DNA from: Thermaerobacter sp. FW80 | GTDB lineage: Bacteria; Bacillota; Sulfobacillia; Thermaerobacterales; Thermaerobacteraceae | DNA: 64,000 nt | Assembly: GCF_004634385.1 (NCBI RefSeq) | Contig: NZ_CP037895.1 | Location: forward strand, 496,001-560,000 | Reading direction: 5' to 3' | Shown here: positions 1-64,000 of the stretch, piece after piece | How positions within the stretch are numbered: position 1 is the first letter of the stretch | Layout of the letters: each line of letters opens with the position of its first letter | The notes under the pieces: model-generated | Database searches by the model: none | Seen by the model: the letters and a program-made list of their open reading frames with translations, nothing else | What the model was told of the DNA's origin: nothing | Translations under genes and position numbers: made by a program

Positions 1-440
1 CCCAAGGCCGCGTAGCGCCCACGGGCACGTTCCTCAGCAGCCGCTTTGTCAAAGATCACATCCCCGACTACGGGGACTTGATCCTAGGGCGTCTCATCCC
101 CCTGTGTCCCGGAAAGCCTTGTTCTGCAAGATTTCTTGGCTCTTCAGTGTCCCCGTGCATCCCCGTGCATCAGGACCTTTCCTGCTTCGATTGCAGTAAG
201 ATTGCAGTCAATTGCAGTCACTCCGACGCCTGGCGCCGCCGCCATAACTTCACTGCTGGTGGGTAGGAAGGAGCGCCGGAAGAACCCGCGACCCCGCCTG
301 GATCGTACCGGTTGGAAGGCACCCTTAAGGGGGGCGATCATCATGAGGCGGATACAGCCGGTTACAGCCTCCGTTTTTCTCCTCCCGGGTTGCGGGAGCG
401 ACTTGCAACATTCCCACCGAGTAAAGGCTCTACGGGAGCG
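1..440. other. No supported gene; left flank of an IS256-family element
   Basis: I see no convincing complete gene here. The first 80 bases are open on the minus strand and could be the edge of a gene leaving the window (it would read ...VIFDKAAAEERARG...), but the piece is too short to name. The rest is moderately GC-rich, with two near-identical short repeats (cccgtgcat near 165 and attgcagt near 200), and runs into the inverted repeat of the insertion sequence. Confidence 0.4.
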
Positions 441-1866
441 GGTGACGTCCTAAACTGTCTGTAAACGCGAAGCGGTCTGGGCTACCATCGGTGGCGTCGG
501 AAAACTCGCCCCAGCTGGGGCACACCGAGGAGGACCCAGACCTATGTCCAGGATACCACCCAGCCAGCAGTTGGCGGAGCTGGCCCGGCAGCTGGCCGCG
601 CAGGCCCGGGAGGGTACTGAGGTCGAGGACCTGACCCATGCCCTCGTCCGCCTGGGCGCCCGCAAGCTCATCCAGGAGCTGCTGGAGGCAGAGGTCACGG
701 AGCTTTTGGGGCGCGGACGCTACGAGCGGCGCGAGCCTGGCCAGGAAGGCGCCCGCAACGGCTACAAGCCGCGGACGCTGCGTTGCGCCGAGGGGCGGCT
801 CGAGATCGACGTCCCCCAGGTGCGGGGCATGGAGGGACTGTGCCAGCCCACGCTGTGGAGGGCCCTCAAGCGGCGGACGGACGTGCTGGAGCGCCTGGTG
901 GTGGAGATGTACGCCCGGGGCCTCTCTAGCCGGGACATCGAGGATGCGCTGGCGGAGCTGGCGGGCAGCGAAGCGCCGCTTTTGAGCCGGTCCACCGTGA
1001 GCCGGATCACCGAGGCGCTCCACGAGGAGTTCGAGGCCTTTGCCCAGCGGGACCTGTCAGGCCTCGACGTGGTGTACCTGTTCGCCGACGCCATCTACGA
1101 GTCGCTGCGCCGGCAGGCGGGCTGCCGTGAGGGCATCCTGGTCACCTGGGCCATCTTGAGCGACGGCAGCAAGGTGCTGGTGCACCTGAGCCTGGGCAAC
1201 AAGGAGCGCTACGAGGACTGGCTGGAGCACTTCCGGGATCTGGTGCGCCGGGGGCTGAAGACGCCGCTGACGGTGACGACGGACGGGGCGCCGGGGCTGA
1301 TCCAGGCGGTGGAAGCCATGTGGCCGGAGGCGGAGCGCATCCGCTGCTGGGTGCACAAGATGCGGAACGTGCTGGACAAGGTGCCGGAGGAGGCGCGGCC
1401 CGTGCTCAAGCCCTACCTGGAGGCGATCCGGGACGCACCGGATATCGAGCAGGGCCGGCGGCTGGTGGCCGAGGTGGTGGAGCGGTTCGGGCGGGAGTAT
1501 CCCTCGGCCATGCGGAGCCTGCAGGAGGACCTGGAAGCGAGCCTGGCGCACCTGCGGCTACCCGCCGCCCACCGCAAGCATGTCCGGACCACCAACCTGG
1601 TGGAGCGCAGCTTCGAGGAGGAGCGGCGGCGCGCCAAGGTGATCCCGCGGTTTCGGAGCGAGCGGGAGTGCCTGAAGCTAGTCTTCGCCGTGCTGTGGCG
1701 GGCGAGTGAGCGCTGGCGGCGGGTGCAGTTCAGCGAGCACGAACGAAAGCAGCTGGAGCGCTACATCGAGGAGCGGCAACGGCAAAGAGCGGCGCAGAAA
1801 GAGGTTTCACCCGCTGCCACCGTGGCATGACCCAGACCGCTTTTACAGACAGTTCGGGACTTGACC
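441..1866 (+). mobile_element. IS256-family insertion sequence, copy 1 (1,426 bp)
   Basis: The element is bounded by imperfect inverted repeats: the left end reads GGTGACGTCCTAAACTGTCT and the right end, read inwards, GGTCAAGTCCCGAACTGTCT. Both then share TGTAAA and AGCGGTCTGG. Its length and ends match the copy at 26871-28296. No matching 9-bp duplication flanks it (acgggagcg on the left, tacttgcgt on the right), so this copy has either aged or recombined with another copy. It lies next to a decayed parA. Confidence 0.9.
544..1830 (+). CDS. IS256-family (mutator-type) transposase
   Basis: Intact 428-aa DDE transposase that moves the surrounding element. The fold of the mutator family is visible in order: an N-terminal helical DNA-binding part with the segment YERREPGQEGARNGYKPR, the first catalytic Asp in VVYLFADAIYE (about residue 180), the second Asp in VTTDGAPGL (about 246), the C/H segment RIRCWVHKMRN, and the catalytic Glu in TTNLVERSFEEE (about 355). 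The ATG follows an AGGAGG site by 7 bases. It is almost identical to the transposase at 26974-28260 (one residue differs, Ser/Thr in the LSS/LST RDIEDA segment), which indicates recent copying. Its high GC resembles the host chromosome. Confidence 0.95.
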   Translation: MSRIPPSQQLAELARQLAAQAREGTEVEDLTHALVRLGARKLIQELLEAEVTELLGRGRYERREPGQEGARNGYKPRTLRCAEGRLEIDVPQVRGMEGLCQPTLWRALKRRTDVLERLVVEMYARGLSSRDIEDALAELAGSEAPLLSRSTVSRITEALHEEFEAFAQRDLSGLDVVYLFADAIYESLRRQAGCREGILVTWAILSDGSKVLVHLSLGNKERYEDWLEHFRDLVRRGLKTPLTVTTDGAPGLIQAVEAMWPEAERIRCWVHKMRNVLDKVPEEARPVLKPYLEAIRDAPDIEQGRRLVAEVVERFGREYPSAMRSLQEDLEASLAHLRLPAAHRKHVRTTNLVERSFEEERRRAKVIPRFRSERECLKLVFAVLWRASERWRRVQFSEHERKQLERYIEERQRQRAAQKEVSPAATVA

Positions 1867-2035
1867 TACTTGCGTGACTCAGCGTGGTCTGGTGTGAGTG
1901 AATGTGACTGGGGCTGACGGGCGAAAGCCCCTGTGGGAGATCATTCTTCCGGCTTCTTCCGGCGAAGGTGGATTAGCGTCTCTGGCTGGCGCCACTGGAT
2001 GATTTGGGGGGGATGAGATCGACCACACTGCGAAC

Positions 2036-2590
2036 GTGTTGCTGCTCCAGATCGCAGTTGGCGAGGCTCCGGGCCGGTGCATCGGCGATGTCGGCAAGTT
2101 CTACGGCATGCTCCGGGAGAAACTGAACGAGCTCCTAACTGCGGAGGAGCCCTTTGATTACGTGCTCCTGGACACTCCCCCGTCTGCGGGAACCCTGACG
2201 ACCATCGGCCTGCTTGCCGCAGACTTCATCCCGCTAGAGCCGGAGCCGTTTGCACTGCAAGGGCTCGATACCTTTGAGTAGCTGGTGGAGGACCTTCTAC
2301 GGATTCCAAGTCATGAGGCCCCATGTATCGGCTATGTGCTGAATTACCGGCTGTACCGCGCTGGCCTACGGGATGAGGTAGCGGCCAGCCGTCTGGGAAA
2401 AGAAGGGATCCCTTGTGTTTGAAACCACGCACATTACGGTCCATGTGGCGATTGCGGAGGCGGCGGATCACGGGCTGCCGGTGCTGGACTATGGGCCGAA
2501 GCGACGGGCCAGTAAGGACTTCCTGGCCTTGGCGGAAGAGTTTCTGGAATGGGTAGAGCGCCTACGCCGGCGTAAGACGCCCACGAAGGA
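2036..2590 (+). pseudogene. Broken ParA-family partition ATPase
   Basis: Three consecutive pieces read as the middle and C-terminal parts of a ParA/Soj-type ATPase, which would bind ATP on nucleoid DNA to segregate a plasmid or chromosome. The first piece has FDYVLLDTPPSAG, the Walker B-like strand and switch of ParA, followed by FIPLEPEPFALQGLDTFE. An in-frame TAG at 2279 then interrupts, the frame continues with LVEDLLRIPSHEAPCIGYVLNYRLY, and a frameshift near 2415 restores VHVAIAEAADHGLPVLDYGP, the typical ParA C-terminus. The N-terminal Walker A lysine motif is absent, so the 5' end is lost, possibly through the adjacent IS. It is probably a plasmid or integrative-element relic. Confidence 0.75.
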
Positions 2591-2834
2591 GGTGAGCGAA
2601 AGCCCCTGCAAATCCGACGCCCGGAAGTGCAGCCCCAGCAGATGCGGTTCGCTCTCTGGAGGGAGGGCAGCGCGAGGCTACGCATGAGCATAACGAGAGC
2701 TGGTCCGGATTGAAATGAGGGTGCTCGTCTGACAGCGGTACGCGGAGCGCCTCTCCGGATTGCCGGCGGGTGCATGAGCGTCGTCCATCAACGGTTGCCT
2801 CGCTCTACTTGTTGAACACACTATTGAATGCGAG
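2591..2834. other. Non-coding stretch between parA relic and KAP gene
   Basis: I see no gene that can be supported. GC content falls towards the right end, into the low-GC KAP gene. A TTGTTGAAC...TATTGAAT stretch just before 2835 could be a weak promoter, but the spacing is not convincing. Confidence 0.3.
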
Positions 2835-4892
2835 GTGCAGTTCCTAGTGATCGCTGACAATCCCATCCGACGACCTGAGCATGATACTTTAGGTCGAGCG
2901 CCAGCAGCTCGTTCATTTGCCGAACAGATTCTGTCACTTGATGCATCAGAAGGCATCGTTGTCGGCGTGCTCGGACCTTGGGGTTCCGGTAAGACCTCAT
3001 TTATCAATCTTGCCTGTTGTTATCTCAAGGACAAAGGACTAACTGTTATTGATTTCAACCCGTGGATGTTCAGCGGAACTGAACAGTTGCTTAACCACTT
3101 CTTTAGTGAGCTGACTGCCAAACTCAAGCTTCGAAAGGAGTTATCGGAAGTTGCTAAACTTGTCGAGGAATATGCTGCAGCCTTCTCCGGCATGACCCCA
3201 TGGATCGACCTTGTAGTTAGTGTGGCAAATGTCTTAAGAAAAATATTTGGCAATGGAGAAACCGATCTTGATACTCGCCGCAAACGGGTCGAAGACGCCC
3301 TATTATCTCTGCCACAACCAATCATTGTAGTAATGGACGACATTGATCGGTTGGCAAGAAACGAAATCCGAGAAGTATTCAAATTGGTGCGACTAATAGC
3401 TCGCTTTCCTAACATCATCTACGTGTTAGCCTTCGACCGACTCATGGTTGAGAAGGCTCTCCGAGAGCCAGGAATTTCAGGTCGCGACTACCTTGAGAAG
3501 ATACTTCAACTCGTCGTAGATCTGCCGGCGGTGACCCCAGACATTTTGCAGCGACAACTACTCCAGGCCATTGATGAGGCCCTAGCGGGGATCGACGATC
3601 CCGGACCGTTTTACGCAGACGCATGGCCTGATATCTTCATGGAAGTTATTCGACCCCTCGTGCGCAATATGCGAGACGTCCGTCGATTTGCCACAACAAT
3701 ACGGGGCACCGTCAGGAGTCTCAATGAACAAATTGCACTCACTGATGTTCTAGCGCTCGAGGCGATTCGCCTATTTCTTCCCGACGTCTTTGCTCAACTA
3801 CCTTTCGCAGTAGACGCACTTACCACAGTGTCGGACTCCATAAGTAGAAGCGACGATCACCTTAAGGCCGCGATCGATACCCTTATCAACGCAAACGAGA
3901 CCCACTCAGAGGTAGTCAAATCCATGATACGACGGCTGTTTCCCGCGGCACGACGGCACATCGAGAACAACGTCTATGGCCCAGAGTGGATAAACATATG
4001 GCTCCGAAAGCGGCGCGTCGCACACAAAGATATCCTGAGACTTTATCTTGAGCGCGTTGCCGGAGAGGGGTTACAGGCCTTTACTGATGCAGAACGAGCG
4101 TTCTCAGTAATGGCGGATAGAAAGCTCTTCGAGACGTACTTGCGGTCTCTTGACCCGCAACGCTTGGAGGATGTGATCGCGTCGCTAGAGGTGTTTGAAG
4201 ATAGGTTTTCTAAAGAACATGTAGTTCCTGGGACAATTGTTCTTCTCAACCTACGTCCCGAACTCCCGGAGCGTCCGCGAGGCCTCTTCGATCTGGACCC
4301 TCGCCTCGTCGTGGGCCGCGTGGTCTACCGGCTCCTGCGGTCGTTGAACGATCCCGTTGCTGTAGAAAACGCCGTAAGGGCCATTTGGCCGGAACTCACT
4401 TCTCTTTCTGCCAAACTACAGTTGATTGACATTGTGGGTTATCGTGAACACGTGGGACATAAACTTGTATCGGAGACAGCAGCAGCCGAATTCGAAAGGA
4501 CCTGGCGGTCCGAGGTTCGTGCCGCACCCGTTACTGAGCTCAAGCACGAGGCCGATCTTTTGCGGGTACTTCTGGTTGCAAAACGATATGCAGAACCTGA
4601 TGAACCTGCCCCTGAAATTCCCGACATGCCGGAACTTACCCTAGCCATTTTGCGCGCCGCACGAACCGAAGTACGTAGCGTAATAATAGGCAGCCGAGCT
4701 ATTCGACGATCGCCACGACTTTATTGGGATTCCTTGGTTGAAGTCTTCGGCGACGAGGAATGTCTCAGGCAACGAGTAAACCGGCTTAAAGCATCGTTGC
4801 CTGAAGAATCGTTGTCTGACGAAGATAAGGAACTACTCCGTTTGGTAGACAAGTACCTCGAGGGGTGGAGGCCACCTGAATTTGATGAATAG
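2835..4892 (+). CDS. KAP-family P-loop NTPase
   Basis: A 685-aa STAND-type NTPase of the KAP family. Walker A is GPWGSGKTS (residues 47-55), followed by VIDFNPWMFSG, the family's FNAWW-like segment. Walker B is IIVVMDDIDRL (163-173), and NIIYVLAFDR (193-202) is also typical. KAP proteins include PifA, which makes F-plasmid cells exclude phage T7, and others linked to membranes and defence. I see no clear membrane helix between Walker A and B, so this looks like the soluble, PifA-like form. The C-terminal ~350 residues are helical and unassigned. The start is a GTG with only a weak ribosome site. Base composition (near 50% GC, many A/T third positions) differs sharply from the neighbours and points to horizontal transfer. 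A 25-codon remnant of a related C-terminus lies at 7601. A role in phage defence is inference. Confidence 0.8.
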   Translation: MQFLVIADNPIRRPEHDTLGRAPAARSFAEQILSLDASEGIVVGVLGPWGSGKTSFINLACCYLKDKGLTVIDFNPWMFSGTEQLLNHFFSELTAKLKLRKELSEVAKLVEEYAAAFSGMTPWIDLVVSVANVLRKIFGNGETDLDTRRKRVEDALLSLPQPIIVVMDDIDRLARNEIREVFKLVRLIARFPNIIYVLAFDRLMVEKALREPGISGRDYLEKILQLVVDLPAVTPDILQRQLLQAIDEALAGIDDPGPFYADAWPDIFMEVIRPLVRNMRDVRRFATTIRGTVRSLNEQIALTDVLALEAIRLFLPDVFAQLPFAVDALTTVSDSISRSDDHLKAAIDTLINANETHSEVVKSMIRRLFPAARRHIENNVYGPEWINIWLRKRRVAHKDILRLYLERVAGEGLQAFTDAERAFSVMADRKLFETYLRSLDPQRLEDVIASLEVFEDRFSKEHVVPGTIVLLNLRPELPERPRGLFDLDPRLVVGRVVYRLLRSLNDPVAVENAVRAIWPELTSLSAKLQLIDIVGYREHVGHKLVSETAAAEFERTWRSEVRAAPVTELKHEADLLRVLLVAKRYAEPDEPAPEIPDMPELTLAILRAARTEVRSVIIGSRAIRRSPRLYWDSLVEVFGDEECLRQRVNRLKASLPEESLSDEDKELLRLVDKYLEGWRPPEFDE

Positions 4893-4990
4893 AGGGCGAA
4901 AGTTGCAATGCCCGGCACCGACAATCCCCGGCTGCCTGGCTACTGGTCAGGTTGACGGCCTCCGGCGGATCGTCACGAGAGCCCCTTAAC

Positions 4991-5014
4991 GGCCCCGAGA
5001 AGGGGCCTTTTTTT
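4991..5014 (+). terminator. Rho-independent terminator after the KAP gene
   Basis: A GGCCCC/GGGGCC stem with the loop GAGAA is followed directly by seven T residues. It lies about 100 bases after the KAP stop codon and before the ars-type operators, so it insulates the two units. Confidence 0.85.
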
Positions 5015-5110
5015 GTTGGCGCGACCCGTAGGCCCCAAAACGCCGCACCTAGGGCAGGGGCCTGAGCCGCGTAAATACCTGCCCCCCCACTTGACAGGAC
5101 GGATAGCCCA

Positions 5111-5164
5111 TTGACATATCAAGGTTTCTTGATCTAATAATAGAGCCATCAACATATATTGATG
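5111..5164 (+). promoter_or_regulatory. Promoter with two tandem ArsR-type operators
   Basis: TTGACA at 5111-5116 and TAATAA at 5135-5140 form a promoter with an 18-base spacer. Filling the spacer is the perfect palindrome ATCAAGGTTTCTTGAT (5118-5133). A second palindrome, ATCAACATATATTGAT (5148-5163), lies just after the likely transcription start. Both fit ATCAA-N6-TTGAT, the classic half-sites of ArsR-family arsenic repressors. The placement predicts that the ArsR at 5575 binds here and blocks its own operon until metal or metalloid releases it. Confidence 0.75.
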
Positions 5165-5440
5165 GGACTGGGGGCCATGTTGGAACCCCAGGGGATGGCG
5201 GCAGTAATGGACGCTGAGTCGGAGGCCACCTTCGGCTGGGGTCAGTCCCGGATGCCGGACCACCTGCGAGGAATGACAGATGGCTCTCGGGCTCGTGAGC
5301 CCCTGCGTACTCGCTGGTCATGGTCCGGGGTCCTCAGGAGTTTGTCTGCAATGCTCTCCGCCGTGGCGGCCTTCCCTCCCACCAAACCGGAGTGGAGGTC
5401 ACAGGCTACGGAGTCGGCCGCGGACTCGGGCGCGATGGCG

Positions 5441-5545
5441 ATGACCCGGGTGCAGGCTGACCGTGGGCGCAGGTGCGGGGAGCAACCCGGAAGCTTTGGT
5501 CCCGTGGCGCCGCAGACAAACGCCTGCTGCAACGCCTGCTGTTAA
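5441..5545 (+). CDS. Putative small cysteine-rich peptide upstream of arsR
   Basis: A 34-residue reading frame ending in QPGSFGPVAPQTNACCNACC. It is the 3' part of a longer open frame that reaches back to 5159, but only this end looks conserved: it parallels the tail of the next gene (QPGGFGAAAPATTGCC...). Two CC pairs could bind a soft metal or arsenite. The stop is 29 bases before the arsR start and downstream of the ArsR-type operators, so the two should be co-transcribed. The start codon is uncertain, because ATGs at 5160, 5175 and 5441 are all possible and none has a strong ribosome site. No known family is recognised. Confidence 0.4.
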   Translation: MTRVQADRGRRCGEQPGSFGPVAPQTNACCNACC

Positions 5546-5574
5546 CGGTGGCCTACTGATGGGAGGCGGCAGTT

Positions 5575-6186
5575 GTGCTGGAACTAACGAGACCGAGAAC
5601 CGTAGATGCCGCGGAACCGGACGAAGCGCGCTGGCTGGCCGGCATGGGGCGTGCCCTGTCCGATCCCGCCCGGATCCGTATCCTGTTGCTCCTGGCTGAG
5701 GGCCGGGCGTGCTGCGAGGGGTTGGAACAGAGAACTCCGGCGGGACCCGACGATGGGCTTTGTGTCTGCGAACTCGAGTCCCTCCTCGGCCTCCGTCAGT
5801 CCCTCGTTTCATACCACCTCCGTCTGCTCAAGCAAGCCGGCTTGGTCCGCGAGACCCGGCGCGGCCGCTGGTCCTATTACGCCCTGGACCGCACGGTCCT
5901 CAAGGAGCTGGCCGACAAGCTGTCCGCATTAGCTTCAGCCCGTCCTCCCGAACCGGCGGACCGCTCGCGGGACGCGGGGGTCGGGGCGGACCTGGACGGA
6001 AAGGGGGTGACAAAGATGAAGGACACGCGTGATCCACGCGAGCGCCGGCACCAGCAGCCAGGCGGCTTCGGCGCCGCGGCGCCGGCGACCACCGGCTGCT
6101 GCGGCGAGGAGTCGTGCTGCGGCGATACGCCTGAGCAGGCTACGGCTTGTTGCGAAGAGCCGGCGTGCTGCGACGACTGCTGCTAA
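5575..6186 (+). CDS. arsR: ArsR/SmtB-family repressor with cysteine-rich C-terminal tail
   Basis: A 203-aa protein, about twice the usual ArsR length. Residues ~20-115 are the winged helix: ALSDPARIRILLLLAEG, then LCVCELE with the CxC metal-sensing pair, then the recognition helix segment SLVSYHLRLLKQAGLV. The remaining ~85 residues form a linker followed by a tail rich in CC pairs (TTGCCGEESCCGDTP and ACCEEPACCDDCC). GTG start with GGGAGG 8 bases upstream. An internal ATG at 6016, preceded by AAGGGGGTGA, lies in frame, so the last 56 residues may also be made as a separate peptide. It should repress its own promoter via the tandem ATCAA-N6-TTGAT sites upstream. No arsenite pump or arsenate reductase is nearby. 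Whether the tail senses or sequesters metal is unknown. Confidence 0.85.
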   Translation: MLELTRPRTVDAAEPDEARWLAGMGRALSDPARIRILLLLAEGRACCEGLEQRTPAGPDDGLCVCELESLLGLRQSLVSYHLRLLKQAGLVRETRRGRWSYYALDRTVLKELADKLSALASARPPEPADRSRDAGVGADLDGKGVTKMKDTRDPRERRHQQPGGFGAAAPATTGCCGEESCCGDTPEQATACCEEPACCDDCC

Positions 6187-6256
6187 CGATCAGGCACGGC
6201 AACGCGGGAACCGGAGTGTCTCCAGAAAGGGCCCCGGTTTGTGGGGTGAGCACGGG

Positions 6257-7489
6257 ATGCAGAAGGCGATCCCAGAGCCGTTGCGGCAGGCACTGGCGGC
6301 CCTCGACGCGGAGGCCATGCTGGCCACTGTCCGCGCTCTCTGCCGCCCGGAACTTGGCGGGCGGGCTACGGGCTCGCCGGGACAGGCGCGGGCCCGGCGC
6401 TGGCTGATGGCCAGCCTCCGCCGGCTAGGCCTGCGCCCAGAGTTACACCGCTTCCAGGTGAGAACCCGCCAGAGCCTGGGCACGGCGACTGTCGTGTGGA
6501 CCCTCTTGAAAGGGCCAGCTAGGTCACTGCGACGCTGGGTCGACTTCACCGAGCACCCGCGCTCCGCTCCGGTTCCCGCGCCTGCCCGTGGCCCGCTCAA
6601 GGTCTGGGATGGTCGTACTGTCCCACGTGATGCATGGGTTCTGCTGTCGGGCGGAGAGGTGCGGCGCGGTGAGCTGCTCGCCACCCTTGCCGCCGAGGGT
6701 GCCCTCGGGGTTGTGGTGCCTCGCCGCGCCGGTCCCGATGGATGGCTCGCTAAGCATGTTTCCACGGGCCCAGTTCTCCCGTTGCCGGTTCTTACAGTAC
6801 GTGCCGACCTGGCACAGCACTTAACCGGCGGGATGCTGGAGGTCGCCCTCCCGGGGAGCACGGAGCAAGTTGTTCGTGGGGCCAACATCCTCGCCCGGTT
6901 CCCTGGTGCCATCGGGGAGGCACTCGTCCTGATCGGTGCCCACTACGACGGCGTCGGGGATGACACGGACGGGACCCGCTTCCCGGGGGCGTCCGACAAT
7001 GCCACCGGCGTGGCAGTGGTTTTAGAGGTTGCGCGGATCCTGGCCCGGGTCGGCCGTCCCGACGGCCTTCAACTGGCCTTTGTCTTCTTTGATGCGGAGG
7101 AACTGGGCGCCCGGGGCAGCCGGAGTCTTGCCCGTATGCTGGCTCGGTCGGCCCCGGTACGGCCGGGATGTCTGGTCCAGGTGATCAACGTAGACACCGT
7201 GGCCCGCCTCCGCGACGCGGTCTGGGTGGAAGGCGGTCCAGGTGCAGACCCCCTCCTGGCTGCCCTGGACCGGGCCGGGCGGGCGCTGGACATTCCCCTG
7301 CAGCTCGGTCCTGTGGCCTCCGACAACCGTGCCTTTGCAGCGGCGGGCTTTCCCGCCGTGGGTATTGCCACGGGCGGCGACCGGAGCCATCTTCCTTCCG
7401 ACGTTCCCGGCGTGGTCGAACCCGAGGCGTTGTTAACCGCGGCGCGACTCCTCCTGGGCGCTCTGTGGATGCTTACGGACCAGACTTGA
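6257..7489 (+). CDS. M28-family zinc aminopeptidase with PA-like insert
   Basis: A 410-aa metallopeptidase of the M28 (aminopeptidase Y/S) family. The five zinc ligands can be placed: His in LIGAHYDG, Asp in FPGASDNATG, the general base and ligand Glu-Glu in FFDAEELGARG, Asp in VINVDTVAR, and His in GGDRSHLPSD. Between ~110 and 215 the sequence resembles a protease-associated (PA) domain (VLLSGGEVRRGELLATLAAEGALGVVV). There is no signal peptide, so it is probably cytoplasmic. The ATG at 6257 was chosen for the GTGGGGTGA ribosome site; an upstream extension would overlap arsR. It follows arsR by 70 bases and may be read with it, but a link to metal resistance is not obvious. Confidence 0.85.
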   Translation: MQKAIPEPLRQALAALDAEAMLATVRALCRPELGGRATGSPGQARARRWLMASLRRLGLRPELHRFQVRTRQSLGTATVVWTLLKGPARSLRRWVDFTEHPRSAPVPAPARGPLKVWDGRTVPRDAWVLLSGGEVRRGELLATLAAEGALGVVVPRRAGPDGWLAKHVSTGPVLPLPVLTVRADLAQHLTGGMLEVALPGSTEQVVRGANILARFPGAIGEALVLIGAHYDGVGDDTDGTRFPGASDNATGVAVVLEVARILARVGRPDGLQLAFVFFDAEELGARGSRSLARMLARSAPVRPGCLVQVINVDTVARLRDAVWVEGGPGADPLLAALDRAGRALDIPLQLGPVASDNRAFAAAGFPAVGIATGGDRSHLPSDVPGVVEPEALLTAARLLLGALWMLTDQT

Positions 7490-7600
7490 CGGCGCTCCCT
7501 CCGGCCCTGTTGAGGCAGTTAGGCCCGGCGGCCAAGGTGCAATTAAGGAAAGGGGAGCTTCCGAAGTGAGGTTGGCACCGCCTTCCCTCGCATTGCCGCA

Positions 7601-7675
7601 CTGAGACAAAAGGCTTCGCTGCCTGAAGAGGCATTGTCTGAAGACGATGCTGAACTATTTCGCTTGGTATCTTGA
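7601..7675 (+). pseudogene. C-terminal remnant of a second KAP NTPase
   Basis: Twenty-five codons, including a stop, read LRQKASLPEEALSEDDAELF and on. This is closely similar to the C-terminus of the KAP protein at 2835-4892 (LKASLPEESLSDEDKELLRL). The remainder of that gene is gone. An IS110 element begins immediately downstream. Two related KAP genes therefore once existed here, or a segment was duplicated and then cut. Confidence 0.6.
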
Positions 7676-7697
7676 GGGCTAGTCACAATGAACGAGG

Positions 7698-7777
7698 CCG
7701 GCCCCGTTTCGCAGGTGCGTGGGTTACGCTGGACGTGCCTGCGTCCCAGGCGCAGAGCCACATGCGAAAGGGGCCGG
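7698..7777 (+). ncRNA. Structured leader of the split IS110 (bridge-RNA candidate)
   Basis: A 15-bp near-perfect stem joins CCGGCCCCGTTTCGCA (7698-7713) and TGCGAAAGGGGCCGG (7763-7777), enclosing a ~49-base region with at least one inner hairpin (GCCTG/CAGGC). It ends four bases before the transposase ATG. IS110-family elements are known to express a bridge RNA from the non-coding end next to the transposase gene. That this stem belongs to such an RNA is inference from position and shape. Confidence 0.45.
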
Positions 7778-7986
7778 TGGTATGAAGAATATCACGAAAT
7801 TCGTGGGTCTGGACGTCCACCGGGACACGATCGCGGTCGGAGTGGCGGACCGCGAGGGCGGTCGCGGGCGGTACTGGGGTACCATCCCGCACCGCCCGGA
7901 AGCCGTGCGCAGGTTGATGGAGCAGCTGGGGCCGGCCGTGTCCCGGCAAGTGGTGGAAAAGCGGCTCCCCCTCGGGTTCCATGGGC

Positions 7987-9216
7987 TTACCTCGCTGCAA
8001 CAGCCAAGGCGCTCACCGAGTCACTCCCCAACGCGTCACCGCCCTTGAGCTTCGCCATCGACGCCTGGCTAAAGTACCGCCGCTGCACCAGCCACTCGTC
8101 CTGCTGCTCCTCCAGCAGCGCACCCAGCAGGCGCAGCACCGCCGCCACGTTCGGGAAGATGCCCACCACGTCGCACCGCCGCGCCAGCTCGCGGTTCAGC
8201 CGCTCCAGGACGTTCGTCGAGTGGATCCCCCGCCAGTGCTCCGGCGGGAAGTCCATGTAGGCCAAAACCTCCTCCGCGGCCTCCCGCAGCAGGCTCGCCA
8301 CCTGGGGGAACCGCCGCTCCAAGTTTGCCGCCACCTGCTCCAGCTGCTGCCGAGCCGAGGCACGGTCCGGCTGGGCGAAGATGGTCCGTACCAGCGCTGC
8401 CACCATGGACTGGGCGTGCTTGGGCACCCGCGCCAGCAGGTTCCGCATGAAGTGCACCCGGCACCGCTGCCACGTGGCGCCTGCCAGCACCTCACCGATG
8501 GCTCGCTTGAGGCCCTCGTGGGCGTCCGAGATCACCAGCCGCACGCCCTTCAGCCCCCGGGCCACCAGGCGACGTAGGAAGTCCAGCCAGAACTCGTACG
8601 TCTCGGCCGCGCCCACGTCGAACCCCAGGACCTCCCGTTCCCCTGTCTCCCGCACACCCACGGCGATCACGGCCGCCATGTTCACCACCCGTCCGTCTTG
8701 CCGCACCTTCACCGCCTTGGCGTCCAGCCACACGTAGGGGTACTCGCCTTCCAGCGGCCGGTTCCGAAAGCGCTCCATGTGCTCGTCCAGCTCGGCGCAG
8801 ATGCGGGAGACCTCGCTCTTGCTCAAGCCCCCGACGCCCAGCGCCTGGACCAGCTCGTCCACCTTGCGCGTGCTCACCCCGTGCACGTAGGCCTCCTGCA
8901 CCACGGCCAGCAAGGCCCGCTCCGCGCGCCGCCGCGGCTTCAAGAGGCTGGGGAAGTAGCTGCCGCGGCGTAACTTCGGGATCTGCAGCTCGATGGTGCC
9001 CACGCGCGTGTCCCAGCGCCGGGGGCGGTACCCGTTTCGGTAGGTAGTGCGCGACGGGGTGCGCTCGTAGCGCTGGGCGCCGATGAGTTCGCTGACCTCG
9101 ACCTCCATCAGCTGCTGGGCGAGCCAGCGCAGGCCCTCCCGCAGGGCGTCGACCTCGGGCTCGCCCTGGTACTGGCGCAGCAGTTCGAGAAGTGCCATCC
9201 TGAAGTCAGCGGTCAC
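7987..9216 (-). CDS. IS256-family transposase
   Basis: An intact 409-aa mutator-type transposase. The three catalytic residues are visible: Asp in YVWLDAKAVKVR (about 165), Asp in LVISDAHEGLK (about 231) and Glu in STNVLERLNRE (about 337). The CxxH segment is WQRCRVHFMRNLLARVP. The N-terminal part includes LMEVEVSELIGAQRYER, typical of this family. The ATG lies next to a 68-bp inverted repeat (9211-9278) that may limit read-in transcription. It runs against the surrounding IS110 gene. Confidence 0.95.
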   Translation of the reverse strand: MTADFRMALLELLRQYQGEPEVDALREGLRWLAQQLMEVEVSELIGAQRYERTPSRTTYRNGYRPRRWDTRVGTIELQIPKLRRGSYFPSLLKPRRRAERALLAVVQEAYVHGVSTRKVDELVQALGVGGLSKSEVSRICAELDEHMERFRNRPLEGEYPYVWLDAKAVKVRQDGRVVNMAAVIAVGVRETGEREVLGFDVGAAETYEFWLDFLRRLVARGLKGVRLVISDAHEGLKRAIGEVLAGATWQRCRVHFMRNLLARVPKHAQSMVAALVRTIFAQPDRASARQQLEQVAANLERRFPQVASLLREAAEEVLAYMDFPPEHWRGIHSTNVLERLNRELARRCDVVGIFPNVAAVLRLLGALLEEQQDEWLVQRRYFSQASMAKLKGGDALGSDSVSALAVAAR

Positions 9217-9278
9217 CGGTGGTCCGACCTCCCTTCGTGCTCGGGTTTGTCCAACCCGAAGGGAAGCCGCCGGTGACC
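9211..9278. repeat. Inverted repeat in the IS256 leader
   Basis: GGTCACCG (9211-9218) pairs with CGGTGACC (9271-9278), and inside it CCCTTCG pairs with CGAAGGG and CGGGTT with AACCCG. The structure sits immediately upstream of the transposase start. A related copy lies at 25013-25079 in a transposase-free relic. Blocking transcription that enters from outside is a plausible job. Confidence 0.6.
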
Positions 9279-10332
9279 GCTGCTGTCAACGGCCACCAGC
9301 CACGCCTAAACCCTGGCCGGAAAGTCCACCACTACCCGGGACTTTAACCTGGGGCCCAAGGAGCGGCTCTTGGTCTGCTACGAGGCAGGGCCCACCGGAT
9401 ACGGGCTCCAGCGCTTGCTGGCCTCCCTGGGGATCGAGTGCATCGTGGTGGCCCCGGCGCTGACGCCCACGCGCCCCGGGGACCGGGTCAAGACCGACCG
9501 CCGGGATGCTGTGCGTCTGGCGGAGCTGCTGCGGGCCGGCGAACTGGCTCCGGTGTGGGTGCCCGGCGAGGAGGACGAGGCGCTGCGCGACCTGGTGCGG
9601 GCGCGGGAGGATGCCAAGCAGGACCTTTTGCGTGCACGCCACCGGCTGAGCAAGTTCTTGCTCCGGCACGGGATCCGGCCGCCGCAGGGGGTGCGCCGGT
9701 GGTCGGGCCGGTATCGGGAGTGGCTGGAGGGGCTGGAGCTGGGGCAACCGGTCCTGCAGCGGGTGTTGCGGGAGTACGTCCACGCCATCGATGAGATCGA
9801 GGAGCGCCTTAAGCGCCTGGAAGCGGAGATCCACGAGCAGGCCACGGCCAGCGTGCACGCGCCGGTGATTCAGGCTCTGCAGGCGTTGCGCGGGGTGGGC
9901 GAGGTGGTGGCGGTGACGGCGGTGGCCGAGGTCGGGTCGTTCTTACGCTTTGCCCGGGCGCGGCAGTTGATGGCGTACGCGGGGATCGTGCCCAGCGAGT
10001 ATTCCAGCGGGGCACGCCGCAGGCGCGGTGCGATCACCAAGACGGGCAACGCGCACCTGCGCCGGGTGCTGGTGGAGGCGGCGTGGTCCTACCGCCACCC
10101 GCCGGCGCTCAAGGCGAAGATTCGGCAGCGCTACGAGGGGCAACCGCCAGAGGTGCAGCGGATGGCGTGGAAGGCGCAGGAGCGCCTGTGCCGCCGCTAC
10201 CGGCGCATGATCGCGCGGGGCAAGCCGCACGCCGTCGCGGTGACCGCCGTCGCTCGCGAATTGCTGGGCTTCATGTGGGCGATTGCTTGTTGGGTAGAGA
10301 GGCAGCAGCAGGACGACCAGACCGTTGCGTGA

Positions 10333-10633
10333 GGGTCTACCAGCGTAAGGAGTGGGGGTGAAGGCAGTTTTGCGGTAGGCGGGTTGAATTCCGGGACCGG
10401 TACGGGGGAACCCTCGACGGTCGCTATGCGGCAGGCACGGCCTCGTCGACCCGTGCTCCTAGTCTGAGGCAGCCCCCGACGGATGGCGTGGGATGCGGTA
10501 ACCAACCCGCGGATATCAGCGTGCCAACCGTCGGAAGCATACCCGGGACTCACCCGACTACCGCAGCTGTTGCGGACGGGGCTTGACGGCCTCGTTCATA
10601 TCAGCGATACGATGGCTAGCGCGTTTCCACTGT
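10333..10633. other. Non-coding right end of the IS110 region
   Basis: No gene seen. The first bases belong to the IS110 right end. The remainder is ordinary GC-rich sequence of unknown origin that runs up to the next IS256-family end. Confidence 0.4.
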
Positions 10634-10777
10634 GGTGACGTCCTAAACTGTCTGTAAACACGAAGCGGTCTGGGCTACCATCGATGGCGTCGGAAAACTC
10701 GTCCCAGCTGGGGCATACCGAGGAGGACCCAGACCGATGTCCAGGATACCACCCAGCCAGCAGTTGGCGGAGCTGGC
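10634..10777 (+). mobile_element. Left fragment of IS256-family copy 2
   Basis: Contains the left inverted repeat (GGTGACGTCC...) and the first 13 or so codons of the transposase (MSRIPPSQQLAEL), then stops at GCTGGC where an rve-type IS begins. The rest of this copy resumes 7.3 kb further on at 18097, also starting with GCTGGC. The two halves therefore fit together as one element opened by an insertion. Confidence 0.85.
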
Positions 10778-12082
10778 GCAATCACTCAGCCAAAATGTAA
10801 CCGAAGGGGGTCCCGGATCACTCACGGAGAAATCTTACCGAAGGGACGTGCTGTGCCAATGTCGCTCGCCAGCCGCCGGGAGTATCTCGCCACCATGCGA
10901 GAACGGTATTGGGCGGCCCGAACCCGCCGGGAACGAACCGAGATCCTGAACGAAGTCCAGCAAGTCTGTGGGTATCACCGCAAGTACGCGATCCGGGTCC
11001 TCCGACAGGCCACGCCGCCGGCCCCGGCCAAGCGCCGTCGCAAGCGGGCCCTGCGCTACCTCGAGGCCTTGCCGGTCATCGCACGGATCTGGGAAGCACT
11101 GGACTACCCTTGCGCCGAACGGCTTCACCCGGTGCTCTTGCCCATGGCCGAGCACCTGGCCGCCCACGGGGAAGTCGTCCTCACAGACGCCGTGCGCGAG
11201 GCCCTCCAGAAGATCAGCCGCGCCACCCTGGCCCGCCGCCTCGCTGCGATGCCCTCGCCCAAGCCGCGCCGTCGGCTTCCTCGTCCGCGACCGGGGCTTC
11301 TGCAAAGCCAGATCCCCATGGCCACCTACGACTGGGACGAAGCCCGGCCCGGGGCCTTGGAGGTCGATCTGGTCGAACATAACGGCGGCTCGACCGCCGG
11401 CCAGTACGCGTACACCCTCAGCATGGTCGACATCGTGACGGGCTGGAGCCGCCGCCGCGCCTTGCTCGGCCGAAGCCAGCGCGCCGTCCACGAAGCCATC
11501 CAGGACCTGATCGCCCAATGGCCCTATCCCGTCTGGGGCCTGCACACCGACAACGGTGCCGAGTTCGTCAACCATCACCTGCAGCGGTACGCCAAGGTAC
11601 ACCACCTGACGTTCACCCGCAGCCGCCCCTATCGCAAGAACGACAACGCCCACGTCGAGCAGCGCAACCGCCAGCTGGTCCGGGAGATCGTCGGCTATGC
11701 CCGCTACGACCGCCCCGAGCAGGTCGAACAGCTCAACCGGCTCTACGCCCGCTTGGACCTCTACGCCAACCTGTTCCTCCCAACCCGGAAACTCAAGAAC
11801 AAGGTCCGGGACGGCGCCCGGGTGCGCAAATCCTACGACGCCGCCCGGCCCCCGCTGGATCGCATCCTCGAGCGCGACGTGCTCTCGCCCGAGGAACGGG
11901 CGCGCTGGCTGGCCCTTCGCCAGTCTCTCAACCCCCTAAAGCTCCATCGGGAGCTGGACGACCTGATCGCTGGCCTCCAGCAACCCCCGGAAACGGCCAT
12001 GTCCGCCGATTGAGGTGTTCGGTAACATCCTTACGTGAGTGATCAGGACCCGTTGGGTAACATTTTTAGCTGAGTTGTCGGC
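10778..12082 (+). mobile_element. rve-type insertion sequence, copy 1
   Basis: The ends form an imperfect inverted repeat: TCAGCCAAAATGTAACC on the left and, inwards from the right, TCAGCTAAAAATGTTACCC, followed on both sides by GATCACT. The exact outer base is uncertain because the two copies in the window diverge just outside TTTTTAGCTGA on the right. Confidence 0.75.
10853..12013 (+). CDS. Integrase-core (rve) DDE transposase
   Basis: 386 aa with a GTG start. Residues ~1-55 form a helix-turn-helix region (SLASRREYLATMRERYWAAR, then GYHRKYAIRVLRQ). The rve catalytic core spans ~155-320, with Asp in LEVDLVEHNGG, Asp in GLHTDNGAEFVNHH and Glu in KNDNAHVEQRNRQ. The protein is identical to the one at 16867-18027. 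I place it near the IS481/ISNCY type of rve transposase without firm family assignment. Confidence 0.9.
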   Translation: MPMSLASRREYLATMRERYWAARTRRERTEILNEVQQVCGYHRKYAIRVLRQATPPAPAKRRRKRALRYLEALPVIARIWEALDYPCAERLHPVLLPMAEHLAAHGEVVLTDAVREALQKISRATLARRLAAMPSPKPRRRLPRPRPGLLQSQIPMATYDWDEARPGALEVDLVEHNGGSTAGQYAYTLSMVDIVTGWSRRRALLGRSQRAVHEAIQDLIAQWPYPVWGLHTDNGAEFVNHHLQRYAKVHHLTFTRSRPYRKNDNAHVEQRNRQLVREIVGYARYDRPEQVEQLNRLYARLDLYANLFLPTRKLKNKVRDGARVRKSYDAARPPLDRILERDVLSPEERARWLALRQSLNPLKLHRELDDLIAGLQQPPETAMSAD

Positions 12083-12351
12083 ATGATCGAAGTACAAGCC
12101 CCCAGCGGGCGGCAGGACAAGCGTGGCCGCCTCGGTAAGGGTCTGTGCAGACCCGTAGGCGGCCGTTTGGCGGGGCGCAGGCAGGAGGGACGGCCGCGCC
12201 GTGTCGTGGGCTTCGAGCTCGGTGAGTTGTCTGGTCGGCCCCCTCCTGCGAACCGCCTACATGGGCGCGGCTTCGGCCGATAGCCCGGACAGGTGAGTGC
12301 GCTGCGATTGCCGTCTGCGCCCCAAGAGCCCGGGAGAGGGGGAGCAACGCC
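12083..12351 (+). ncRNA. Structured non-coding end of an IS110 (bridge-RNA candidate)
   Basis: This 269-base leader precedes the IS110 transposase. It contains a nested stem: GGCCGCCT (12125-12132) pairs with AGGCGGCC (12157-12164), and inside it GGGTCT pairs with AGACCC around a GTGC loop. IS110-family elements encode a bridge RNA with internal loops in this position. I can see the fold potential but not the target- or donor-binding loops, so the call is inference. Confidence 0.4.
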
Positions 12352-13482
12352 GTGCCACGGTATTTCGGGCTGGACCTTCACAAACGGTACGTCCACGGCT
12401 GCGAATGGCAGGTGGACGCGCAAAAGGGAAGGCATTTCCGGTTCCCCAATTCGGAAGCCGGGTGGGCGACCTTCGTTGAGCAACTGCGTGCTGATGACGA
12501 GATCGCCCTCGAGGTCACCGGAAACGCCTTCAACGTGCACGACTTGCTTTCGTCGTATGCCGGTAAGGTCCTGCTGGCCAACCCCCTGGAGCTGAAGCGC
12601 TTGGGAGCAGGTCGGCACACGGATCGCGTGGATGCCGAACGGCTGGCCAAGATGCTGGCCCTGGGGATGGTGCCGGCCGTGTGGGTGCCACCGCGGGAGG
12701 TCCGCGACGTCCGGTGCCTTTTGCAATATCGGGACCGGTTGGTCCGGAACCGGCGGCGGTACCTGACCCAGGCCAAGTCCGTGTTCCAGCGACACGGGCT
12801 CCCCATCCCGCGGAAGGTGGACCCCCGGCAGTGGCTGAACCGAGAAGCCCTGAGCCAGTTGCCGCAGGCCGAACGCGTCATTCTCCTCAACACGCTCCGG
12901 CAGCTGGAGGCTGTGGACGCCGACCTCCAGGCCGTGGAAGCGGAGATTGCGCGGCAGGTGGCCGGCCAGCCGGGCGTTCAGCTTCTGCTGACGATCACCG
13001 GGGTGGGCCTCATCACTGCGGCCACCGTCTGGGCGTATCTTGGGGATCCGAGCCGCTTTCGAACGGCCAAGCAGGTGACGCGGTATGCCGGCCTGGACGC
13101 GTCCGTCCTTCAATCCGGTGAACAGGACCACCGGGGGCGCATCAGCCGGAATGGCAGCAAACTGCTCCGCACCGCGTTAGTTGAAGCAGCTCACTCCGTC
13201 GCCCGTCACGATCAGGGCCCCCTGGGTGCGTTCTACCACCGGAAGCAGCGTCAGATCGGGCGCCACAAGGCCATCGTGGCCTTGGCCCGCAAGCTCCTCA
13301 TCGTTGCCTGGCGCATGCTCCTTACGGGCCAGCCTTACCGGGCGGCGAAGCCGCAGCTCGTGGCACAAAAGCAGCGGCGCCTGAGGGAGGCGGCACAGGC
13401 TGTTGTCGATTGGGATGCGGTGGCCGAGGCCCTTTGGCCTGACATCCTCGAGGAACCCCACCGTCGGCGAAGAGTGGCTTGA
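12352..13482 (+). CDS. IS110-family transposase
   Basis: An intact 376-aa DEDD/serine transposase. The N-terminal RuvC-like domain shows Asp in YFGLDLHKRYVHG, Glu in IALEVTGNAF and the pair in HTDRVDAERLAKML. The C-terminal transposase_20 domain shows ITGVGLITAATVWAYLGD and RYAGLDASVLQSGEQDHRG, which holds the probable catalytic serine. It differs in sequence from the IS110 at 7782-10332. The initiating triplet at 12352 follows a GAGAGGGGGAG ribosome site by about 10 bases. Confidence 0.93.
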   Translation: MPRYFGLDLHKRYVHGCEWQVDAQKGRHFRFPNSEAGWATFVEQLRADDEIALEVTGNAFNVHDLLSSYAGKVLLANPLELKRLGAGRHTDRVDAERLAKMLALGMVPAVWVPPREVRDVRCLLQYRDRLVRNRRRYLTQAKSVFQRHGLPIPRKVDPRQWLNREALSQLPQAERVILLNTLRQLEAVDADLQAVEAEIARQVAGQPGVQLLLTITGVGLITAATVWAYLGDPSRFRTAKQVTRYAGLDASVLQSGEQDHRGRISRNGSKLLRTALVEAAHSVARHDQGPLGAFYHRKQRQIGRHKAIVALARKLLIVAWRMLLTGQPYRAAKPQLVAQKQRRLREAAQAVVDWDAVAEALWPDILEEPHRRRRVA

Positions 13483-13663
13483 TCGCTGGCGCCTTGACTT
13501 CGATCACAGGTGACACGGCCAATCACGCGGGGAACATCATGGGGGGAAAGGGAAGAAGAAGAGGCGGCCGGGGCTCCTGGTCCCCGGCCGCCCGGGAGAG
13601 GATGGCGGTTCCCCGTGGCGCCGCAGCGCCCGGCGGGGCGGCTAGCGACCCGCCACTCCTCGG
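13483..13663. other. Intergenic segment with a strong hairpin
   Basis: No gene. It holds the 3' region shared by the convergent IS110 and 70-aa genes and the terminator-like hairpin listed next. Confidence 0.4.
13564..13591 (-). terminator. Terminator-like hairpin after the 70-aa gene
   Basis: A perfect 10-bp stem GCGGCCGGGG/CCCCGGCCGC with an 8-base loop. Read on the minus strand it is followed by the pyrimidine stretch CTCTTCTTCTTCCCTTTCC, so it could end transcription of the minus-strand genes to its right. It also faces the IS110 gene from the left. Confidence 0.55.
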
Positions 13664-13876
13664 TCACGACATGGGATGGCTGAAATGCATCTCGAGGTGC
13701 TCGATCTGGTCGCCGTCCAGGACGAACTGCGCCGCCGGCGCGGTGATCCGGATCAGGCGGTTCGGCAGGTCAAACTGGGTGTCCCCGAGGTGCAACTCGA
13801 ACTTCTGGCCGGACGCAAGGGTCACGATCACCTCGCCCCAGCGCTCCAGTTCCGCCTTGACGTGTTCCAGCCGCAC
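13664..13876 (-). CDS. Conserved 70-aa protein of unknown function
   Basis: Starts VRLEHVKAELERWGEVIVTL and continues through KFELHLGDTQFDL and FVLDGDQIEHLEMHFSHPMS. It is about 80% identical to the protein at 61557-61769 and has the same length. The alternating pattern suggests a small beta-rich fold with one N-terminal helix and no membrane segment. The GTG was chosen because AAGGAGGT lies 12 bases upstream; an earlier GTG at 13900 would bury that site in the coding sequence. It sits downstream of cadA on the same strand, 126 bases away. I do not recognise the family. Confidence 0.8.
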   Translation of the reverse strand: MRLEHVKAELERWGEVIVTLASGQKFELHLGDTQFDLPNRLIRITAPAAQFVLDGDQIEHLEMHFSHPMS

Positions 13877-14002
13877 GCCTCCACACCTACCTCCTTCCAC
13901 CCTGCGCGCCGCCGGCGGGCGGCCGCGCGCCGCGGCAAAGGCCCCGCATTCTCATCTATAGAAATGCCGGTCCACCGCGGCCGCATACGAAGGCCGAAGG
14001 TC

Positions 14003-16309
14003 CTACCCCGCGCGGAGAACGCGGGTGGCGTTGAGGATGGCCAGCAGGGAGACGCCGACGTCGGCGAAGACCGCCTCCCACATGGAGGCCACGCCGGCGG
14101 CCCCCAGGAGGACGAAGATCAACTTGACCCCGAGGGCGAAGGCGATGTTCTGCTTCACGATGCGCCGCGTGGCCCGGGCCACGGACACGGCCGTCGCCAG
14201 CCTGGCCGGGCTGTCGTCCATGATGACCACGTCGGCCGCCTCGATGGCCGCGTCGGAGCCGAGGCCGCCCATGGCCACGCCGATGTCCGCCCGGGTCAGC
14301 ACCGGCGCGTCGTTGATGCCGTCCCCGACGAAGGCGAGGGCGCCGATTCGTCCCTCGCGGCGCCGCTCGGCGTCCAGCCGCTCCACGGCCTCCACCTTGT
14401 CCTCGGGCAGCAGGTTGGCGCGCACCTCGTCCAGGCCCAGGGCCGCGGCCACCTTCTCGGCGACGGACCGGTCGTCCCCCGTCAGCATGACCTGGCGCCG
14501 GACACCCAGTTCCCGCAGGGCGCGCACGGCCGCCGCCGCCTCGGGCTTGATTTCGTCGGCGATGACGATGCGTCCCGCCAGCACGCCGTCCACCGCCACG
14601 TAGACCACCGTGCCCTCGGCCTCGCAGGTCTCGTGGGGGATGTCCTCACGGTGCAAGAGCCGGTCGTTGCCGGCAACGACCAGTTGCCCGTCCACGCGGG
14701 CACGCACGCCGTGGCCCGCGACCTCTTCGTAGCCCGCCACGCGCGACCGCTCTACGGCCCGGCCGTAGGCCTCGGCGATGGAGGCGGCGATGGGGTGGCT
14801 GGAAAAGGCCTCGGCGTGGGCGGCCAGCTCCAGGACCCGGTCGCGGGAGAACCCGTTGAAGGGCGTGACCTCCACCACCTTGAAGACGCCCCGCGTCAGC
14901 GTGCCCGTCTTGTCCCAGACCACGGTGTCCAGGCGCGTCAGGGCGTCCAGGTAGTTGGAGCCCTTGACCAGCACGCCCCGCCGCGAGGCGCCGCCCAGGC
15001 CGCCGAAGTAACCCAGCGGGATCGAGATCACCAGCGCGCACGGACACGAGATCACCAGCAGGACCAGCGCCCGCCGGAGCCAGTCGCCGAACGCCGCCCC
15101 GGGCACCACCAGCGGGGGGATCACCGCGACGGCCAGGGCCGCCGCCACGACCGCCGGCGTGTAATAGCGCGAGAAGGTGGTGATGAACCGCTCCGTGGGC
15201 GCCTTGCGGGCGGCCGCCGTCTCCACCAGCCGAAGGATCTTGGCCACCGACGACTCGCCGAAGGGCCGGCTGACCCGCACGGTGAGCAGGCCCCGGGTGT
15301 TGACCATGCCCGCCATCACTTCGTCGCCGGGTTCCACCCGCCGGGGTACCGATTCTCCCGTGAGGGCGGAGGTGTCCGCGAAGGACGAGCCCTCCACCAC
15401 TTCCCCGTCCAGGGGGATGCGCTCGCCGGGCCGGACCACGATTTCCTCGCCCACGGCCACCGCCTCGGGCGGGACGCGCAAGATCTCGCCGTTCCGCCGC
15501 ACGTGGGCGTAGTCGGGCCGGAGGTCCATCAGGGCCCGGATGGAGCGCCGGGAGCGCTGCACGGCCAGGTCCTGGAAGAACTCGCCGACGGTGTAGAACA
15601 GCATGACCGCCACCGCCTCGGGCAGCTCGTGGATGGCGATGGCGCCCGCGGTGGCCAGGGTCATCAGGAAGTTCTCGTCGAAGAACTGCCCGCGCCGCGC
15701 GTTGCGCAGGGCGGCCCCGATCACGCCGTGGCCGACCCACACGTAAACGGCCAGCAAGGCGGCGTCCACCGCCAGGGCGAGGGACGTGCCCTCCAGCCGG
15801 GGGTGGAGGAAGGTCGCCGCCAGGAATGCCAGGGTGGCCAGGCCGATGGCCGCCAGGCGGCGGTAGGTGGAGTGACGTTCCTCCTCTTCAGCCGGCCGCT
15901 CCGCCTGGCCCGTCGCGCCCGTCCTTTCCTTGGCGGAAGAACCAGGCGCCACCGCCTCCCCGGTGGCCCTTGCCACGGCTTCCCCCGCGGGATGGGCCGC
16001 CGCGCCCGGCGCCGGGTGCGGCCCGTGGGGAAGAACGCTCTCCTGAAGAGTCCCGTTCCGGGCGGCAGCCCCGGTATCCTGACGCGGCGGGACGAGCCGG
16101 ACCCCCGGTTCGACGCGGGCGATGATCTCCCGGGCGCGCTCGACCCGCTCCGGGGGCAGGAGGACGGACCCCGTGGCGAAGCTCACGGTGGCTTCTTCCA
16201 GGCCCGGCTCGCGGCGCAGGGCATCCTCGATCCGCTGCGCGCAGCTGGCGCAGTCCATGCCCTCCAGGACATAGCTTTGCATGCGTTCTCGCCGTGTGTC
16301 CGTGCTCAC
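14003..16309 (-). CDS. cadA: Heavy-metal P1B-type ATPase (CadA/ZntA-like)
   Basis: About 768 aa; pumps Cd2+/Zn2+/Pb2+ out across the membrane at the cost of ATP. Signatures in order: an N-terminal HMA domain with GMDCASC; paired hydrophobic helices; the phosphatase loop with SALTGES; the transmembrane metal site SCPCALVIS (about residue 420); the phosphorylation site DKTGTLT; the ATP-binding HP pair in AFSSHPIAASI; MLTGDDRSVAEKVA; and GDGINDAPVLT near the end. A low-complexity linker of ~60 residues follows the HMA domain. A GTG at 16309 has GGAGGG seven bases upstream; a GTG at 16327 is the alternative. cadC lies 33 bases upstream on the same strand, so the two form one operon. Confidence 0.93.
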   Translation of the reverse strand: MSTDTRRERMQSYVLEGMDCASCAQRIEDALRREPGLEEATVSFATGSVLLPPERVERAREIIARVEPGVRLVPPRQDTGAAARNGTLQESVLPHGPHPAPGAAAHPAGEAVARATGEAVAPGSSAKERTGATGQAERPAEEEERHSTYRRLAAIGLATLAFLAATFLHPRLEGTSLALAVDAALLAVYVWVGHGVIGAALRNARRGQFFDENFLMTLATAGAIAIHELPEAVAVMLFYTVGEFFQDLAVQRSRRSIRALMDLRPDYAHVRRNGEILRVPPEAVAVGEEIVVRPGERIPLDGEVVEGSSFADTSALTGESVPRRVEPGDEVMAGMVNTRGLLTVRVSRPFGESSVAKILRLVETAAARKAPTERFITTFSRYYTPAVVAAALAVAVIPPLVVPGAAFGDWLRRALVLLVISCPCALVISIPLGYFGGLGGASRRGVLVKGSNYLDALTRLDTVVWDKTGTLTRGVFKVVEVTPFNGFSRDRVLELAAHAEAFSSHPIAASIAEAYGRAVERSRVAGYEEVAGHGVRARVDGQLVVAGNDRLLHREDIPHETCEAEGTVVYVAVDGVLAGRIVIADEIKPEAAAAVRALRELGVRRQVMLTGDDRSVAEKVAAALGLDEVRANLLPEDKVEAVERLDAERRREGRIGALAFVGDGINDAPVLTRADIGVAMGGLGSDAAIEAADVVIMDDSPARLATAVSVARATRRIVKQNIAFALGVKLIFVLLGAAGVASMWEAVFADVGVSLLAILNATRVLRAG

Positions 16310-16342
16310 CCGCAATCCCTCCAGCACGCTCAGTAGCGCGGG

Positions 16343-16729
16343 TCAGCGTTCTTCTTCGTAATGCTCCTGGGCCACCTGGATAAGCCGCAAGACGTGCTCG
16401 TCGGCCAGGGAATAGTAGACGTTCTTGCCCTCCCGCCGGTACTTCACCAGGCGCATGGTCTTCAGCAAGCGCAGGTGATGGGAGACGGCGGGCAGGCTGA
16501 GGTCGAGGATGGCCGCCAGGTCACAGACGCAGAGTTCCTCGTCCGCCAGCAGGTAGAGGATCTTGGTCCGCGTCTCGTCGGCCAGGGCCCGGAACAACTC
16601 GGACAGACCCGCCACTTCCACGAGTCGCTCGCGCAGGGCAGTGACGCGCTCGCCGTTGGGGTCGAAGCTCGAGCACACGTCATTGCGGGCTCCTTCCCGC
16701 GCTGTGGTCACCGGGTGGTTCCCCCTCAT
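16343..16729 (-). CDS. cadC: CadC/SmtB-type metal-responsive repressor
   Basis: A 128-aa ArsR/SmtB-family winged-helix protein. The segment LFRALADETRTKILYLLADEELCVCDLAAIL matches CadC, including the ELCVCD metal site. An N-terminal Cys in NDVCSSF corresponds to one of the two N-terminal ligands of CadC; the second is absent. The recognition helix is LPAVSHHLRLLK. It should repress the cadC-cadA operon and let go on binding Cd, Pb or Zn. The ATG at 16729 lies inside the candidate operator and has no good ribosome site. A GTG at 16711, with GAGGGGG upstream, is a serious alternative that would give 122 aa. Confidence 0.9.
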   Translation of the reverse strand: MRGNHPVTTAREGARNDVCSSFDPNGERVTALRERLVEVAGLSELFRALADETRTKILYLLADEELCVCDLAAILDLSLPAVSHHLRLLKTMRLVKYRREGKNVYYSLADEHVLRLIQVAQEHYEEER

Positions 16730-16757
16730 TTAACACTTTCACAATCGTTTAATCATA
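16728..16757 (-). promoter_or_regulatory. Candidate cadC promoter/operator
   Basis: On the minus strand TATGAT (16752-16757) could be the -10 box. Directly after it, ATTAAAC and GTTAAAT form the outer arms of an imperfect 26-bp palindrome (16728-16753), a spacing reminiscent of SmtB/CadC operators. No clear -35 is seen. The AT-rich block stands out from its surroundings. Confidence 0.45.
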
Positions 16758-16792
16758 TCGTAGCCACCTGCGGTCCTTGGCGTCAATGGCGC

Positions 16793-18096
16793 GCAATCAC
16801 TCAGCCAAAATGTAACCGAAGGGGTCCCGGATCACTGACGGAGAAATCTTACCGAAGGGACGTGCTGTGCCAATGTCGCTCGCCAGCCGCCGGGAGTATC
16901 TCGCCACCATGCGAGAACGGTATTGGGCGGCCCGAACCCGCCGGGAACGAACCGAGATCCTGAACGAAGTCCAGCAAGTCTGTGGGTATCACCGCAAGTA
17001 CGCGATCCGGGTCCTCCGACAGGCCACGCCGCCGGCCCCGGCCAAGCGCCGTCGCAAGCGGGCCCTGCGCTACCTCGAGGCCTTGCCGGTCATCGCACGG
17101 ATCTGGGAAGCACTGGACTACCCTTGCGCCGAACGGCTTCACCCGGTGCTCTTGCCCATGGCCGAGCACCTGGCCGCCCACGGGGAAGTCGTCCTCACAG
17201 ACGCCGTGCGCGAGGCCCTCCAGAAGATCAGCCGCGCCACCCTGGCCCGCCGCCTCGCTGCGATGCCCTCGCCCAAGCCGCGCCGTCGGCTTCCTCGTCC
17301 GCGACCGGGGCTTCTGCAAAGCCAGATCCCCATGGCCACCTACGACTGGGACGAAGCCCGGCCCGGGGCCTTGGAGGTCGATCTGGTCGAACATAACGGC
17401 GGCTCGACCGCCGGCCAGTACGCGTACACCCTCAGCATGGTCGACATCGTGACGGGCTGGAGCCGCCGCCGCGCCTTGCTCGGCCGAAGCCAGCGCGCCG
17501 TCCACGAAGCCATCCAGGACCTGATCGCCCAATGGCCCTATCCCGTCTGGGGCCTGCACACCGACAACGGTGCCGAGTTCGTCAACCATCACCTGCAGCG
17601 GTACGCCAAGGTACACCACCTGACGTTCACCCGCAGCCGCCCCTATCGCAAGAACGACAACGCCCACGTCGAGCAGCGCAACCGCCAGCTGGTCCGGGAG
17701 ATCGTCGGCTATGCCCGCTACGACCGCCCCGAGCAGGTCGAACAGCTCAACCGGCTCTACGCCCGCTTGGACCTCTACGCCAACCTGTTCCTCCCAACCC
17801 GGAAACTCAAGAACAAGGTCCGGGACGGCGCCCGGGTGCGCAAATCCTACGACGCCGCCCGGCCCCCGCTGGATCGCATCCTCGAGCGCGACGTGCTCTC
17901 GCCCGAGGAACGGGCGCGCTGGCTGGCCCTTCGCCAGTCTCTCAACCCCCTAAAGCTCCATCGGGAGCTGGACGACCTGATCGCTGGCCTCCAGCAACCC
18001 CCGGAAACGGCCATGTCCGCCGATTGAGGTGTTCGGTAACATCCTTACGTGAGTGATCAGGACCCGTTGGGTAACATTTTTAGCTGACTTGACACG
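16793..18096 (+). mobile_element. rve-type insertion sequence, copy 2
   Basis: Same element as at 10778, differing by one G less and one C/G change in the leader. Its left end lies just upstream of the cadC promoter and its right end abuts the right part of the split IS256-family element. Confidence 0.8.
16867..18027 (+). CDS. Integrase-core (rve) DDE transposase, copy 2
   Basis: 386 aa with a GTG start, identical in sequence to the protein at 10853-12013, with the same helix-turn-helix region and D-D-E residues (LEVDLVEHNG, LHTDNGAEF, NAHVEQRN). Full identity shows that duplication of the two flanking IS copies is recent, as expected for a still-mobile composite unit. Confidence 0.9.
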   Translation: MPMSLASRREYLATMRERYWAARTRRERTEILNEVQQVCGYHRKYAIRVLRQATPPAPAKRRRKRALRYLEALPVIARIWEALDYPCAERLHPVLLPMAEHLAAHGEVVLTDAVREALQKISRATLARRLAAMPSPKPRRRLPRPRPGLLQSQIPMATYDWDEARPGALEVDLVEHNGGSTAGQYAYTLSMVDIVTGWSRRRALLGRSQRAVHEAIQDLIAQWPYPVWGLHTDNGAEFVNHHLQRYAKVHHLTFTRSRPYRKNDNAHVEQRNRQLVREIVGYARYDRPEQVEQLNRLYARLDLYANLFLPTRKLKNKVRDGARVRKSYDAARPPLDRILERDVLSPEERARWLALRQSLNPLKLHRELDDLIAGLQQPPETAMSAD

Positions 18097-19347
18097 GCTG
18101 GCCCGCAGCTGGCCGCGCAGGCCCGGGAGGGTACGGAGGTCGAGGACCTGACCCATGCCCTCGTCCGCCTGGGCGCCCGCAAGCTCATCCAGGAGCTGCT
18201 GGAGGCAGAGGTCACGGAGCTTTAGGGGCGCGGACGCTACGAGCGGCGCGAGCCTGGCCAGGAAGGCGCCCGCAACGGCTACAAGCCGCGGACGCTGCGT
18301 TGCGCCGAGGGGCGCCTCGAGATCGACGTCCCCCAGGTGCGGGGCATGGTGGGACTGTGCCAGCCCACGCTGTGGAGGGCCCTCAAGCGGCGGACGGACG
18401 TGCTGGAGCGCCTGGTGGTGGAGATGTACGCCCGGGGACTTTCGACTCGGGACATCGAGGATGCGCTGGCGGAGCTGGCGGGCAGCGAGGCGCCGCTTTT
18501 GACCCGGTCCACCGTGAGCCGGATCACCGAGGCGCTCCACGAGGAGTTCGAGGCCTTTGCCCAGCGGGACCTGTCGGGCCTCGACGTGGTGTACCTGTTC
18601 GCCGACGCCATCGACGAGTCGCTGCGCCGGCAGGCGGGCTGCCGTGAGGGCATCCTGGTCACCTGGGCCATCTTGAGCGACGGCAGCAAGGTGCTGGTGC
18701 ACCTGAGCCTGGGCAACAAGGAGCGCTACGAGGACTGGCTGGAGCACTTCCGGGATCTGGTGCGCCGGGGGCTGAAGACGCCGCTGACGGTGACGACGGA
18801 CGGGGCGCCGGGGCTGATCCAGGCGGTGGAAGCCATGTGGCCGGAGGCGGAGCGCATCCGCTGCTGGGTGCACAAGATGCGGAACGTGCTGGACAAGGTG
18901 CCGGAGGAGGCGCGGCCCGTGCTCAAGCCCTACCTGGAGGCGATCCGGGACGCACCGGATATCGAGCAGGGCCGGCGGCTGGTGGCCGAGGTGGTGGAGC
19001 GGTTCGGGCGGGAGTATCCCTCGGCCATGCGGAGCCTGCAGGAGGACCTGGAAGCGAGCCTGGCGCACCTGCGGCTACCCGCCGCCCACCGCAAGCATGT
19101 CCGGACCACCAACCTGGTGGAGCGCAGCTTCGAGGAGGAGCGGCGGCGCGCCAAGGTGATCCCGCGGTTTCGGAGCGAGCGGGAGTGCCTGAAGCTGGTC
19201 TTCGCCGTGCTGTGGCGGGCGAGTGAGCGCTGGCGGCGGGTGCAGTTCAGCGAGCACGAACGAAAGCAGCTGGAGCGCTACATCGAGGAGCGGCAACGGC
19301 AAAGAGCGGCGCAGAAAGAGGTTTCACCCGCTGCCACCGTGGCATGA
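18097..19347 (+). pseudogene. IS256-family transposase, disrupted copy
   Basis: Lacks its first ~13 codons (left behind at 10737-10777), has a one-base deletion near 18104, and carries a TAG at 18223 where the intact copies have TTG (ELLGRG). The frame is open again from 18337 to the end and keeps all three catalytic residues (FADAIDE, TTDGAPG, NLVERSF), but without the N-terminal DNA-binding part it should not be active alone. Confidence 0.9.
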
Positions 19348-19383
19348 CCCAGACCGCTTTTACAGACAGTTCGGGACTTGACC
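18097..19383 (+). mobile_element. Right fragment of IS256-family copy 2
   Basis: Continues the element begun at 10634 and ends with the usual right inverted repeat. It abuts an IS1182-family copy that lacks its own left end, so this IS256-family element, or a deletion it caused, removed about 100 bp of that copy. No flanking duplication is visible (ttccactgt at the far left end, cggcccggt here). Confidence 0.85.
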
Positions 19384-20904
19384 CGGCCCGGTCGTTACCC
19401 TTCTACGCCAACGCGGCCGCCATCCAACCAAAGGGTGAGGATGCGGACCCCTTCGTTACCTTCCGCCAGAGCTTCAGCAAGTTATGGGTCAGGCAGAGCA
19501 GCTTCCACTCGCTGTCACACGCCGCCAGACCCCGACGGAGGAACCGGTCGGCGCCTCGCACGGTCTTGATCTGCCCGAACACCGGCTCCACGGTCTGGCT
19601 GCGCTTGGCGTAGATCGCCTGTCCTCGCCGGGTCCGCAGCTTGCGTTCCATCCGCTCCCGCAGGCTCAGCCCCTTGGGGATCCGGCCCCGCGGAGGGGGT
19701 GCATCCTTCCAGGCTTGGCGCTGCTTCCACTCTTTACTCGTCGCCAGGAAAAGTTCCGGCCCCTCGACCGGCGCCTGTCTGACGTTCGCCTCGCTCCAGG
19801 CCCCCGCGTCGGCCACCACGGCCCGGATGGGTTTGTCCACTCCTGCTGCCCGCAGGTTGGCTTGCGCCTGCTGGAGCATCGGGTGGAGTTGGCCCACGTC
19901 GTTGGCGTCCTGCGTCACCGCCGCGGCCACGATGAGCTGGTCTTCGGTCACCACCGCCTGGGCGTTGTACCCTTGCACAAAGCCCTGCCGGGTCTTGAGG
20001 ATCCGGCTGTCCGGATCCGTCACGTTGGCCTTGGCCGCCGGATCCACCGAGGCATCCGGCGCCTTCGGCTTCCGCCCCCGCCGCCTCTTGCCGGTCGCCT
20101 GCTCCTGCGCCTTCCGCTCCTCGATGCGTGCCTGCAGCCGAGCCGCTTCCCGGGCCGCCTCGTCCTCCAGCCGCCGCTTGCATGCCTTCAGCCGCTCCAG
20201 CCGGCTCTGGCGGGAGCGCAGTTCCTCCGGCAACTCATCCCCACGGCGCCCGGGGCCGTACCGCTCCTCTTCTTCCCGGTCCGTGGCCTCCGCCTCCCGG
20301 AGCATCTTCTCCACTTCCTGGCGAATCACATCATACGTTCGGTTGGCCGCCAGCGAGGCGTTGGCCTTCATCTTCGTCCCGTCAAGGGCGACCACGCCCA
20401 CCTTCCCGAGCCCCGCCTCGCGGCACAGCCGCAGCACCTGGGTGAACAGCGCGGCCAGCTCCCGCTCATGGCGCCGGCGGAAGCGGGCGATGGTCACGGG
20501 ATCCGGCTTCTGGTTGGCGGTGATCACCCGGAAGGCCACGTCCTCGAGGCACAACCGCTCGATCCGCCGGCTCGACCGTTCGCCGACGCAGTAGGCGTAC
20601 AGCAGCAGCGTCACCATCATGGTCGGGTCGTAACTCTCTCCGCCCCAACCGTCGACGCGGTACTTCTCGTAGAAAGCCCGCAGGTTCATCTGCTCGACGG
20701 CGTCGATCAGAAACCAGGCCAGGTGGTCCTCAGGCAGCCAGTCGCGAAGGCTCGGTGGGAGCAGGTACAGTTGGTCACGGTTCACCGGGCGAAAGTTGTA
20801 GGCCATAGGGACACCTCGGGCGATGGCGAATGCGAACCAATGGCCTCACTTAAACCCACGTGGGTGCAATCCTGTGGAAATACCTGGGTTCGTGAAACAG
20901 GCTC
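19384..20904 (-). mobile_element. IS1182-family element, copy 1 (truncated)
   Basis: The right end carries GTGAAACAGGCTC (20892-20904), the same terminal repeat as the second copy. The left terminal repeat and about 100 bp are missing, replaced by the IS256-family right end. The 3' end of the transposase survives. Confidence 0.85.
19403..20806 (-). CDS. IS1182-family transposase, copy 1
   Basis: A 467-aa IS1182-type (DUF772/DDE_Tnp_1_6) transposase. The N-terminal domain has LLPPSLRDWLPEDHLAWFL and YDPTMMVTLLLYAYCVGERS. The catalytic residues are Asp in VVALDGTKMKANAS, Asp in AVVADAGAWSEAN and Glu in SQTVEPVFGQIK. A basic, Lys/Arg-rich linker (KRRRGRKPKAP) lies in the middle. It is about 95% identical to copy 2. 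The gene looks intact, but the element has lost one end and probably cannot transpose by itself. Confidence 0.93.
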   Translation of the reverse strand: MAYNFRPVNRDQLYLLPPSLRDWLPEDHLAWFLIDAVEQMNLRAFYEKYRVDGWGGESYDPTMMVTLLLYAYCVGERSSRRIERLCLEDVAFRVITANQKPDPVTIARFRRRHERELAALFTQVLRLCREAGLGKVGVVALDGTKMKANASLAANRTYDVIRQEVEKMLREAEATDREEEERYGPGRRGDELPEELRSRQSRLERLKACKRRLEDEAAREAARLQARIEERKAQEQATGKRRRGRKPKAPDASVDPAAKANVTDPDSRILKTRQGFVQGYNAQAVVTEDQLIVAAAVTQDANDVGQLHPMLQQAQANLRAAGVDKPIRAVVADAGAWSEANVRQAPVEGPELFLATSKEWKQRQAWKDAPPPRGRIPKGLSLRERMERKLRTRRGQAIYAKRSQTVEPVFGQIKTVRGADRFLRRGLAACDSEWKLLCLTHNLLKLWRKVTKGSASSPFGWMAAALA

Positions 20905-21407
20905 AAATATAATTCTTGAATTCCTCCAACAGTCGACGTTGGATGGGTGATGTCCTCGGCATAGTTTATACCTCCCCTTTCAGTTCCGAGAGTGGCCTTT
21001 TTCCTCACTATGGCGCCTGGTAAGGCATTAATTGAGATATGGCTGTCGTCATATGATAATGTTCTTGCACTTCGTCACAATGATGTCTTTAGAACAGGCA
21101 CCCGTATAGATTGAAAAATCATCCCTCAACCATCGCCTTAACCTCCTGTCCTGATCGAAGCCGGGACGAGGGGCCGACCAAATCCAGCCGCCAGTCTGCT
21201 TGCAGGATTGGCAAGCTACTACCTGGCCCCCTCATCCCTGGCCTAAGAACGTGTTTCCGTAATTCTCCAGAGCCACGTGAGTTCCTTTGTGGCGGTGTAA
21301 ACCGCGCGTGGCAACCGCTCCGATCTCGATGGCATATATCGTGTCGGGTCCAGAGCCGGCGGTCTCAGGAGCCCCATAAATGCCGGAGGTAAAAGCAAGG
21401 CGATATC
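20905..21407. other. AT-richer gap without a clear gene
   Basis: A 500-bp stretch of clearly lower GC than the host, with no supportable gene. A TTTTT run near 20999 follows a weak hairpin. It belongs to the same foreign backbone as the fragments that follow. Confidence 0.35.
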
Positions 21408-21575
21408 ATGGACATCGAGGATCTCGGAGCGGTACCTCCGTATGCTGCGGTGGCGATGGCGGATCGCCGTATGCGGAATCGAATAGACCGTCTCGGGCTC
21501 GACGAGTGCTAGAACACGAAGGCGTTCGCGATGGCCGACTTCGACGAACTCCTCCGCACCCTCGATAGTCTCTAA
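21408..21575 (+). pseudogene. Short reading frame broken by one stop codon
   Basis: Reads MDIEDLGAVPPYAAVAMADR and on to GLDEC, then TAG at 21510, then NTKAFAMADFDELLRTLDSL and a TAA. The frame is kept on both sides of the stop, which suggests a small decayed gene of 55 residues. No ribosome site or family is recognised. Chance cannot be excluded. Confidence 0.3.
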
Positions 21576-21734
21576 GTGCCCTCGACCGTTTCGGACAGCC
21601 GCTATCCTACCCTCCCTTCCATTTCTTCTCGACGCTCATTCAGTGTGCTTCGCCAAGGCGCCTAAATTTGGAGAAGGCCAGAACGCACTGTAAAATTGAG
21701 ACGCGAGGAACCAACACCAGCCATTTCAAGAGCG

Positions 21735-22190
21735 ATGAGGTCTTCCTTTTCGCAGTCGACCGGGCCGCTCATGGCCGCCGGGGAGGGGGAGCCTTGGGTG
21801 ACGCTATCGGTTAGGGATGGATCCCAACGCTACATCGGCCTCTCGGTCGTCCAGATCCCGGACAAGGGACCTGCTGAGCCGGTTTACATGCTGGTCGTGG
21901 ATCTGGAGCACGGGCAGGACCATATCCGACACCGCATTAAGGGCCGAGCGGAGAAACGCCGCATGCGCCGCATCCGCAAGCGCCGTGCCGGCCGCCTGCG
22001 TCGCATTCGGCGCCTGCTGCTTGAGCACGGGGTGCCGGAAGATCAGGCGGCCCAAGTGGTGGCGGTCTGCCGACGGCGGGGCTGGCCGGAGGACGCTGGC
22101 GAGGTAGATGCCGCGGAGCACAACAGCGAGGGCCTCATCCGTGTCCCCCGGGAGAGGGTGCTGGCCTACCTTCGCCAGCGGATCCCCTAA
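21735..22190 (+). CDS. Fragment resembling RuvC-I/bridge helix of an IscB/Cas9-type nuclease
   Basis: About 151 residues. VTLSVRDGSQRYIGLSVV resembles the first RuvC strand pair of RRXRR/IscB and Cas9 proteins. VYMLVVDLEHGQDHIRHRI is the next hairpin, and EKRRMRRIRKRRAG followed by RLRRIRRLLLEHG has the look of their arginine-rich bridge helix. The catalytic Asp expected near RDGS is displaced by one position. No HNH, RuvC-II or RuvC-III segment follows: a stop is met after AYLRQRIP and the frame ends. It is therefore a fragment or a decayed gene. ATGs at 21735 and 21771 are possible starts, neither with a good ribosome site. An orphan CRISPR array lies 4.2 kb away. The family assignment is by eye only. 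Confidence 0.4.
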   Translation: MRSSFSQSTGPLMAAGEGEPWVTLSVRDGSQRYIGLSVVQIPDKGPAEPVYMLVVDLEHGQDHIRHRIKGRAEKRRMRRIRKRRAGRLRRIRRLLLEHGVPEDQAAQVVAVCRRRGWPEDAGEVDAAEHNSEGLIRVPRERVLAYLRQRIP

Positions 22191-22243
22191 ATCGCACCAT
22201 CAGTAGACCGCGGTCTCCTCGAGCAAGTCCTCTGGATCGTCCA

Positions 22244-22450
22244 TGAACCTCCTCGCGGCGGAGGCGTCGACAACCGGCGCGTGGGTCGCTGAGGCGTCGG
22301 GGGGTGCCACCGCAACCGGAGGGTCAGCCTCCATCATCCCGTCGCCTGGTTAGACGACCCCCGCTGCTGTGCCTCCAACAAGGACGGCTCGCCGGCCAGT
22401 ACCTACACGATCTGCACCGACAGCTGGCCTCCGAAATCTTCGCCGCTGAA
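22244..22450 (+). pseudogene. Open frame interrupted by the IS1182 insertion
   Basis: A frame reading ...LLCLQQGRLAGQYLHDLHRQ LASEIFAAE is cut by the IS1182 copy 2. Removing the element and one TGAA duplicate joins it to AVLSRGFGPRGGVKRVSAGH and a stop at 24141. The seamless join supports the insertion history; that the frame codes for protein is much less certain. The product is unknown. Confidence 0.3.
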
Positions 22451-24074
22451 GAGCCTGTTTCACGGACACTGACTTGATCGGGACGGGCTGGAAGGTACTG
22501 AGCCTATACAGCAACATCGCATGGGTTGGCGGTCAGCATCGCGTCGGTGAGGGGGCCCCGGTCGCTGCCCTTCTACGCCGGCGCCGCAGCAGTGCAACGA
22601 AAGGGTAAGGACGCGGATCTCTCCGTCACCCTTCGCCAGAGCTTCAGCAAGTTGTGGGTCAAGCAGAGCAGCTTCCACTCGCTGTCACACGCCGCCAGAC
22701 CGCGACGCAGGAACCGGTCGGCGCCTCGCACGGCCTTGATCTGCCCAAACACCGGCTCCACGGTCTGGCTGCGCTTGGCGTAGATCGCCTGCCCTCGCCG
22801 GGTCCGCAGCTTGCGTTCCATCCGCTCCCGCAGGCTCAGCCCCTTGGGGATCCGGCCCCGCGGAGGGGGTGCATCCTTCACCGCCTGACGATGCTTCCAC
22901 TCCTTGCTCGTCGCCAGGAACAGCTCCGGCCCTTCGGCCGGCGCCTGCTTCACGTTCGCCTCGCTCCAGTACCCCGCATCGGCCACCACGGCCCGGATGG
23001 GCTCGTCCACGCCCGCGGCCCGGAGGTTGGCTTGCGCCTGCTGGAGCATCGGGTGCAGTTGGCCCACGTCGTTGGCGTCCTGCGTCACCGCCGCGGCCAC
23101 GATGAGTTGGTCTTCGCTCACCACCGCCTGGGCGTTGTACCCTTGCACAAAGCCCTGCCGGGTCTTCAGGATCCGGCTGTCCGGATCCGTGATGTTGGCC
23201 TTGGCTGCCGGATCCACCGAGGGATCCGGCGCCTTCGGCTTCCGCCCCCGCCGCTTCTTGCCGGTCGCCTGCTCCTGGGCCTTCCGTTCGTCGATGCGGG
23301 CCTGCTGCCGGGCGGCTTCCCGGGCCGCCTCTTCCTCCAGCCGCCGCTTGCATGCCTTTAGCCGCTCCAGCCGGCTCGCACGGTGGCGCAGCTCCTCCGG
23401 CAACTCGTCCCCACGACGCCCGGGGCCGTACCGCTCATCTTCTTCTCGGTCCGTGGCCTCCGCTTCCCGGAGCATCTTCTCCACTTCCTGGCGAATCGCA
23501 TCGTAGGTTCGGTTGGCCGCCAGCGAGGCGTTGGCCTTCATCTTCGTCCCGTCAAGGGCGACCACGCCCACCTTCCCGAGCCCCGCCTCGCGGCACAGCC
23601 GCAGCACCTGCGTGAACAGCTCGGCCAGTTCCCGCGCATGGCGCTGGCGGAAGCGGGCGATGGTCACGTGATCCGGCTTCTGGTTGGCGGTGATCACCCG
23701 GAAGGCCACGTCCTCGAGGCACAACCGCTCGATCCGCCGGCTCGACCGCTCGCCGACGCAGTAGGCGTACAGCAGCAGCGTCACCATCATGGTCGGGTCG
23801 TAACTCTCTCCACCCCAGCCGTCGGCGCGGTACTTCTCGTAAAAGGCCCGCAGGTCCATCTGCTCCACCGCATCGATCAGGAACCAGGCCAGATGGTCCT
23901 CAGGCAGCCAGTCGCGAAGGCTCGGTGGAAGCAGGTACAGTTGGTCACGGTTCACCGGGCGGAAGTTGTAGGCCATAGGGACACCTCGGGCGACGGAGAA
24001 TTCCAATCCATGGCCTCACTTAAACCCACGTGGGTGCAATCCTGCGGAAATACCTGGGTTCGTGAAACAGGCTC
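22451..24074 (-). mobile_element. IS1182-family element, copy 2 (complete)
   Basis: A 1,624-bp element with perfect 13-bp inverted repeats GAGCCTGTTTCAC and GTGAAACAGGCTC, flanked by the 4-bp direct repeat TGAA on both sides. This is a complete, recently inserted copy and defines the true ends of this IS. Confidence 0.9.
22573..23976 (-). CDS. IS1182-family transposase, copy 2
   Basis: 467 aa from MAYNFRPVNRDQLYLLPPSL. Catalytic residues are Asp in VVALDGTKMKANAS, Asp in AVVADAGYWSEANV and Glu in SQTVEPVFGQIKA. Where copy 1 has AGAW this copy has the more usual AGYW. An in-frame extension to 24006 exists, but the shorter start matches copy 1 and has AGGTGTCCCT upstream. Confidence 0.94.
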   Translation of the reverse strand: MAYNFRPVNRDQLYLLPPSLRDWLPEDHLAWFLIDAVEQMDLRAFYEKYRADGWGGESYDPTMMVTLLLYAYCVGERSSRRIERLCLEDVAFRVITANQKPDHVTIARFRQRHARELAELFTQVLRLCREAGLGKVGVVALDGTKMKANASLAANRTYDAIRQEVEKMLREAEATDREEDERYGPGRRGDELPEELRHRASRLERLKACKRRLEEEAAREAARQQARIDERKAQEQATGKKRRGRKPKAPDPSVDPAAKANITDPDSRILKTRQGFVQGYNAQAVVSEDQLIVAAAVTQDANDVGQLHPMLQQAQANLRAAGVDEPIRAVVADAGYWSEANVKQAPAEGPELFLATSKEWKHRQAVKDAPPPRGRIPKGLSLRERMERKLRTRRGQAIYAKRSQTVEPVFGQIKAVRGADRFLRRGLAACDSEWKLLCLTHNLLKLWRRVTERSASLPFRCTAAAPA

Positions 24075-24197
24075 TGAAGCAGTTCTCTCAAGGGGTTTCG
24101 GGCCCCGAGGCGGGGTAAAGCGAGTAAGCGCCGGTCATTGAGACAAACCAATACGGTCGCCGGCCAAGCATCCTGGAAAATACGGATTCCAGGGGGT

Positions 24198-24944
24198 ATG
24201 GTGACAGTGAATTACCAGCTTATCGCAATCCAGATTGGAGATCTGCTAAAATGGGACACTTCTGTCAACGAAATAGACAGAATTGCAAGAGCAATTTTCA
24301 ACTTTGATGCATCCAGATTCCCGAATGACTCAATAACCTCCGTGCGGGCGCAACGTATTTATGATTGGATCATGACATTGGCAGCAAAGAAAATGAATAA
24401 CGACGAGAGGCATATGTTACTTGTTAGGTTTTGTAAAGAGCTCGCAGGCGATAAGTACGCTGACCAAGTCGTAAAGATCCTAGAAAAGAACGGACTACCA
24501 TACAACATAGTTTATAAAGATGAACTGAACGACTTCTTGAATAGGGGGTTCCACGAAGAAGTTCATAAACACTCAAGAAGACTATTTCTTCAAGGGAATT
24601 ACTTCCATGCAGTCTTTGAGGCTGCCAAAGCTTATAACCGCGCGGTCAAGGATAAATCTCGGTCTGAAAAGGATGGATTCCAACTCATGATGGATGTATT
24701 CAATAGCTCAAGTGGCGTCTTGAAGGTTACTAAGTGCGAAACAGAAACAGACAGAAACGTGCAAGACGGTATTAAGTTCTTGTCCGCTGGGTTAATGCAG
24801 GCAATTAGAAATCCTACTGCCCATGAGCCAGCGGTTATGTGGCCCATAACCAAACAAGATTGTTTGGACATACTTAGCTTTATATCGTTCCTTTTTAGAC
24901 AGTTAGACAAAGCAACCTACTACGCAAATGAGAGGGAGGCTTGA
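24198..24944 (+). CDS. TIGR02391 (Ymh)-type protein with HEPN-like C-terminus
   Basis: About 248 aa. The C-terminal ~120 residues match the TIGR02391/Ymh family: RRLFLQGNYFHAVFEAAKAY, then FLSAGLMQAIRNPTAHEPA. The last stretch contains RNPTAH, an R-x4-H motif like that of HEPN ribonucleases. The N-terminal half is helical and unassigned. Members of this family often lie in defence islands or beside restriction genes. GC is low (about 42%), with frequent AT-ending codons, so the gene is foreign. The ribosome site AGGGGGT favours GTG starts at 24201 or 24207 over the ATG at 24198. No partner gene is adjacent. Abortive infection is a guess. Confidence 0.75.
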   Translation: MVTVNYQLIAIQIGDLLKWDTSVNEIDRIARAIFNFDASRFPNDSITSVRAQRIYDWIMTLAAKKMNNDERHMLLVRFCKELAGDKYADQVVKILEKNGLPYNIVYKDELNDFLNRGFHEEVHKHSRRLFLQGNYFHAVFEAAKAYNRAVKDKSRSEKDGFQLMMDVFNSSSGVLKVTKCETETDRNVQDGIKFLSAGLMQAIRNPTAHEPAVMWPITKQDCLDILSFISFLFRQLDKATYYANEREA

Positions 24945-24984
24945 TAAAGCTATCCCGATTGTTCCCCCGGCCCCTTGCGCACAA

Positions 24985-25110
24985 GCCCAAGAAGTGCCAT
25001 CCTGAAGGCAGCGGTCACCGATGAGCGGCCCTCCCTTCGGGCTGTTTCTCGTCCAACCGAGGGGGAGCCGCCGGTGACCTTCCTGGTCAAGGGCCACCCG
25101 GCCGGGGCCT
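24985..25110 (-). repeat. Relic of an IS256 leader
   Basis: From the first codons of a transposase (minus strand, MALL-like) to the 67-bp inverted repeat GGTCACCG...CGGTGACC (25013-25079), this matches the leader of the IS256 at 9188-9279. The rest of the element is missing. A decayed or internally deleted IS is the simplest reading. Confidence 0.6.
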
Positions 25111-26065
25111 TACAGCCCGTTGCTTTGCACCTCCACCTGGGACACTACCGCGGCGATACATGATGCGATTCGTGCAATCTTGCGTGTCATATGACTTGCA
25201 TTTGATGGACCGCTTTGATTTGACCGTTGAGAGGCTCTTCCTTGCGCGCCGATTCTCTCCGTCTACCCCCCGTGGAAGGCACTGTGCTCATCGCGTTGCT
25301 GGCCCAGCAGGGCCGAGGAGAACGCCCCTAAAGATAGGGGCCAGACTGTTTGCAGCCGCTGGCCCGAAGGGCCAGGCGACCTTTGTTACATGGAGCGGGG
25401 AAGGTGTGCCCTAATACACTTTCTAATGTAGCCATGGTTATTACCCGTGGATCAGTCTCGAGCCAGGAAAGCCCTGGTGCCCCGCAGGTTGTCCCGGTGC
25501 GATGCACCTTCGGGGGGTTAACCACCGCGGGAAGCTGTACCACCTTGACCTCTGGAGAACCCTGCTTGGGCGACGATTTCACCGCTGTCTTTGTGGCTAT
25601 CTTCCTCGTCGGAACCCGGCGCTCCGCCACATCGGTTGCGCCGCCCTTTCCTCGGCAGGGGTGGGGCATGCGAGCAGCTGATTGGCTACCGCGACGAGGG
25701 GCTCGAGTCGGATCAGTTCGCGGAACGTGGCCACAATGGGGTGTACACTCGGTCGTGGGAGCGCGTGCTCCGCAGCGACGTTGACCCCGGTCTCCGCGAC
25801 ACCTACCAGTACGGCAATGCGAGGACCGTCTTTACGAACGCACGCATGACCACACCCTCTTGCACCATCATGTACCACATACCCGCCTAGCACGATGAAA
25901 GTGGAGACGGTCGCCAGCCGCCTCAGGGTTGAGAGCTCGGTAGCCCTACCATTCGACAACGATTTAGTAAGCGAGCTTCGCGAGTGCGGCACCCGGTGTG
26001 GGTGCCACTCTCGTTGTTCGGACGCCGTCAGGGCGGGTATGGTCCTCCGGTCCGCAAGGCTGCGC
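25111..26065. other. Gene-poor stretch of decayed sequence
   Basis: Long open frames exist on the minus strand at 25328-25669 and 25597-26085, but their products have no recognisable motif and no ribosome sites, and one covers the end of the RDD remnant. I regard them as unproven. GC is about 58%, intermediate between the host and the low-GC island genes. Confidence 0.35.
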
Positions 26066-26342
26066 CTACAGTGTACGCCGGCCACCCGGTCCAGCGCCCC
26101 GTTGTGCCGGACGCCTGATAACCAAGGTTTCTGCGATCAGGTCATGAAGCGCTTGCCTGCGCCTCGTGAAGGCAGACAGGCGGTAACCGAGTCCAAAGGT
26201 CAGCGCCATGAAGACAAACTCAGCCATGAAACGTCCCGTTGCCCGCGCAAACGATACCCACCGGCCGTTAACGTCGGTCACCATGATGTCCACGGTCCCC
26301 AACCAAGAGTGGCTTGGTGCGGAGAACTGATCTGCAAGTCGA
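26066..26342 (-). pseudogene. C-terminal part of an RDD-family membrane protein
   Basis: Reads IMVTDVNGRWVSFARATGRF, then MAEFVFMALTFGLGYRLSAF and TRRRQALHDLIAETLVIRR. This matches the second half of the RDD domain: the WxxTLGK-like entry, one membrane helix and the conserved HDxIAxTLV end. The N-terminal helices with the RDD triad are missing because the CRISPR repeats begin where they should be. No start codon can be assigned. RDD proteins are membrane proteins, some acting as ion exchangers. Confidence 0.6.
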
Positions 26343-26820
26343 AATATAACCACGGTGAATACCGTGGCTACGTTGCAGGACGCCATAGTCCCGCAGGCCC
26401 CAATAGGGAGGCGACGTTGCATCCACGGTGAACACCGTGGCTACGTTGCAGGGAGGCCGTCGACCGGATCGCTCGCAAGTACGACCGCGTTGCATCTACG
26501 GTGAATACCGTGGCTATGTTGCAGGACCCCCTGTCTGTGAGCCGCCACACCCACCTGTGGTTGCATCCACGGTGAGTACCGTGGCTACGTTGCAGGTAGA
26601 CGATGTGGCACCCGGCCCAGGCCACGTACCCCGATTACATCCACGGGCACTACCGTGGCTACGTTGCAGGCGAAACTCGTCGATGACGCCCGCCTGCATA
26701 TCACCCTGTTGCATCCACGGTGAGCACCGTGGCTACGTTGCAGGGGCTGGGTGTCTGACCCGTCGAAGATCAAGCAAAAGATCGAATCCTTCCTCGCTCA
26801 GGGCCGTGGCTGCGTTGTAG
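26343..26820 (+). CRISPR. Small degenerate CRISPR array, 7 repeats, 6 spacers
   Basis: Thirty-six-base repeats begin GTTGCATCCACGG and end GGCTACGTTGCAG. Repeat starts are 26343, 26416, 26489, 26560, 26634, 26708 and 26785; spacers are 37, 37, 35, 38, 38 and 41 bases. Repeats 2-4 and 6 are near-perfect. The first has lost its 5' nine bases and the last retains only its 3' half. Each full repeat holds a CCACGGT/ACCGTGG stem around a four-base loop that varies (GAAC, GAAT, GAGT, GAGC). Spacers are unrelated to each other, which excludes a simple tandem repeat. No cas1, cas2 or effector operon is in the window, so the type cannot be set. The array directly abuts the RDD remnant and is followed 50 bases later by an IS256-family element. 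Confidence 0.85.
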
Positions 26821-26870
26821 GCAATCGGGGCAGCAAGCCTTCAAGTCCTAAAAGCACGCCCCCGACAACC

Positions 26871-28296
26871 GGTGACGTCCTAAACTGTCTGTAAACGCGA
26901 AGCGGTCTGGGCTACCATCGGTGGCGTCGGAAAACTCGCCCCAGCTGGGGCACACCGAGGAGGACCCAGACCTATGTCCAGGATACCACCCAGCCAGCAG
27001 TTGGCGGAGCTGGCCCGGCAGCTGGCCGCGCAGGCCCGGGAGGGTACGGAGGTCGAGGACCTGACCCATGCCCTCGTCCGCCTGGGCGCCCGCAAGCTCA
27101 TCCAGGAGCTGCTGGAGGCAGAGGTCACGGAGCTTTTGGGGCGCGGACGCTACGAGCGGCGCGAGCCTGGCCAGGAAGGCGCCCGCAACGGCTACAAGCC
27201 GCGGACGCTGCGTTGCGCCGAGGGGCGGCTCGAGATCGACGTCCCCCAGGTGCGGGGCATGGAGGGACTGTGCCAGCCCACGCTGTGGAGGGCCCTCAAG
27301 CGGCGGACGGACGTGCTGGAGCGCCTGGTGGTGGAGATGTACGCCCGGGGCCTCTCTACCCGGGACATCGAGGATGCGCTGGCGGAGCTGGCGGGCAGCG
27401 AAGCGCCGCTTTTGAGCCGGTCCACCGTGAGCCGGATCACCGAGGCGCTCCACGAGGAGTTCGAGGCCTTTGCCCAGCGGGACCTGTCAGGCCTCGACGT
27501 GGTGTACCTGTTCGCCGACGCCATCTACGAGTCGCTGCGCCGGCAGGCGGGCTGCCGTGAGGGCATCCTGGTCACCTGGGCCATCTTGAGCGACGGCAGC
27601 AAGGTGCTGGTGCACCTGAGCCTGGGCAACAAGGAGCGCTACGAGGACTGGCTGGAGCACTTCCGGGATCTGGTGCGCCGGGGGCTGAAGACGCCGCTGA
27701 CGGTGACGACGGACGGGGCGCCGGGGCTGATCCAGGCGGTGGAAGCCATGTGGCCGGAGGCGGAGCGCATCCGCTGCTGGGTGCACAAGATGCGGAACGT
27801 GCTGGACAAGGTGCCGGAGGAGGCGCGGCCCGTGCTCAAGCCCTACCTGGAGGCGATCCGGGACGCACCGGATATCGAGCAGGGCCGGCGGCTGGTGGCC
27901 GAGGTGGTGGAGCGGTTCGGGCGGGAGTATCCCTCGGCCATGCGGAGCCTGCAGGAGGACCTGGAAGCGAGCCTGGCGCACCTGCGGCTACCCGCCGCCC
28001 ACCGCAAGCATGTCCGGACCACCAACCTGGTGGAGCGCAGCTTCGAGGAGGAGCGGCGGCGCGCCAAGGTGATCCCGCGGTTTCGGAGCGAGCGGGAGTG
28101 CCTGAAGCTAGTCTTCGCCGTGCTGTGGCGGGCGAGTGAGCGCTGGCGGCGGGTGCAGTTCAGCGAGCACGAACGAAAGCAGCTGGAGCGCTACATCGAG
28201 GAGCGGCAACGGCAAAGAGCGGCGCAGAAAGAGGTTTCACCCGCTGCCACCGTGGCATGACCCAGACCGCTTTTACAGACAGTTCGGGACTTGACC
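26871..28296 (+). mobile_element. IS256-family insertion sequence, copy 3 with 9-bp target duplication
   Basis: A complete 1,426-bp copy with the GGTGACGTCC and GGACTTGACC termini. CCGACAACC occurs immediately before (26862-26870) and after (28297-28305), a textbook 9-bp target duplication. It fixes the exact ends for the other two copies. Confidence 0.96.
26974..28260 (+). CDS. IS256-family (mutator-type) transposase, copy 3
   Basis: An intact 428-aa protein with the same catalytic residues as copy 1 (FADAIYE, TTDGAPG, NLVERSF) and an AGGAGG ribosome site before MSRIPPSQQ. It has Thr in the LSTRDIEDA segment where copy 1 has Ser. The clean target duplication makes this the most recent insertion of the three and a probable source of activity. 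Confidence 0.95.
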   Translation: MSRIPPSQQLAELARQLAAQAREGTEVEDLTHALVRLGARKLIQELLEAEVTELLGRGRYERREPGQEGARNGYKPRTLRCAEGRLEIDVPQVRGMEGLCQPTLWRALKRRTDVLERLVVEMYARGLSTRDIEDALAELAGSEAPLLSRSTVSRITEALHEEFEAFAQRDLSGLDVVYLFADAIYESLRRQAGCREGILVTWAILSDGSKVLVHLSLGNKERYEDWLEHFRDLVRRGLKTPLTVTTDGAPGLIQAVEAMWPEAERIRCWVHKMRNVLDKVPEEARPVLKPYLEAIRDAPDIEQGRRLVAEVVERFGREYPSAMRSLQEDLEASLAHLRLPAAHRKHVRTTNLVERSFEEERRRAKVIPRFRSERECLKLVFAVLWRASERWRRVQFSEHERKQLERYIEERQRQRAAQKEVSPAATVA

Positions 28297-28305
28297 CCGA
28301 CAACC

Positions 28306-28987
28306 TTGCACGGCACATCGCAGTGAGCGTTGAGTAAAGGACAGGCGACAAGAATTTGACAAGGCACAGAGGTAATCTGGGCGGAAGCGAGCCTATTCGG
28401 TGGGGCCACTCGCAAGGACATGCCCTGCTACCGTGCTATGTTGACAAAGGGCGTGCCCGAGGACTGTCCCTGGGTTGACATTGGGTTGACATTCATCGTG
28501 TTCCCGTCTTGCAGAACTCACATCGGTTTGTCCCTGGCGCGGCGAAAACCCCCTCCACAGAAGGCGGCTTCACTCCCTAACCTCCGTGGGTGCCGACAAC
28601 TGAAGCCCTTCACCGGCAGGGTCACACAAGCACGGAATAGCACGGAGGGGGCTCGCGATGAGTCCCGGTGCAATCCTGGAAGCAGGTCCTAAAGCGCGGA
28701 AGACGGGTTGTTCCGGCGCATCTTGCCGCTACGGCGAAGGCAGTCGGACCGGCTGGCTGCGTGCAGCACATTCGACCTGCCACTCAAACACCCCTGCCAC
28801 GTAGCGGGCGGGACGATAGGTGCGCCCGCGGCGCAACGCAACCAGCAGGCGATCGGCGTCGCGCCCAGATTGCGCGGCGCCGCACCTAGCTGATGGCGAT
28901 ATACCCGAGGGGCGCAAGACCACGCTGGCTCCCGCGACCCCCCGACGCCAGCCAACCGCTCCAATGCTCAAGCTTACGCCTGGGACA
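28306..28987. other. Non-coding or decayed stretch
   Basis: No supportable gene in about 680 bp. Short open frames on both strands lack ribosome sites and known motifs. An ATTGGGTTGACATT repeat of TTGACATTGGG near 28480 looks like a short tandem duplication and could contain a -35 box, with no clear -10. Confidence 0.35.
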
Positions 28988-29893
28988 TCAGGCGGAACTT
29001 CTAGACAACCGGCGCCACTCCTCTATCCACGCCTGGATGCGCCGCGGAAGAATCTGGGTCTTCTCCAGGGCAAAATCGCGCACCTCGTTCGGGTCCAGGC
29101 ACACGCATCCCGAGCAATCCCCGCCATAGCTTCCCGAGGCGGCGAACAGAAACACCTTGGTGCCAGGGTCCTGAACGCTCATCGCCGTGGCAGGGGTGTC
29201 ACCGCTTTTCACCTGGACCACCGCCCGCTGTCCCGTGTGCCGGTGAACAAGGACGTACTCATAGCCAGCGGTGTCGCGCTTGCAGGTGCTCGGGACGATG
29301 ACGAAGTCACGCTCTACCTGCAGGTAAATGGCGACCAGGTCCTCACAGTCCTCATCCGAAAGCAGCGCCCAGAACTCCCTACTCCCAACGTCCGTGGCGT
29401 CGACGCAATAGTAGCTGGATTGCGACAAGCGGTTATACAGGATCTTCGAATACAGCTCCACGTCGCTGATGCGCTGGAGCGTCCTTCGTGCGCGAAAGCT
29501 TGCCGCCACCTTGCCAGGAACGGCATCGGCAGATCCCACGCAGTACCACTCGCAGCTTCTGACGTTGACCAGGTCCGCAGAAAACAGCTCGGGGTCACCA
29601 TCATAACGCCACTCACTGGTGATGCGCCCTAACCAGTAGGTCCCTCCCCGATCCCGCATGTAGCACAGGTCATCAACCTTCATGTTGTTCCGCAACGCGT
29701 TGAGGGTTGAGAGCCAGCTCTTGTCGTCACCGTGAAGGGGCTCGGCCAACCGCACGTACTCCTCCCATGTAGTAGGGGACGAATTCGCGTCGACGCGCCA
29801 CCCCACCCCTACCACTCCGCGCTTAACCGCAACCTGGTGAGGGTCCACGGCCGGCTCGTGCGCCGTGTTCAGATGGCAGCGCCAAACCTGCAT
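28988..29893 (-). CDS. Putative PD-(D/E)XK nuclease-like protein
   Basis: 301 aa starting MQVWRCHLNTAHEPAVDPH. The C-terminal half has AGYEYVLVHRHTGQRAVVQVKSG, where the E...QVKSG arrangement is that of a PD-(D/E)XK nuclease core; a preceding acidic residue lies in DEDCEDLVAIYLQ. The N-terminal half (RGGTYWLGRITSEWRYDGD) could be a small beta-barrel reader domain that recognises modified DNA or other ligands. Taken together it may be a restriction-type defence protein, but no methyltransferase or helicase partner is nearby. The ATG at 29893 has GGGAGG 10 bases upstream and was preferred to an extension up to 30022. GC (about 57%) is below the host level. Confidence 0.6.
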   Translation of the reverse strand: MQVWRCHLNTAHEPAVDPHQVAVKRGVVGVGWRVDANSSPTTWEEYVRLAEPLHGDDKSWLSTLNALRNNMKVDDLCYMRDRGGTYWLGRITSEWRYDGDPELFSADLVNVRSCEWYCVGSADAVPGKVAASFRARRTLQRISDVELYSKILYNRLSQSSYYCVDATDVGSREFWALLSDEDCEDLVAIYLQVERDFVIVPSTCKRDTAGYEYVLVHRHTGQRAVVQVKSGDTPATAMSVQDPGTKVFLFAASGSYGGDCSGCVCLDPNEVRDFALEKTQILPRRIQAWIEEWRRLSRSSA

Positions 29894-30288
29894 AGCTTCA
29901 CAGCCTCCCACTGGCAGGATCTGAAGCGCACAGCACCGCCTAGGGCAGGGATGGCAATAACTGGAACGGAACGCAACTATACGGGGCGAGCTGCGCTCTC
30001 TATTCAGGTCGCGGGGGCGCAAGGGCGCCGTGCTACCTCACGCAGGTTCGCGGTTTCGCCGGGAAATCCTTTCTAATTTCAGGGCCGGTTGAATTTTCAC
30101 CCACCATCGGGCAGTTAAAGTAATTACCCCACCACCGATTGGAATTTGGGTGCAATCATCCTCCTCGGTGACTCCGATCGGTGCTCTTCCCGCAACCGGT
30201 AGCTCCCGCCTTAGATGTGGCCAGGGGTTGCTCAGGAACTCTTTCATTTGGCCATTAGGCTTTGTTCTACTGACGCTGGGTAGACAAA
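29894..30288. other. Intergenic gap at the island edge
   Basis: No gene seen. The GC content is low for this genome, and the segment runs up to the terminator downstream of tRNA-Val. Confidence 0.4.
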
Positions 30289-30312
30289 AGGGACGGCCAT
30301 GTGACCGTCCCT
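30289..30312 (-). terminator. Terminator downstream of tRNA-Val
   Basis: AGGGACGG/CCGTCCCT is a perfect 8-bp stem with an 8-base loop. On the minus strand it is followed by TTTTGTCT. It lies about 115 bases after the tRNA-Val 3' end and would stop transcription from entering the island. Confidence 0.7.
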
Positions 30313-30428
30313 CGGTACTGTTTTCGCCGCGGCTCCTGTCAGATTCCTGTCAGCTACCTCACCGCGGCGCCCTTGCTCGTCTGTCCCGATGCCCGAAAAC
30401 GCTTGTCGCGCCTGGGCTTTTTGGCTGT

Positions 30429-30500
30429 GGGCGCGGGAGGACTCGAACCTCCGACCTCTTGAATGTGAGTCAAGCGCTCTAACCGCTGAGCTACGCGCCC
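30429..30500 (-). tRNA. tRNA-Val (CAC)
   Basis: A full cloverleaf of 72 bases: acceptor GGGCGCG/CGCGCCC, D stem GCTC/GAGC, anticodon stem CTTGA/TCAAG around CTCACAT (anticodon CAC), and T stem GGAGG/CCTCC with loop TTCGAGT. CCA is not encoded. The 3' end faces the mobile region on the left, where integrative elements typically insert. It marks the border between the mosaic island and ordinary chromosome. Confidence 0.95.
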
Positions 30501-30533
30501 GCAGGCCGCCGCGTCGGGCCGGCTGCATCGGCC

Positions 30534-30562
30534 ATTATAGCCGTCACCGTGCGGGCCGTCAA
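30534..30562 (-). promoter_or_regulatory. Promoter of tRNA-Val
   Basis: On the minus strand, TTGACG (30562-30557) and TATAAT (30539-30534) are separated by exactly 17 bases. The -10 ends 33 bases before the tRNA. It is one of the best sigma-A promoters in the window. Confidence 0.85.
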
Positions 30563-30686
30563 ACGGCCGCACCGGCCCGGCCGGGTCCGACGCAGGCCGG
30601 GCCCGACGCAATCGCAATCGCAACGCGCGGCGGGCTCCGGCCCCACCTCGCCCCGCCGGGCTCCGGCAACCCGTTGCGCCGGCAGG

Positions 30687-32237
30687 CTACGGTAACACCT
30701 TGCCCGGGTTCATGATCCCCAGCGGGTCGAGACGCGCCTTGAGGGCAGCCATCACGGCCACGGCCTCGGGGCCGTGTTCGTCCGGCAGATACTGCCGCTT
30801 GCCCAGGCCCACCCCGTGCTCGCCCGTGCAGGTGCCGCCCCGCGCCAGGGCGTCGCGCACGATGGCCGCGCTGGCCTGGCGCGCGCGACGGAGCTCGTCC
30901 GGGTCGTCCGGGTCGACGGCGAAGAGCACGTGGAAGTTGCCGTCGCCGGCGTGGGCGACGATCCCCGCCGCGAAGCCCAGGGCGTCCACGGTGGCCCGGG
31001 CGTGACGGATGGCGGCGGGCAGCTGGGACAGGGGCACGCACACGTCGGTGCTGAGCTTCTTCCGGCCCGGCGCGACGGCGGTGACGGCCAGACCGGCGTG
31101 GTGGCGCGCATCCCAGAGCCGCGCCCGCCCGGCGGGATCGCGCTCCACCGTGAAGTCCATCCCCCCGCAATCCAGGCACGCGGCACGGCCGCGCTCCACG
31201 TCGGCCGCCACGGCGGCGGGCATCCCCGACCACTCCAGGAAGAGCGTCGGCCGCGCGGGGTAGGCGGTCCCGCGATAGGCGTTGACGGCGACCAGCGTGC
31301 GCTCGTCGAGGAGCTCGATGCGCGTGGCCGACGGGCAACGGCGCGCGATGGCGACGGCCGCACGCGCCGCCGCCGCGAGGTCGGGAAAGCCGACCCGCGC
31401 CGCCACCACGGCCTCGGGCACGGGGTAGACCCGCAGCTCCAGCTCGGTGATGACGCCCAGGGTCCCCTCGGAACCGATGAAGAGCGCCGTGGCGTCCCAC
31501 CGGGGCAAGGCCCCCACGGAGGCGCCTCGGCGTGGGCTGCGGCCCGGTGCGCCGCGGCGGGCGGCGTGCCCGCCCGCCGCGCCGGCCCCGGTTGGGGCGG
31601 CCTCGTCCGCCTCCCCGGCGGTGGCCGCACCCGGCGACCGTGTCGCCGGGCATCCCCTCCGGGCCAGCGTGCCCGTGCGCAGCACCGCGCCGCCGGGCAG
31701 CACGACCTCGAGCCCCAGCACCTGGTGCTTCATGGCCCCGTACCGCAGGGCGTTGGTGCCGCTGGCGTTGGTGGCGGCCATGCCCCCCAAGGTCGCATCG
31801 GCGCCGGGGTCGACCGGGAAGAACAGGCCCTCCCGCGCCAGCACCGCGTTGAGCCGCGAGCGGGTCAGGCCCGGCTGGACCCGCACCGTCCGCCCCACGG
31901 GGTCCACCGCGAGCACCGCGTCCATGCGGGTGAGATCGAGGCTGATGCCGCCCCGGACGGGGATCACGTGGCCCTCCAGGCTGCTGCCGGCGCCGAAGGG
32001 GACCACCGGCACCCGCTCGGCCGCCGCCACCTGGAGCACCGCGCGCACCTCGGCGGTGGACTCCGGGTAGACCACCACATCCGGGTCGCGCGGCGGGTGC
32101 ACCGTCAGATCGCGGCCGTGCCGCTGCCGTTCCGACGGACCCGTGCGGACCCGGCTCGCATCGCCGATGGCCTGCCGCAGCCGCGCGACCAGGCGCGCCG
32201 CAGGATCGCTACCCGCCCTTCTCCCTGCCCCTGTCAC
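30687..32237 (-). CDS. FAD-linked oxidase (GlcD/D-lactate dehydrogenase type)
   Basis: 516 aa. The N-terminal FAD_binding_4 domain shows VVYPESTAEVRAVLQVA, VPFGAGSSLEGH and VDPGADATLGGMAATNASG. The C-terminal FAD-oxidase domain ends with GEHGVGLGKRQYL and LDPLGIMNPGKVLP, and AHAGDGNFH supplies the usual substrate-site His. It should oxidise a 2-hydroxy acid such as D-lactate or glycolate and pass electrons on. Just before LFIGSEGTLGVIT, about 45 Ala/Gly/Arg/Pro-rich residues are inserted, and the usual K..GYDLT there has become RWDAT. The GTG at 32237 has AAGGGAG nine bases upstream; an ATG at 32246 would sit directly on that site. It faces the tRNA gene and is monocistronic. Confidence 0.88.
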   Translation of the reverse strand: MTGAGRRAGSDPAARLVARLRQAIGDASRVRTGPSERQRHGRDLTVHPPRDPDVVVYPESTAEVRAVLQVAAAERVPVVPFGAGSSLEGHVIPVRGGISLDLTRMDAVLAVDPVGRTVRVQPGLTRSRLNAVLAREGLFFPVDPGADATLGGMAATNASGTNALRYGAMKHQVLGLEVVLPGGAVLRTGTLARRGCPATRSPGAATAGEADEAAPTGAGAAGGHAARRGAPGRSPRRGASVGALPRWDATALFIGSEGTLGVITELELRVYPVPEAVVAARVGFPDLAAAARAAVAIARRCPSATRIELLDERTLVAVNAYRGTAYPARPTLFLEWSGMPAAVAADVERGRAACLDCGGMDFTVERDPAGRARLWDARHHAGLAVTAVAPGRKKLSTDVCVPLSQLPAAIRHARATVDALGFAAGIVAHAGDGNFHVLFAVDPDDPDELRRARQASAAIVRDALARGGTCTGEHGVGLGKRQYLPDEHGPEAVAVMAALKARLDPLGIMNPGKVLP

Positions 32238-32293
32238 GGCGGCCATCTCCCTTGCCGGTCCCAGCACCCCGGAACGCTGAGCTGCGAAAGCCT

Positions 32294-32463
32294 CGGGCCG
32301 CATCCCCGTCTTCGGCACCATCGTCGACCGGCGTGCCGCACCAGCCGGATGCGGGGCGCGCAAGCCCCCGACCCCATCCCGCTCGGGCCGCATCCCCTTG
32401 GGCGGCCCATCCGCAGTCGCCGCGCCGCACCCGCCGGATGCCGGGCGCGCAAGCCCCGGGGCG
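32294..32463. repeat. Imperfect tandem repeat upstream of the oxidase gene
   Basis: Two units of 100 and 70 bp share CGGGCCGCATCCCC at the start and GCCGGATGC.GGGCGCGCAAG at the end. The region up to 32819 otherwise has no supportable gene and separates the divergent oxidase and chemotaxis units. Confidence 0.6.
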
Positions 32464-32819
32464 CATCGACGAAGCTCCTTCGCGCGGCCAGGCGCGGTGC
32501 GTGGCCGCCTAAATCGGCCCAGGGTCCCAATCGATAAGGAGGCCACAAGCCCTATGAGGGTTCCATGATCTTCCGGGCGCGGCGCCGCGTGGATCCCGCG
32601 GGGCGGTGGCGGTTCACCGCATTCCACGTCCACCGCCCCCGCAGGAGGTCGACCATCGACGAGGAGGTCGACCGGAGGCACCGTTCCGCAGCGACGGCGG
32701 ACCGCCGTGTGCGACGGCGGACCGGTGCCTGCAGCGGCGGACCGGTGCGGGCCCCGGCCGGTCCGGAAAGGGGTCGGTACGCCGCCCGCGGCGCGCCGGC
32801 GCCCCGGGGAGGAACCGGC

Positions 32820-34352
32820 ATGCTGCGTGTCGCCGTGGAGGCGGTGTCCCCCGGCGCCGTGCTGGCCCGCACCCTGTACGCCTCCAATGGGCAACCGGTC
32901 CTGCGGGCCGGCCATCCGTTGACCCATTCGCTGCTCCACCGCCTGACCTCCTTCGGCATCCGGTTCGTCTGGGTGGAAGAACCGGCGGTGGGCCAGGTGC
33001 ACGCCGTCGAGCCCTTGGCGCCCCCGACCGCCCTGCGGGTGGAACGCGCCCTCCACCGCGTGGCCGAGGCGGTGGTGGCGGGCGCCCCGGCCCTGCCCGA
33101 CGCCCTGCGCGCGGAGCTGGTTTCGTTGGCCGGCCAGGTGGTCGAGGAGCTGGAGGCGGTGGCCGCCGGGCCGACGGCCCCCCTCCCCTATCCCACGGTC
33201 CCGGCAGCGGACGACGGCCGGGCCGCCTGGGTCGCCGGGGCGATGAACCGCGGGGTGCTGGCAGGGCTCCTCGCCCTGGCGGGGCCCTACCACCTGCATG
33301 CGCGGGACTTCGTGCTGGCCGCGTGGCTGCAGGATGCCGGTCTGCTGCAGCCGGCCCCGCCGCTCCCGCAGCCGGCCCCTCCGGCCCCGCCTGCCCCTCA
33401 GGGCGGCGGGGCCGGGGACGACCGGCGCGCACAAGGGGACCAGGCCCCCGATCCGCCGTGCCGCCCTGCACCCGAGGGCACGGCGCAGGCCGACCCGGCG
33501 GAGCCGGGGCGGCGGGCCGAGGCCCCTCCGGACCGCAGCGGGGCGGCGGCTTCGGACGCCGATGGGGCGGGGTCCGCGCACGCGGCGCCCCCGTGCCACC
33601 CCTCGGCCGCGCTGGACCCGCCCCGGGCCGCACACCAGCCCGCCCTCGCCCACGTCCACCGGACCCTGCGGTGGCTCGCAGGGGTGGAGCTGGGCGGGCT
33701 CGTCCGCGCCCTGGTGGCCCAGCACCACGAGCAACGGGACGGCCGTGGCTACCCGGACGGCCTCCAGGGGGATGCGATCCACCCGGCCGCCCGCCGGATG
33801 GCCGCGGCCACCGCCTACACCCTGGCCCTCGAGGGCTGCATCCACCGGCCCGGCTGGCTGCCCCACGAGGCGTACGAGTGGCTGCTGGCCGAGGGGCCCC
33901 GGCTCTGGGGGGATGACGTGATCCGCGAGCTGGCCGGCGTGCTGCACCCCTACCCGCCGGGGTCCCTGGTCCAGGTCGACGGCGGCCCGTGGGGTATCGT
34001 CGTCGACTCTGCCGGTGCGCGGCGGCTGCGACCGAAGGTGCGGCTGCTGCCGGTTCGTCTGGGGCATGGGGCCGGCTGCGGCGAGGCCGGCCGGGATCGC
34101 GCCCCGGCGGGGAGGAGCGGCGAGGGGCCGGACGCTCCTGGGCCTCGCGGCCAGGCCCCGCCCGGCGCGCCGGCGGCCGCCGGCCCCGCGGCCGAGGGCC
34201 CGGGGGCCGGCGGTCCGGCAGCCGCCGGGGTGATCGACCTGCTGGAGGAGCGCACCCGCCAGATCACGGCCTGGGCCGTGGCCTGGCCGGCGTCCGCGGC
34301 ACCACCGGCATGGCCGGCGGGGTCCCCGCGCCCCGCCGGCGCGGGGAGGTGA
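32820..34352 (+). CDS. Degenerate HD-GYP-domain protein heading the chemotaxis operon
   Basis: 510 aa. The second half of an HD-GYP domain is clear: ALVAQHHEQRDGRGYPDGL, then AIHPAARRMAAATAYTLALE, the GYP segment that gives c-di-GMP phosphodiesterases their name. The preceding HD motif, normally LLHDIGK, reads WLQDAGLL, so the metal-binding His is replaced by Gln. A ~100-residue Pro/Ala-rich insert separates that region from the GYP half. The N-terminus (SPGAVLARTLYASNGQPVLR) is the usual entry to such proteins. Catalysis is doubtful; c-di-GMP binding remains possible. The ATG has GGGAGG seven bases upstream. cheX starts 6 bases after its stop. Confidence 0.8.
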   Translation: MLRVAVEAVSPGAVLARTLYASNGQPVLRAGHPLTHSLLHRLTSFGIRFVWVEEPAVGQVHAVEPLAPPTALRVERALHRVAEAVVAGAPALPDALRAELVSLAGQVVEELEAVAAGPTAPLPYPTVPAADDGRAAWVAGAMNRGVLAGLLALAGPYHLHARDFVLAAWLQDAGLLQPAPPLPQPAPPAPPAPQGGGAGDDRRAQGDQAPDPPCRPAPEGTAQADPAEPGRRAEAPPDRSGAAASDADGAGSAHAAPPCHPSAALDPPRAAHQPALAHVHRTLRWLAGVELGGLVRALVAQHHEQRDGRGYPDGLQGDAIHPAARRMAAATAYTLALEGCIHRPGWLPHEAYEWLLAEGPRLWGDDVIRELAGVLHPYPPGSLVQVDGGPWGIVVDSAGARRLRPKVRLLPVRLGHGAGCGEAGRDRAPAGRSGEGPDAPGPRGQAPPGAPAAAGPAAEGPGAGGPAAAGVIDLLEERTRQITAWAVAWPASAAPPAWPAGSPRPAGAGR

Positions 34353-34358
34353 GACGGC

Positions 34359-34841
34359 GTGCGAGCCGAGTACATCCGCCCGTTCCTGGCGGCGGCGGTC
34401 GAGGTGCTCAAGACGGACTTCGGCGTCGACCGGGTGGAGCGGGGCGAGCTGCGCATCGAGACCAGCTACTACACCACCCAGGAGGTCACCGCCATCATCG
34501 GCCTGACGGGCGAGATCGAGGGGACGGCCATGTTCGGCACCACCAAGGCGACGGCCCGCCGGATGGTGGAGGCGGTCACGGGCACCTTGCCGCCCGTCTT
34601 CGACGAGATGGCGGAGAGCGCCTTCGCGGAGTTCGGCAACGTGGTCTCCGGCCGTGCCTCCGTGCTGTTCGAACAGCAGGGCTGGCAGTGCACCATCTCG
34701 CCGCCCACGGTGATCATCGGGCGCGGCGCCATCATCTCCAACGGGCGCATCCAGCGGTTGATCGTGCCCCTGGAGACGCCCCTGGGCGAGGTCCAGCTGG
34801 CCGTGGCCCTGCGTCCGGCGGGTCAGCCGGCCCGCGCCTGA
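34359..34841 (+). CDS. cheX: CheX, CheY-phosphate phosphatase
   Basis: 160 aa, the normal size. The CheX/CheC active-site pattern is visible in DEMAESAFAEFGNVVSGRA, where Glu and Asn contact the phosphorylated Asp of CheY. TTQEVTAIIGLTGEIEGTAMF and LGEVQLAVAL fill out the fold. It removes phosphate from CheY to end the tumble signal. The GTG start has GAGGTGAGAC upstream. It lies directly between the HD-GYP-like gene and cheY, so the excitation protein and its phosphatase are made together. Confidence 0.9.
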   Translation: MRAEYIRPFLAAAVEVLKTDFGVDRVERGELRIETSYYTTQEVTAIIGLTGEIEGTAMFGTTKATARRMVEAVTGTLPPVFDEMAESAFAEFGNVVSGRASVLFEQQGWQCTISPPTVIIGRGAIISNGRIQRLIVPLETPLGEVQLAVALRPAGQPARA

Positions 34842-34858
34842 GGGGAGGAGGCAGAGCC

Positions 34859-35218
34859 GTGGCAAGGATCCTGATCGCCGACGACGCAGCCTTCATGCGC
34901 ATGCGCCTCGCCAACCTGCTGACGGAGGCGGGCCACACCGTGCTCGAGGCGACCAACGGGGCCGAGGCCGTCGAGCGGTACCGCCAGGAGCGGCCCGACC
35001 TCGTGCTGATGGACATCACGATGCCCGTCATGGACGGCCTGGAGGCCATCGCCGCCATCCGCGCCTTCGATCCCGGGGCGCGGATCGTGGTGTGCAGCTC
35101 CCTGGGGCAGCAGGCCATCGTCCTCAAGGCCATCGAGAGCGGCGCCCGCGACTTCATCGTCAAGCCGTTCCAGCCCGATCGGGTGCTGGGCGCAGTGGAG
35201 CGGGCGCTGAGCGGGTGA
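34859..35218 (+). CDS. cheY: CheY-type single-domain response regulator
   Basis: 119 aa, only a receiver domain. The acidic pocket is Asp8-Asp9 (ILIADDAAF), the phosphorylation site is Asp52 (LVLMDITMPVMDGLEA), the Thr/Ser switch is in VVCSSLG, and the Lys is in DFIVKPF. Phosphorylated by CheA, it binds the flagellar switch FliM. GTG start, with GGGGAGGAGG upstream. It follows cheX by 17 bases. Confidence 0.93.
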   Translation: MARILIADDAAFMRMRLANLLTEAGHTVLEATNGAEAVERYRQERPDLVLMDITMPVMDGLEAIAAIRAFDPGARIVVCSSLGQQAIVLKAIESGARDFIVKPFQPDRVLGAVERALSG

Positions 35219-35464
35219 GCGGTCCCTCGCGGATGGCGAGCACGGCCCGTCGCGGGGGATGAGCGCGGCCCGGCGCGGGTCGCGACCCAACCCCTCGCGG
35301 GGGAACGCGGCCCGTTGGCCGGACCCTGCCCGGCCGACGAGCCCCGGCCCGGGCGGGACGAACGCGGCCCCGCGCGCGGACCCCCGCGCGGACCGTCGGC
35401 AGGCACCGGTCGGTCGCAGCGGCTCGGGTCCGTCGGGCGCGGGCCTGGAAGGAGGGGCGGAAGC
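35219..35464. other. GC-rich intergenic repeat region
   Basis: No gene. It consists of degenerate repeats built on GAACGCGGCCCG and CGCGGG. It ends with GGAAGGAGGGG, the ribosome site of the next gene. Confidence 0.5.
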
Positions 35465-37477
35465 ATGCGACGCATGCGCTTCGGCATCGCCGCCAAGCTG
35501 TGGCTGGCCATGGGAGCCCTGCTGCTCCTCTTCGGCATCGTGGCGTACACCGGCTTCGCCGCCATCCAGCAGCTGACCGCCATCAGCGGCGAGCTCGACC
35601 GCATCGGCCGCACCCTGACCCTGGCGGCCCAGGTGCGCGCCCTGGGCGAGGAGCAGGTGTCCGCGGTGCGCGGGTTCCTCCTGACGGGCGACCCCGCCTA
35701 TCGCAACGCCGCCCAGGAGGCCGGCACCGCCATGGCCGACCTGCTGACCCAGATGCGGGACCTGGCGGCGCAGGCGGGGACCCAGGCGGCTGTGGACGAG
35801 GTGGGCACGGCGGCCAACGCCTTCCGGCAGGCGGTGGCGCCGGTGATGGCGGTCCGGCCCACGACGCCCAGCGAGGTCCTGACGGCGCTCACGCGGATCC
35901 GCGATCCCCAGGCCCGGCTGGAGGCCGCCATCGAGCGGCTGGTGCAGAACCGCGAAGCCCGGCACCAGCAGATCGTGACGGAGGAACAGGCGGCGGAGCG
36001 CCGGGCCCGGCTGCTCATCCTGGTGCCGTCGCTGCTCGCCCTGGGCGTGGGCCTGTTCGTCGCCCTCGCCCTGGCCCGGGCGATCGTCCGTCCACTGCGG
36101 CGGGTGGCCGTCACCGCCCGCCGCGTGGCCGACGGCGACCTGACGGTGCCGTTCGTCACCGTGCGGAGCCACGACGAGGTCGGCGACATGGCGCGGGCGT
36201 TCAACGACATGTTGAAGGCCCTGCGCGAGGTGCTGCGGTCCGTCCAGGCGTCGAGCCGTGCGGTGCTGGACTCCGCCCAGGAGCTGCGCGCCGCCGCCGA
36301 GCAGTCGGCCCAGGGGGCGGCCGAGGCCGCCCAGGCCGTGGGCCAGGTGGCGGCCGGCGTCACCGAGCAGGCCCAGGCCTCGGACGAGATGCGGCAGGCC
36401 GTGGAACAGCTGCGGCAGACCACGGAGCAGATCGCCACCGGGGCCCAGCAGACAGCCGGCGAGATCCAGGCCACGTCCCACCTCCTGGACCAGATGAACC
36501 AGGCCGTGGCGTCGGTGGCGACCAGCGCCGGCCGGGCGCGGGAGCGGGCCGAGGAGGCGGGGAGCACGGCCGACCAGGGCGCCGAGGTGGTGCGCCAGAC
36601 CCTGGACGTGATGGACGCCATCCGCCGCGCGGTGGAGGAGTCGGCGGAGCGGCTGCGCAACCTGGAGCAGCTCTCGTCCCAGATCGGTGAGATCACCCAG
36701 GTGATCTCCGGCATCGCCGAGCAGACCAACCTCCTGGCCCTCAACGCCGCCATCGAGGCCGCCCGGGCCGGCGAGCACGGACGCGGCTTCGCCGTGGTGG
36801 CCGACGAGGTGCGCAAGCTGGCGGAGCGGTCCGCGGTGTCCGCGCGGGAGATCGCCGGGCTCATCGACCGCATCCAGGCGGGGACCACGGGCGTCGTCCA
36901 GGCCATGGTCCAGGCCACCGATCAGGTCGAACGCGGCGGCATCATGGCCAACCAGACGGGGGAGGCCCTGCAGGCGGTGCTCGCCGCCGTCCGGGCGGTG
37001 GTCGACGACGTCCGCGCCATCGCCGACACCGCCGCCGAGCTGCGGACCAGCACCGAACAGGTGGTCCGGGCCTTCGACGCCGTCGCGGCGGTGACCGAGG
37101 AGAACACCGCCGCCACCGAGGAGATGGCCGCGGGGGCGAGCCAGGCCGGCAAGTCGGTGGAGCGGGTGGCCGCGGTCGCCCAGGAGAACGCGGCGGCCGC
37201 CGAACAGGTGTCGGCCGCCGTGGACCAGCTCAAGGCCGCGGCGGGGCGCGTCGCCGAGTCGGCCACCGCGCTGAACCAGGTGGCGGCCGAGCTGCAGCGG
37301 CAGGTAGACCGGTTCAAGCTGGCGGCCGACGCGGCGGATGGCGCCGAGCGGGCCCAGGCCGGCTCGCCCGCCCCCGCGGCCGCCCGCGACGGGGCGGTGA
37401 CCGGGGCGGTCGGCGGCTCCGTCGCCGCGGCGGTGCCGGTGGCCGCCGGCGCGGGGGGTGACGGCCATGGCCGCTGA
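35465..37477 (+). CDS. Methyl-accepting chemotaxis protein
   Basis: 670 aa. Membrane helix 1 ([18 protein letters not shown]) lies near residue 20 and helix 2 ([19 protein letters not shown]) near 190. Between them is a ~150-residue extracytoplasmic helical sensor ([19 protein letters not shown], resembling CHASE3 or four-helix-bundle sensors). A HAMP domain follows ([20 protein letters not shown]), then a long signalling coiled coil. Its hairpin tip contains [20 protein letters not shown] and [18 protein letters not shown], the contact site for CheA/CheW. Ligand unknown. It lies in the operon directly before cheW. Confidence 0.93.
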
Positions 37478-38342
37478 CATCGCCCTGGAGCCGCAGGGCC
37501 GGCCCGCCCCGGGTGCCCCGGAGACGCCCGGGAGCCCCGGGGCGGCGGACGTCGCCGCGGAGGCGGCCCCGTCCCCGGACCGCCGGGCCGGCGGGAGCGG
37601 GCCCGGGGCGTCGTCCCCGCGCGGGAGCGCACTCCCGGGAACGGGCGCGGACGCGTCCCGACGCCCGACCCCCGGAGGCGGCGCGGAGGCGGCGCGGATC
37701 CTCGTCCTCTGCCATCTGGCGGGCGAGGACTACGGTCTCGACGTGGGCTGGGTGCGGGAGATCATCCCATGGCAGCAGATCACCCGCGTCCCCCGCACGC
37801 CCCCCTTCGTCGAGGGCATCATCAACCTGCGCGGCCACATCATCCCGGTGCTCGATCTGCGCCGCCGGCTGGGGCTTCCCGAAGGGGAGCGGGATCGCCG
37901 CACCCGCATCGTGGTGGTGGAACGGGAGGAGGCGGTGGTGGGGCTGGTGGTCGACGCGGTCTCGGAGGTCATCCGCCTGCCCGCGGACGCCGTCGAACCG
38001 CCCGCCCAGGTCCTGGCGGTGGACGCCGGGTTCGTCCAGGGGATCGCCCGCCACGGCGACCGCCTGATCCTGGTGCTGCAGCCCGACCAGGTGCTGGCCC
38101 CGCCGGAGTGGGAGGCCGTGCGGGCCGTCCAGGAGGCGGGCGGGGCGGACGCCTCGGCGACCGCAGGGGACCCTGGGGCGGACCCCTCGAGCGACGCCGG
38201 CGCGGCGGACGGCGATGGCCCGCCAGCGGGCGCGGATGGGGGGTCCGAGGCGACGGGCGGCGCCGCCGGCGCACCCGGGAGCACGGGACGCGGCGATGGC
38301 GAGGAGGACGGCGCCTCGGTCCCGGGGGGGATGGCCTCGTGA
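37467..38342 (+). CDS. cheW: CheW coupling protein with low-complexity arms
   Basis: 291 aa, about twice the normal CheW. The CheW domain spans ~75-220: [38 protein letters not shown] and [11 protein letters not shown]. About 75 Pro/Gly/Ala-rich residues precede it and ~70 Gly/Asp-rich residues follow, so the core sits between flexible arms. The ATG at 37467 overlaps the end of the mcp gene by 11 bases, with GGGGGTGA as ribosome site. It links the receptor to CheA. Confidence 0.92.
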
Positions 38343-40552
38343 GCGCCGGCTCCTGGCTCGAACTGGGCGACGACGAACGCCAGCTGTTCCTGGCGGAGGG
38401 TGCCGAGCTCCTCGAGCAGCTGGAAGCCGGGCTCCTGGACCTGGAGGCCGGACGCGGCGGGCCCGAGACCGTCCACGCGGTCTTCCGCGCGGCCCACACC
38501 CTGAAGGGCTCGGCGGCCACCGTGGGGCTCGACGGCATGGCCCGGCTGACCCACGCCATGGAGAGCCGGCTGGACGCGTGGCGCCACGGCCAGGGGGAGC
38601 CCGAGGCCGGCGAGGTCGCCGCCATGCTGGCCGGGGTGGACCGCCTGCGGGCGATGCTGGCGGCGGTGGCGGCGGGTGACGACCCGCCGCCACCGCCGGC
38701 GGAGCTGCTGGCGACCCTGGAGGCGCCCGCGACGGCCCCAGCCGACGCCTGGGTGGTCGAGGCGGAGCTCGACCCCGGTTGCCCGATGCCCGCCGTCCGA
38801 GCCCTCCAGGTCCTCCTCGCGCTGGAAGACCGGGCGCCGCTGCTTGCCTCGGAGCCCGCGCGGGACGGCCTCGAGGCCACGTGGAGCGGTCGGTCGGTGC
38901 GCGCCCGGGTCGCGGCCGAGGCCTCGGCGGCGGACCTGGAGGCCGCCGTCGCCGCCGTCCCCGATGTGGTGGCGGTGCGGGTGCGCCGCGCCAGCGGGGG
39001 TGACGCCCCCCGCGGTGGACCCGCCGAGGGCGGCGCGGCCACGGAGGCGGCACCCGGCGTTGGGGCGGCCCCCACGGCCCCGGCGGCCGGCCGCGACGCG
39101 GCCGGGCTCCCAGCCGCCGCCGCGGCCGCGGCACCGACCGACGACCGCACCGTCCCGGCGGACGCCTCCCGGATCGCCGGTTCCTCCGCGACCTCGCCCG
39201 CCGGAGCGCCCGACGACCGCACCATCCGGGTCGACGTCGCGCTGCTCGACCGCCTGCTCAACCTGGTCGGGGAGCTGGTGGTCGAACGCGGCCGGCTGGC
39301 CCAGCTGGGGCAGGAGCTGGCGCGCTTGTCCGGGGCCCCGGAGGTGGCCGACGAGCTCTTCCGCGTCAACGTGCAGATCGCGCGCATCACCGGCGCTCTG
39401 CAGGATGCGGTGCTGCAGGCGCGGATGCTGCCGGTGGCCCGGCTCTTCCGGCGCTTCCCCCGCCTGGTGCGCGACCTGGCCGTGATGCTGGGCAAGCAGG
39501 TCCAGCTGGAGCTGGCGGGCGAGGACACCGAGCTCGACCGCACCCTGCACCAGGTGGTGGCCGACCCGCTGCTCCACCTGGTCCGCAATGCCCTGGACCA
39601 CGGCATCGAGCCGCCGGACGAACGCCGCCGGGCCGGCAAGCCGCCCGCGGGTCGGCTCCGCCTGGCCGCCGCCCGCGAGGGCCACCACGTCCTGATCCGG
39701 GTGGAAGACGACGGCCGGGGGATCGACCCCGAGCGCCTGCGCCAGGCGGCGGTGGCCAAGGGGCTGATCGCCCCCGAGCGGGCGGCCGCCCTGGGCGACC
39801 GCGAGGCCCTGGACCTGATGTTCCTCCCCGGCTTCAGCACCGCCGAGCGCGTCACCGGCGTATCCGGGCGCGGGGTCGGCCTGGACGTGGTGCGACAACA
39901 GCTGGAGCAGGCCGGGGGCCGGGTGGAGGTGGCCACCCGGCCCGGCGCGGGCACCACCTTCACCCTCGTCCTGCCCCTGACCCTGGCCACGCTGCGGGCG
40001 CTGCTGGTCGGGGTGGAGGGGCACCTGTACGCCCTGCCGCTGGCCGACGTGGGCGAGGTGGTGCGGGTCGACCCGGGCGAGCTGCGATCGGTGCAGGGCC
40101 GCTGGGCCACCACGGTGCGCGGGCAGGTGGTGCCGCTGCTGTGGCTGCGCCAGTTCGCCGACCCCCGCTTCCGTCCCCGCCCGGACGGCACGGCGCTGGT
40201 GGCCGTCCTGGTCGAACACCAGGGGCAACCCGTGGGGCTGGTGGTGGACCGCCTGCTGGGGGAACAGGAGGTGGTGGTCAAGGGGCTGGGCGAGCTGCTG
40301 GCGGGCACGCGGGGCCTCAGCGGCGCCACGATCCTGGGCGACGGGCGGCTGGCCCTGATCCTCGACACGCCGGCCCTGGTGACCGAGCTGGCCTTCGGGG
40401 GCGCGGCGGCCCTGGCCCAGGCGGGGACGGGGACCACCGGACGCCCGAGGGCCCTGGGCCTGCAGGCGGCGCCGGTCGGCGCAGGGGGCGAGGCTCCGCC
40501 GCCCCCGTCGGTGGCGGCGGCCGTCCGTAGCGGGGAGGCCGGGAGCCGATGA
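38339..40552 (+). CDS. cheA: CheA chemotaxis histidine kinase
   Basis: 737 aa. Domains in order: P1/Hpt with the phosphorylated His53 in RAAHTLKGSAATVGL; a P2-like segment near 130-215; an Ala/Pro-rich linker; P3 dimerisation (LLDRLLNLVGELVVERGRL); and the P4 ATPase with the N box VRNALDHGIEPPDER, then VEDDGRGID and GVSGRGVGLDVV. The last is the CheW-like P5 domain (ALLVGVEGHLYALPLADVGE). It autophosphorylates under receptor control and passes phosphate to CheY and CheB. The GTG start overlaps the cheW stop by four bases. Confidence 0.95.
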   Translation: MSAGSWLELGDDERQLFLAEGAELLEQLEAGLLDLEAGRGGPETVHAVFRAAHTLKGSAATVGLDGMARLTHAMESRLDAWRHGQGEPEAGEVAAMLAGVDRLRAMLAAVAAGDDPPPPPAELLATLEAPATAPADAWVVEAELDPGCPMPAVRALQVLLALEDRAPLLASEPARDGLEATWSGRSVRARVAAEASAADLEAAVAAVPDVVAVRVRRASGGDAPRGGPAEGGAATEAAPGVGAAPTAPAAGRDAAGLPAAAAAAAPTDDRTVPADASRIAGSSATSPAGAPDDRTIRVDVALLDRLLNLVGELVVERGRLAQLGQELARLSGAPEVADELFRVNVQIARITGALQDAVLQARMLPVARLFRRFPRLVRDLAVMLGKQVQLELAGEDTELDRTLHQVVADPLLHLVRNALDHGIEPPDERRRAGKPPAGRLRLAAAREGHHVLIRVEDDGRGIDPERLRQAAVAKGLIAPERAAALGDREALDLMFLPGFSTAERVTGVSGRGVGLDVVRQQLEQAGGRVEVATRPGAGTTFTLVLPLTLATLRALLVGVEGHLYALPLADVGEVVRVDPGELRSVQGRWATTVRGQVVPLLWLRQFADPRFRPRPDGTALVAVLVEHQGQPVGLVVDRLLGEQEVVVKGLGELLAGTRGLSGATILGDGRLALILDTPALVTELAFGGAAALAQAGTGTTGRPRALGLQAAPVGAGGEAPPPPSVAAAVRSGEAGSR

Positions 40553-42162
40553 CCCCGGCGCCCCCGAACCCGCCCATGCCCGCGGCGGGCGGCGGCGCCG
40601 CCGCGGGTTGCCGCGGTGCCCGGGCAGGCGACGCCGGCGCCCCAAGGGGTGGCGGCGGCGCCCCAGCGGGTGACGGCAGCCCCCCAACGCGTGGCGGCGG
40701 CACCGCGGCGGGTGATGGCGGCTGCGGAGCGGCGCACCCCCCCTCCGCGCGCCCCGCGCCCGACGACCCCGCATCCGCCCCGGCGGACGCGCCCCCGGCC
40801 TCGGCCCCCGGGACCGGCTCCGGCCGGCCGGTCCGCATCCTGGTGGTCGACGACTCGGCCTTCATGCGCCAGGTGATTCGCCGCATCCTCGAGTCCGACC
40901 CGGCCCTGCAGGTGGTGGGCACCGCCCGCGACGGGCTCGAGGCCGTGGCCCGGGCAGCCCAGCTCCAGCCCGACGTCGTCACCCTGGACGTGGAGATGCC
41001 GCGCCTCGACGGCCTCGGAGCCCTGCCGCAGATCCTCGCGGTGCACCGCTGCGCCGTGGTGATGGTGTCGAGCCTCACCCAGCGCGGCGCCGCCGCGACG
41101 GTGCGCGCCCTGGCCCTGGGGGCGGTGGACTTCGTCGCCAAGCCGTCCGGCGCCGTCTCGCTGGATCTCGACCGGGTGGCCGCCGAGCTGGTGGCCAAGG
41201 TGAAGGCGGCGGCCGCCATCCCCCCGGAGCGCCTCCTGCCCCCACCACCGGGGACCGCCCCGGGGGCGGACCGGCGGGGCCGGTCCGCCCCCGGGGCCGT
41301 ACCGCGGCGCGGCCCCGGGCCGCTGCCGGCCCGGGGCCGCGCCAGGCCGGTCGGCGCCGGAACCCCCGTCGTGTCCGCCGACGGGACCCGGACAGCCAGG
41401 GCCTCCGCCGCTGGCGGTGCAGCGGGCGGTGCGGCGTCCGAGGCGGGGATCGACGGGACCGGGGGCGCGGTGGCCGCCGGCGACGCGAGGACGCCGGCGA
41501 CGGGGGGCGCCCAAGGCAAGGACGACGGTGCCGTCATCATCCGGAAGCCGGTGCCGGCCCCGGCGCGGCTGACCCACCTGGTGCTGGTGGCCGCCTCCAC
41601 CGGGGGACCGGGAGCGCTGTACCGTCTGCTGGGCGGCCTCCCGGCAGACCTCCCCGCCGCCGTGGTGGTGGTCCAGCACATGCCCCCCGGCTTCACCCGG
41701 GCGCTGGCCGAGCACCTGGACGCCGTCTGCGGCCTGCGCGTGCGCGAAGCGGCCGAGGGGAGCCGGCTGGTGGACGGAACCGCCTGGGTCGCCCCCGGGG
41801 ATCACCACCTGCACGTGGGTCCGGGCGGCGTCCTGGGCCTCGACCGCAGTCCACCCCGCCACGGTGTGCGGCCCGCGGCGGACGTCACCTTCGCCTCGGT
41901 GCCCCCCGCCCTGGCCCGGCGCACCATCGCCCTGGTCCTGACCGGCATGGGGGTCGACGGCGCCGCGGGGGCGCGCTACCTGCGGGAGCACGGGGCGCGC
42001 ATCTGGGTACAGGAGCCCGCCAGCTGCGTGGTCCCCGGGATGCCGGTGGCGACCGCGGCCCTGGGCGTCGTCGAGCGGGCGGGGACGCCGGAACAACTGG
42101 CGGCGTGGCTCGTCGAGACCCTGACCGATCCCGGCGCCGAGGCCACCCCGGTGAGACCGTGA
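40549..42162 (+). CDS. cheB: CheB protein-glutamate methylesterase
   Basis: 537 aa, far longer than the usual ~350. A ~90-residue Gly/Ala/Pro-rich N-terminus precedes the receiver domain (ILVVDDSAFMRQVIRRIL; phosphorylated Asp in VTLDVEMPRLDG). A ~100-residue linker follows, then the methylesterase domain with the catalytic triad: Ser in AASTGGPGAL, His in VVVQHMPPGF and Asp in LTGMGVDGAAG. It removes methyl groups or deamidates receptors as feedback. ATGA overlap with cheA shows translational coupling. Confidence 0.93.
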   Translation: MTPAPPNPPMPAAGGGAAAGCRGARAGDAGAPRGGGGAPAGDGSPPTRGGGTAAGDGGCGAAHPPSARPAPDDPASAPADAPPASAPGTGSGRPVRILVVDDSAFMRQVIRRILESDPALQVVGTARDGLEAVARAAQLQPDVVTLDVEMPRLDGLGALPQILAVHRCAVVMVSSLTQRGAAATVRALALGAVDFVAKPSGAVSLDLDRVAAELVAKVKAAAAIPPERLLPPPPGTAPGADRRGRSAPGAVPRRGPGPLPARGRARPVGAGTPVVSADGTRTARASAAGGAAGGAASEAGIDGTGGAVAAGDARTPATGGAQGKDDGAVIIRKPVPAPARLTHLVLVAASTGGPGALYRLLGGLPADLPAAVVVVQHMPPGFTRALAEHLDAVCGLRVREAAEGSRLVDGTAWVAPGDHHLHVGPGGVLGLDRSPPRHGVRPAADVTFASVPPALARRTIALVLTGMGVDGAAGARYLREHGARIWVQEPASCVVPGMPVATAALGVVERAGTPEQLAAWLVETLTDPGAEATPVRP

Positions 42163-42181
42163 CGCGGGAGGAACCCCACCC

Positions 42182-42994
42182 ATGGCCGGTGCGCTGGACG
42201 ACGCCCAGTTCGCGGCTCTCGCCGCGGCTGTGCGCCACGTCCTGGGGATCGACCTCGACGCCTATCGCTCGCAGCAGCTGGACCGCCGGCTCCGGTTCTT
42301 CCGCGCCCGCCACGGCCTGGTGGACAACGCCCACCTGGCCGCCCGGCTGCGCGAAGACGCCGCCCTGGCCCGCCAGTTCGAGGACTTCCTCACCATCAAC
42401 GTCTCCGAGTTCTTCCGCAACCCTGACCGGTTCGACCTGTTGCGGGAGCGCTTCCTGCCGGCGCTGCTGGCGCGGCGGCGGAGCCTGCGGATCTGGAGCG
42501 CGGGCTGCTCCGTCGGCGCCGAGATCTACTCGGTGGCCATCCTCCTGGCGGAGCTCGACCCCGCCGGCCACCACGAGCTGCTGGGCACCGACATCGATGC
42601 CGACGCCCTGGAGCGGGCCCGGCAAGGCGTGTTCGAGCCGCTGGAGGTGCGCGCCGTCCCCACCCCCTGGCGGCTGCGGTACTTCCGCCGGGAGGGGGCG
42701 AACTGGGTCCTCCATCCCGAGGTCCGCTGCCGCGTCCGCTTCGTCCGGCACGACCTGGTCCAGGACCCCTACCCCGCCGACTGGGACCTGATCCTCTGCC
42801 GGAACGTGGTGATCTACTTCACCGAGCCCGTCAAGCGGCGGGTGTGGACGAACCTGGCCGCCAGCCTGCGGCCGGGCGGCGTGCTCTTCGTCGGCGGGAG
42901 CGAGAGCTTGTACGGCGTCGGTGGCACGGGCCTGCGCTACGCGGCGCCCTGCTTCTACGTGCGGGAGGAACCGGGAGGACAGGCCGTGCGCTAG
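42182..42994 (+). CDS. cheR: CheR receptor methyltransferase
   Basis: 270 aa, normal length. The N-terminal helical domain contains FEDFLTINVSEFFRNPDRF. The Rossmann domain follows, with IWSAGCSVGAEIYSVAILL, where the common GEEPYS reads GAEIYS, then LLGTDIDADALERARQGVF and DLILCRNVVIYF. It methylates glutamates of the chemoreceptors using S-adenosylmethionine. It is the last gene of the chemotaxis operon; its ATG has GGGAGGAAC upstream. Confidence 0.93.
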   Translation: MAGALDDAQFAALAAAVRHVLGIDLDAYRSQQLDRRLRFFRARHGLVDNAHLAARLREDAALARQFEDFLTINVSEFFRNPDRFDLLRERFLPALLARRRSLRIWSAGCSVGAEIYSVAILLAELDPAGHHELLGTDIDADALERARQGVFEPLEVRAVPTPWRLRYFRREGANWVLHPEVRCRVRFVRHDLVQDPYPADWDLILCRNVVIYFTEPVKRRVWTNLAASLRPGGVLFVGGSESLYGVGGTGLRYAAPCFYVREEPGGQAVR

Positions 42995-43001
42995 GCTCTA
43001 A

Positions 43002-43035
43002 AACCGCACCGTCTTGTCAACCGCACCGTCTTGTC
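43002..43035. repeat. Perfect 17-bp tandem duplication
   Basis: AACCGCACCGTCTTGTC occurs twice in succession, starting 8 bases after the cheR stop. It may be a slippage product, since no function is visible. Confidence 0.7.
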
Positions 43036-43090
43036 CCAAATCGGAAGTTCTCCCGCGGGTTGCTGTCGCCGCAGCAACAGACGTGCCGCC

Positions 43091-43123
43091 CCGGGCCCCC
43101 GCCCCGGTCGGGCGGGGGCCCGG
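43091..43123 (+). terminator. Strong GC hairpin after the chemotaxis operon
   Basis: A perfect 14-bp stem CCGGGCCCCCGCCC/GGGCGGGGGCCCGG with a 5-base loop, with no T-run after it. It probably ends or attenuates the che transcript. A smaller GTTGCTG/CAGCAAC hairpin lies 30 bases upstream. The remaining 300 bp up to the ABC gene hold no other feature. Confidence 0.5.
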
Positions 43124-43359
43124 GCGCAGCCCTGGGAGCGACGCGGCGGCCGAAGGGCCCGCCTACGCGGAGGGCGCCGGCGCCTGGGGTCGCCGGGCGC
43201 CAGGCGCACGGCCAGTCCGAGCCCCGCCAGCAGCAGCCCCATCGTCCGGAAGGGGTTGCCGCCCGGCCCGGCACCGTTCCTTGCCGCAGATCTCCTGCGG
43301 GCGTAAAAACAAGACGGGAACCCGGACGGCGCGCAGCAACGCGAGGAGGTGGGCCCACG

Positions 43360-44490
43360 GTGGATCGTACGCCCGCATCCCCTCATGCCAGGGATGTCGC
43401 GCCGGCCCCCACCGCTCCTCCGGGCGGTGGCCCTCCGGACGCGGTGGCGCACCGCCCGCTCGCGCCTCGGCACGACCCCTCGGCCGGTCCCCGCAGCGGG
43501 CGCCCGGTGATCGAAGTGGAGGGCCTGTCCCGTACCTTTGGGGCGGTGACGGCCGTGGACGCCATCTCCTTCACCGTCCGGGAAGGGGAGATCTTCGGCT
43601 TCCTCGGGCCCAACGGGGCGGGCAAGTCGACCACCATCCAGATGCTGGCCACCTTGCTGCCGCCATCGGGCGGCACCGCTCGCCTGGCCGGCTTCGACAT
43701 CCGCAGGGAGCCGCGCCAGGTACGGCGGCAGATCGGCATCGTCTTCCAGGATCCATCCCTGGACAACCGGCTCACGGCGGAGGAGAACCTGCGCCTCCAC
43801 GCCCGTCTGTACGGGGTGCCGGCGGCTGTGTACCGCCAGCGTGCGGCCGAACTGCTCGAGATGGTGGGCCTCGCCGATCGCCGCCACGCCCTGGTGGCCA
43901 CCTTCTCCGGCGGGATGAAGCGGCGCCTCGAGATCGCCCGGGGGCTGCTCCACCTCCCCCGCATCCTGTTCCTGGACGAACCGACCGTGGGCCTCGATCC
44001 CCAGACGCGGGCGGCCATCTGGGACTACGTGCACAGGCTGCGGGAGCGGACGGGCGTCACGGTCTTCATGACCACCCACTACCTGGACGAGGCGGAGCAC
44101 TGCGACCGGATCGCCATCATCGACCACGGGCGCACCGTCGCCCTGGACACGCCGGCGGCCCTCAAGCGCAGCCTGGGCGGGGACGTGGTCTATCTGCGGC
44201 CGCGGGAGGGCGTGACGCCCGCCGCACTGGCCAAAAGACTCGGGGCCGACCTGGGCGTGCAGGCGGAGGTGGCGGGGGACCGCGTCGCCGTGCGCACGGC
44301 CGACGCCTCCACTCTGGCGCCGCGCCTGCTGGCGGCGGTGGGCTCCGAGGTCGTCGCACTAGAGATGCGCCAGCCCTCCCTGGACGACGTCTTCCTGGCC
44401 CTGACGGGCCGTGCCATCCGGGACGAGGAGCCCGCGGGCAATGGCTCGTGGCGCCCTCCCCGTGCCCGCCTCTGGGGTGGGCGTCGGTAG
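43360..44490 (+). CDS. ABC exporter ATP-binding subunit (DrrA-like)
   Basis: 376 aa. Walker A is GPNGAGKST, the Q loop is VFQDPSLDNRLTAEENL, the signature is FSGGMKRRLEIARGLL, Walker B is ILFLDEPTVGLD and the H loop is TTHYLDEAEHCDR. The C-terminal extension, ending in PSLDDVFLALTGR, is typical of the DrrA/daunorubicin-type family. About 48 Pro/Ala-rich residues precede the core. The GTG was chosen because GAGGAGGT lies 10 bases upstream. It pairs with the permease at 44699. Substrate unknown. Confidence 0.93.
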   Translation: MDRTPASPHARDVAPAPTAPPGGGPPDAVAHRPLAPRHDPSAGPRSGRPVIEVEGLSRTFGAVTAVDAISFTVREGEIFGFLGPNGAGKSTTIQMLATLLPPSGGTARLAGFDIRREPRQVRRQIGIVFQDPSLDNRLTAEENLRLHARLYGVPAAVYRQRAAELLEMVGLADRRHALVATFSGGMKRRLEIARGLLHLPRILFLDEPTVGLDPQTRAAIWDYVHRLRERTGVTVFMTTHYLDEAEHCDRIAIIDHGRTVALDTPAALKRSLGGDVVYLRPREGVTPAALAKRLGADLGVQAEVAGDRVAVRTADASTLAPRLLAAVGSEVVALEMRQPSLDDVFLALTGRAIRDEEPAGNGSWRPPRARLWGGRR

Positions 44491-44698
44491 CCCAGGTCCC
44501 CGTCCGGCCGCCTCGCCGCCGGCTGTCGGCGGCGCGATCGCCTGCCGGAGGCCGGGACCGGCAGGGTCCGGCGGAGCACCCCCTACGGGTCGAGGGGGGG
44601 GGTCGAGCCCCCCTGGCGCGCAAGGTCTGCGCGGAGGTGGGGTGCCTGCCTGGTGGCCGGGTTCGTCCGGGGTCGGGGGCAGGGCAGGAGGGATCGCC

Positions 44699-45505
44699 GT
44701 GGGAGCCGTCGGCGAATACGTCCATGCGGCCTACACCATCTGGCTGCGGGAGATCTGGCGCTTCGCCCGGGAACGGGAGCGGATCGTGGGCATGATCGCC
44801 CAGCCCCTGCTGTACCTGCTCGTGATCGGGCGCGGCATCGCGTCGACCATGGGCATCCGCGGCGCCCCGGCCGGGCTCGATTACGTCACGTTCATGTACC
44901 CGGGCATTCTGGGCATGTCCATCCTGTTCACGTCGGTGTTTTCCGCTGTCAGCGTGATCTGGGACCGGGAGTTCGGGTTCCTCAAGGAGGTGCTGGTGGC
45001 CCCCGTCCCCCGGGGGGCGGTGGCGCTCGGCAAGGCGCTGGGCGGGGCGACGGTGACCACCCTGCAGGCGGCGATCCTGCTGGCCCTGGCGCCGCTGGCC
45101 GGCATCCCCCTCACCGCGGCGGCGGTGGCGCAGATGCTCGGCCTCGCCTTCCTCCTGGCCCTGGCGCTGACCTCCTTTGGCCTGGCCGTGGCGTCGCGCA
45201 TGGCCAGCATGCAGGGATTCCAGGCGGTGATGAACTTCCTCATCATGCCGCTGTTCTTCCTGAGCGGCGCGATGTTCCCCCTCACCGACCAGGTGCCGAC
45301 CTGGATGCGCGTGTTGATGCACCTCGACCCCCTGACCTACGGGGTCGACGCCCTGCGCCACGCCCTGTACACCGGGCCCCTGGAGGCCTTGATGCGCCAG
45401 GCGCAGCTGATCCGCTTCGACCTGGGCACCGACGTGGCGGTGCTCTTCGTGCTGGCGGCCGCCATGACGGCGCTGGGAACCGTTGCCTTCAGCCGGGTCC
45501 GGTGA
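44699..45505 (+). CDS. ABC-2 type permease (DrrB-like)
   Basis: 268 aa with about six membrane helices: IVGMIAQPLLYLLVIGRGI, FMYPGILGMSILFTSVFSAV, AAILLALAPLAGIPLT, MLGLAFLLALALTSFGLAV, FLIMPLFFLSGAMFPL and a final LFVLAAAMTALGTVAF. MPLFFLSGAMFPL is characteristic of ABC-2 permeases. The GTG start has AGGAGGG upstream. The 208-bp spacer after the ATPase gene holds only GC-rich repeats, yet both are probably co-transcribed. Confidence 0.9.
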   Translation: MGAVGEYVHAAYTIWLREIWRFARERERIVGMIAQPLLYLLVIGRGIASTMGIRGAPAGLDYVTFMYPGILGMSILFTSVFSAVSVIWDREFGFLKEVLVAPVPRGAVALGKALGGATVTTLQAAILLALAPLAGIPLTAAAVAQMLGLAFLLALALTSFGLAVASRMASMQGFQAVMNFLIMPLFFLSGAMFPLTDQVPTWMRVLMHLDPLTYGVDALRHALYTGPLEALMRQAQLIRFDLGTDVAVLFVLAAAMTALGTVAFSRVR

Positions 45506-45594
45506 CCATCGCCCCGGTGGGTGGACGGCGGGTGCCGCCGGTCCCCGCCCTTGGAGGCGCTTTAGTGCCGTTGCGCCGGGTCGCCTGGTCCCGC

Positions 45595-46242
45595 CTAGTC
45601 GATGGCCCAGATCAGCCAGCGGCCCTGGCGCCGGATGAGATAGAGGTGGCTCACCAGGGACGGCGCGTCGGCGGCGGTGCGGGCGCCGCTGGGCAAGATC
45701 GCCACCCACCAGGTGGCTGCCATGACCCCGGACCCGCAGTTGTTGGCGATCAGATCCGCGTGCGGGGACTGGGCCGCCGGGCCGATCTCTCCGATGCCGA
45801 TCTCGCTGCTGCCGATCTCGCCGGCGCCCTCCACGCCGTCCTGGCCTTCGGCGGAAGCGGATGGGCGGACCGCCTCCTGCTGGTCCAGGATGGGCCAATA
45901 GGCGGGATCGGTGGTCCGCTTCGCCGCCGCGAGGTCGCCCCTCCGCACGGCGGCCGCGTGCTCCTCGACGACCCGCAGCAGTTCCTCCACCTCGACGGCT
46001 TCCGGGCGCTCGAGGCCCTTTGGGTTCGGGCACGCCGCCGCGATCGAAAACCCCTCATGGCGGGCCGGGACGGAGGGCGGGTAGACGTCTGCGGGGAACG
46101 CATCGCCCCCATGCCCGCCGAGCAGGACCGCCTGTTCCAGGAAAGCGGCCAGCAGGAGGCCGCTCGACAGTAGAAGGGCGCCGGTGGACCCTCCCCGACC
46201 CCCTCTCCCACGCGGCTGGCTCCCCAGCCCTGGCTGCTTCAT
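45595..46242 (-). CDS. Putative exported protein of unknown function
   Basis: 215 aa. The N-terminus is basic (KQPGLGSQPRGRGGRGG) followed by a hydrophobic stretch (ALLLSSGLLLAAFLEQAVLL), so a signal peptide or single anchor is likely. The segment VEELLRVVEEHAAAVRRGD, together with VSHLYLIRRQGRWLIWAID at the end, recalls a SnoaL/NTF2-like fold, with a low-complexity insert (EIGSSEIGIGEIG) between. No catalytic residues can be named. It runs opposite to the ABC genes and ends 89 bases after the permease stop. Confidence 0.65.
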   Translation of the reverse strand: MKQPGLGSQPRGRGGRGGSTGALLLSSGLLLAAFLEQAVLLGGHGGDAFPADVYPPSVPARHEGFSIAAACPNPKGLERPEAVEVEELLRVVEEHAAAVRRGDLAAAKRTTDPAYWPILDQQEAVRPSASAEGQDGVEGAGEIGSSEIGIGEIGPAAQSPHADLIANNCGSGVMAATWWVAILPSGARTAADAPSLVSHLYLIRRQGRWLIWAID

Positions 46243-46673
46243 CTCGCCCGCCCCCAGACGGTGCATTGCGCCGGTCCCCCACCCTTGCCGTGGCGGCGCG
46301 CCGCCGGGCCCGCCGCAGCAACGAGCCCCCATGGGATGGGCGACCCCGCATCGGCTGTTCTTCGCACTGCGAGTCGGCTCCTGCTCCATCCCGCGCCCAG
46401 GGGTTCGGCGCCCGCGGCGAACCGCTCGCCCTCATCCTCACACCGGCTGGCGATGCGAAGCCGCCGGCTGGCAACGCGAACGGGACGAACCGGCCTGCGG
46501 CCTGCCGCCTGTCGGTCCGTCCGCAGGGTCCCGCGCCGATCCGTCCTGCGCGCTCGCATCCCAGGGGCCCGCACCCTCCCCGCATCCGCTGCCGTCCGCG
46601 GGCGCCCGCCGACGATCCCTCGTTGCGCTCCCATCCGCCGGCGTTCCCGTGCCCAGCGACGCGGGGTGGCGGG
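46243..46673. other. GC-rich intergenic region
   Basis: No supportable gene in 430 bp. The stretch is GC-rich on both strands and separates the exported-protein gene from the M42 gene, which run in the same direction. Confidence 0.4.
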
Positions 46674-48155
46674 CTAACGCCGTGCGGCGGGCCCCACCCG
46701 GTCGCCGGCATCGGCGCCCCGGACCCGGGCCCCGCCCGTCGCCCCCCGGGGATCGATGGCCCCGGCACCATCGGACCCGGGGACTCCCGCCGGTGCGAGG
46801 CCGGCCCCCGGTGCCGTGCCCGGCGCCGGCGACATCCCCGGAGTCGGAACGGCAGGGACCGTCCCCACGCCTGGGGGTGTCACCCAGGGGGCCGGGCTCC
46901 CCGTCGTCCCGCCTGCCGGCACCCCAGCCGGCGACCCGGCCGTCGCCGCAAGGGGGACCGCTCCCGCCGCCGTCCACGGCGGGTCCGCCACCGGCGCAGC
47001 CCACGCCGTCGGCCCAGCGGCTCCCGGCGCGCCGGCCGCCACCGCTCCCGCCCCTGCCGTCGCCCGGGCGGGCGCCATCGCCTTGAGCGCCGCCACCGTG
47101 GCGGCGTCCAGCCGCTGAATCACCGCGACGATCAGCCGGACCGCCTGCTCCAGGTCCGCGAGACGCAGGATCGACCCGTGGCTGTGGATGTACCGCACCG
47201 GGATCCCGATGGACAGCGTGGGCACGCCGGTGGAGGCCGTGTGGATCTTGCCGGCGTCGGTGCCGCCGCCCGGCATCACGTCGAACTGGATGGGGATGCC
47301 GTGGTCCCGCGCGGTGTCGACCACCAGGTCCCGCAGCCGCAGGTGCGGGATCATGCTGGCATCGTACAGGGAGATGGCGGGCCCGCCGCCCAGGCGGCAG
47401 GAGGCTGGCAGACGGCTGCGGTCGATGCCCGGCGTGTCGGTGGCGACGGTGGTGTCGATCACCAGCGCCACATCCGGCGCCACCGCCCGCACGCTGGTGG
47501 TGGCGCCGCGCAGGCCGACCTCCTCCTGGACGGTGGCCACGGCGTAGACGGTGTTGGGGTGCCGCACGGCCGCCAGCCGGCGCAGGACCTCCACCAGGAC
47601 CACGCACCCGGCGCGGTTGTCCCACGCCTTGGCCAGGAAGGCGCCGGGCGGGCCGAGGGGCTCGAAGGGGCTGGCCGGTACGACCGGATCGCCCGGCCGG
47701 ATGCCCAGGGCCTCCGCCTCCTGGCGGCTGGTGGCGCCGACGTCGATGAACATGTCCCGGACGTCCACGGGACGGCTGCGTTCGTCCGCCGGGAGGATGT
47801 GGGGCGGCTTGGCCCCGATGACGCCGGTCACCGGCCCCCGGGCGGTGTAGACCCGCACCCGCTGGGCCAGCATGACCTGGCTCCACCAGCCGCCGATGGG
47901 CTGGAAACGGACGAACCCGCCGTCGTCGACGTGGCTGACCATGAAGCCGATCTCGTCCATGTGGGCGGCCAGCATGACCCGCGGGTGGGCGCCAGCGCCG
48001 GGCCGCTCGGCGATGAGCGACCCCAGGTTGTCCGTCCCGATCCGCGCCGCCAGCGCACCCAGGTATCGGGTCAGCACCTCCCGCACCGGAGCCTCGTAGC
48101 CGGAGACCCCCGGCGCCTCGGTCAGCTCCCGCAAGAGGGCCCAGTCGGTGGCCAT
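46674..48155 (-). CDS. M42-family metallo-aminopeptidase with long low-complexity tail
   Basis: 493 aa. The first ~355 residues form an M42 (tetrahedral, FrvX/glutamyl) aminopeptidase. Metal and catalytic residues are visible: His in VMLAAHMDEIGFMV, Asp in AKAWDNRAGCVVL, Glu-Glu in ATVQEEVGLRGA, Asp in LVIDTTVATD and His in RYIHSHGSIL. Such enzymes trim peptides in the cytoplasm. The remaining ~135 residues are Ala/Pro/Gly-rich with no fold visible, which is unusual for the family. The ATG has GGAGGTGA four bases upstream. Confidence 0.9.
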   Translation of the reverse strand: MATDWALLRELTEAPGVSGYEAPVREVLTRYLGALAARIGTDNLGSLIAERPGAGAHPRVMLAAHMDEIGFMVSHVDDGGFVRFQPIGGWWSQVMLAQRVRVYTARGPVTGVIGAKPPHILPADERSRPVDVRDMFIDVGATSRQEAEALGIRPGDPVVPASPFEPLGPPGAFLAKAWDNRAGCVVLVEVLRRLAAVRHPNTVYAVATVQEEVGLRGATTSVRAVAPDVALVIDTTVATDTPGIDRSRLPASCRLGGGPAISLYDASMIPHLRLRDLVVDTARDHGIPIQFDVMPGGGTDAGKIHTASTGVPTLSIGIPVRYIHSHGSILRLADLEQAVRLIVAVIQRLDAATVAALKAMAPARATAGAGAVAAGAPGAAGPTAWAAPVADPPWTAAGAVPLAATAGSPAGVPAGGTTGSPAPWVTPPGVGTVPAVPTPGMSPAPGTAPGAGLAPAGVPGSDGAGAIDPRGATGGARVRGADAGDRVGPAARR

Positions 48156-48604
48156 GGCGTCACCTCCGACGCTAACGTGCACGGGCCACCCGGGGCATAT
48201 CCCCGTCCACCCCTCGAAGCCTTGCGGGGCCTGGCGAGGGACCTGCGACCCGGACCGTCGCCGGGCTCCCCGACGCGGCCGGCTGCGCCCCGTGGACCGC
48301 AGCGGGACGGGGCGATGGGCCATGACCGCGACCGCGCCCTGGCCGGCGCCCTGGCCTGGGCCTGGCTCCGTCCGGCTCCGCCCCCACCGGGGCGAGGCGC
48401 GCCCGCGGTGATCCCGCCCCCTTGCCCGAGGGCCCGTTCCCGGAGGCCCGGGACCGGTGACGAACGCGGCCCGCCGCCCGCCGCCGATGGCTGCACCGCC
48501 GCCGGCCACCGCGTTGACGCACCCGCGGCGGCCGTGAACACTGGAAGGCAGAGGGTCGACCCTGGAAGAGGGGAACCACGCTGCCAAGGGGAGGGAGCTC
48601 CGAC
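48156..48604. other. Divergent intergenic region
   Basis: Lies between the M42 gene and the CDGSH gene. No clear -10/-35 pair is seen on either strand, though both promoters must lie here. The sequence is very GC-rich, with short direct repeats (CGGGGCGA, CCGGGACCGG). Confidence 0.35.
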
Positions 48605-48811
48605 ATGAGCCGGCTGGTCCGCCACGATCGCAATCGTCCGTACGAGGTGCGTCCCGAGGGTGCCGAGAAGAGCATCTGGATCTGCGCCTGCGGCCTCTCG
48701 AAGAACAAGCCGTTCTGCGACGGCTCCCATCGCCGGACCCGCGACGAGAAGGAGGGTGTGCTCTACATCTACGACGACGAGGGCCGCGTCGAGGTGCGGT
48801 CCATGTACTGA
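48605..48811 (+). CDS. CDGSH-type iron-sulfur protein
   Basis: 68 aa. [16 protein letters not shown] carries the three Cys and one His that hold a 2Fe-2S cluster in the mitoNEET-like family. The remaining residues form a small beta fold ([21 protein letters not shown]). Such proteins act as redox or cluster-transfer proteins. The ATG follows GGGAGGGAGC by 7 bases. It is monocistronic and ends before a minus-strand remnant. Confidence 0.92.
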
Positions 48812-48887
48812 GGACCTCCAGCGCTGGGCGCACCGCTCGTCGATCAGTCCGCGCGTTCCCGCCGCTTCGTCTCCAACCGGGGCGTGG

Positions 48888-49200
48888 TCATGGTGAAGGA
48901 GCGCCTGGGAGCCTGCCCCCGGGGCCGGTGGAGGTGCCGTGGCCCCTCCGGTTGCGATCCGGGAGTACGGCCTCGGCACCGAGGGGCTCGTCGCCCGCGT
49001 TCACGACGCGAATGCGCCGCGCCTGGACGTTCCTCTCCAGCACCAGCGCATCCTCGTAGCCGTGCGCCTTCCCCTCCACCACGGCCTCGCGGTAGACCGC
49101 CTCCGGGATAAGGACCGCAAAGGCTCGGACCACCGGAGGGCGCGGCCACGCACGCCACCGGGCGGGGAGGGCCTCTGCCCGCGCGAGCCGCCAGAGCCCG
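48888..49200 (-). pseudogene. Remnant of a PIN-like (DUF3368-type) protein
   Basis: Reads AVLIPEAVYREAVVEGKAHG and on through YEDALVLERNVQARRIRVVN, which strongly resembles the central part of PIN-domain proteins of the VapC/DUF3368 kind. The N-terminal Asp that starts the active site is missing, and the frame simply runs out of the 3' end of the methyltransferase gene without a start codon. After VVNAG the sequence turns to low complexity. A decayed toxin gene is likely. Confidence 0.5.
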
Positions 49201-50040
49201 TCAGGGCTTTCGCGCCACCAGCAGGACCCGTCGCTTGCGGAACACCCAGCCCGCGGGGCCCTTCGCCACGACCCGTGCCCGGACGGCGGGTTCGTCCTGA
49301 TTCCATCGCGCCTCGAGCCGGCCGAGGAGCTCCGGCGTCGGAGGGACCGGCGCCAGCCAGTGCTCCAGCGGTTGCGGGTCGTCCAGGACCACGAGGCGCT
49401 CCAGCTCCAATTCGGCCTCCTCCACCATCGCCGCCCACCGACCGGGCGGGTGGGCGCAGGCGTGGGATGGGTCGCGGAGGCGCTCCAGGTCGTTGAAGAG
49501 GGCAGCGGCCGCCGGAAGGGGGGGCGGCGTCATGTCGACCACCCCGAGACGCCCGCCGGGACGGAGCACCCGTGCCATCTCGGCCAGGGCCAGGGGGACG
49601 TCGCGAAAATGGTGGGCGGCGCGGCGGCAGGTCACCAGGTCGAAGGACGCCGCCGGGAAGGGCAGGGCGTGGACGTCGCCCACCACGAAGCGGGCGTTGT
49701 CGACACCCCGCTCCGCCGCCTCCCGGGCGAAGGCCTCCGCCATCGCCGGCGTCAGGTCCACCCCCGTGACCTCGAGCTTCACCCGGGGTGCGAAGGTCAG
49801 CGCCGTGTGGCCGGTGGCCGTCGCCACGTCCAGCAGCCGCTGGTCGGGGCGGGGATCCAGGGCCTCCACGAGGGCGTGGAGGTCGGCCCCGGCCCGGTGC
49901 CCCGGGCTGCGTCGGTACGCCTCGGCGTGCCGGCCGAAGAACGCCTGGATCGCCGCGGGGTCGCCACCCCGCCCGGCCTCGCTGCCGGCGGACGAACCCG
50001 CCCCCGGGAGGACCGCGTCCCGCTCGTGCCTCCGGTCCAT
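49201..50040 (-). CDS. SAM-dependent methyltransferase (UbiE/Methyltransf_11 type)
   Basis: 279 aa. Motif I is LLDVATATGHTALTFAP, motif II has VTGVDLTPAMAEAFA, then ARFVVGDVHALPFPAASFDLV and the post-motif LAEMARVLRPGGRLGVVDM. This is a class I Rossmann fold. The substrate cannot be told, and the UbiE family covers quinones and many small molecules. The ATG at 50040 follows GGGAGGGGG by 7 bases; an upstream extension is Pro/Arg-rich and unlikely. Confidence 0.87.
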   Translation of the reverse strand: MDRRHERDAVLPGAGSSAGSEAGRGGDPAAIQAFFGRHAEAYRRSPGHRAGADLHALVEALDPRPDQRLLDVATATGHTALTFAPRVKLEVTGVDLTPAMAEAFAREAAERGVDNARFVVGDVHALPFPAASFDLVTCRRAAHHFRDVPLALAEMARVLRPGGRLGVVDMTPPPLPAAAALFNDLERLRDPSHACAHPPGRWAAMVEEAELELERLVVLDDPQPLEHWLAPVPPTPELLGRLEARWNQDEPAVRARVVAKGPAGWVFRKRRVLLVARKP

Positions 50041-50595
50041 CCAACGACCCCCTCCCGGCTGCGTCGTCGCCGCGGCCCTCCCCACGGGCGCCGGTTCTTG
50101 TGGGCTCCGGTTCCGTCGGGCGGCCCGCCGGGACCGGGCCCACCCCGCGGATCCCGCGGGAGGGCCGGCGAACCCCATCCGCTACCCTGGCGAGTCCGAC
50201 CGGCGGCCTCCATGGCGTTCCTCGTCCGCCGCACGCCACCGGCCGTCCCCGCGAGACCAAGCGGCGTTCTCCGTAGGGTTCTTCGTGCCGGTGCATCCCA
50301 CCGGCCATCCCCGAGTCCGAGCGACGGTCGCCGCGGAGCCCTTCGTGGGCTCCTCGTGGTGTCCTTCGCTCGATCGGAGTTCTTCCCTCGATCCGCGTCG
50401 ACCTCCCGGGGTGGGGCTGCCAGGGGGCGGCCTGCGCCGAATCGGGACCCTGCCCGGTTTCCCTCGCGGGGGCAGGGCGGTTACGATGGGGGCGTCATGG
50501 GACGGGCATCGCAGGGCCGGGATCGGACGGACGTCCGACCCCGGTCCCGATGGCGTGTCAGGAGGAGGAACCCGTCCCAGGAGGAGGAACCCGGC
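50041..50595. other. GC-rich divergent intergenic region
   Basis: 555 bp without a supportable gene. Just before the next gene the ribosome-site block CAGGAGGAACCCG is present twice in tandem (about 50563-50594), so the duplicated copy nearest the ATG is the functional one. Confidence 0.45.
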
Positions 50596-50955
50596 ATGTC
50601 CACCGTCGCCTTCATCCACGGCTTCCTCGGGCCGATCGTCTTCGCCTTCGCCGTGCTGCGGGTGGTCTGGACCGGCTATCGCATGCTGGCCGGCCGCGAT
50701 CTTCCGGCCGCCCGGATGCTGGGGGGCCTGACCATCGGGCTCTTCGACCTGCAAGCGCTGCTGGGCATCGCCCTGCTGGCCACGGTGGGGACGGCCACCG
50801 TGAGCTGGCGCCACCCCGTGTTGATGCTAGCGGCGGCCGTCCTCGCCCACATGGGCGTCGCCGCAGGGCGACGGGCCGAGGGCCGGCCGGCGGCTCCCTT
50901 CGTCCTCGCCCTGATCAGCGCCGTCCTGGTCGGCGTCGCCTATCCCGCGCCGTGA
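50596..50955 (+). CDS. Small integral membrane protein, unknown function
   Basis: 119 aa with four predicted membrane helices: STVAFIHGFLGPIVFAFAVLR, MLGGLTIGLFDLQALLGIAL, PVLMLAAAVLAHMGVAA and PFVLALISAVLVGVAY. No known motif is recognised. GGAGGAAC lies 7 bases before the ATG. It precedes another membrane protein of the same orientation after a 337-bp GC-rich gap that has no feature I can support. Confidence 0.75.
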   Translation: MSTVAFIHGFLGPIVFAFAVLRVVWTGYRMLAGRDLPAARMLGGLTIGLFDLQALLGIALLATVGTATVSWRHPVLMLAAAVLAHMGVAAGRRAEGRPAAPFVLALISAVLVGVAYPAP

Positions 50956-51292
50956 CCGGGCCGACCGGAGCGGGTCCCACCGCGACCGGCCCCGTCGCAC
51001 CCACGGGGCCGACGGTGCGGGCTTGCGGGATCGGGAGGCGGTCGGCCGGCGGCATGGGCAGGTGGCCCGCGGAACGGGGGACGCACCGGCCTGACCCCCT
51101 CGGAGAGGGCCCGCCCCTCGGAGGTCCGGGGGCCCGGCCGGGCGTTGGAGCGGCGGGGCCACGGCGAGGGGGACGGCAGGGGGCGGCGGGTGCGGGGAAC
51201 GGCGAGGGAATCGGGGCAGGGCCCGCCCCACGGACGGCCGACGACGGGCCGGGGACCGGACGGCCGACGCGGGCAGGTGAGGAGGTCCCGTC

Positions 51293-51934
51293 ATGGCCAC
51301 CGCGTGGCGCAACCTGTACGTGCTGCTGATGGCCGCCTGGTTCGGCATCATGGGCTATTACACGGGCATCCTGACCCCGACCTTGACCCGCGCCTTCCCG
51401 GCGGAGTTCGGCCGCATCGTCGCGGCCCTCTTCCCGGGGTACTTCCGGCTGGGGGAGGTGCTGGCCCTGGCGGCCACGCTGGCAGCACTCCTGGAGCTCC
51501 GGAGCCGCCGCATGGGCTCCACCCCGCCGCCCCAGTCCCGCGGAGGAACCGGCCCGCGCGAGCGGCCGCCCGGCGGGCGGGCGGCCTCCGGCCCGGCCGC
51601 CGGCCCGGAGGCCGCCGAAGCCCCCGACCCCGGGGCGCCGGCAGCCCCGATCCGGCCGCGCCTCTCCGGGACCGGCCGCCGTCTGGCGCTGGCGGTGGCG
51701 GCCCTGGTGCTGGTGACCGTGAACCGCGAGCTGGTGCTGCCCGCGGCCCACGCCGCCCGGGGGACGGACGCCTTCGGCGCCTTGCACGGCCTCTCCATGG
51801 GGATCAACCTGCTGACCGGCCTGCTGGCCCTGGCGGGTGTCGCCAGCGGCCTGTGGGCCCCGGCGGCTCCCGCGGGCCCGGATGCCCCAGCGGCCGCCGA
51901 CGGCGGCCGGCCCCGCCAGACCGGCCGCCCGTGA
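51293..51934 (+). CDS. DUF4149-type membrane protein
   Basis: 213 aa. The N-terminal half matches DUF4149 (TMEM205-like): WFGIMGYYTGILTPTLTRAF, then IVAALFPGYFRLGEVLALAAT. A ~70-residue Pro/Ala/Gly-rich linker follows, and the third and fourth helices come after it (LALAVAALVLVTVNRELVLP, GLSMGINLLTGLLALAGVA), with the conserved LHGLSMGIN. Function unknown. The ATG has GAGGTCCC upstream. Confidence 0.75.
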   Translation: MATAWRNLYVLLMAAWFGIMGYYTGILTPTLTRAFPAEFGRIVAALFPGYFRLGEVLALAATLAALLELRSRRMGSTPPPQSRGGTGPRERPPGGRAASGPAAGPEAAEAPDPGAPAAPIRPRLSGTGRRLALAVAALVLVTVNRELVLPAAHAARGTDAFGALHGLSMGINLLTGLLALAGVASGLWAPAAPAGPDAPAAADGGRPRQTGRP

Positions 51935-51946
51935 CGCCGGGGCGCC

Positions 51947-52095
51947 GGCCGGCGGCCCGGCGACGGAGACGCAGGCCGGCGGCCCGGCGACGGGGACGCA
52001 GGGGCGGCGGCCTGTGCCCCGGTCCGCTGGGCCCGTGGGCCCATGGGCGGCGGCCGACACCCCGGTCCGCTGGGCCCATGGGCGGCTGCCGGCAT
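51947..52095. repeat. Imperfect tandem repeats downstream of the DUF4149 gene
   Basis: Two units of GCCGGCGGCCCGGCGACGG with a following GACGCAG, then two of CCCCGGTCCGCTGGGCCC with a following TGGGC. No coding gene is visible between 51935 and 52287. Confidence 0.6.
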
Positions 52096-52259
52096 CCGGC
52101 GGCACCCGGTACTTGGCGCGACCCGGCCATCGGCGCAAACTTCCCGGCCCACCAGAGCCCCGCCTGCGGTCGCCGCGGTCCGTCGCCGCCACCGCACCCC
52201 AGCGGGGTCTCCGATCCCGACGTCGACCGCGGCGAGGCCTCGAGGTCGCGCCCCTGCGC

Positions 52260-52305
52260 CCGGCCGGCGGGTCGTGAGCGCCGGCGCTCACGACCCGCCG
52301 GCCGG
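52260..52305 (-). terminator. 46-bp perfect palindrome covering the mtnA stop codon
   Basis: Every base from 52260 to 52282 pairs with its mirror in 52283-52305; the centre is GAGCGCCGGCGCTC. The mtnA TGA lies inside. Both RNA strands would fold to the same 23-bp stem. There is no T-run, so it is either a terminator of the kind seen in GC-rich genomes or a stabilising 3' structure. Confidence 0.65.
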
Positions 52306-53481
52306 TGGGGCGGCCCGGTTCGGACCCGTGCCCTCCGCCGCCGGAGCCGCAGCCCGCTCCGCGATGGCCTCCCGGTAGGGCGGACGCAGCACGCCGCGAT
52401 CGGTGACGATGGCGGTGATCAGCGCCGCCGGCGTCACGTCGAAGGCCGGGTTGTAGACGGCGGTCCCCGCGGGCGCCCAGCGCACCCCTCCCAGGGCCCG
52501 GACCTCGTCGGCGCCGCGCTGCTCGATGGGGATGGCGTCGCCGGAGGGCAGGGTCGGGTCGACGGTCGACCACGGCGCCACCACGTAGAAGGGGATGCCG
52601 TGATGGCGGGCCAGCACGGCCAGCATGTAGGTGCCGATCTTGTTGGCCGTGTCGCCGTTGGCGGCGATCCGGTCGGCCCCGACCAGCACCGCGTCCACCT
52701 GGCCGGCGCCCATCACCGCGGCCGCCGCCCCGTCGACGATCAGGGTGTGGGGGATACCCTCCCGCTCCAGTTCCCAGGCGGTCAGGCGGGCTCCCTGCAG
52801 CAGCGGCCGCGTCTCGTCGACCCACACGTGGCGAAGGCGCCCCTGCCGCCAGGCGGTGCGGATGACGCCCAGGGCCGTCCCGTGTCCGCCCGTGGCCAAG
52901 GCGCCGGTGTTGCAGTGGGTCAGGACCCGCGCCCCCGCGGGCAACAAGGCCGCGCCGTGTTCGGCCATGCGCAGGCACATGGCCAGGTCTTCCTCCTGGA
53001 TGGACCGGGCCTCGGCCTCGAGAGCCGCCGCCACCGCCCGGGGGGCAGCGCCGCGGGCCGCAAGCTCGCGGGACCGGTCCGCCATCCGCCTCAGGGCCCA
53101 GTGCAGGTTGACCGCGGTCGGGCGGGTCGCCGCCAGTCGGCGGACGGCGGCGTCGACGGCCTCGGCCACGGTGCCGGCGGTGGTCCCTGGGTCCCCGCTC
53201 GATGCGGCCCCCTGCCGGTCCCGCCCGTCCTGGCCGGGTTCGTCCGCCCGCGGCCCGTCCGACCCCGCCGATGCTGCACCCGCTGCCGCCCGGACCGCCG
53301 CCAGGGCCACGCCATACGCCGCGGCGATGCCGATGGCCGGCGCCCCGCGGACCACCATCGCCTCGATGGCGCGGGCGACCTCCTCGACGGACGAACAGGC
53401 CACCCAGCGCTCCTCGGCGGGCAACCGGCGCTGGTCCAGGAGGTGGAGCACGCCTCCCTCGTAGCGCACGGGCTGGATCAC
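52288..53481 (-). CDS. mtnA: S-methyl-5-thioribose-1-phosphate isomerase
   Basis: 397 aa. Converts methylthioribose-1-phosphate to methylthioribulose-1-phosphate in the methionine salvage pathway. Characteristic segments: EAMVVRGAPAIGIAAAYGVA, VLTHCNTGALATGGHGTALG with the catalytic Cys, VLVGADRIAANGDTANKIGT with the catalytic Asp, and PFYVVAPWSTVDPTLPSG. About 40 Gly/Ala/Asp-rich residues are inserted after YGVALA, making the protein longer than usual (~345). The ATG at 53481 lies 16 bases after the ylqH-like gene, so the two are in one operon, an unexpected pairing. Confidence 0.94.
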   Translation of the reverse strand: MIQPVRYEGGVLHLLDQRRLPAEERWVACSSVEEVARAIEAMVVRGAPAIGIAAAYGVALAAVRAAAGAASAGSDGPRADEPGQDGRDRQGAASSGDPGTTAGTVAEAVDAAVRRLAATRPTAVNLHWALRRMADRSRELAARGAAPRAVAAALEAEARSIQEEDLAMCLRMAEHGAALLPAGARVLTHCNTGALATGGHGTALGVIRTAWRQGRLRHVWVDETRPLLQGARLTAWELEREGIPHTLIVDGAAAAVMGAGQVDAVLVGADRIAANGDTANKIGTYMLAVLARHHGIPFYVVAPWSTVDPTLPSGDAIPIEQRGADEVRALGGVRWAPAGTAVYNPAFDVTPAALITAIVTDRGVLRPPYREAIAERAAAPAAEGTGPNRAAPPAGGS

Positions 53482-53497
53482 CGCCGCTCCCCCTTCC

Positions 53498-54160
53498 TCA
53501 CCGTCTGCCCCGGGGGGGCCCGCCCTCCGGATCCGGAACAGCCCGGACCGTGCCGGCCGGCGCGGCGCCGCCGACGCTCCCTGCCCCGGCCCCGCCGCCG
53601 GGCCCCGGGGCGGTCAACCGGGCCGGCGGCCGCGGCCCGTCCTGGGCCGGGGCCCGCGACGGGGGCACGGCCGCCGGGGGCGCAGCCGGGGCGGCCGATT
53701 CGGAGGTGAGGCCCCATCGCTCGGCGAGGCCGCGGCTCTCCGCCAGCTGGCGGTCGACCTCGAGGGCCAGCGCCATGATCCGGGCGACCACCTCGTACAG
53801 CGCCGGCGGGATCGCCTGGCCGGGCGGCACGCGGGCGAGGATGGGCGCCAGCGGCGACCGCACCAGGGGCACCCCGGCCTCGCGGGCGCGTCGCAGGATC
53901 GCCTCCGCCATGGCCCCGAAGCCGGCAGCGACGACCCGCGGCGCGGCGTCCTCGGCCGGTGCATACCGCAAGGCCGCCGCGGCCCGCCACCGGCGGTGCC
54001 GGCCCCCGGGGCCGGCGCCACCCGCCGCGGGAGCCCGGCCCGCGCCATGGTTCGCCCCCGCATCGCCCCGCCGGGCGCGGTCCGCGGCCGACCGGCCAGG
54101 CCCCCCTGCCGGGTGGCGGGCGACGGGGTCCGGAGGCTGCTGGGGTGCGTCGGCCGTCAC
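53498..54160 (-). CDS. FlhB C-terminal domain-like protein (YlqH-like)
   Basis: 220 aa. AAALRYAPAEDAAPRVVAAG, RRAREAGVPLVRSPLAPIL and IPPALYEVVARIMALALEVD form the cytoplasmic FlhB_C domain. The NPTH autocleavage site and the four membrane helices of true FlhB are missing, as in the YlqH family of Firmicutes. The C-terminal ~75 residues are Pro/Ala-rich. GTG start, with GAGGTGA upstream. It lies downstream of a FliK-like gene, as in the ylqG-ylqH pair of Bacillus. Confidence 0.8.
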   Translation of the reverse strand: MTADAPQQPPDPVARHPAGGPGRSAADRARRGDAGANHGAGRAPAAGGAGPGGRHRRWRAAAALRYAPAEDAAPRVVAAGFGAMAEAILRRAREAGVPLVRSPLAPILARVPPGQAIPPALYEVVARIMALALEVDRQLAESRGLAERWGLTSESAAPAAPPAAVPPSRAPAQDGPRPPARLTAPGPGGGAGAGSVGGAAPAGTVRAVPDPEGGPPRGRR

Positions 54161-54595
54161 CGTCTCACCTCATGCCGCCGGCGTCGGGCGCGTCTCCCGC
54201 CCGCGGCCGGTTCCGCCTGCACCGGCTCCCGAGCCGGTTCCCGAGCGGTTCCCGAGGACGGCTCGTCGGGCTCAACGTAATCCAGGCGCCCCTCCCAGGC
54301 AAGGGGCCGGGGCCCTTTCCAAGCGAGGGGCCCGGAACGGTCGCCGTCGGCTGGCGAGCCCATGAGGGGGCCGCGCCGTGGGCCTCTCCCCGCCCGCGAG
54401 CCGTGAGGGGGCCACCCCGCGAGCCTCTCCCCGCCGGCGCAGGCCCGGCTCCGCACCCCCGTCGGGCCGTCGGTGGGCCGGAGCGCCCCAGGGGATGATG
54501 GCCTCGCGCCGCCGGGGACCTGGCGTCCCGTCCCCTCCCCGCCCTGCCGGCGATCCGCGGCGGATCCACGTCGCACTTGCCGCAACCCCGAGGGG
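54161..54595. repeat. Intergenic region with a 43-bp direct repeat
   Basis: The main feature is a ~43-bp unit starting GCGAGCC.TGAGGGGGCC and ending GCCTCTCCCCGCC, present twice in tandem (about 54355-54440). An additional degenerate unit precedes it (GGGGCC...GAGGGGCC). I see no gene. Confidence 0.55.
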
Positions 54596-55843
54596 CTAGG
54601 GTCGCCCCGGGTCGGCGGGCGTCCCTGCGGCCGTGGGCGGGACGACGGCCCGCACCGAGACCCCTGCCGGCTCGAGGCCCCACGCCTCCAGGAGCCGCCG
54701 CAGGGCCGCCTCGTCCCAGCCGCGATCCTCCAGACGCGTGGCCGCCGGCGCGTCCACCACCAGGTGGAGGAACACCCGGCGGCCCACACCGGCGACCCGG
54801 ACCTGCCAGGATCCCGCGTGGGGCAGCTCCCAGCCGATCTGGACGGCCCAGGGCTGGGGCCGCCCACCGCCCGTCCCGGCCCGACCCCCTTGGCCGTCGG
54901 CCGGGCGCACCGCGTCCGCGGCCGCGGTCCAGGTCCGGCCCGCGGCCGCGGACGCCGTCGTGGGCGCCGGTGCGCCCGCATCGCCGCCCGCCTGGGAGGG
55001 AGCAGCAGGGAGGCGGCGGTCGCCCGGCGAATCGCCCATATCCCCCCGCCCGGACGGGGTCGGCAGGCTGGCAGGGACCGAGTCCCCGCCAACCCGTGCC
55101 GACCATGGAGCCGGCGCCCCGGCTGCCGACAGCCCCGGAGGAACCGGCTCCCCTGCCGGGGTGGCAGGCGTCCCCGCGGAGGGGGGCGGCGCGTCCGACG
55201 CCGGACGCGAAGGGCCGGCTGGCGCCCCAGGCGGCGGATCCAGGGGACGGAGGGCGACGGGCACCGACGGGGACGGCGGAGGCGGAGCCGCCTCCGCCGG
55301 GTGCACCCCGGGGGGACCCACGGCCGCCGGTGCCGGGGGACCGAGCCCAATGGCGGTCGACGGCGATGCCGCGGGCGGCGCCGTGGCCCCGGCGCGCAGG
55401 CCCGGCGCGCCGGGCGCCACCGGCGCCGGTGAGCCGACGGTCTCCGGCGCGGGTGCGGCGGGAACGGCCGGTGGCGGGACGGCGGGGCGAGCCCTGGGCG
55501 ACCCCGCCGGGGGACCCCACGCTCTGGGGACTGGCGGTTCGGGTGCCGCCAGGGCCGGGGGCGACGGCAGCCGAGGAGCTGCTGCGGCGTTCTTGGCCGG
55601 TGTCGGCAGGGCGTCGGCCGCCGGGACCGGCCGGCTCGCCCCCGCGGCCCCGGTCGCAGCCGGCGTCGCCGCGGGCGCGGTGGACGGCACCTTCGCCGCC
55701 GGATCCCCCCGACCGGCGGCCGGCTGACCTCGGCCGGGGGAGGGTCTGCCCTCCGGCCGGGTCGCGCCGCCCGCCCCCTGGACCTCCTGGATCAGACGGA
55801 TGACATCGATCAGAAGGGCTTGCGTTACGAAAATCCGATCCAC
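54596..55843 (-). CDS. FliK-like hook-length-control protein (YlqG-like)
   Basis: 415 aa, mostly Ala/Pro/Gly-rich. Only the ends look ordered: DRIFVTQALLIDVIRLIQEV at the start, and at the end HAGSWQVRVAGVGRRVFLHL, then EAALRRLLEAWGLEPAGVSV, which resembles the Flg_hook C-terminal domain of FliK. The next gene is FlhB-like, which supports the call, since FliK acts on FlhB in hook-length switching. GTG start without a strong ribosome site. The assignment is moderate because the low-complexity part dominates. Confidence 0.65.
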   Translation of the reverse strand: MDRIFVTQALLIDVIRLIQEVQGAGGATRPEGRPSPGRGQPAAGRGDPAAKVPSTAPAATPAATGAAGASRPVPAADALPTPAKNAAAAPRLPSPPALAAPEPPVPRAWGPPAGSPRARPAVPPPAVPAAPAPETVGSPAPVAPGAPGLRAGATAPPAASPSTAIGLGPPAPAAVGPPGVHPAEAAPPPPSPSVPVALRPLDPPPGAPAGPSRPASDAPPPSAGTPATPAGEPVPPGLSAAGAPAPWSARVGGDSVPASLPTPSGRGDMGDSPGDRRLPAAPSQAGGDAGAPAPTTASAAAGRTWTAAADAVRPADGQGGRAGTGGGRPQPWAVQIGWELPHAGSWQVRVAGVGRRVFLHLVVDAPAATRLEDRGWDEAALRRLLEAWGLEPAGVSVRAVVPPTAAGTPADPGRP

Positions 55844-55877
55844 GGCGGCTACGACCTCCGCATCCCGGTGCGCCCGG

Positions 55878-55907
55878 TGGCAACGGCCGCTACGGCTGGA
55901 TTAAAAT
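55878..55907 (+). promoter_or_regulatory. Candidate promoter of the 366-aa gene
   Basis: TGGCAA (55878-55883) and TAAAAT (55902-55907) are 18 bases apart, followed by AGGAGGG and the GTG start. TTAAAATAG is the only AT-rich patch in the surrounding kilobase. The -35 box is weak. Confidence 0.4.
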
Positions 55908-55926
55908 AGGGTAGGAGGGATCGGCG

Positions 55927-57027
55927 GTGCCCGCCAACCTGCTCCCGCTCGAACACCTCACCGACGCCGACTTCGCGTTCCTCGCGGCGGCCGTCTCCCC
56001 GCGCAGCGACGCCCGGGATCGCATCGCGCGACTCCTGCGGGACGGCGGCGAGGCGATCCAGCGAGCCCTGGAGGACCGCCGGACCCACCAGGCCCTGCGC
56101 CAGGGCGATGCGGCGCGCGACCTCAGTCCCTACCTGCTGTTCTCCGTGCTGCTCTACCGGCGTCGGGCCGAGGAGCGCAGCCGGGTGCAGGGGTCGGCGC
56201 GGTCCGCCGGGACGGAGGGCACGAACCCGTCCCGGGGCGATCCCCGCGGCCATGCCGCGCAGGCCGCCGCACCGAGCGGGGCGGAACCGGCCCGGCCCGA
56301 TGCCCATTGGCTGGCGGGGCGCGAGCGGGGCGGCGACGAGGCCGGCGACGCTCCGGCCGCCCGCGGTCAGCGGGAGGGCCTGCTGGATTCCCCGTGGACC
56401 GTCCACTACCTCGCCGAGCTGCTGGCCTGCTTCGCCTACACGCCGCCCGGCATGGCCGCCTTCACCCTCGGCGGGCGCCATTTCCGCCTCCCCCTCGCCG
56501 AGGTCGACCTCGCCAGCCTCAACAAGGTCGCCCTCTTGGCCGCCGAGCCGGAACGCCTCTCCATCTATCGCCGGCTCGGCGACCTGACCCTGTTCCTGTC
56601 ATCGGTCGCGGTGGAGCCCGTTGAAGCGGCGCCGGCCCCCGAGGAAGGAGCGCGGTCCGCGGCCGCGTCGGCCACGGGGTCCTGCGAACCGCGCAAGGCG
56701 GAGGGGGCGGAGGGAGACCGCAGGGACGCTCGACCGGGTGGAGCGGGGCAATCCCTGCCGTACCGCGAAGAGGAGCTGGAGCGGGAGGGGCGGCGGTTCT
56801 ACGAGCACGCCGCCCAACACCGGAGTGCCGGGACAACCTACCTGGGGCGCACCCTGGTCCTCCTGGCCGCACAGTACGGCACCGTCCGCACCTTGCTGCG
56901 CCAGATCCTGCACCAGGATCTGCCCGCCGTCTACCCGGGGGGACTCGCGGAGCTGGCCTCGCGGTGGGGCAACGCGCCCCAGCCCGGTGTGGAGGTCCTC
57001 TCGGCCCCGGAGGGCCGACGCGAATGA
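55927..57027 (+). CDS. Conserved-looking protein of unknown function
   Basis: 366 aa with a GTG start and AGGAGGG eight bases upstream. Three ordered parts are separated by low-complexity linkers: an N-terminal helical region (LTDADFAFLAAAVSPRSDAR); a middle part with TVHYLAELLACFAYTPPGMA and SLNKVALLAAEPERLSIYRR; and a C-terminal helical part (TYLGRTLVLLAAQYGTVRTL). No membrane segment, signal peptide or catalytic motif is recognised. Its 3' end overlaps the convergent gene by 97 bases. Confidence 0.65.
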   Translation: MPANLLPLEHLTDADFAFLAAAVSPRSDARDRIARLLRDGGEAIQRALEDRRTHQALRQGDAARDLSPYLLFSVLLYRRRAEERSRVQGSARSAGTEGTNPSRGDPRGHAAQAAAPSGAEPARPDAHWLAGRERGGDEAGDAPAARGQREGLLDSPWTVHYLAELLACFAYTPPGMAAFTLGGRHFRLPLAEVDLASLNKVALLAAEPERLSIYRRLGDLTLFLSSVAVEPVEAAPAPEEGARSAAASATGSCEPRKAEGAEGDRRDARPGGAGQSLPYREEELEREGRRFYEHAAQHRSAGTTYLGRTLVLLAAQYGTVRTLLRQILHQDLPAVYPGGLAELASRWGNAPQPGVEVLSAPEGRRE

Positions 57028-57623
57028 ACCGGACCCACCCTGCCGGATGAAGACCCCGCCGCGGCGAGGAGACCGGTCACGGGCTCCGCCGCCTGCCGCG
57101 CACCGCCGGCCCCTGCCGCCTCCCCGTGCGGCCCAGGGCGGACCACCACATGCGGGGCCGGCTCGCCGGCTCGAGGATCGTCGACGCCCAGGATCGCCTG
57201 CCACGGGCGCGGGTAACGACACGTGCGCCGTCCCCGTTGGAGGGTGAAGAGGCCGTCCTCGTAAGCCTGGGCGAAGAACACCGGGTCGTTCAGCAGCCTG
57301 CGGTGGACTTCGGCCATCCAGCGCCGCTCCTGCCGCCACCGGGCCACCACCGCGCCCGCCCCGACGACCAGGGCGCCGGCGACGGCGAGTCCCGCCCACG
57401 CCCAGGGTCGGCCGGTCAGGAGGAACGCGGCGCCCAGGCCGGTCAGCACCCCCGCCAGCAACCGGGCGTACGCCCGCGCCAGGAGCCCGAGGTAGAGGGC
57501 CGACTCCACCTGGGCCCGCTGGAGGTACAGGTTGACCACGCCGCCGCGGTCCAGCCGCAGACGCACCTGCCCCTTGCGCACCAGGCTGCGCAGGCGCGCG
57601 AAGACCGCCGGTTCGTCCAGCAT
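56931..57623 (-). CDS. Two-helix membrane protein of unknown function
   Basis: 230 aa. MLDEPAVFARLRSLVRKGQV is followed by a hydrophobic hairpin (LLAGVLTGLGAAFLLTG and WAGLAVAGALVVGAGAVVA), then a soluble part with MAEVHRRLLNDPVFFAQAYE and DGLFTLQRGRRTCRYPRPWQ. The last ~55 residues are low complexity and overlap the end of the 366-aa gene on the other strand; the true stop may therefore have moved. No ribosome site of note. Function unknown. Confidence 0.6.
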   Translation of the reverse strand: MLDEPAVFARLRSLVRKGQVRLRLDRGGVVNLYLQRAQVESALYLGLLARAYARLLAGVLTGLGAAFLLTGRPWAWAGLAVAGALVVGAGAVVARWRQERRWMAEVHRRLLNDPVFFAQAYEDGLFTLQRGRRTCRYPRPWQAILGVDDPRAGEPAPHVVVRPGPHGEAAGAGGARQAAEPVTGLLAAAGSSSGRVGPVHSRRPSGAERTSTPGWGALPHREASSASPPG

Positions 57624-58036
57624 GCCGTCGCGGCCCCCCGACGTCCGGGGGCATCCGTCCCGTCCTGCCGTCACGGTGGTCCCCGTCCTCCGTCGCAGCA
57701 GCCGCGCCGGGACAGCGCCGGGGCGCGGCCGGACGTCTCCGCCCCGACCGGCGACATGGCGGATGCCGGGGTTCGCTGCCACGGGGTCCGCCCCCAGGCG
57801 ACCCGGTTCGCCATCGGCCGGGCCGGTTCGTCCCAGGCGGGGATTCTGTCGAAGGCGCCCGATCCCCTGCACGGGGCCGTGGCCGGGAGAGGGCCGGCGC
57901 CGGGCGCCCGCCAGGGAAACGCATGGGGGATCGGTCCCACGGGCCGCTCCCAGGCCACCGGGCGCGGTGGGGACGGCCGCATCCATGGGCCGGGCTTCTG
58001 GATCCGGCCGCCCCTCTCCTGCGGGGTCGGGCTGGC
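57624..58036. other. GC-rich intergenic region
   Basis: About 410 bp without a supportable gene between two minus-strand genes. No terminator with a T-run is seen. Confidence 0.4.
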
Positions 58037-58798
58037 TCACAGGTGCACGCGGTCGATCCAGGGGTCGAAACCGGCCTCCCGCGCCCGGCGGGCCAAGCGC
58101 TCCGCATAGGACCGGTCGCGGAAGGACCCGATCACGACCCGGTACCACACCCCCGCCGACGATCGCGACGGCGCCGGTGCGGAGGAGGCGCGATCGCTGG
58201 GCGCCGGCGACTGCCGGCGCGCCACATGGGGTGACAGCCACTGGCGTCCAAAGAACTGGAGGATCCCGCGGGCGATGGCCTCCGCCACCTGGGCCTGCCC
58301 GGCTGCCGAGCCCAGGTAGCGGGCGTCGTCCGGATTCGTGAGGAACCCGCACTCCACGATCACCGCGGGCATGCGGGTCTCGCGGATGACGTGATAGTAG
58401 TCGCGACCGCCCCGCCCGGCCCGGGAGCGCGCGCCGCGATTGGCGAGGGGGGTCAGGCGGTCGAGCCACTGGACCAGGTAGCGGGCCAGGATCCGCCCCG
58501 GCGACGTCGGGAGGACGGAGTGCCAGACCTCGAATCCCCGAGCCGACGGCTCGGTGTGGGCGTTGCAGTGGATGGAGACGAAGGCGTGGGCGCCCCATGC
58601 ATTGGCCTGGTCCGTCCGCGCGCGCAGAGGTACGGTCCGGTCCGTGGTGCGCGACATCCGCACCGTCAACCCGTGGCGCACCAGGTGACGCCGCACCGCC
58701 AGCGCGATGGCGAGGTTGAGGTCCTTCTCGACGAGTCCGTGGCCGAGGGCGCCGGGATCCCGCCCGCCGTGGCCGGGGTCCAGGAAGACCTTGGGCAT
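58037..58798 (-). CDS. N-acetylmuramoyl-L-alanine amidase (CwlD-like) with SPOR domain
   Basis: 253 aa. The Amidase_3 domain (1-175) has zinc ligands His in FLDPGHGGRDPG, Glu in GLVEKDLNL and His in FVSIHCNAHTE, and the catalytic Glu in AVIVECGFLTN. A short Ser/Ala-rich linker leads to a C-terminal SPOR domain (WYRVVIGSFRDRSYAERL), which binds denuded glycan. No signal peptide is present at the chosen ATG (AGGGGG upstream). CwlD processes spore cortex peptidoglycan in endospore formers; whether this protein does so is inference. Confidence 0.88.
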   Translation of the reverse strand: MPKVFLDPGHGGRDPGALGHGLVEKDLNLAIALAVRRHLVRHGLTVRMSRTTDRTVPLRARTDQANAWGAHAFVSIHCNAHTEPSARGFEVWHSVLPTSPGRILARYLVQWLDRLTPLANRGARSRAGRGGRDYYHVIRETRMPAVIVECGFLTNPDDARYLGSAAGQAQVAEAIARGILQFFGRQWLSPHVARRQSPAPSDRASSAPAPSRSSAGVWYRVVIGSFRDRSYAERLARRAREAGFDPWIDRVHL

Positions 58799-59432
58799 CG
58801 CCGTCCCCCTTGGTCACCCGATCGCTGCGCGGAGCGGCGGGTGGCGTCGCCGGCTCCGCGCCATCGTGGGGCCATCGTATGCCGGGATGCCGTGGCCTGC
58901 CCGTTGCCACCGCCGCACGGTGCGCGCGGGTCGACCGCCGCCATCCGCCGGCGGCGGCGGATGACCCGGGGACCCCCACGCGCCGGCCCCTGCCCCCGGC
59001 GGAGGATGCGCGGGCCCGCGGGCGGATGGGATGGTCGGGACCACCGCCTTCCTCGCAGCGGGCGAGCGCGCATCACCGACGCGGACCTGATCCAGGCCGT
59101 GGTGGATCCAGGCCGTGGTGGTGACGTCAGCCATCGAGGCCTGGGTCGCCCTGGCGGCGTGGGCCGGTTCGTCCAGCGGAGGAACCAGCGGGCGCGAGGG
59201 CGCAGGCTCACCCAGAGCCGCTTCGTCGACCCCACCGGTTGCGAGGCCCCTAACCTGGAGGCTATGACGGCCCGCGGCGGGCTGCACCGGCAGGTGCCCC
59301 GCCTCGAGGCGGTGGGGCCGGTGCGAGGCGGTTGGATCTGGGCGGACGCGCCCTCGCATGGTCGATGCCCGGGTCGGCGGGCGGGAGGCCGCGGCGCGGC
59401 GGACACCGTCCGTGACGTGCCACCGCCTGTGG
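58799..59432. other. Intergenic region with a 16-bp tandem repeat
   Basis: About 630 bp with no supportable gene. GATCCAGGCCGTGGTG occurs twice in tandem at about 59089-59120, followed by GTGACGTC. Confidence 0.45.
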
Positions 59433-59438
59433 TATAAT
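59430..59438 (+). promoter_or_regulatory. Extended -10 promoter upstream of tRNA-Met
   Basis: TGGTATAAT is an extended -10 box, 112 bases before the tRNA. The -35 region (GTGACG, 15-base spacer) is weak. A TGCACGACGGG motif occurs twice in the leader. Confidence 0.6.
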
Positions 59439-59550
59439 CGGCCTGCACGACGGGATCATCGGCTTGACCTTGCACGACGGGGCACGAGCGGGGACGGCGC
59501 CCCGGCCATCGCCTCACCGGCCGCGGCACGGTCGGCCCCGTTGCCAGCGC

Positions 59551-59622
59551 GCGCCTGTAGCTCAACGGTCAGAGCAGCGCCCTCATAAGGCGTGGGTTGT
59601 GGGTTCGAATCCCACCAGGCGC
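59551..59622 (+). tRNA. tRNA-Met (CAT)
   Basis: Seventy-two bases: acceptor GCGCCTG/CAGGCGC, D stem GCTC/GAGC, anticodon stem GCGCC/GGCGT with loop CTCATAA (anticodon CAT), and T stem GTGGG/CCCAC with TTCGAAT. The paired first base excludes initiator tRNA. It is elongator Met or the lysidine-modified Ile2 tRNA; the sequence alone does not settle which. No encoded CCA. Confidence 0.92.
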
Positions 59623-60368
59623 CCGGGGTTCGTGCGCGTCGGAACGAGAGGATCGGGTGATCGGCGGCGGGCGAGGGGTCCTGCACGGCCCCTCGCCGCC
59701 GGGACCCCCGGAGGTCCGGTGCAGGTCCCGGTTCGGGGATCCGTCGGATCCGATGCCGACGATCGGCTCCTTCATCGGGTGCTTCGAGGATCGGGTGCCG
59801 GCGATGGCGGTCCGCTGGGGGAAGCCGGTGCTGCCGGTGGCTTCTCCGGGGATCCGGTGCAGACCGTGGTAGGGGTCCGGTCCCCGGCCCCTTGGGGCTC
59901 GCCCCGCTTCCCTGTGGCTCACCGCGCTCCGAACGGCTCTGCTGTTCGTACGGTCTTGGTGCCGACGTGCCGGCTCCCCGCACCTCGCGTCAACAGCGCG
60001 CATCCGCCAGCCCGTGGCGCCGGCGAAGGTGCGACCCGAGAGCCCGGGATGCCGATCCGAGAGCCCATGGCCCTTCCCACAGCCCGTGGCCGCGCAGCCA
60101 GCCTGTGGCCGCGCAGCGCTCGGCGGGCAGCCGGGATCCGGCTGCGGCTCGTCGGCTTGCTTCGATCCGGCTGCGGCAAGCCGGCGAGGCGCGGCGACCC
60201 AGGGGCGGGTTGGAGGAACGGCAGCCCATGGGTTCGTCCGAGGAGTGGCGGTCCACGGCTTCGTTCCGCGCCGGGATGGGGAGGCGCGTGAGGGCGCCGT
60301 GGTGGCTCAGTAGACCGGGTCGCGGACGAAGGCGCCGGCGCGCCTGCAGCCCTCTCGCAGCCCTTTCC
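59623..60368. other. Repeat-rich region between two tRNA genes
   Basis: No gene. Short motifs recur: GATCCG/CCGGTG blocks at 59700-59880, and CAGCCTGTGGCCGCGCAGC twice near 60085-60120. Base composition and repeat style match the region after tRNA-Glu. Confidence 0.5.
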
Positions 60369-60397
60369 TTGTCGGGCCGGGGGACGGCCGGTATAAT
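60369..60397 (+). promoter_or_regulatory. Promoter of tRNA-Glu
   Basis: TTGTCG (60369-60374) and TATAAT (60392-60397) with a 17-base spacer, 33 bases before the tRNA. Same distance as for tRNA-Val. Confidence 0.8.
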
Positions 60398-60430
60398 GCG
60401 GAGGGTAGCGGGTCCGAGGGTGAAGGACGG

Positions 60431-60502
60431 GGCCCCATGGTCGAGTGGTTAAGACGCGGGCCTTTCAAGCCCGAGGTAGGGGTTCGATTCCCCTTGGGGC
60501 CA
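60431..60502 (+). tRNA. tRNA-Glu (TTC)
   Basis: Acceptor GGCCCCA/TGGGGCC with discriminator A, anticodon stem CGGGC/GCCCG around CTTTCAA (anticodon TTC), and T stem GGGG/CCCC with TTCGATT. CCA is not encoded. Confidence 0.95.
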
Positions 60503-60506
60503 CACT

Positions 60507-60540
60507 CCGGACCGGGTCCGGGGCCCCGGACCCGGTCCGG
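60507..60540 (+). terminator. 34-bp perfect palindrome after tRNA-Glu
   Basis: Starts 5 bases after the tRNA; the half-site is CCGGACCGGGTCCGGGG. It folds to an uninterrupted 17-bp stem. There is no T-run. It probably ends or processes the tRNA transcript. Confidence 0.6.
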
Positions 60541-60569
60541 GAGAGGACGGCGGCTGGCGACGGCCCAGG

Positions 60570-60611
60570 GCGCGGGTCCCTGCCGCGCGGCGGCGCGGCA
60601 GGGACCCGCGC
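60570..60611 (+). terminator. Second hairpin after tRNA-Glu
   Basis: A perfect 18-bp stem (GCGCGGGTCCCTGCCGCG and its complement) with the loop CGGCGG, followed by TTT. With the palindrome upstream it makes a tandem terminator. Confidence 0.65.
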
Positions 60612-60764
60612 TTTGCGCATCAGAGGGCCCGCGATGGGCGCAGGGACGGGGCTGCGGGCGGCGCAGCGTCGGGCCTGCGCACCGCGCGGCGAGAGCCTGT
60701 GCACGGTGCAGCGACAGGCCTTCGTCGTGCGCGGTGACGGGGCAGCGCACCCCACCGCTGCGGG

Positions 60765-60870
60765 CGGACCCCCACCGCGCCGCTACGGACCCGCCCACAC
60801 GCGCCGCTGCGGACCGCCCGCAGCGCGCCGCTACGGGCCTGCCCACAGGCGCCGCTGCGGGCCTGCCATG
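60765..60870. repeat. ~24-bp degenerate tandem repeat, about 4.5 units
   Basis: Units share CGCCGCTNCGG followed by a CCNGCCCAC-like end. Frames crossing it give only repetitive Arg/Pro/Ala peptides with no ribosome site, so I do not call a gene here. Confidence 0.7.
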
Positions 60871-61011
60871 GAGCAGCAACGGGCCTGCGCATGGCGACCT
60901 TCATCGTCCCCGCGGGGACCCAGGCCGGGCCCCAGGACCGCAAGCCGCCCCAGCCCGCTCTTGGAACGCGTGCCCATCCGTCGCCGAGCGGCGTGCGGCG
61001 CATGGGCCCAC

Positions 61012-61115
61012 GAGGGAACGCCTTCGCAACCGCCCCCGAGGGAACGCCTTGGCATCCGCCCCTGAGGGGACGGCTTGGCATCCGCCCCTGAGGGGACGCC
61101 TGCCCATCGGCCCAC
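61012..61115. repeat. 26-bp tandem repeat, 4 units
   Basis: Units begin at 61012, 61038, 61064 and 61090, each GAGGGAACGCCTTGGCATCC followed by GCCCCT with a few changes. The same style of sequence continues in degenerate form around it. 61116-61556 holds no clear gene. Confidence 0.8.
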
Positions 61116-61556
61116 GAATGGCCGTCGGTGGCCAAGGAATTGCTATAGGCGAGCACCCAGCGGAGGGAGTCTGTCATGGCCTGGGAAGGAACGCCATCGT
61201 CCCGTGCGCCCTCGGCGACGGCCATCGGCTCCGCCCCGCGCCCATCGCGTGGAGGGGCGCAGAACGTGCCCCCGCGGCCCGGCGCCGCGAGCGCCACCGG
61301 TACGACCTGGCGCAGCCGCCCGCTTCGACCGCCGCGGGCTCGCATGTTATCCTTTACCATGGCCGGGCGCAGCCCCGGGCCGCAGGGGCCGGCGGCCCGC
61401 AGCGTCCACCGCGTCTGCGCGGCGGCGGGGGCCGACGGAGGGGACGCCGCACCGGCCGTGCCCGCGGATGCCGGGGTGCCCGGCCTCGGCGCGGCCCCAG
61501 CCGCGTCCGTGCCGGCGGCGGCCCGCACCGCATCAAACCCCGAGGAGGTGGAGGGC

Positions 61557-61769
61557 ATGCGGATGGAACAGGTCAAGGCCGAGCTGGAGCGCTGGGGAGA
61601 GCTGATCGTCACCCTGGCCTCGGGGCGCAAGTTCGAGCTGCACCTGGGCGATACGGAGTTCGACTTGCAGAACCGCGTCATCCGCATCACCGGGCCGGCC
61701 GCCCACTTCGTGCTGGACGGCGACGCCATCGAGCACGTGGAGATGCACTTCAGCCATCCGATGGAGTGA
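61557..61769 (+). CDS. Conserved 70-aa protein of unknown function, chromosomal copy
   Basis: MRMEQVKAELERWGELIVTL, then KFELHLGDTEFDL, NRVIRITGPAAHFVLDGDAI and EHVEMHFSHPME. Same length as, and about 80% identical to, the protein at 13664-13876. GAGGAGGT lies 7 bases before the ATG. The frame is open far upstream, but that part is low complexity. Predicted soluble, one helix then beta strands. The short acidic/aromatic pattern with HFSHP at the end has no motif I can name. It is monocistronic. Confidence 0.85.
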   Translation: MRMEQVKAELERWGELIVTLASGRKFELHLGDTEFDLQNRVIRITGPAAHFVLDGDAIEHVEMHFSHPME

Positions 61770-61860
61770 CGGCGGGAGCGGACGGCGCAGCTCCCCGGCC
61801 TGCCTGCGCGTCGGACGAACGCGGCCCGGCGGCGAGGCCGCGGCAGGTGCGCTCCCCCGG

Positions 61861-61894
61861 CGCCGGCGGCACCCCGGGCGGGGTGCCGCCGGCG
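61861..61894 (+). terminator. Hairpin after the 70-aa gene
   Basis: CGCCGGCGGCACCCC pairs perfectly with GGGGTGCCGCCGGCG around GGGC: 15 bp with no T-run. It lies 92 bases after the stop and could serve the converging two-component operon as well. Confidence 0.55.
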
Positions 61895-62291
61895 CGCGTG
61901 CTTGGGCCCCCGGGCTCAGACTAAGCCTCGTTCGGACTGCACCCCACCCCGTCCCGGCCGGATCGACTCGCGCCCGGGCACCGGCTCGACCGCATCCGGG
62001 CGCCGGCCCCCCAACGTCTCTGGCGGCACCTCGGTCCGATCCGGGTATCCGCGGCGGCCCGTTATGGCCCGGCCTGAATACCCCACAACGTCCCTGGTCC
62101 GACCCGGGTCCCGCCGTGGTTCCCTGCAACCCCGACGGGGGGGTCCGCGAGGAGGCGGTCCCAACCCGTTCGGACCAGGACGGCGTCTCGGTCCGCCCCG
62201 CCCGTGGGGATCGGCCTGTCCCACGGCCGCTCATCGGCTCGGGCGCGCTCACCGGCCCGGGCGGGGAGAGGCCGCGGCCCACCGGCTCGGC
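61895..62291. other. GC-rich intergenic region
   Basis: No gene. Two copies of a CAACGTC.CTGG-type segment, 90 bp apart, each followed by TCCGA.CCGGGT, form a weak direct repeat (about 62012 and 62088). Confidence 0.4.
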
Positions 62292-63191
62292 CTAGCCCCC
62301 ACCCGCACCCGGCGGCCCACCGAGCCAACCCCGCGCGCGCAACACCGCCTCCACCCGGTCTCGCACTTCCAGGCGCGCGTAGATCTCGCTCACCACGTTC
62401 TTCACCGTTCCCTCGGAGAGATGGAGGCGCGCGGCGATCTCCCGGTTCGTCAGCCCTTGCGCCAAGAGGGCCAGGATCTCCCGCTGGCGGGCCGTCAGAC
62501 GTCCGAGGATCCCCGACGCGGGCGCGCCGGCACCCCACGGCGCCTGCGCGCCCGCGGCCGGCGGCGTCCCGCCCCGGGACGAGCCCCCCGTCGCCGCCGC
62601 GGCCGACCCGTCGCCCGGCGCGGCGGGCGACGGTGCGACCCCACGTCCCCGGCACCGGTCGGCGGGGACCGTTTCCCCGCCCGCCGGGGCCGCCTCCAGG
62701 GACCTTCCACCGTCCCGCGGCCATGGGCCCTGGCACCGCCCCTCCTCGGCGGGACGCCCTGGAGCCGTCCCGGCGCCGGCGTCCGCCCGGGCCACCAGAC
62801 GACGAGCCAGGTCGCCCGGGATCAGCTGCCCGCCCAGGACGACCAGACGCACGGCGTTGGCCAGATCCTCCGCCGCCATGTCCTTCAGCAGGTACGCCGT
62901 CGCCCCGGCGGCCAGACACTCTTGCACCAGCCGGTCGTCATCGAAGGTGGTCAGCATGAGCACCGGCAGGTCCGGCTGCAACGCGCGCAGCCGGCGCAGG
63001 CAGGTCACGCCGTCCACCCGCGGCATGCGCACGTCGAGCAGCGCCACGTCGAAGGCCTCGTGACGCGCCCGCTCCACCGCCTCCGCGCCGTCGGCGACGG
63101 CGGTCACCGCCAGGTCACCCTGCAGCTCCAGCAACAGGCGCAATCCCTCGCGGACCAGCGCCTGATCCTCCGCCAGCAGGACCTTGATCAT
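62292..63191 (-). CDS. NarL/LuxR-family response regulator
   Basis: 299 aa, longer than the usual ~215 because of an ~85-residue Pro/Gly/Ala-rich linker. The receiver domain (1-120) has Glu8-Asp9 (VLLAEDQALVREGL), phosphorylated Asp53 (VALLDVRMPRVDG), Thr in MLTTFDD and Lys in AYLLKDM. The C-terminal helix-turn-helix (ILGRLTARQREILALLAQGL, then TNREIAARLHLSEGTVKNVV) is LuxR/GerE type. It is partnered with the kinase whose stop overlaps its ATG, as in LiaRS or DesKR systems. Target genes unknown. Confidence 0.93.
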   Translation of the reverse strand: MIKVLLAEDQALVREGLRLLLELQGDLAVTAVADGAEAVERARHEAFDVALLDVRMPRVDGVTCLRRLRALQPDLPVLMLTTFDDDRLVQECLAAGATAYLLKDMAAEDLANAVRLVVLGGQLIPGDLARRLVARADAGAGTAPGRPAEEGRCQGPWPRDGGRSLEAAPAGGETVPADRCRGRGVAPSPAAPGDGSAAAATGGSSRGGTPPAAGAQAPWGAGAPASGILGRLTARQREILALLAQGLTNREIAARLHLSEGTVKNVVSEIYARLEVRDRVEAVLRARGWLGGPPGAGGG

Positions 63192-64000
63192 GCGCCCTCC
63201 GCCGGTCCCGGCCGACCGGCCTCCGTCCTGCCCGCCGGACGCGGCGCGGACCTCCTCGCCTGCCCTGCGACCGGCCCCGCCGGAGCCTGCGGTACCCCTG
63301 CGCCGGGATGGTCCGGCATGGGCCCGGACCCGCCACCGCGATCGGTGGCATGATGCGGCTGGGGAGGCAACCGGCGCGGCAGGCCGATCTCCACGCCGAA
63401 GCCACGCCCGGGCGCCGTCTCGAAGCGCACGGTGCCGCCCACGCGCTGCACCGCCGCGGCCATCCGCCCGAGGCCCATGCCGGGGACCAGGGTGGCCGCC
63501 CCCATCCCGTCGTCGCGGACGAACAAGCGCACCCGCGGCCCGGCCATCGCCAGGCTGACCTCCACCCGGCGGGCGCCGCCGTGCCGGGCGGCGTTGGTCA
63601 GGGCCTCCTGGACGGCGCGCAGGACGATGCCTGCCACCTCGTCGTCCACGTCGGACACGCCGGTGGCGTCGGGATCCAGAACGACCCGCACGGCGACGCC
63701 GGTGGCGGCGCTGAAGTCATCGGCCAGGCGCTCCAGGGCCGAGGCCAGCGGCAAGCGGGCGGGATGCAGGGAGCGACGCAGGAGCTGCCGCACCTGGTCC
63801 AGCCCTCCGCGCAGCCCGCGCTCCACCGCCTCGAGCCGGGCGCTCGCCGCCGCAGGGTCGACGCTCAGCAGGCGGCGGGCCAGGGCGACCTGGAGCAGCT
63901 GGGCGGTCAGGGTGTGCCCCAGGGCGTCGTGGAGGGCACCCAGCAGCTCTTCCCGCTCCCGCCGGGCCGCCACCTCGCGGCTGCGAGCCGCCAGCTCCGC
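63188..64000 (-). CDS. Sensor histidine kinase (HisKA_3 type), cut by window end
   Basis: The visible 270 residues cover the catalytic part. The phosphorylated His is in LLGALHDALGHTLTAQLLQV (HisKA_3), and the ATPase domain has VQEALTNAARHGGARRVEVS, VRDDGMGAA and GMGLGRMAAAVQRVGG. The last ~55 residues are low complexity. The N-terminal sensor lies beyond the window, so the signal is unknown. The stop overlaps the response regulator start (ATGA), and the kinase is transcribed first. Confidence 0.92.
   Translation of the reverse strand, partial: AELAARSREVAARREREELLGALHDALGHTLTAQLLQVALARRLLSVDPAAASARLEAVERGLRGGLDQVRQLLRRSLHPARLPLASALERLADDFSAATGVAVRVVLDPDATGVSDVDDEVAGIVLRAVQEALTNAARHGGARRVEVSLAMAGPRVRLFVRDDGMGAATLVPGMGLGRMAAAVQRVGGTVRFETAPGRGFGVEIGLPRRLPPQPHHATDRGGGSGPMPDHPGAGVPQAPAGPVAGQARRSAPRPAGRTEAGRPGPAEGA

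Follow-up and report, generated by a model that had tools for sequence, protein, structure and literature searches.

The 64,000-nucleotide stretch of Thermaerobacter sp. FW80 DNA analyzed here (the window) contains, together, an arsR gene, an in-frame peptide of repeated CC pairs with a strong, conserved internal start, an M28 metallopeptidase gene, and a promoter with two operators (Table 1). The arsR product belongs to the ArsR/SmtB family, as indicated by its winged HTH domain (49 bits against the HTH_5 profile, with a cut-off of 22, and 82.5 bits against HTH_metalloreg, with a cut-off of 55), the CXC site LCVCEL at residues 62-67, and the palindromic operators in front of its own gene. The extra CC lies within an insert that precedes the CXC site. 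An earlier, sequence-only reading of this locus had proposed an ArsR with a CC-rich tail under tandem ArsR operators, with no known arsenic gene adjacent. All three features are borne out: the open reading frame is present and exceeds the cut-offs of both HTH profiles, the two operators are perfect matches to ATCAA-N6-TTGAT, and no arsenic gene lies beside arsR in the window. The M28 gene, located directly downstream of arsR, was missing from that reading.

Table 1. Features of the arsR-M28 cassette and the second arsR copy (window positions unless prefixed with C1)
Feature	Coordinates	Strand	Remarks
Promoter	5111-5140	+	-35 TTGACA (5111-5116), -10 TAATAA (5135-5140); read from sequence
ArsR-type operator 1	5118-5133	.	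ATCAAGGTTTCTTGAT; between -35 and -10; perfect ATCAA-N6-TTGAT
ArsR-type operator 2	5148-5163	.	ATCAACATATATTGAT; downstream of -10; perfect ATCAA-N6-TTGAT
Truncated, decaying tandem arsR copy	5159-5545	+	Aligns to ArsR residues 65-182; ends QPGSFGPVAPQTNACCNACC
arsR	5575-6186	+	GTG start, 203 aa; CXC motif (LCVCEL), insert with extra CC, variable linker, CC-rich tail
Internal Shine-Dalgarno (SD)	6001-6009	+	AAGGGGGTG; -16.6 kcal/mol; kept in second copy at -16.1
Internal start ATG	6016-6018	+	Behind AAGGGGGTG
56-aa CC-repeat peptide	6016-6186	+	Five CC pairs; in-frame ArsR fusion; also startable at ATG 6016
M28 metallopeptidase	6257-7489	+	410 aa; Pfam Peptidase_M28, 94.2 bits; no evident signal peptide
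Second arsR copy	C1:258515-259168	minus	54% identical over full protein; one close relative in genome

The 3.04 Mb genome contains exactly four ATCAA-N6-TTGAT sites, two in front of each arsR copy, and no instance of the reversed pattern. Allowing one mismatch adds four further sites, compared to one for the reversed pattern, which is near chance. Operators resembling ATCAA-N6-TTGAT have been described for a cyanobacterial ars operon. A matching promoter layout is found before the second arsR copy and before a CC micropeptide gene in a genome of the same class (G018, see below). The perfect operators, all four of them, serve no genes other than arsR-CC and M28, which fits the notion that the thiol peptide itself is the output of the system. 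The locus is not a classical ars operon: neither an efflux pump nor an arsenate reductase gene adjoins arsR in the window, and a genome-wide search for acr3 detected none.

The M28 protein can be assigned to this peptidase family by its domain, metal ligands and catalytic Glu, with every metal-ligand and catalytic position present (H229, D231, D247, E281, E282, D313 and H378). It shares the catalytic domain and metal ligands with the M28 aminopeptidases 2ek8, YwaD and SGAP, and matches 2ek8 over almost its entire length, but it differs from these enzymes in the apparent lack of a signal peptide and in its linkage to arsR and CC peptides.

The cassette is flanked by transposase-like genes (544-1830, 7987-9216, 9370-10332, 10853-12013 and 18337-19347), some of which are near-identical repeats, and was not found in other sampled members of the genus. 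Directly upstream lies a gene for a KAP-family P-loop NTPase (2835-4892, plus strand). The same transposase-rich region harbors a heavy-metal P-type ATPase gene (14003-16729, minus strand) and, ahead of it, a gene for a CadC-like ArsR (ELCVCDL); the two make up a cation-efflux pair distinct from the cassette.

The second arsR copy, 243 kb away, has kept the HTH domain, the CC tail, the internal start and both operators, with a diverged linker, and is followed by a remnant of the same M28 peptidase. Between the two copies, the tail is as constrained as the HTH domain, whereas the linker drifts (dN/dS of about 0.33, about 0.27 and 0.67, respectively; rough values, with dS near saturation). Predicted pairing with the 16S anti-SD sequence is stronger at the internal site of the window gene than at the start of arsR itself (-11.0 kcal/mol; 1% background, -10.8) and is the strongest among all in-frame starts of arsR. 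In the second copy, the equivalent ATG is again the best, surpassing that copy's own start (-14.1 kcal/mol). Thus, a start located exactly at the junction between ArsR and the tail has been retained while the linker diverged, which lends support to the earlier suggestion that the 56-residue part could be released from an internal ATG.

Relatives of the locus were traced via the M28 gene; searches of 398 genomes of the phylum and 399 genomes of the class to which G533 belongs yielded the four Bacilli discussed below. In the closest sampled M28 relatives, those of Nonomuraea gerenzanensis (43% identical to the window M28) and four Bacilli, a separate gene encoding a CC-repeat peptide of 43-66 aa invariably adjoins. 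In Nonomuraea, the gene order is arsR, an unfused 63-aa peptide with four CC pairs (MTDQSSGGFLGDPHEAFAPPAAGGCCGSQAATQESGCCGSPAATQQSGCCGQEPAPTATGCCG), and M28. In G533, it is arsR, a small CC protein, an ArsP permease, M28 and a 43-aa CC peptide, with five perfect operators. M28 is followed by a CC peptide of 66 aa in G744, 63 aa in G780, where arsR adjoins with three perfect operators, and 55 aa in G891. Arsenic-related context is provided by arsC, above its cut-off, and an ArsO-like gene, below its cut-off, in G780, and by an ArrA-like gene, likewise below its cut-off, in G533. Between G744 and G780, dN/dS is 0.20 for the peptide and 0.15 for M28, and the former value identifies the CC peptide as a real gene. 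A CC peptide is encoded beside the closest M28 homologs in 4 of 4 Bacilli and in 0 of 19 generic M28 loci (Fisher p 1.1e-4), where the four Bacilli amount to about three independent cases, G744 and G780 being of one genus, and the 19 controls are heterogeneous. In the tree of ars-linked M28 peptidases, two well supported clades are seen, one uniting the window and Nonomuraea and the other consisting of the four Bacilli. The tree does not establish a single origin of the M28/peptide pairing, which could therefore have arisen twice.

Several of these loci have peculiarities of their own. In the Nonomuraea M28 (L102:4923-6215), Gln replaces the last His metal ligand, and in G891, the M28 frame (L141:7308-8760) looks broken, with an early stop at 287 aa and an intact CC peptide behind it. 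A second CC-rich small peptide of Nonomuraea (L102:2638-2811, minus strand; MELCCTPEQLATCCAPEAKPACCDAAATEDACGC) is encoded divergently from a flavin oxidoreductase, and the genes downstream of M28 (L102:6240-11125) encode a thioester reductase, a carrier protein and pyruvate-dehydrogenase-like E1/E2 proteins, possibly forming a biosynthetic cluster. Genes for a molybdopterin oxidoreductase resembling ArrA and a membrane protein resembling NrfD (L131:2403-5924, minus strand) adjoin the G533 locus, and a SigZ-type sigma factor with a cysteine-rich C-terminus (L141:5047-5646, minus strand; ESCCAKCKTQSSCKSSC) is encoded beside arsR in G891. Flavin oxidoreductases of ars clusters (L102:2882-4237 and L140:10734-12134) end in SCCG or NCCG, and C-terminal CC tags may be more widespread among enzymes. 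An ArsM-like protein (L024:702-1676, minus strand) has three CC pairs at its N-terminus (SDCCGGAQSGCCGGGCC) and thus shows this thiol design in an enzyme.

CC peptides are also encoded in the absence of M28, in G018, G066 and Arthrobacter. The G018 genome, from the window's own class, contains a transcription unit coding only for a 27-aa CC peptide (MIKLRVFSKVDGPCCGGCCGGSGGGCC), divergent from arsR and equipped with a perfect operator (ATCAACATTTGTTGAT) and an SD; its stop codon is followed by a strong hairpin. In G066, a 43-aa CC peptide gene is located near arsR, with a one-mismatch operator, and in Arthrobacter FW305-BF8, a 19-aa CC ORF that is absent from the annotation of the record lies between trxB and the flavin oxidoreductase gene of an ars operon. 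Alicyclobacillus ferrooxydans has a 49-aa CC ORF about 5 kb from an arsR. Another 49-aa CC ORF, in L091, was not counted because it resembles the beginning of a disrupted arsM gene. A filter for short ORFs (SD, 18-90 aa, at least three CC) returned 10 matches in 647 kb, with one locus represented two times, whereas reversed DNA and five dinucleotide shuffles gave no match. As the 647 kb had for the most part been selected for the presence of arsR, these counts are no estimate of enrichment relative to whole genomes.

The exact QPG-FG-AP-CC motif, which the sequence-only reading had put forward as a pattern to be expected beside other arsR genes, fared poorly. A model of the tail yielded nothing convincing outside the Thermaerobacter sp. 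FW80 genome among 154 genomes of the class and no match among plasmids, and the motif was accordingly rejected as a family signature. Being short and rich in cysteine, the tail makes a weak tblastn query, and scanning genome contigs with full-ArsR patterns retrieved ordinary ArsRs only, the patterns being too specific. The viral contigs searched gave no match, and the closest plasmid ArsRs, from Rubrobacter, belong to arsM-arsR-arsH operons and have no such CC tails. The fused ArsR-CC arrangement was seen in this one genome only, among those sampled. What the CC peptides have in common is repeated CC pairs, often GCCG, toward the C-terminal end of a short peptide. Apart from these repeats, they have no core that can be aligned, and they may therefore not all go back to one ancestor. 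In profile searches, the CC-repeat peptides matched nothing in Pfam or NCBIfam, including any metallothionein family, and a literature search limited to open papers found none that describes such peptides in ars operons. If the family is delineated as short ORFs with an SD and at least three CC, located beside arsR or in an ars operon, it includes the window tail along with the peptides of Nonomuraea, G533, G744, G780, G891, G018, G066 and Arthrobacter. The previously raised possibility of an unnoticed family of small thiol peptides gains support from these free-standing CC genes beside arsR and/or M28 in Nonomuraea and several Bacilli.

Taken together, the sequence evidence makes it fairly probable that the locus is a small, ArsR-controlled metalloid-handling unit in which a metallothionein-like thiol peptide is fused to the repressor and can also be started alone; the same degree of confidence, applied to this interpretation as a whole, extends to the proposal that the 56-aa peptide represents, in fused form at this locus, a family of CC-repeat peptides (19-66 aa) whose scattered members have their genes in ars operons or next to arsR. 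Under this scenario, a thiophilic ion such as As(III) or Sb(III) would bind the CXC and CC cysteines of ArsR and lift repression. Translation would then give two products, the fusion of ArsR with the CC tail and the free 56-aa peptide, the latter from the stronger internal site. By chelating the ion, the CC pairs would lower its free level, so that the system would both buffer the ion and switch itself off, and the M28 peptidase might trim or recycle the thiol peptide or ion-thiol adducts.

The window ArsR resembles the E. coli-type CXC sensors of the ArsR/SmtB family in the HTH domain, the CVC motif in the DNA-binding region and the autoregulated operators, to which it adds the insert with CC before CVC, the long linker, and the 56-aa CC-repeat tail with its own start. 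Alternatively, this tail could serve the repressor only as an extended sensor or an additional metal site and never be produced as a separate peptide, comparable to the C-terminal cysteines of AfArsR. Metal-binding cysteines close to the C-terminus have been described in ArsRs such as AfArsR, with its C-terminal CC..C As(III) site (model peptide NCCHGTRDCA; PMC11212059), and Bacilli ArsRs at related loci end in ELCC..NSCC. Although vicinal CC near the C-terminus is common to both proteins, AfArsR has one three-cysteine site (PMC11212059), whereas in the window ArsR, a linker and an internal start precede five CC pairs. The ten cysteines of these pairs are more than a single As(III) site requires, and the exact preservation of the internal SD and ATG at the junction in both copies, as well as the relatives with free-standing peptide genes, also make a purely sensory role of the tail unlikely.

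Less plausible still is the possibility that the CC peptide is not a buffer but a precursor or carrier from which M28 and neighboring redox enzymes would make a small thiol product, RiPP-like or phytochelatin-like. The recurrent pairing with an intact M28 peptidase, the flavin oxidoreductases in several clusters and the thioester reductase downstream in Nonomuraea are compatible with such a pathway, but there is no leader/core pattern and no recognized RiPP enzyme, several peptides occur without M28, and the sequence between the CC pairs varies freely.

The sequence-only reading had also described a matching short CC peptide upstream of arsR, which would imply that two thiol-peptide frames follow one another independently, the first encoding a peptide of its own and the second the ArsR tail. 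The QPG-FG-AP-T-CC likeness is real and far above chance (local score against ArsR of 157, compared to 32 +/- 5.6 for shuffled sequences), and the upstream frame is open over 128 codons. However, the likeness spans ArsR residues 65-155 even when both tails are removed (101 vs 30 +/- 5.1 for shuffled sequences; the other five frames score 23-37), the N-terminal half of the HTH domain is missing and the recognition helix is broken, and the mismatch rate is nearly flat over codon positions (0.40/0.40/0.49). For these reasons, the upstream frame was rejected as an independent peptide; it is a degenerate, dying tandem arsR duplicate, which explains the design common to both frames and renders the two-peptide version of the locus highly improbable. 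Equally hard to credit is a low-complexity, neutrally evolving extension without function, as the simple CC-rich composition and the transposase-rich, accessory region might suggest, against the constraint on the tail being similar to that on the HTH domain while the linker drifts, and the recurrence of CC peptides across phyla at ars loci and their absence from shuffled DNA.

The metalloid-handling interpretation places the peptide, by analogy, among small thiol-rich chelators such as bacterial metallothioneins and phytochelatins, from which it differs in being ArsR-controlled and in the arrangement of its cysteines, which form vicinal CC pairs and not CXC/CXXC or gamma-EC repeats. An arsenic effector joined to an ArsR repressor has a precedent in the ArsR-ArsM fusion (ArsRM) of Brevundimonas (PMC10190100), where the effector is a methyltransferase as opposed to the thiol peptide of the window fusion. 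A broader proposal, which we put forward only tentatively and consider possible but rather doubtful, is that ribosomally made CC-repeat thiol peptides are a widespread, unannotated bacterial counterpart of phytochelatins, switched on through ArsR, capturing As(III)-like ions and, once loaded, processed by a dedicated M28 peptidase for export or conversion. ArsP or flavin enzymes would join in some loci, and in Thermaerobacter sp. FW80 the repressor and the peptide would make up one gene with two starts.

Bacterial arsenic resistance has been described mainly in terms of efflux, reduction, methylation and oxidation. If the interpretation favored here is correct, this repertoire would gain sequestration by a dedicated peptide, a thiol chelator that is encoded by a gene, recurs among bacteria and is controlled directly by ArsR. 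At 19-66 aa, the CC peptide genes are so short that profiles and annotation miss them, as exemplified by the 19-aa Arthrobacter ORF in a gap of an annotated operon. The CC peptides would provide a clear test set for other genomes and a candidate function for an orphan subgroup of M28 peptidases, and ArsR-CC would represent a natural fusion of sensor and buffer that may be of use in biosensors.
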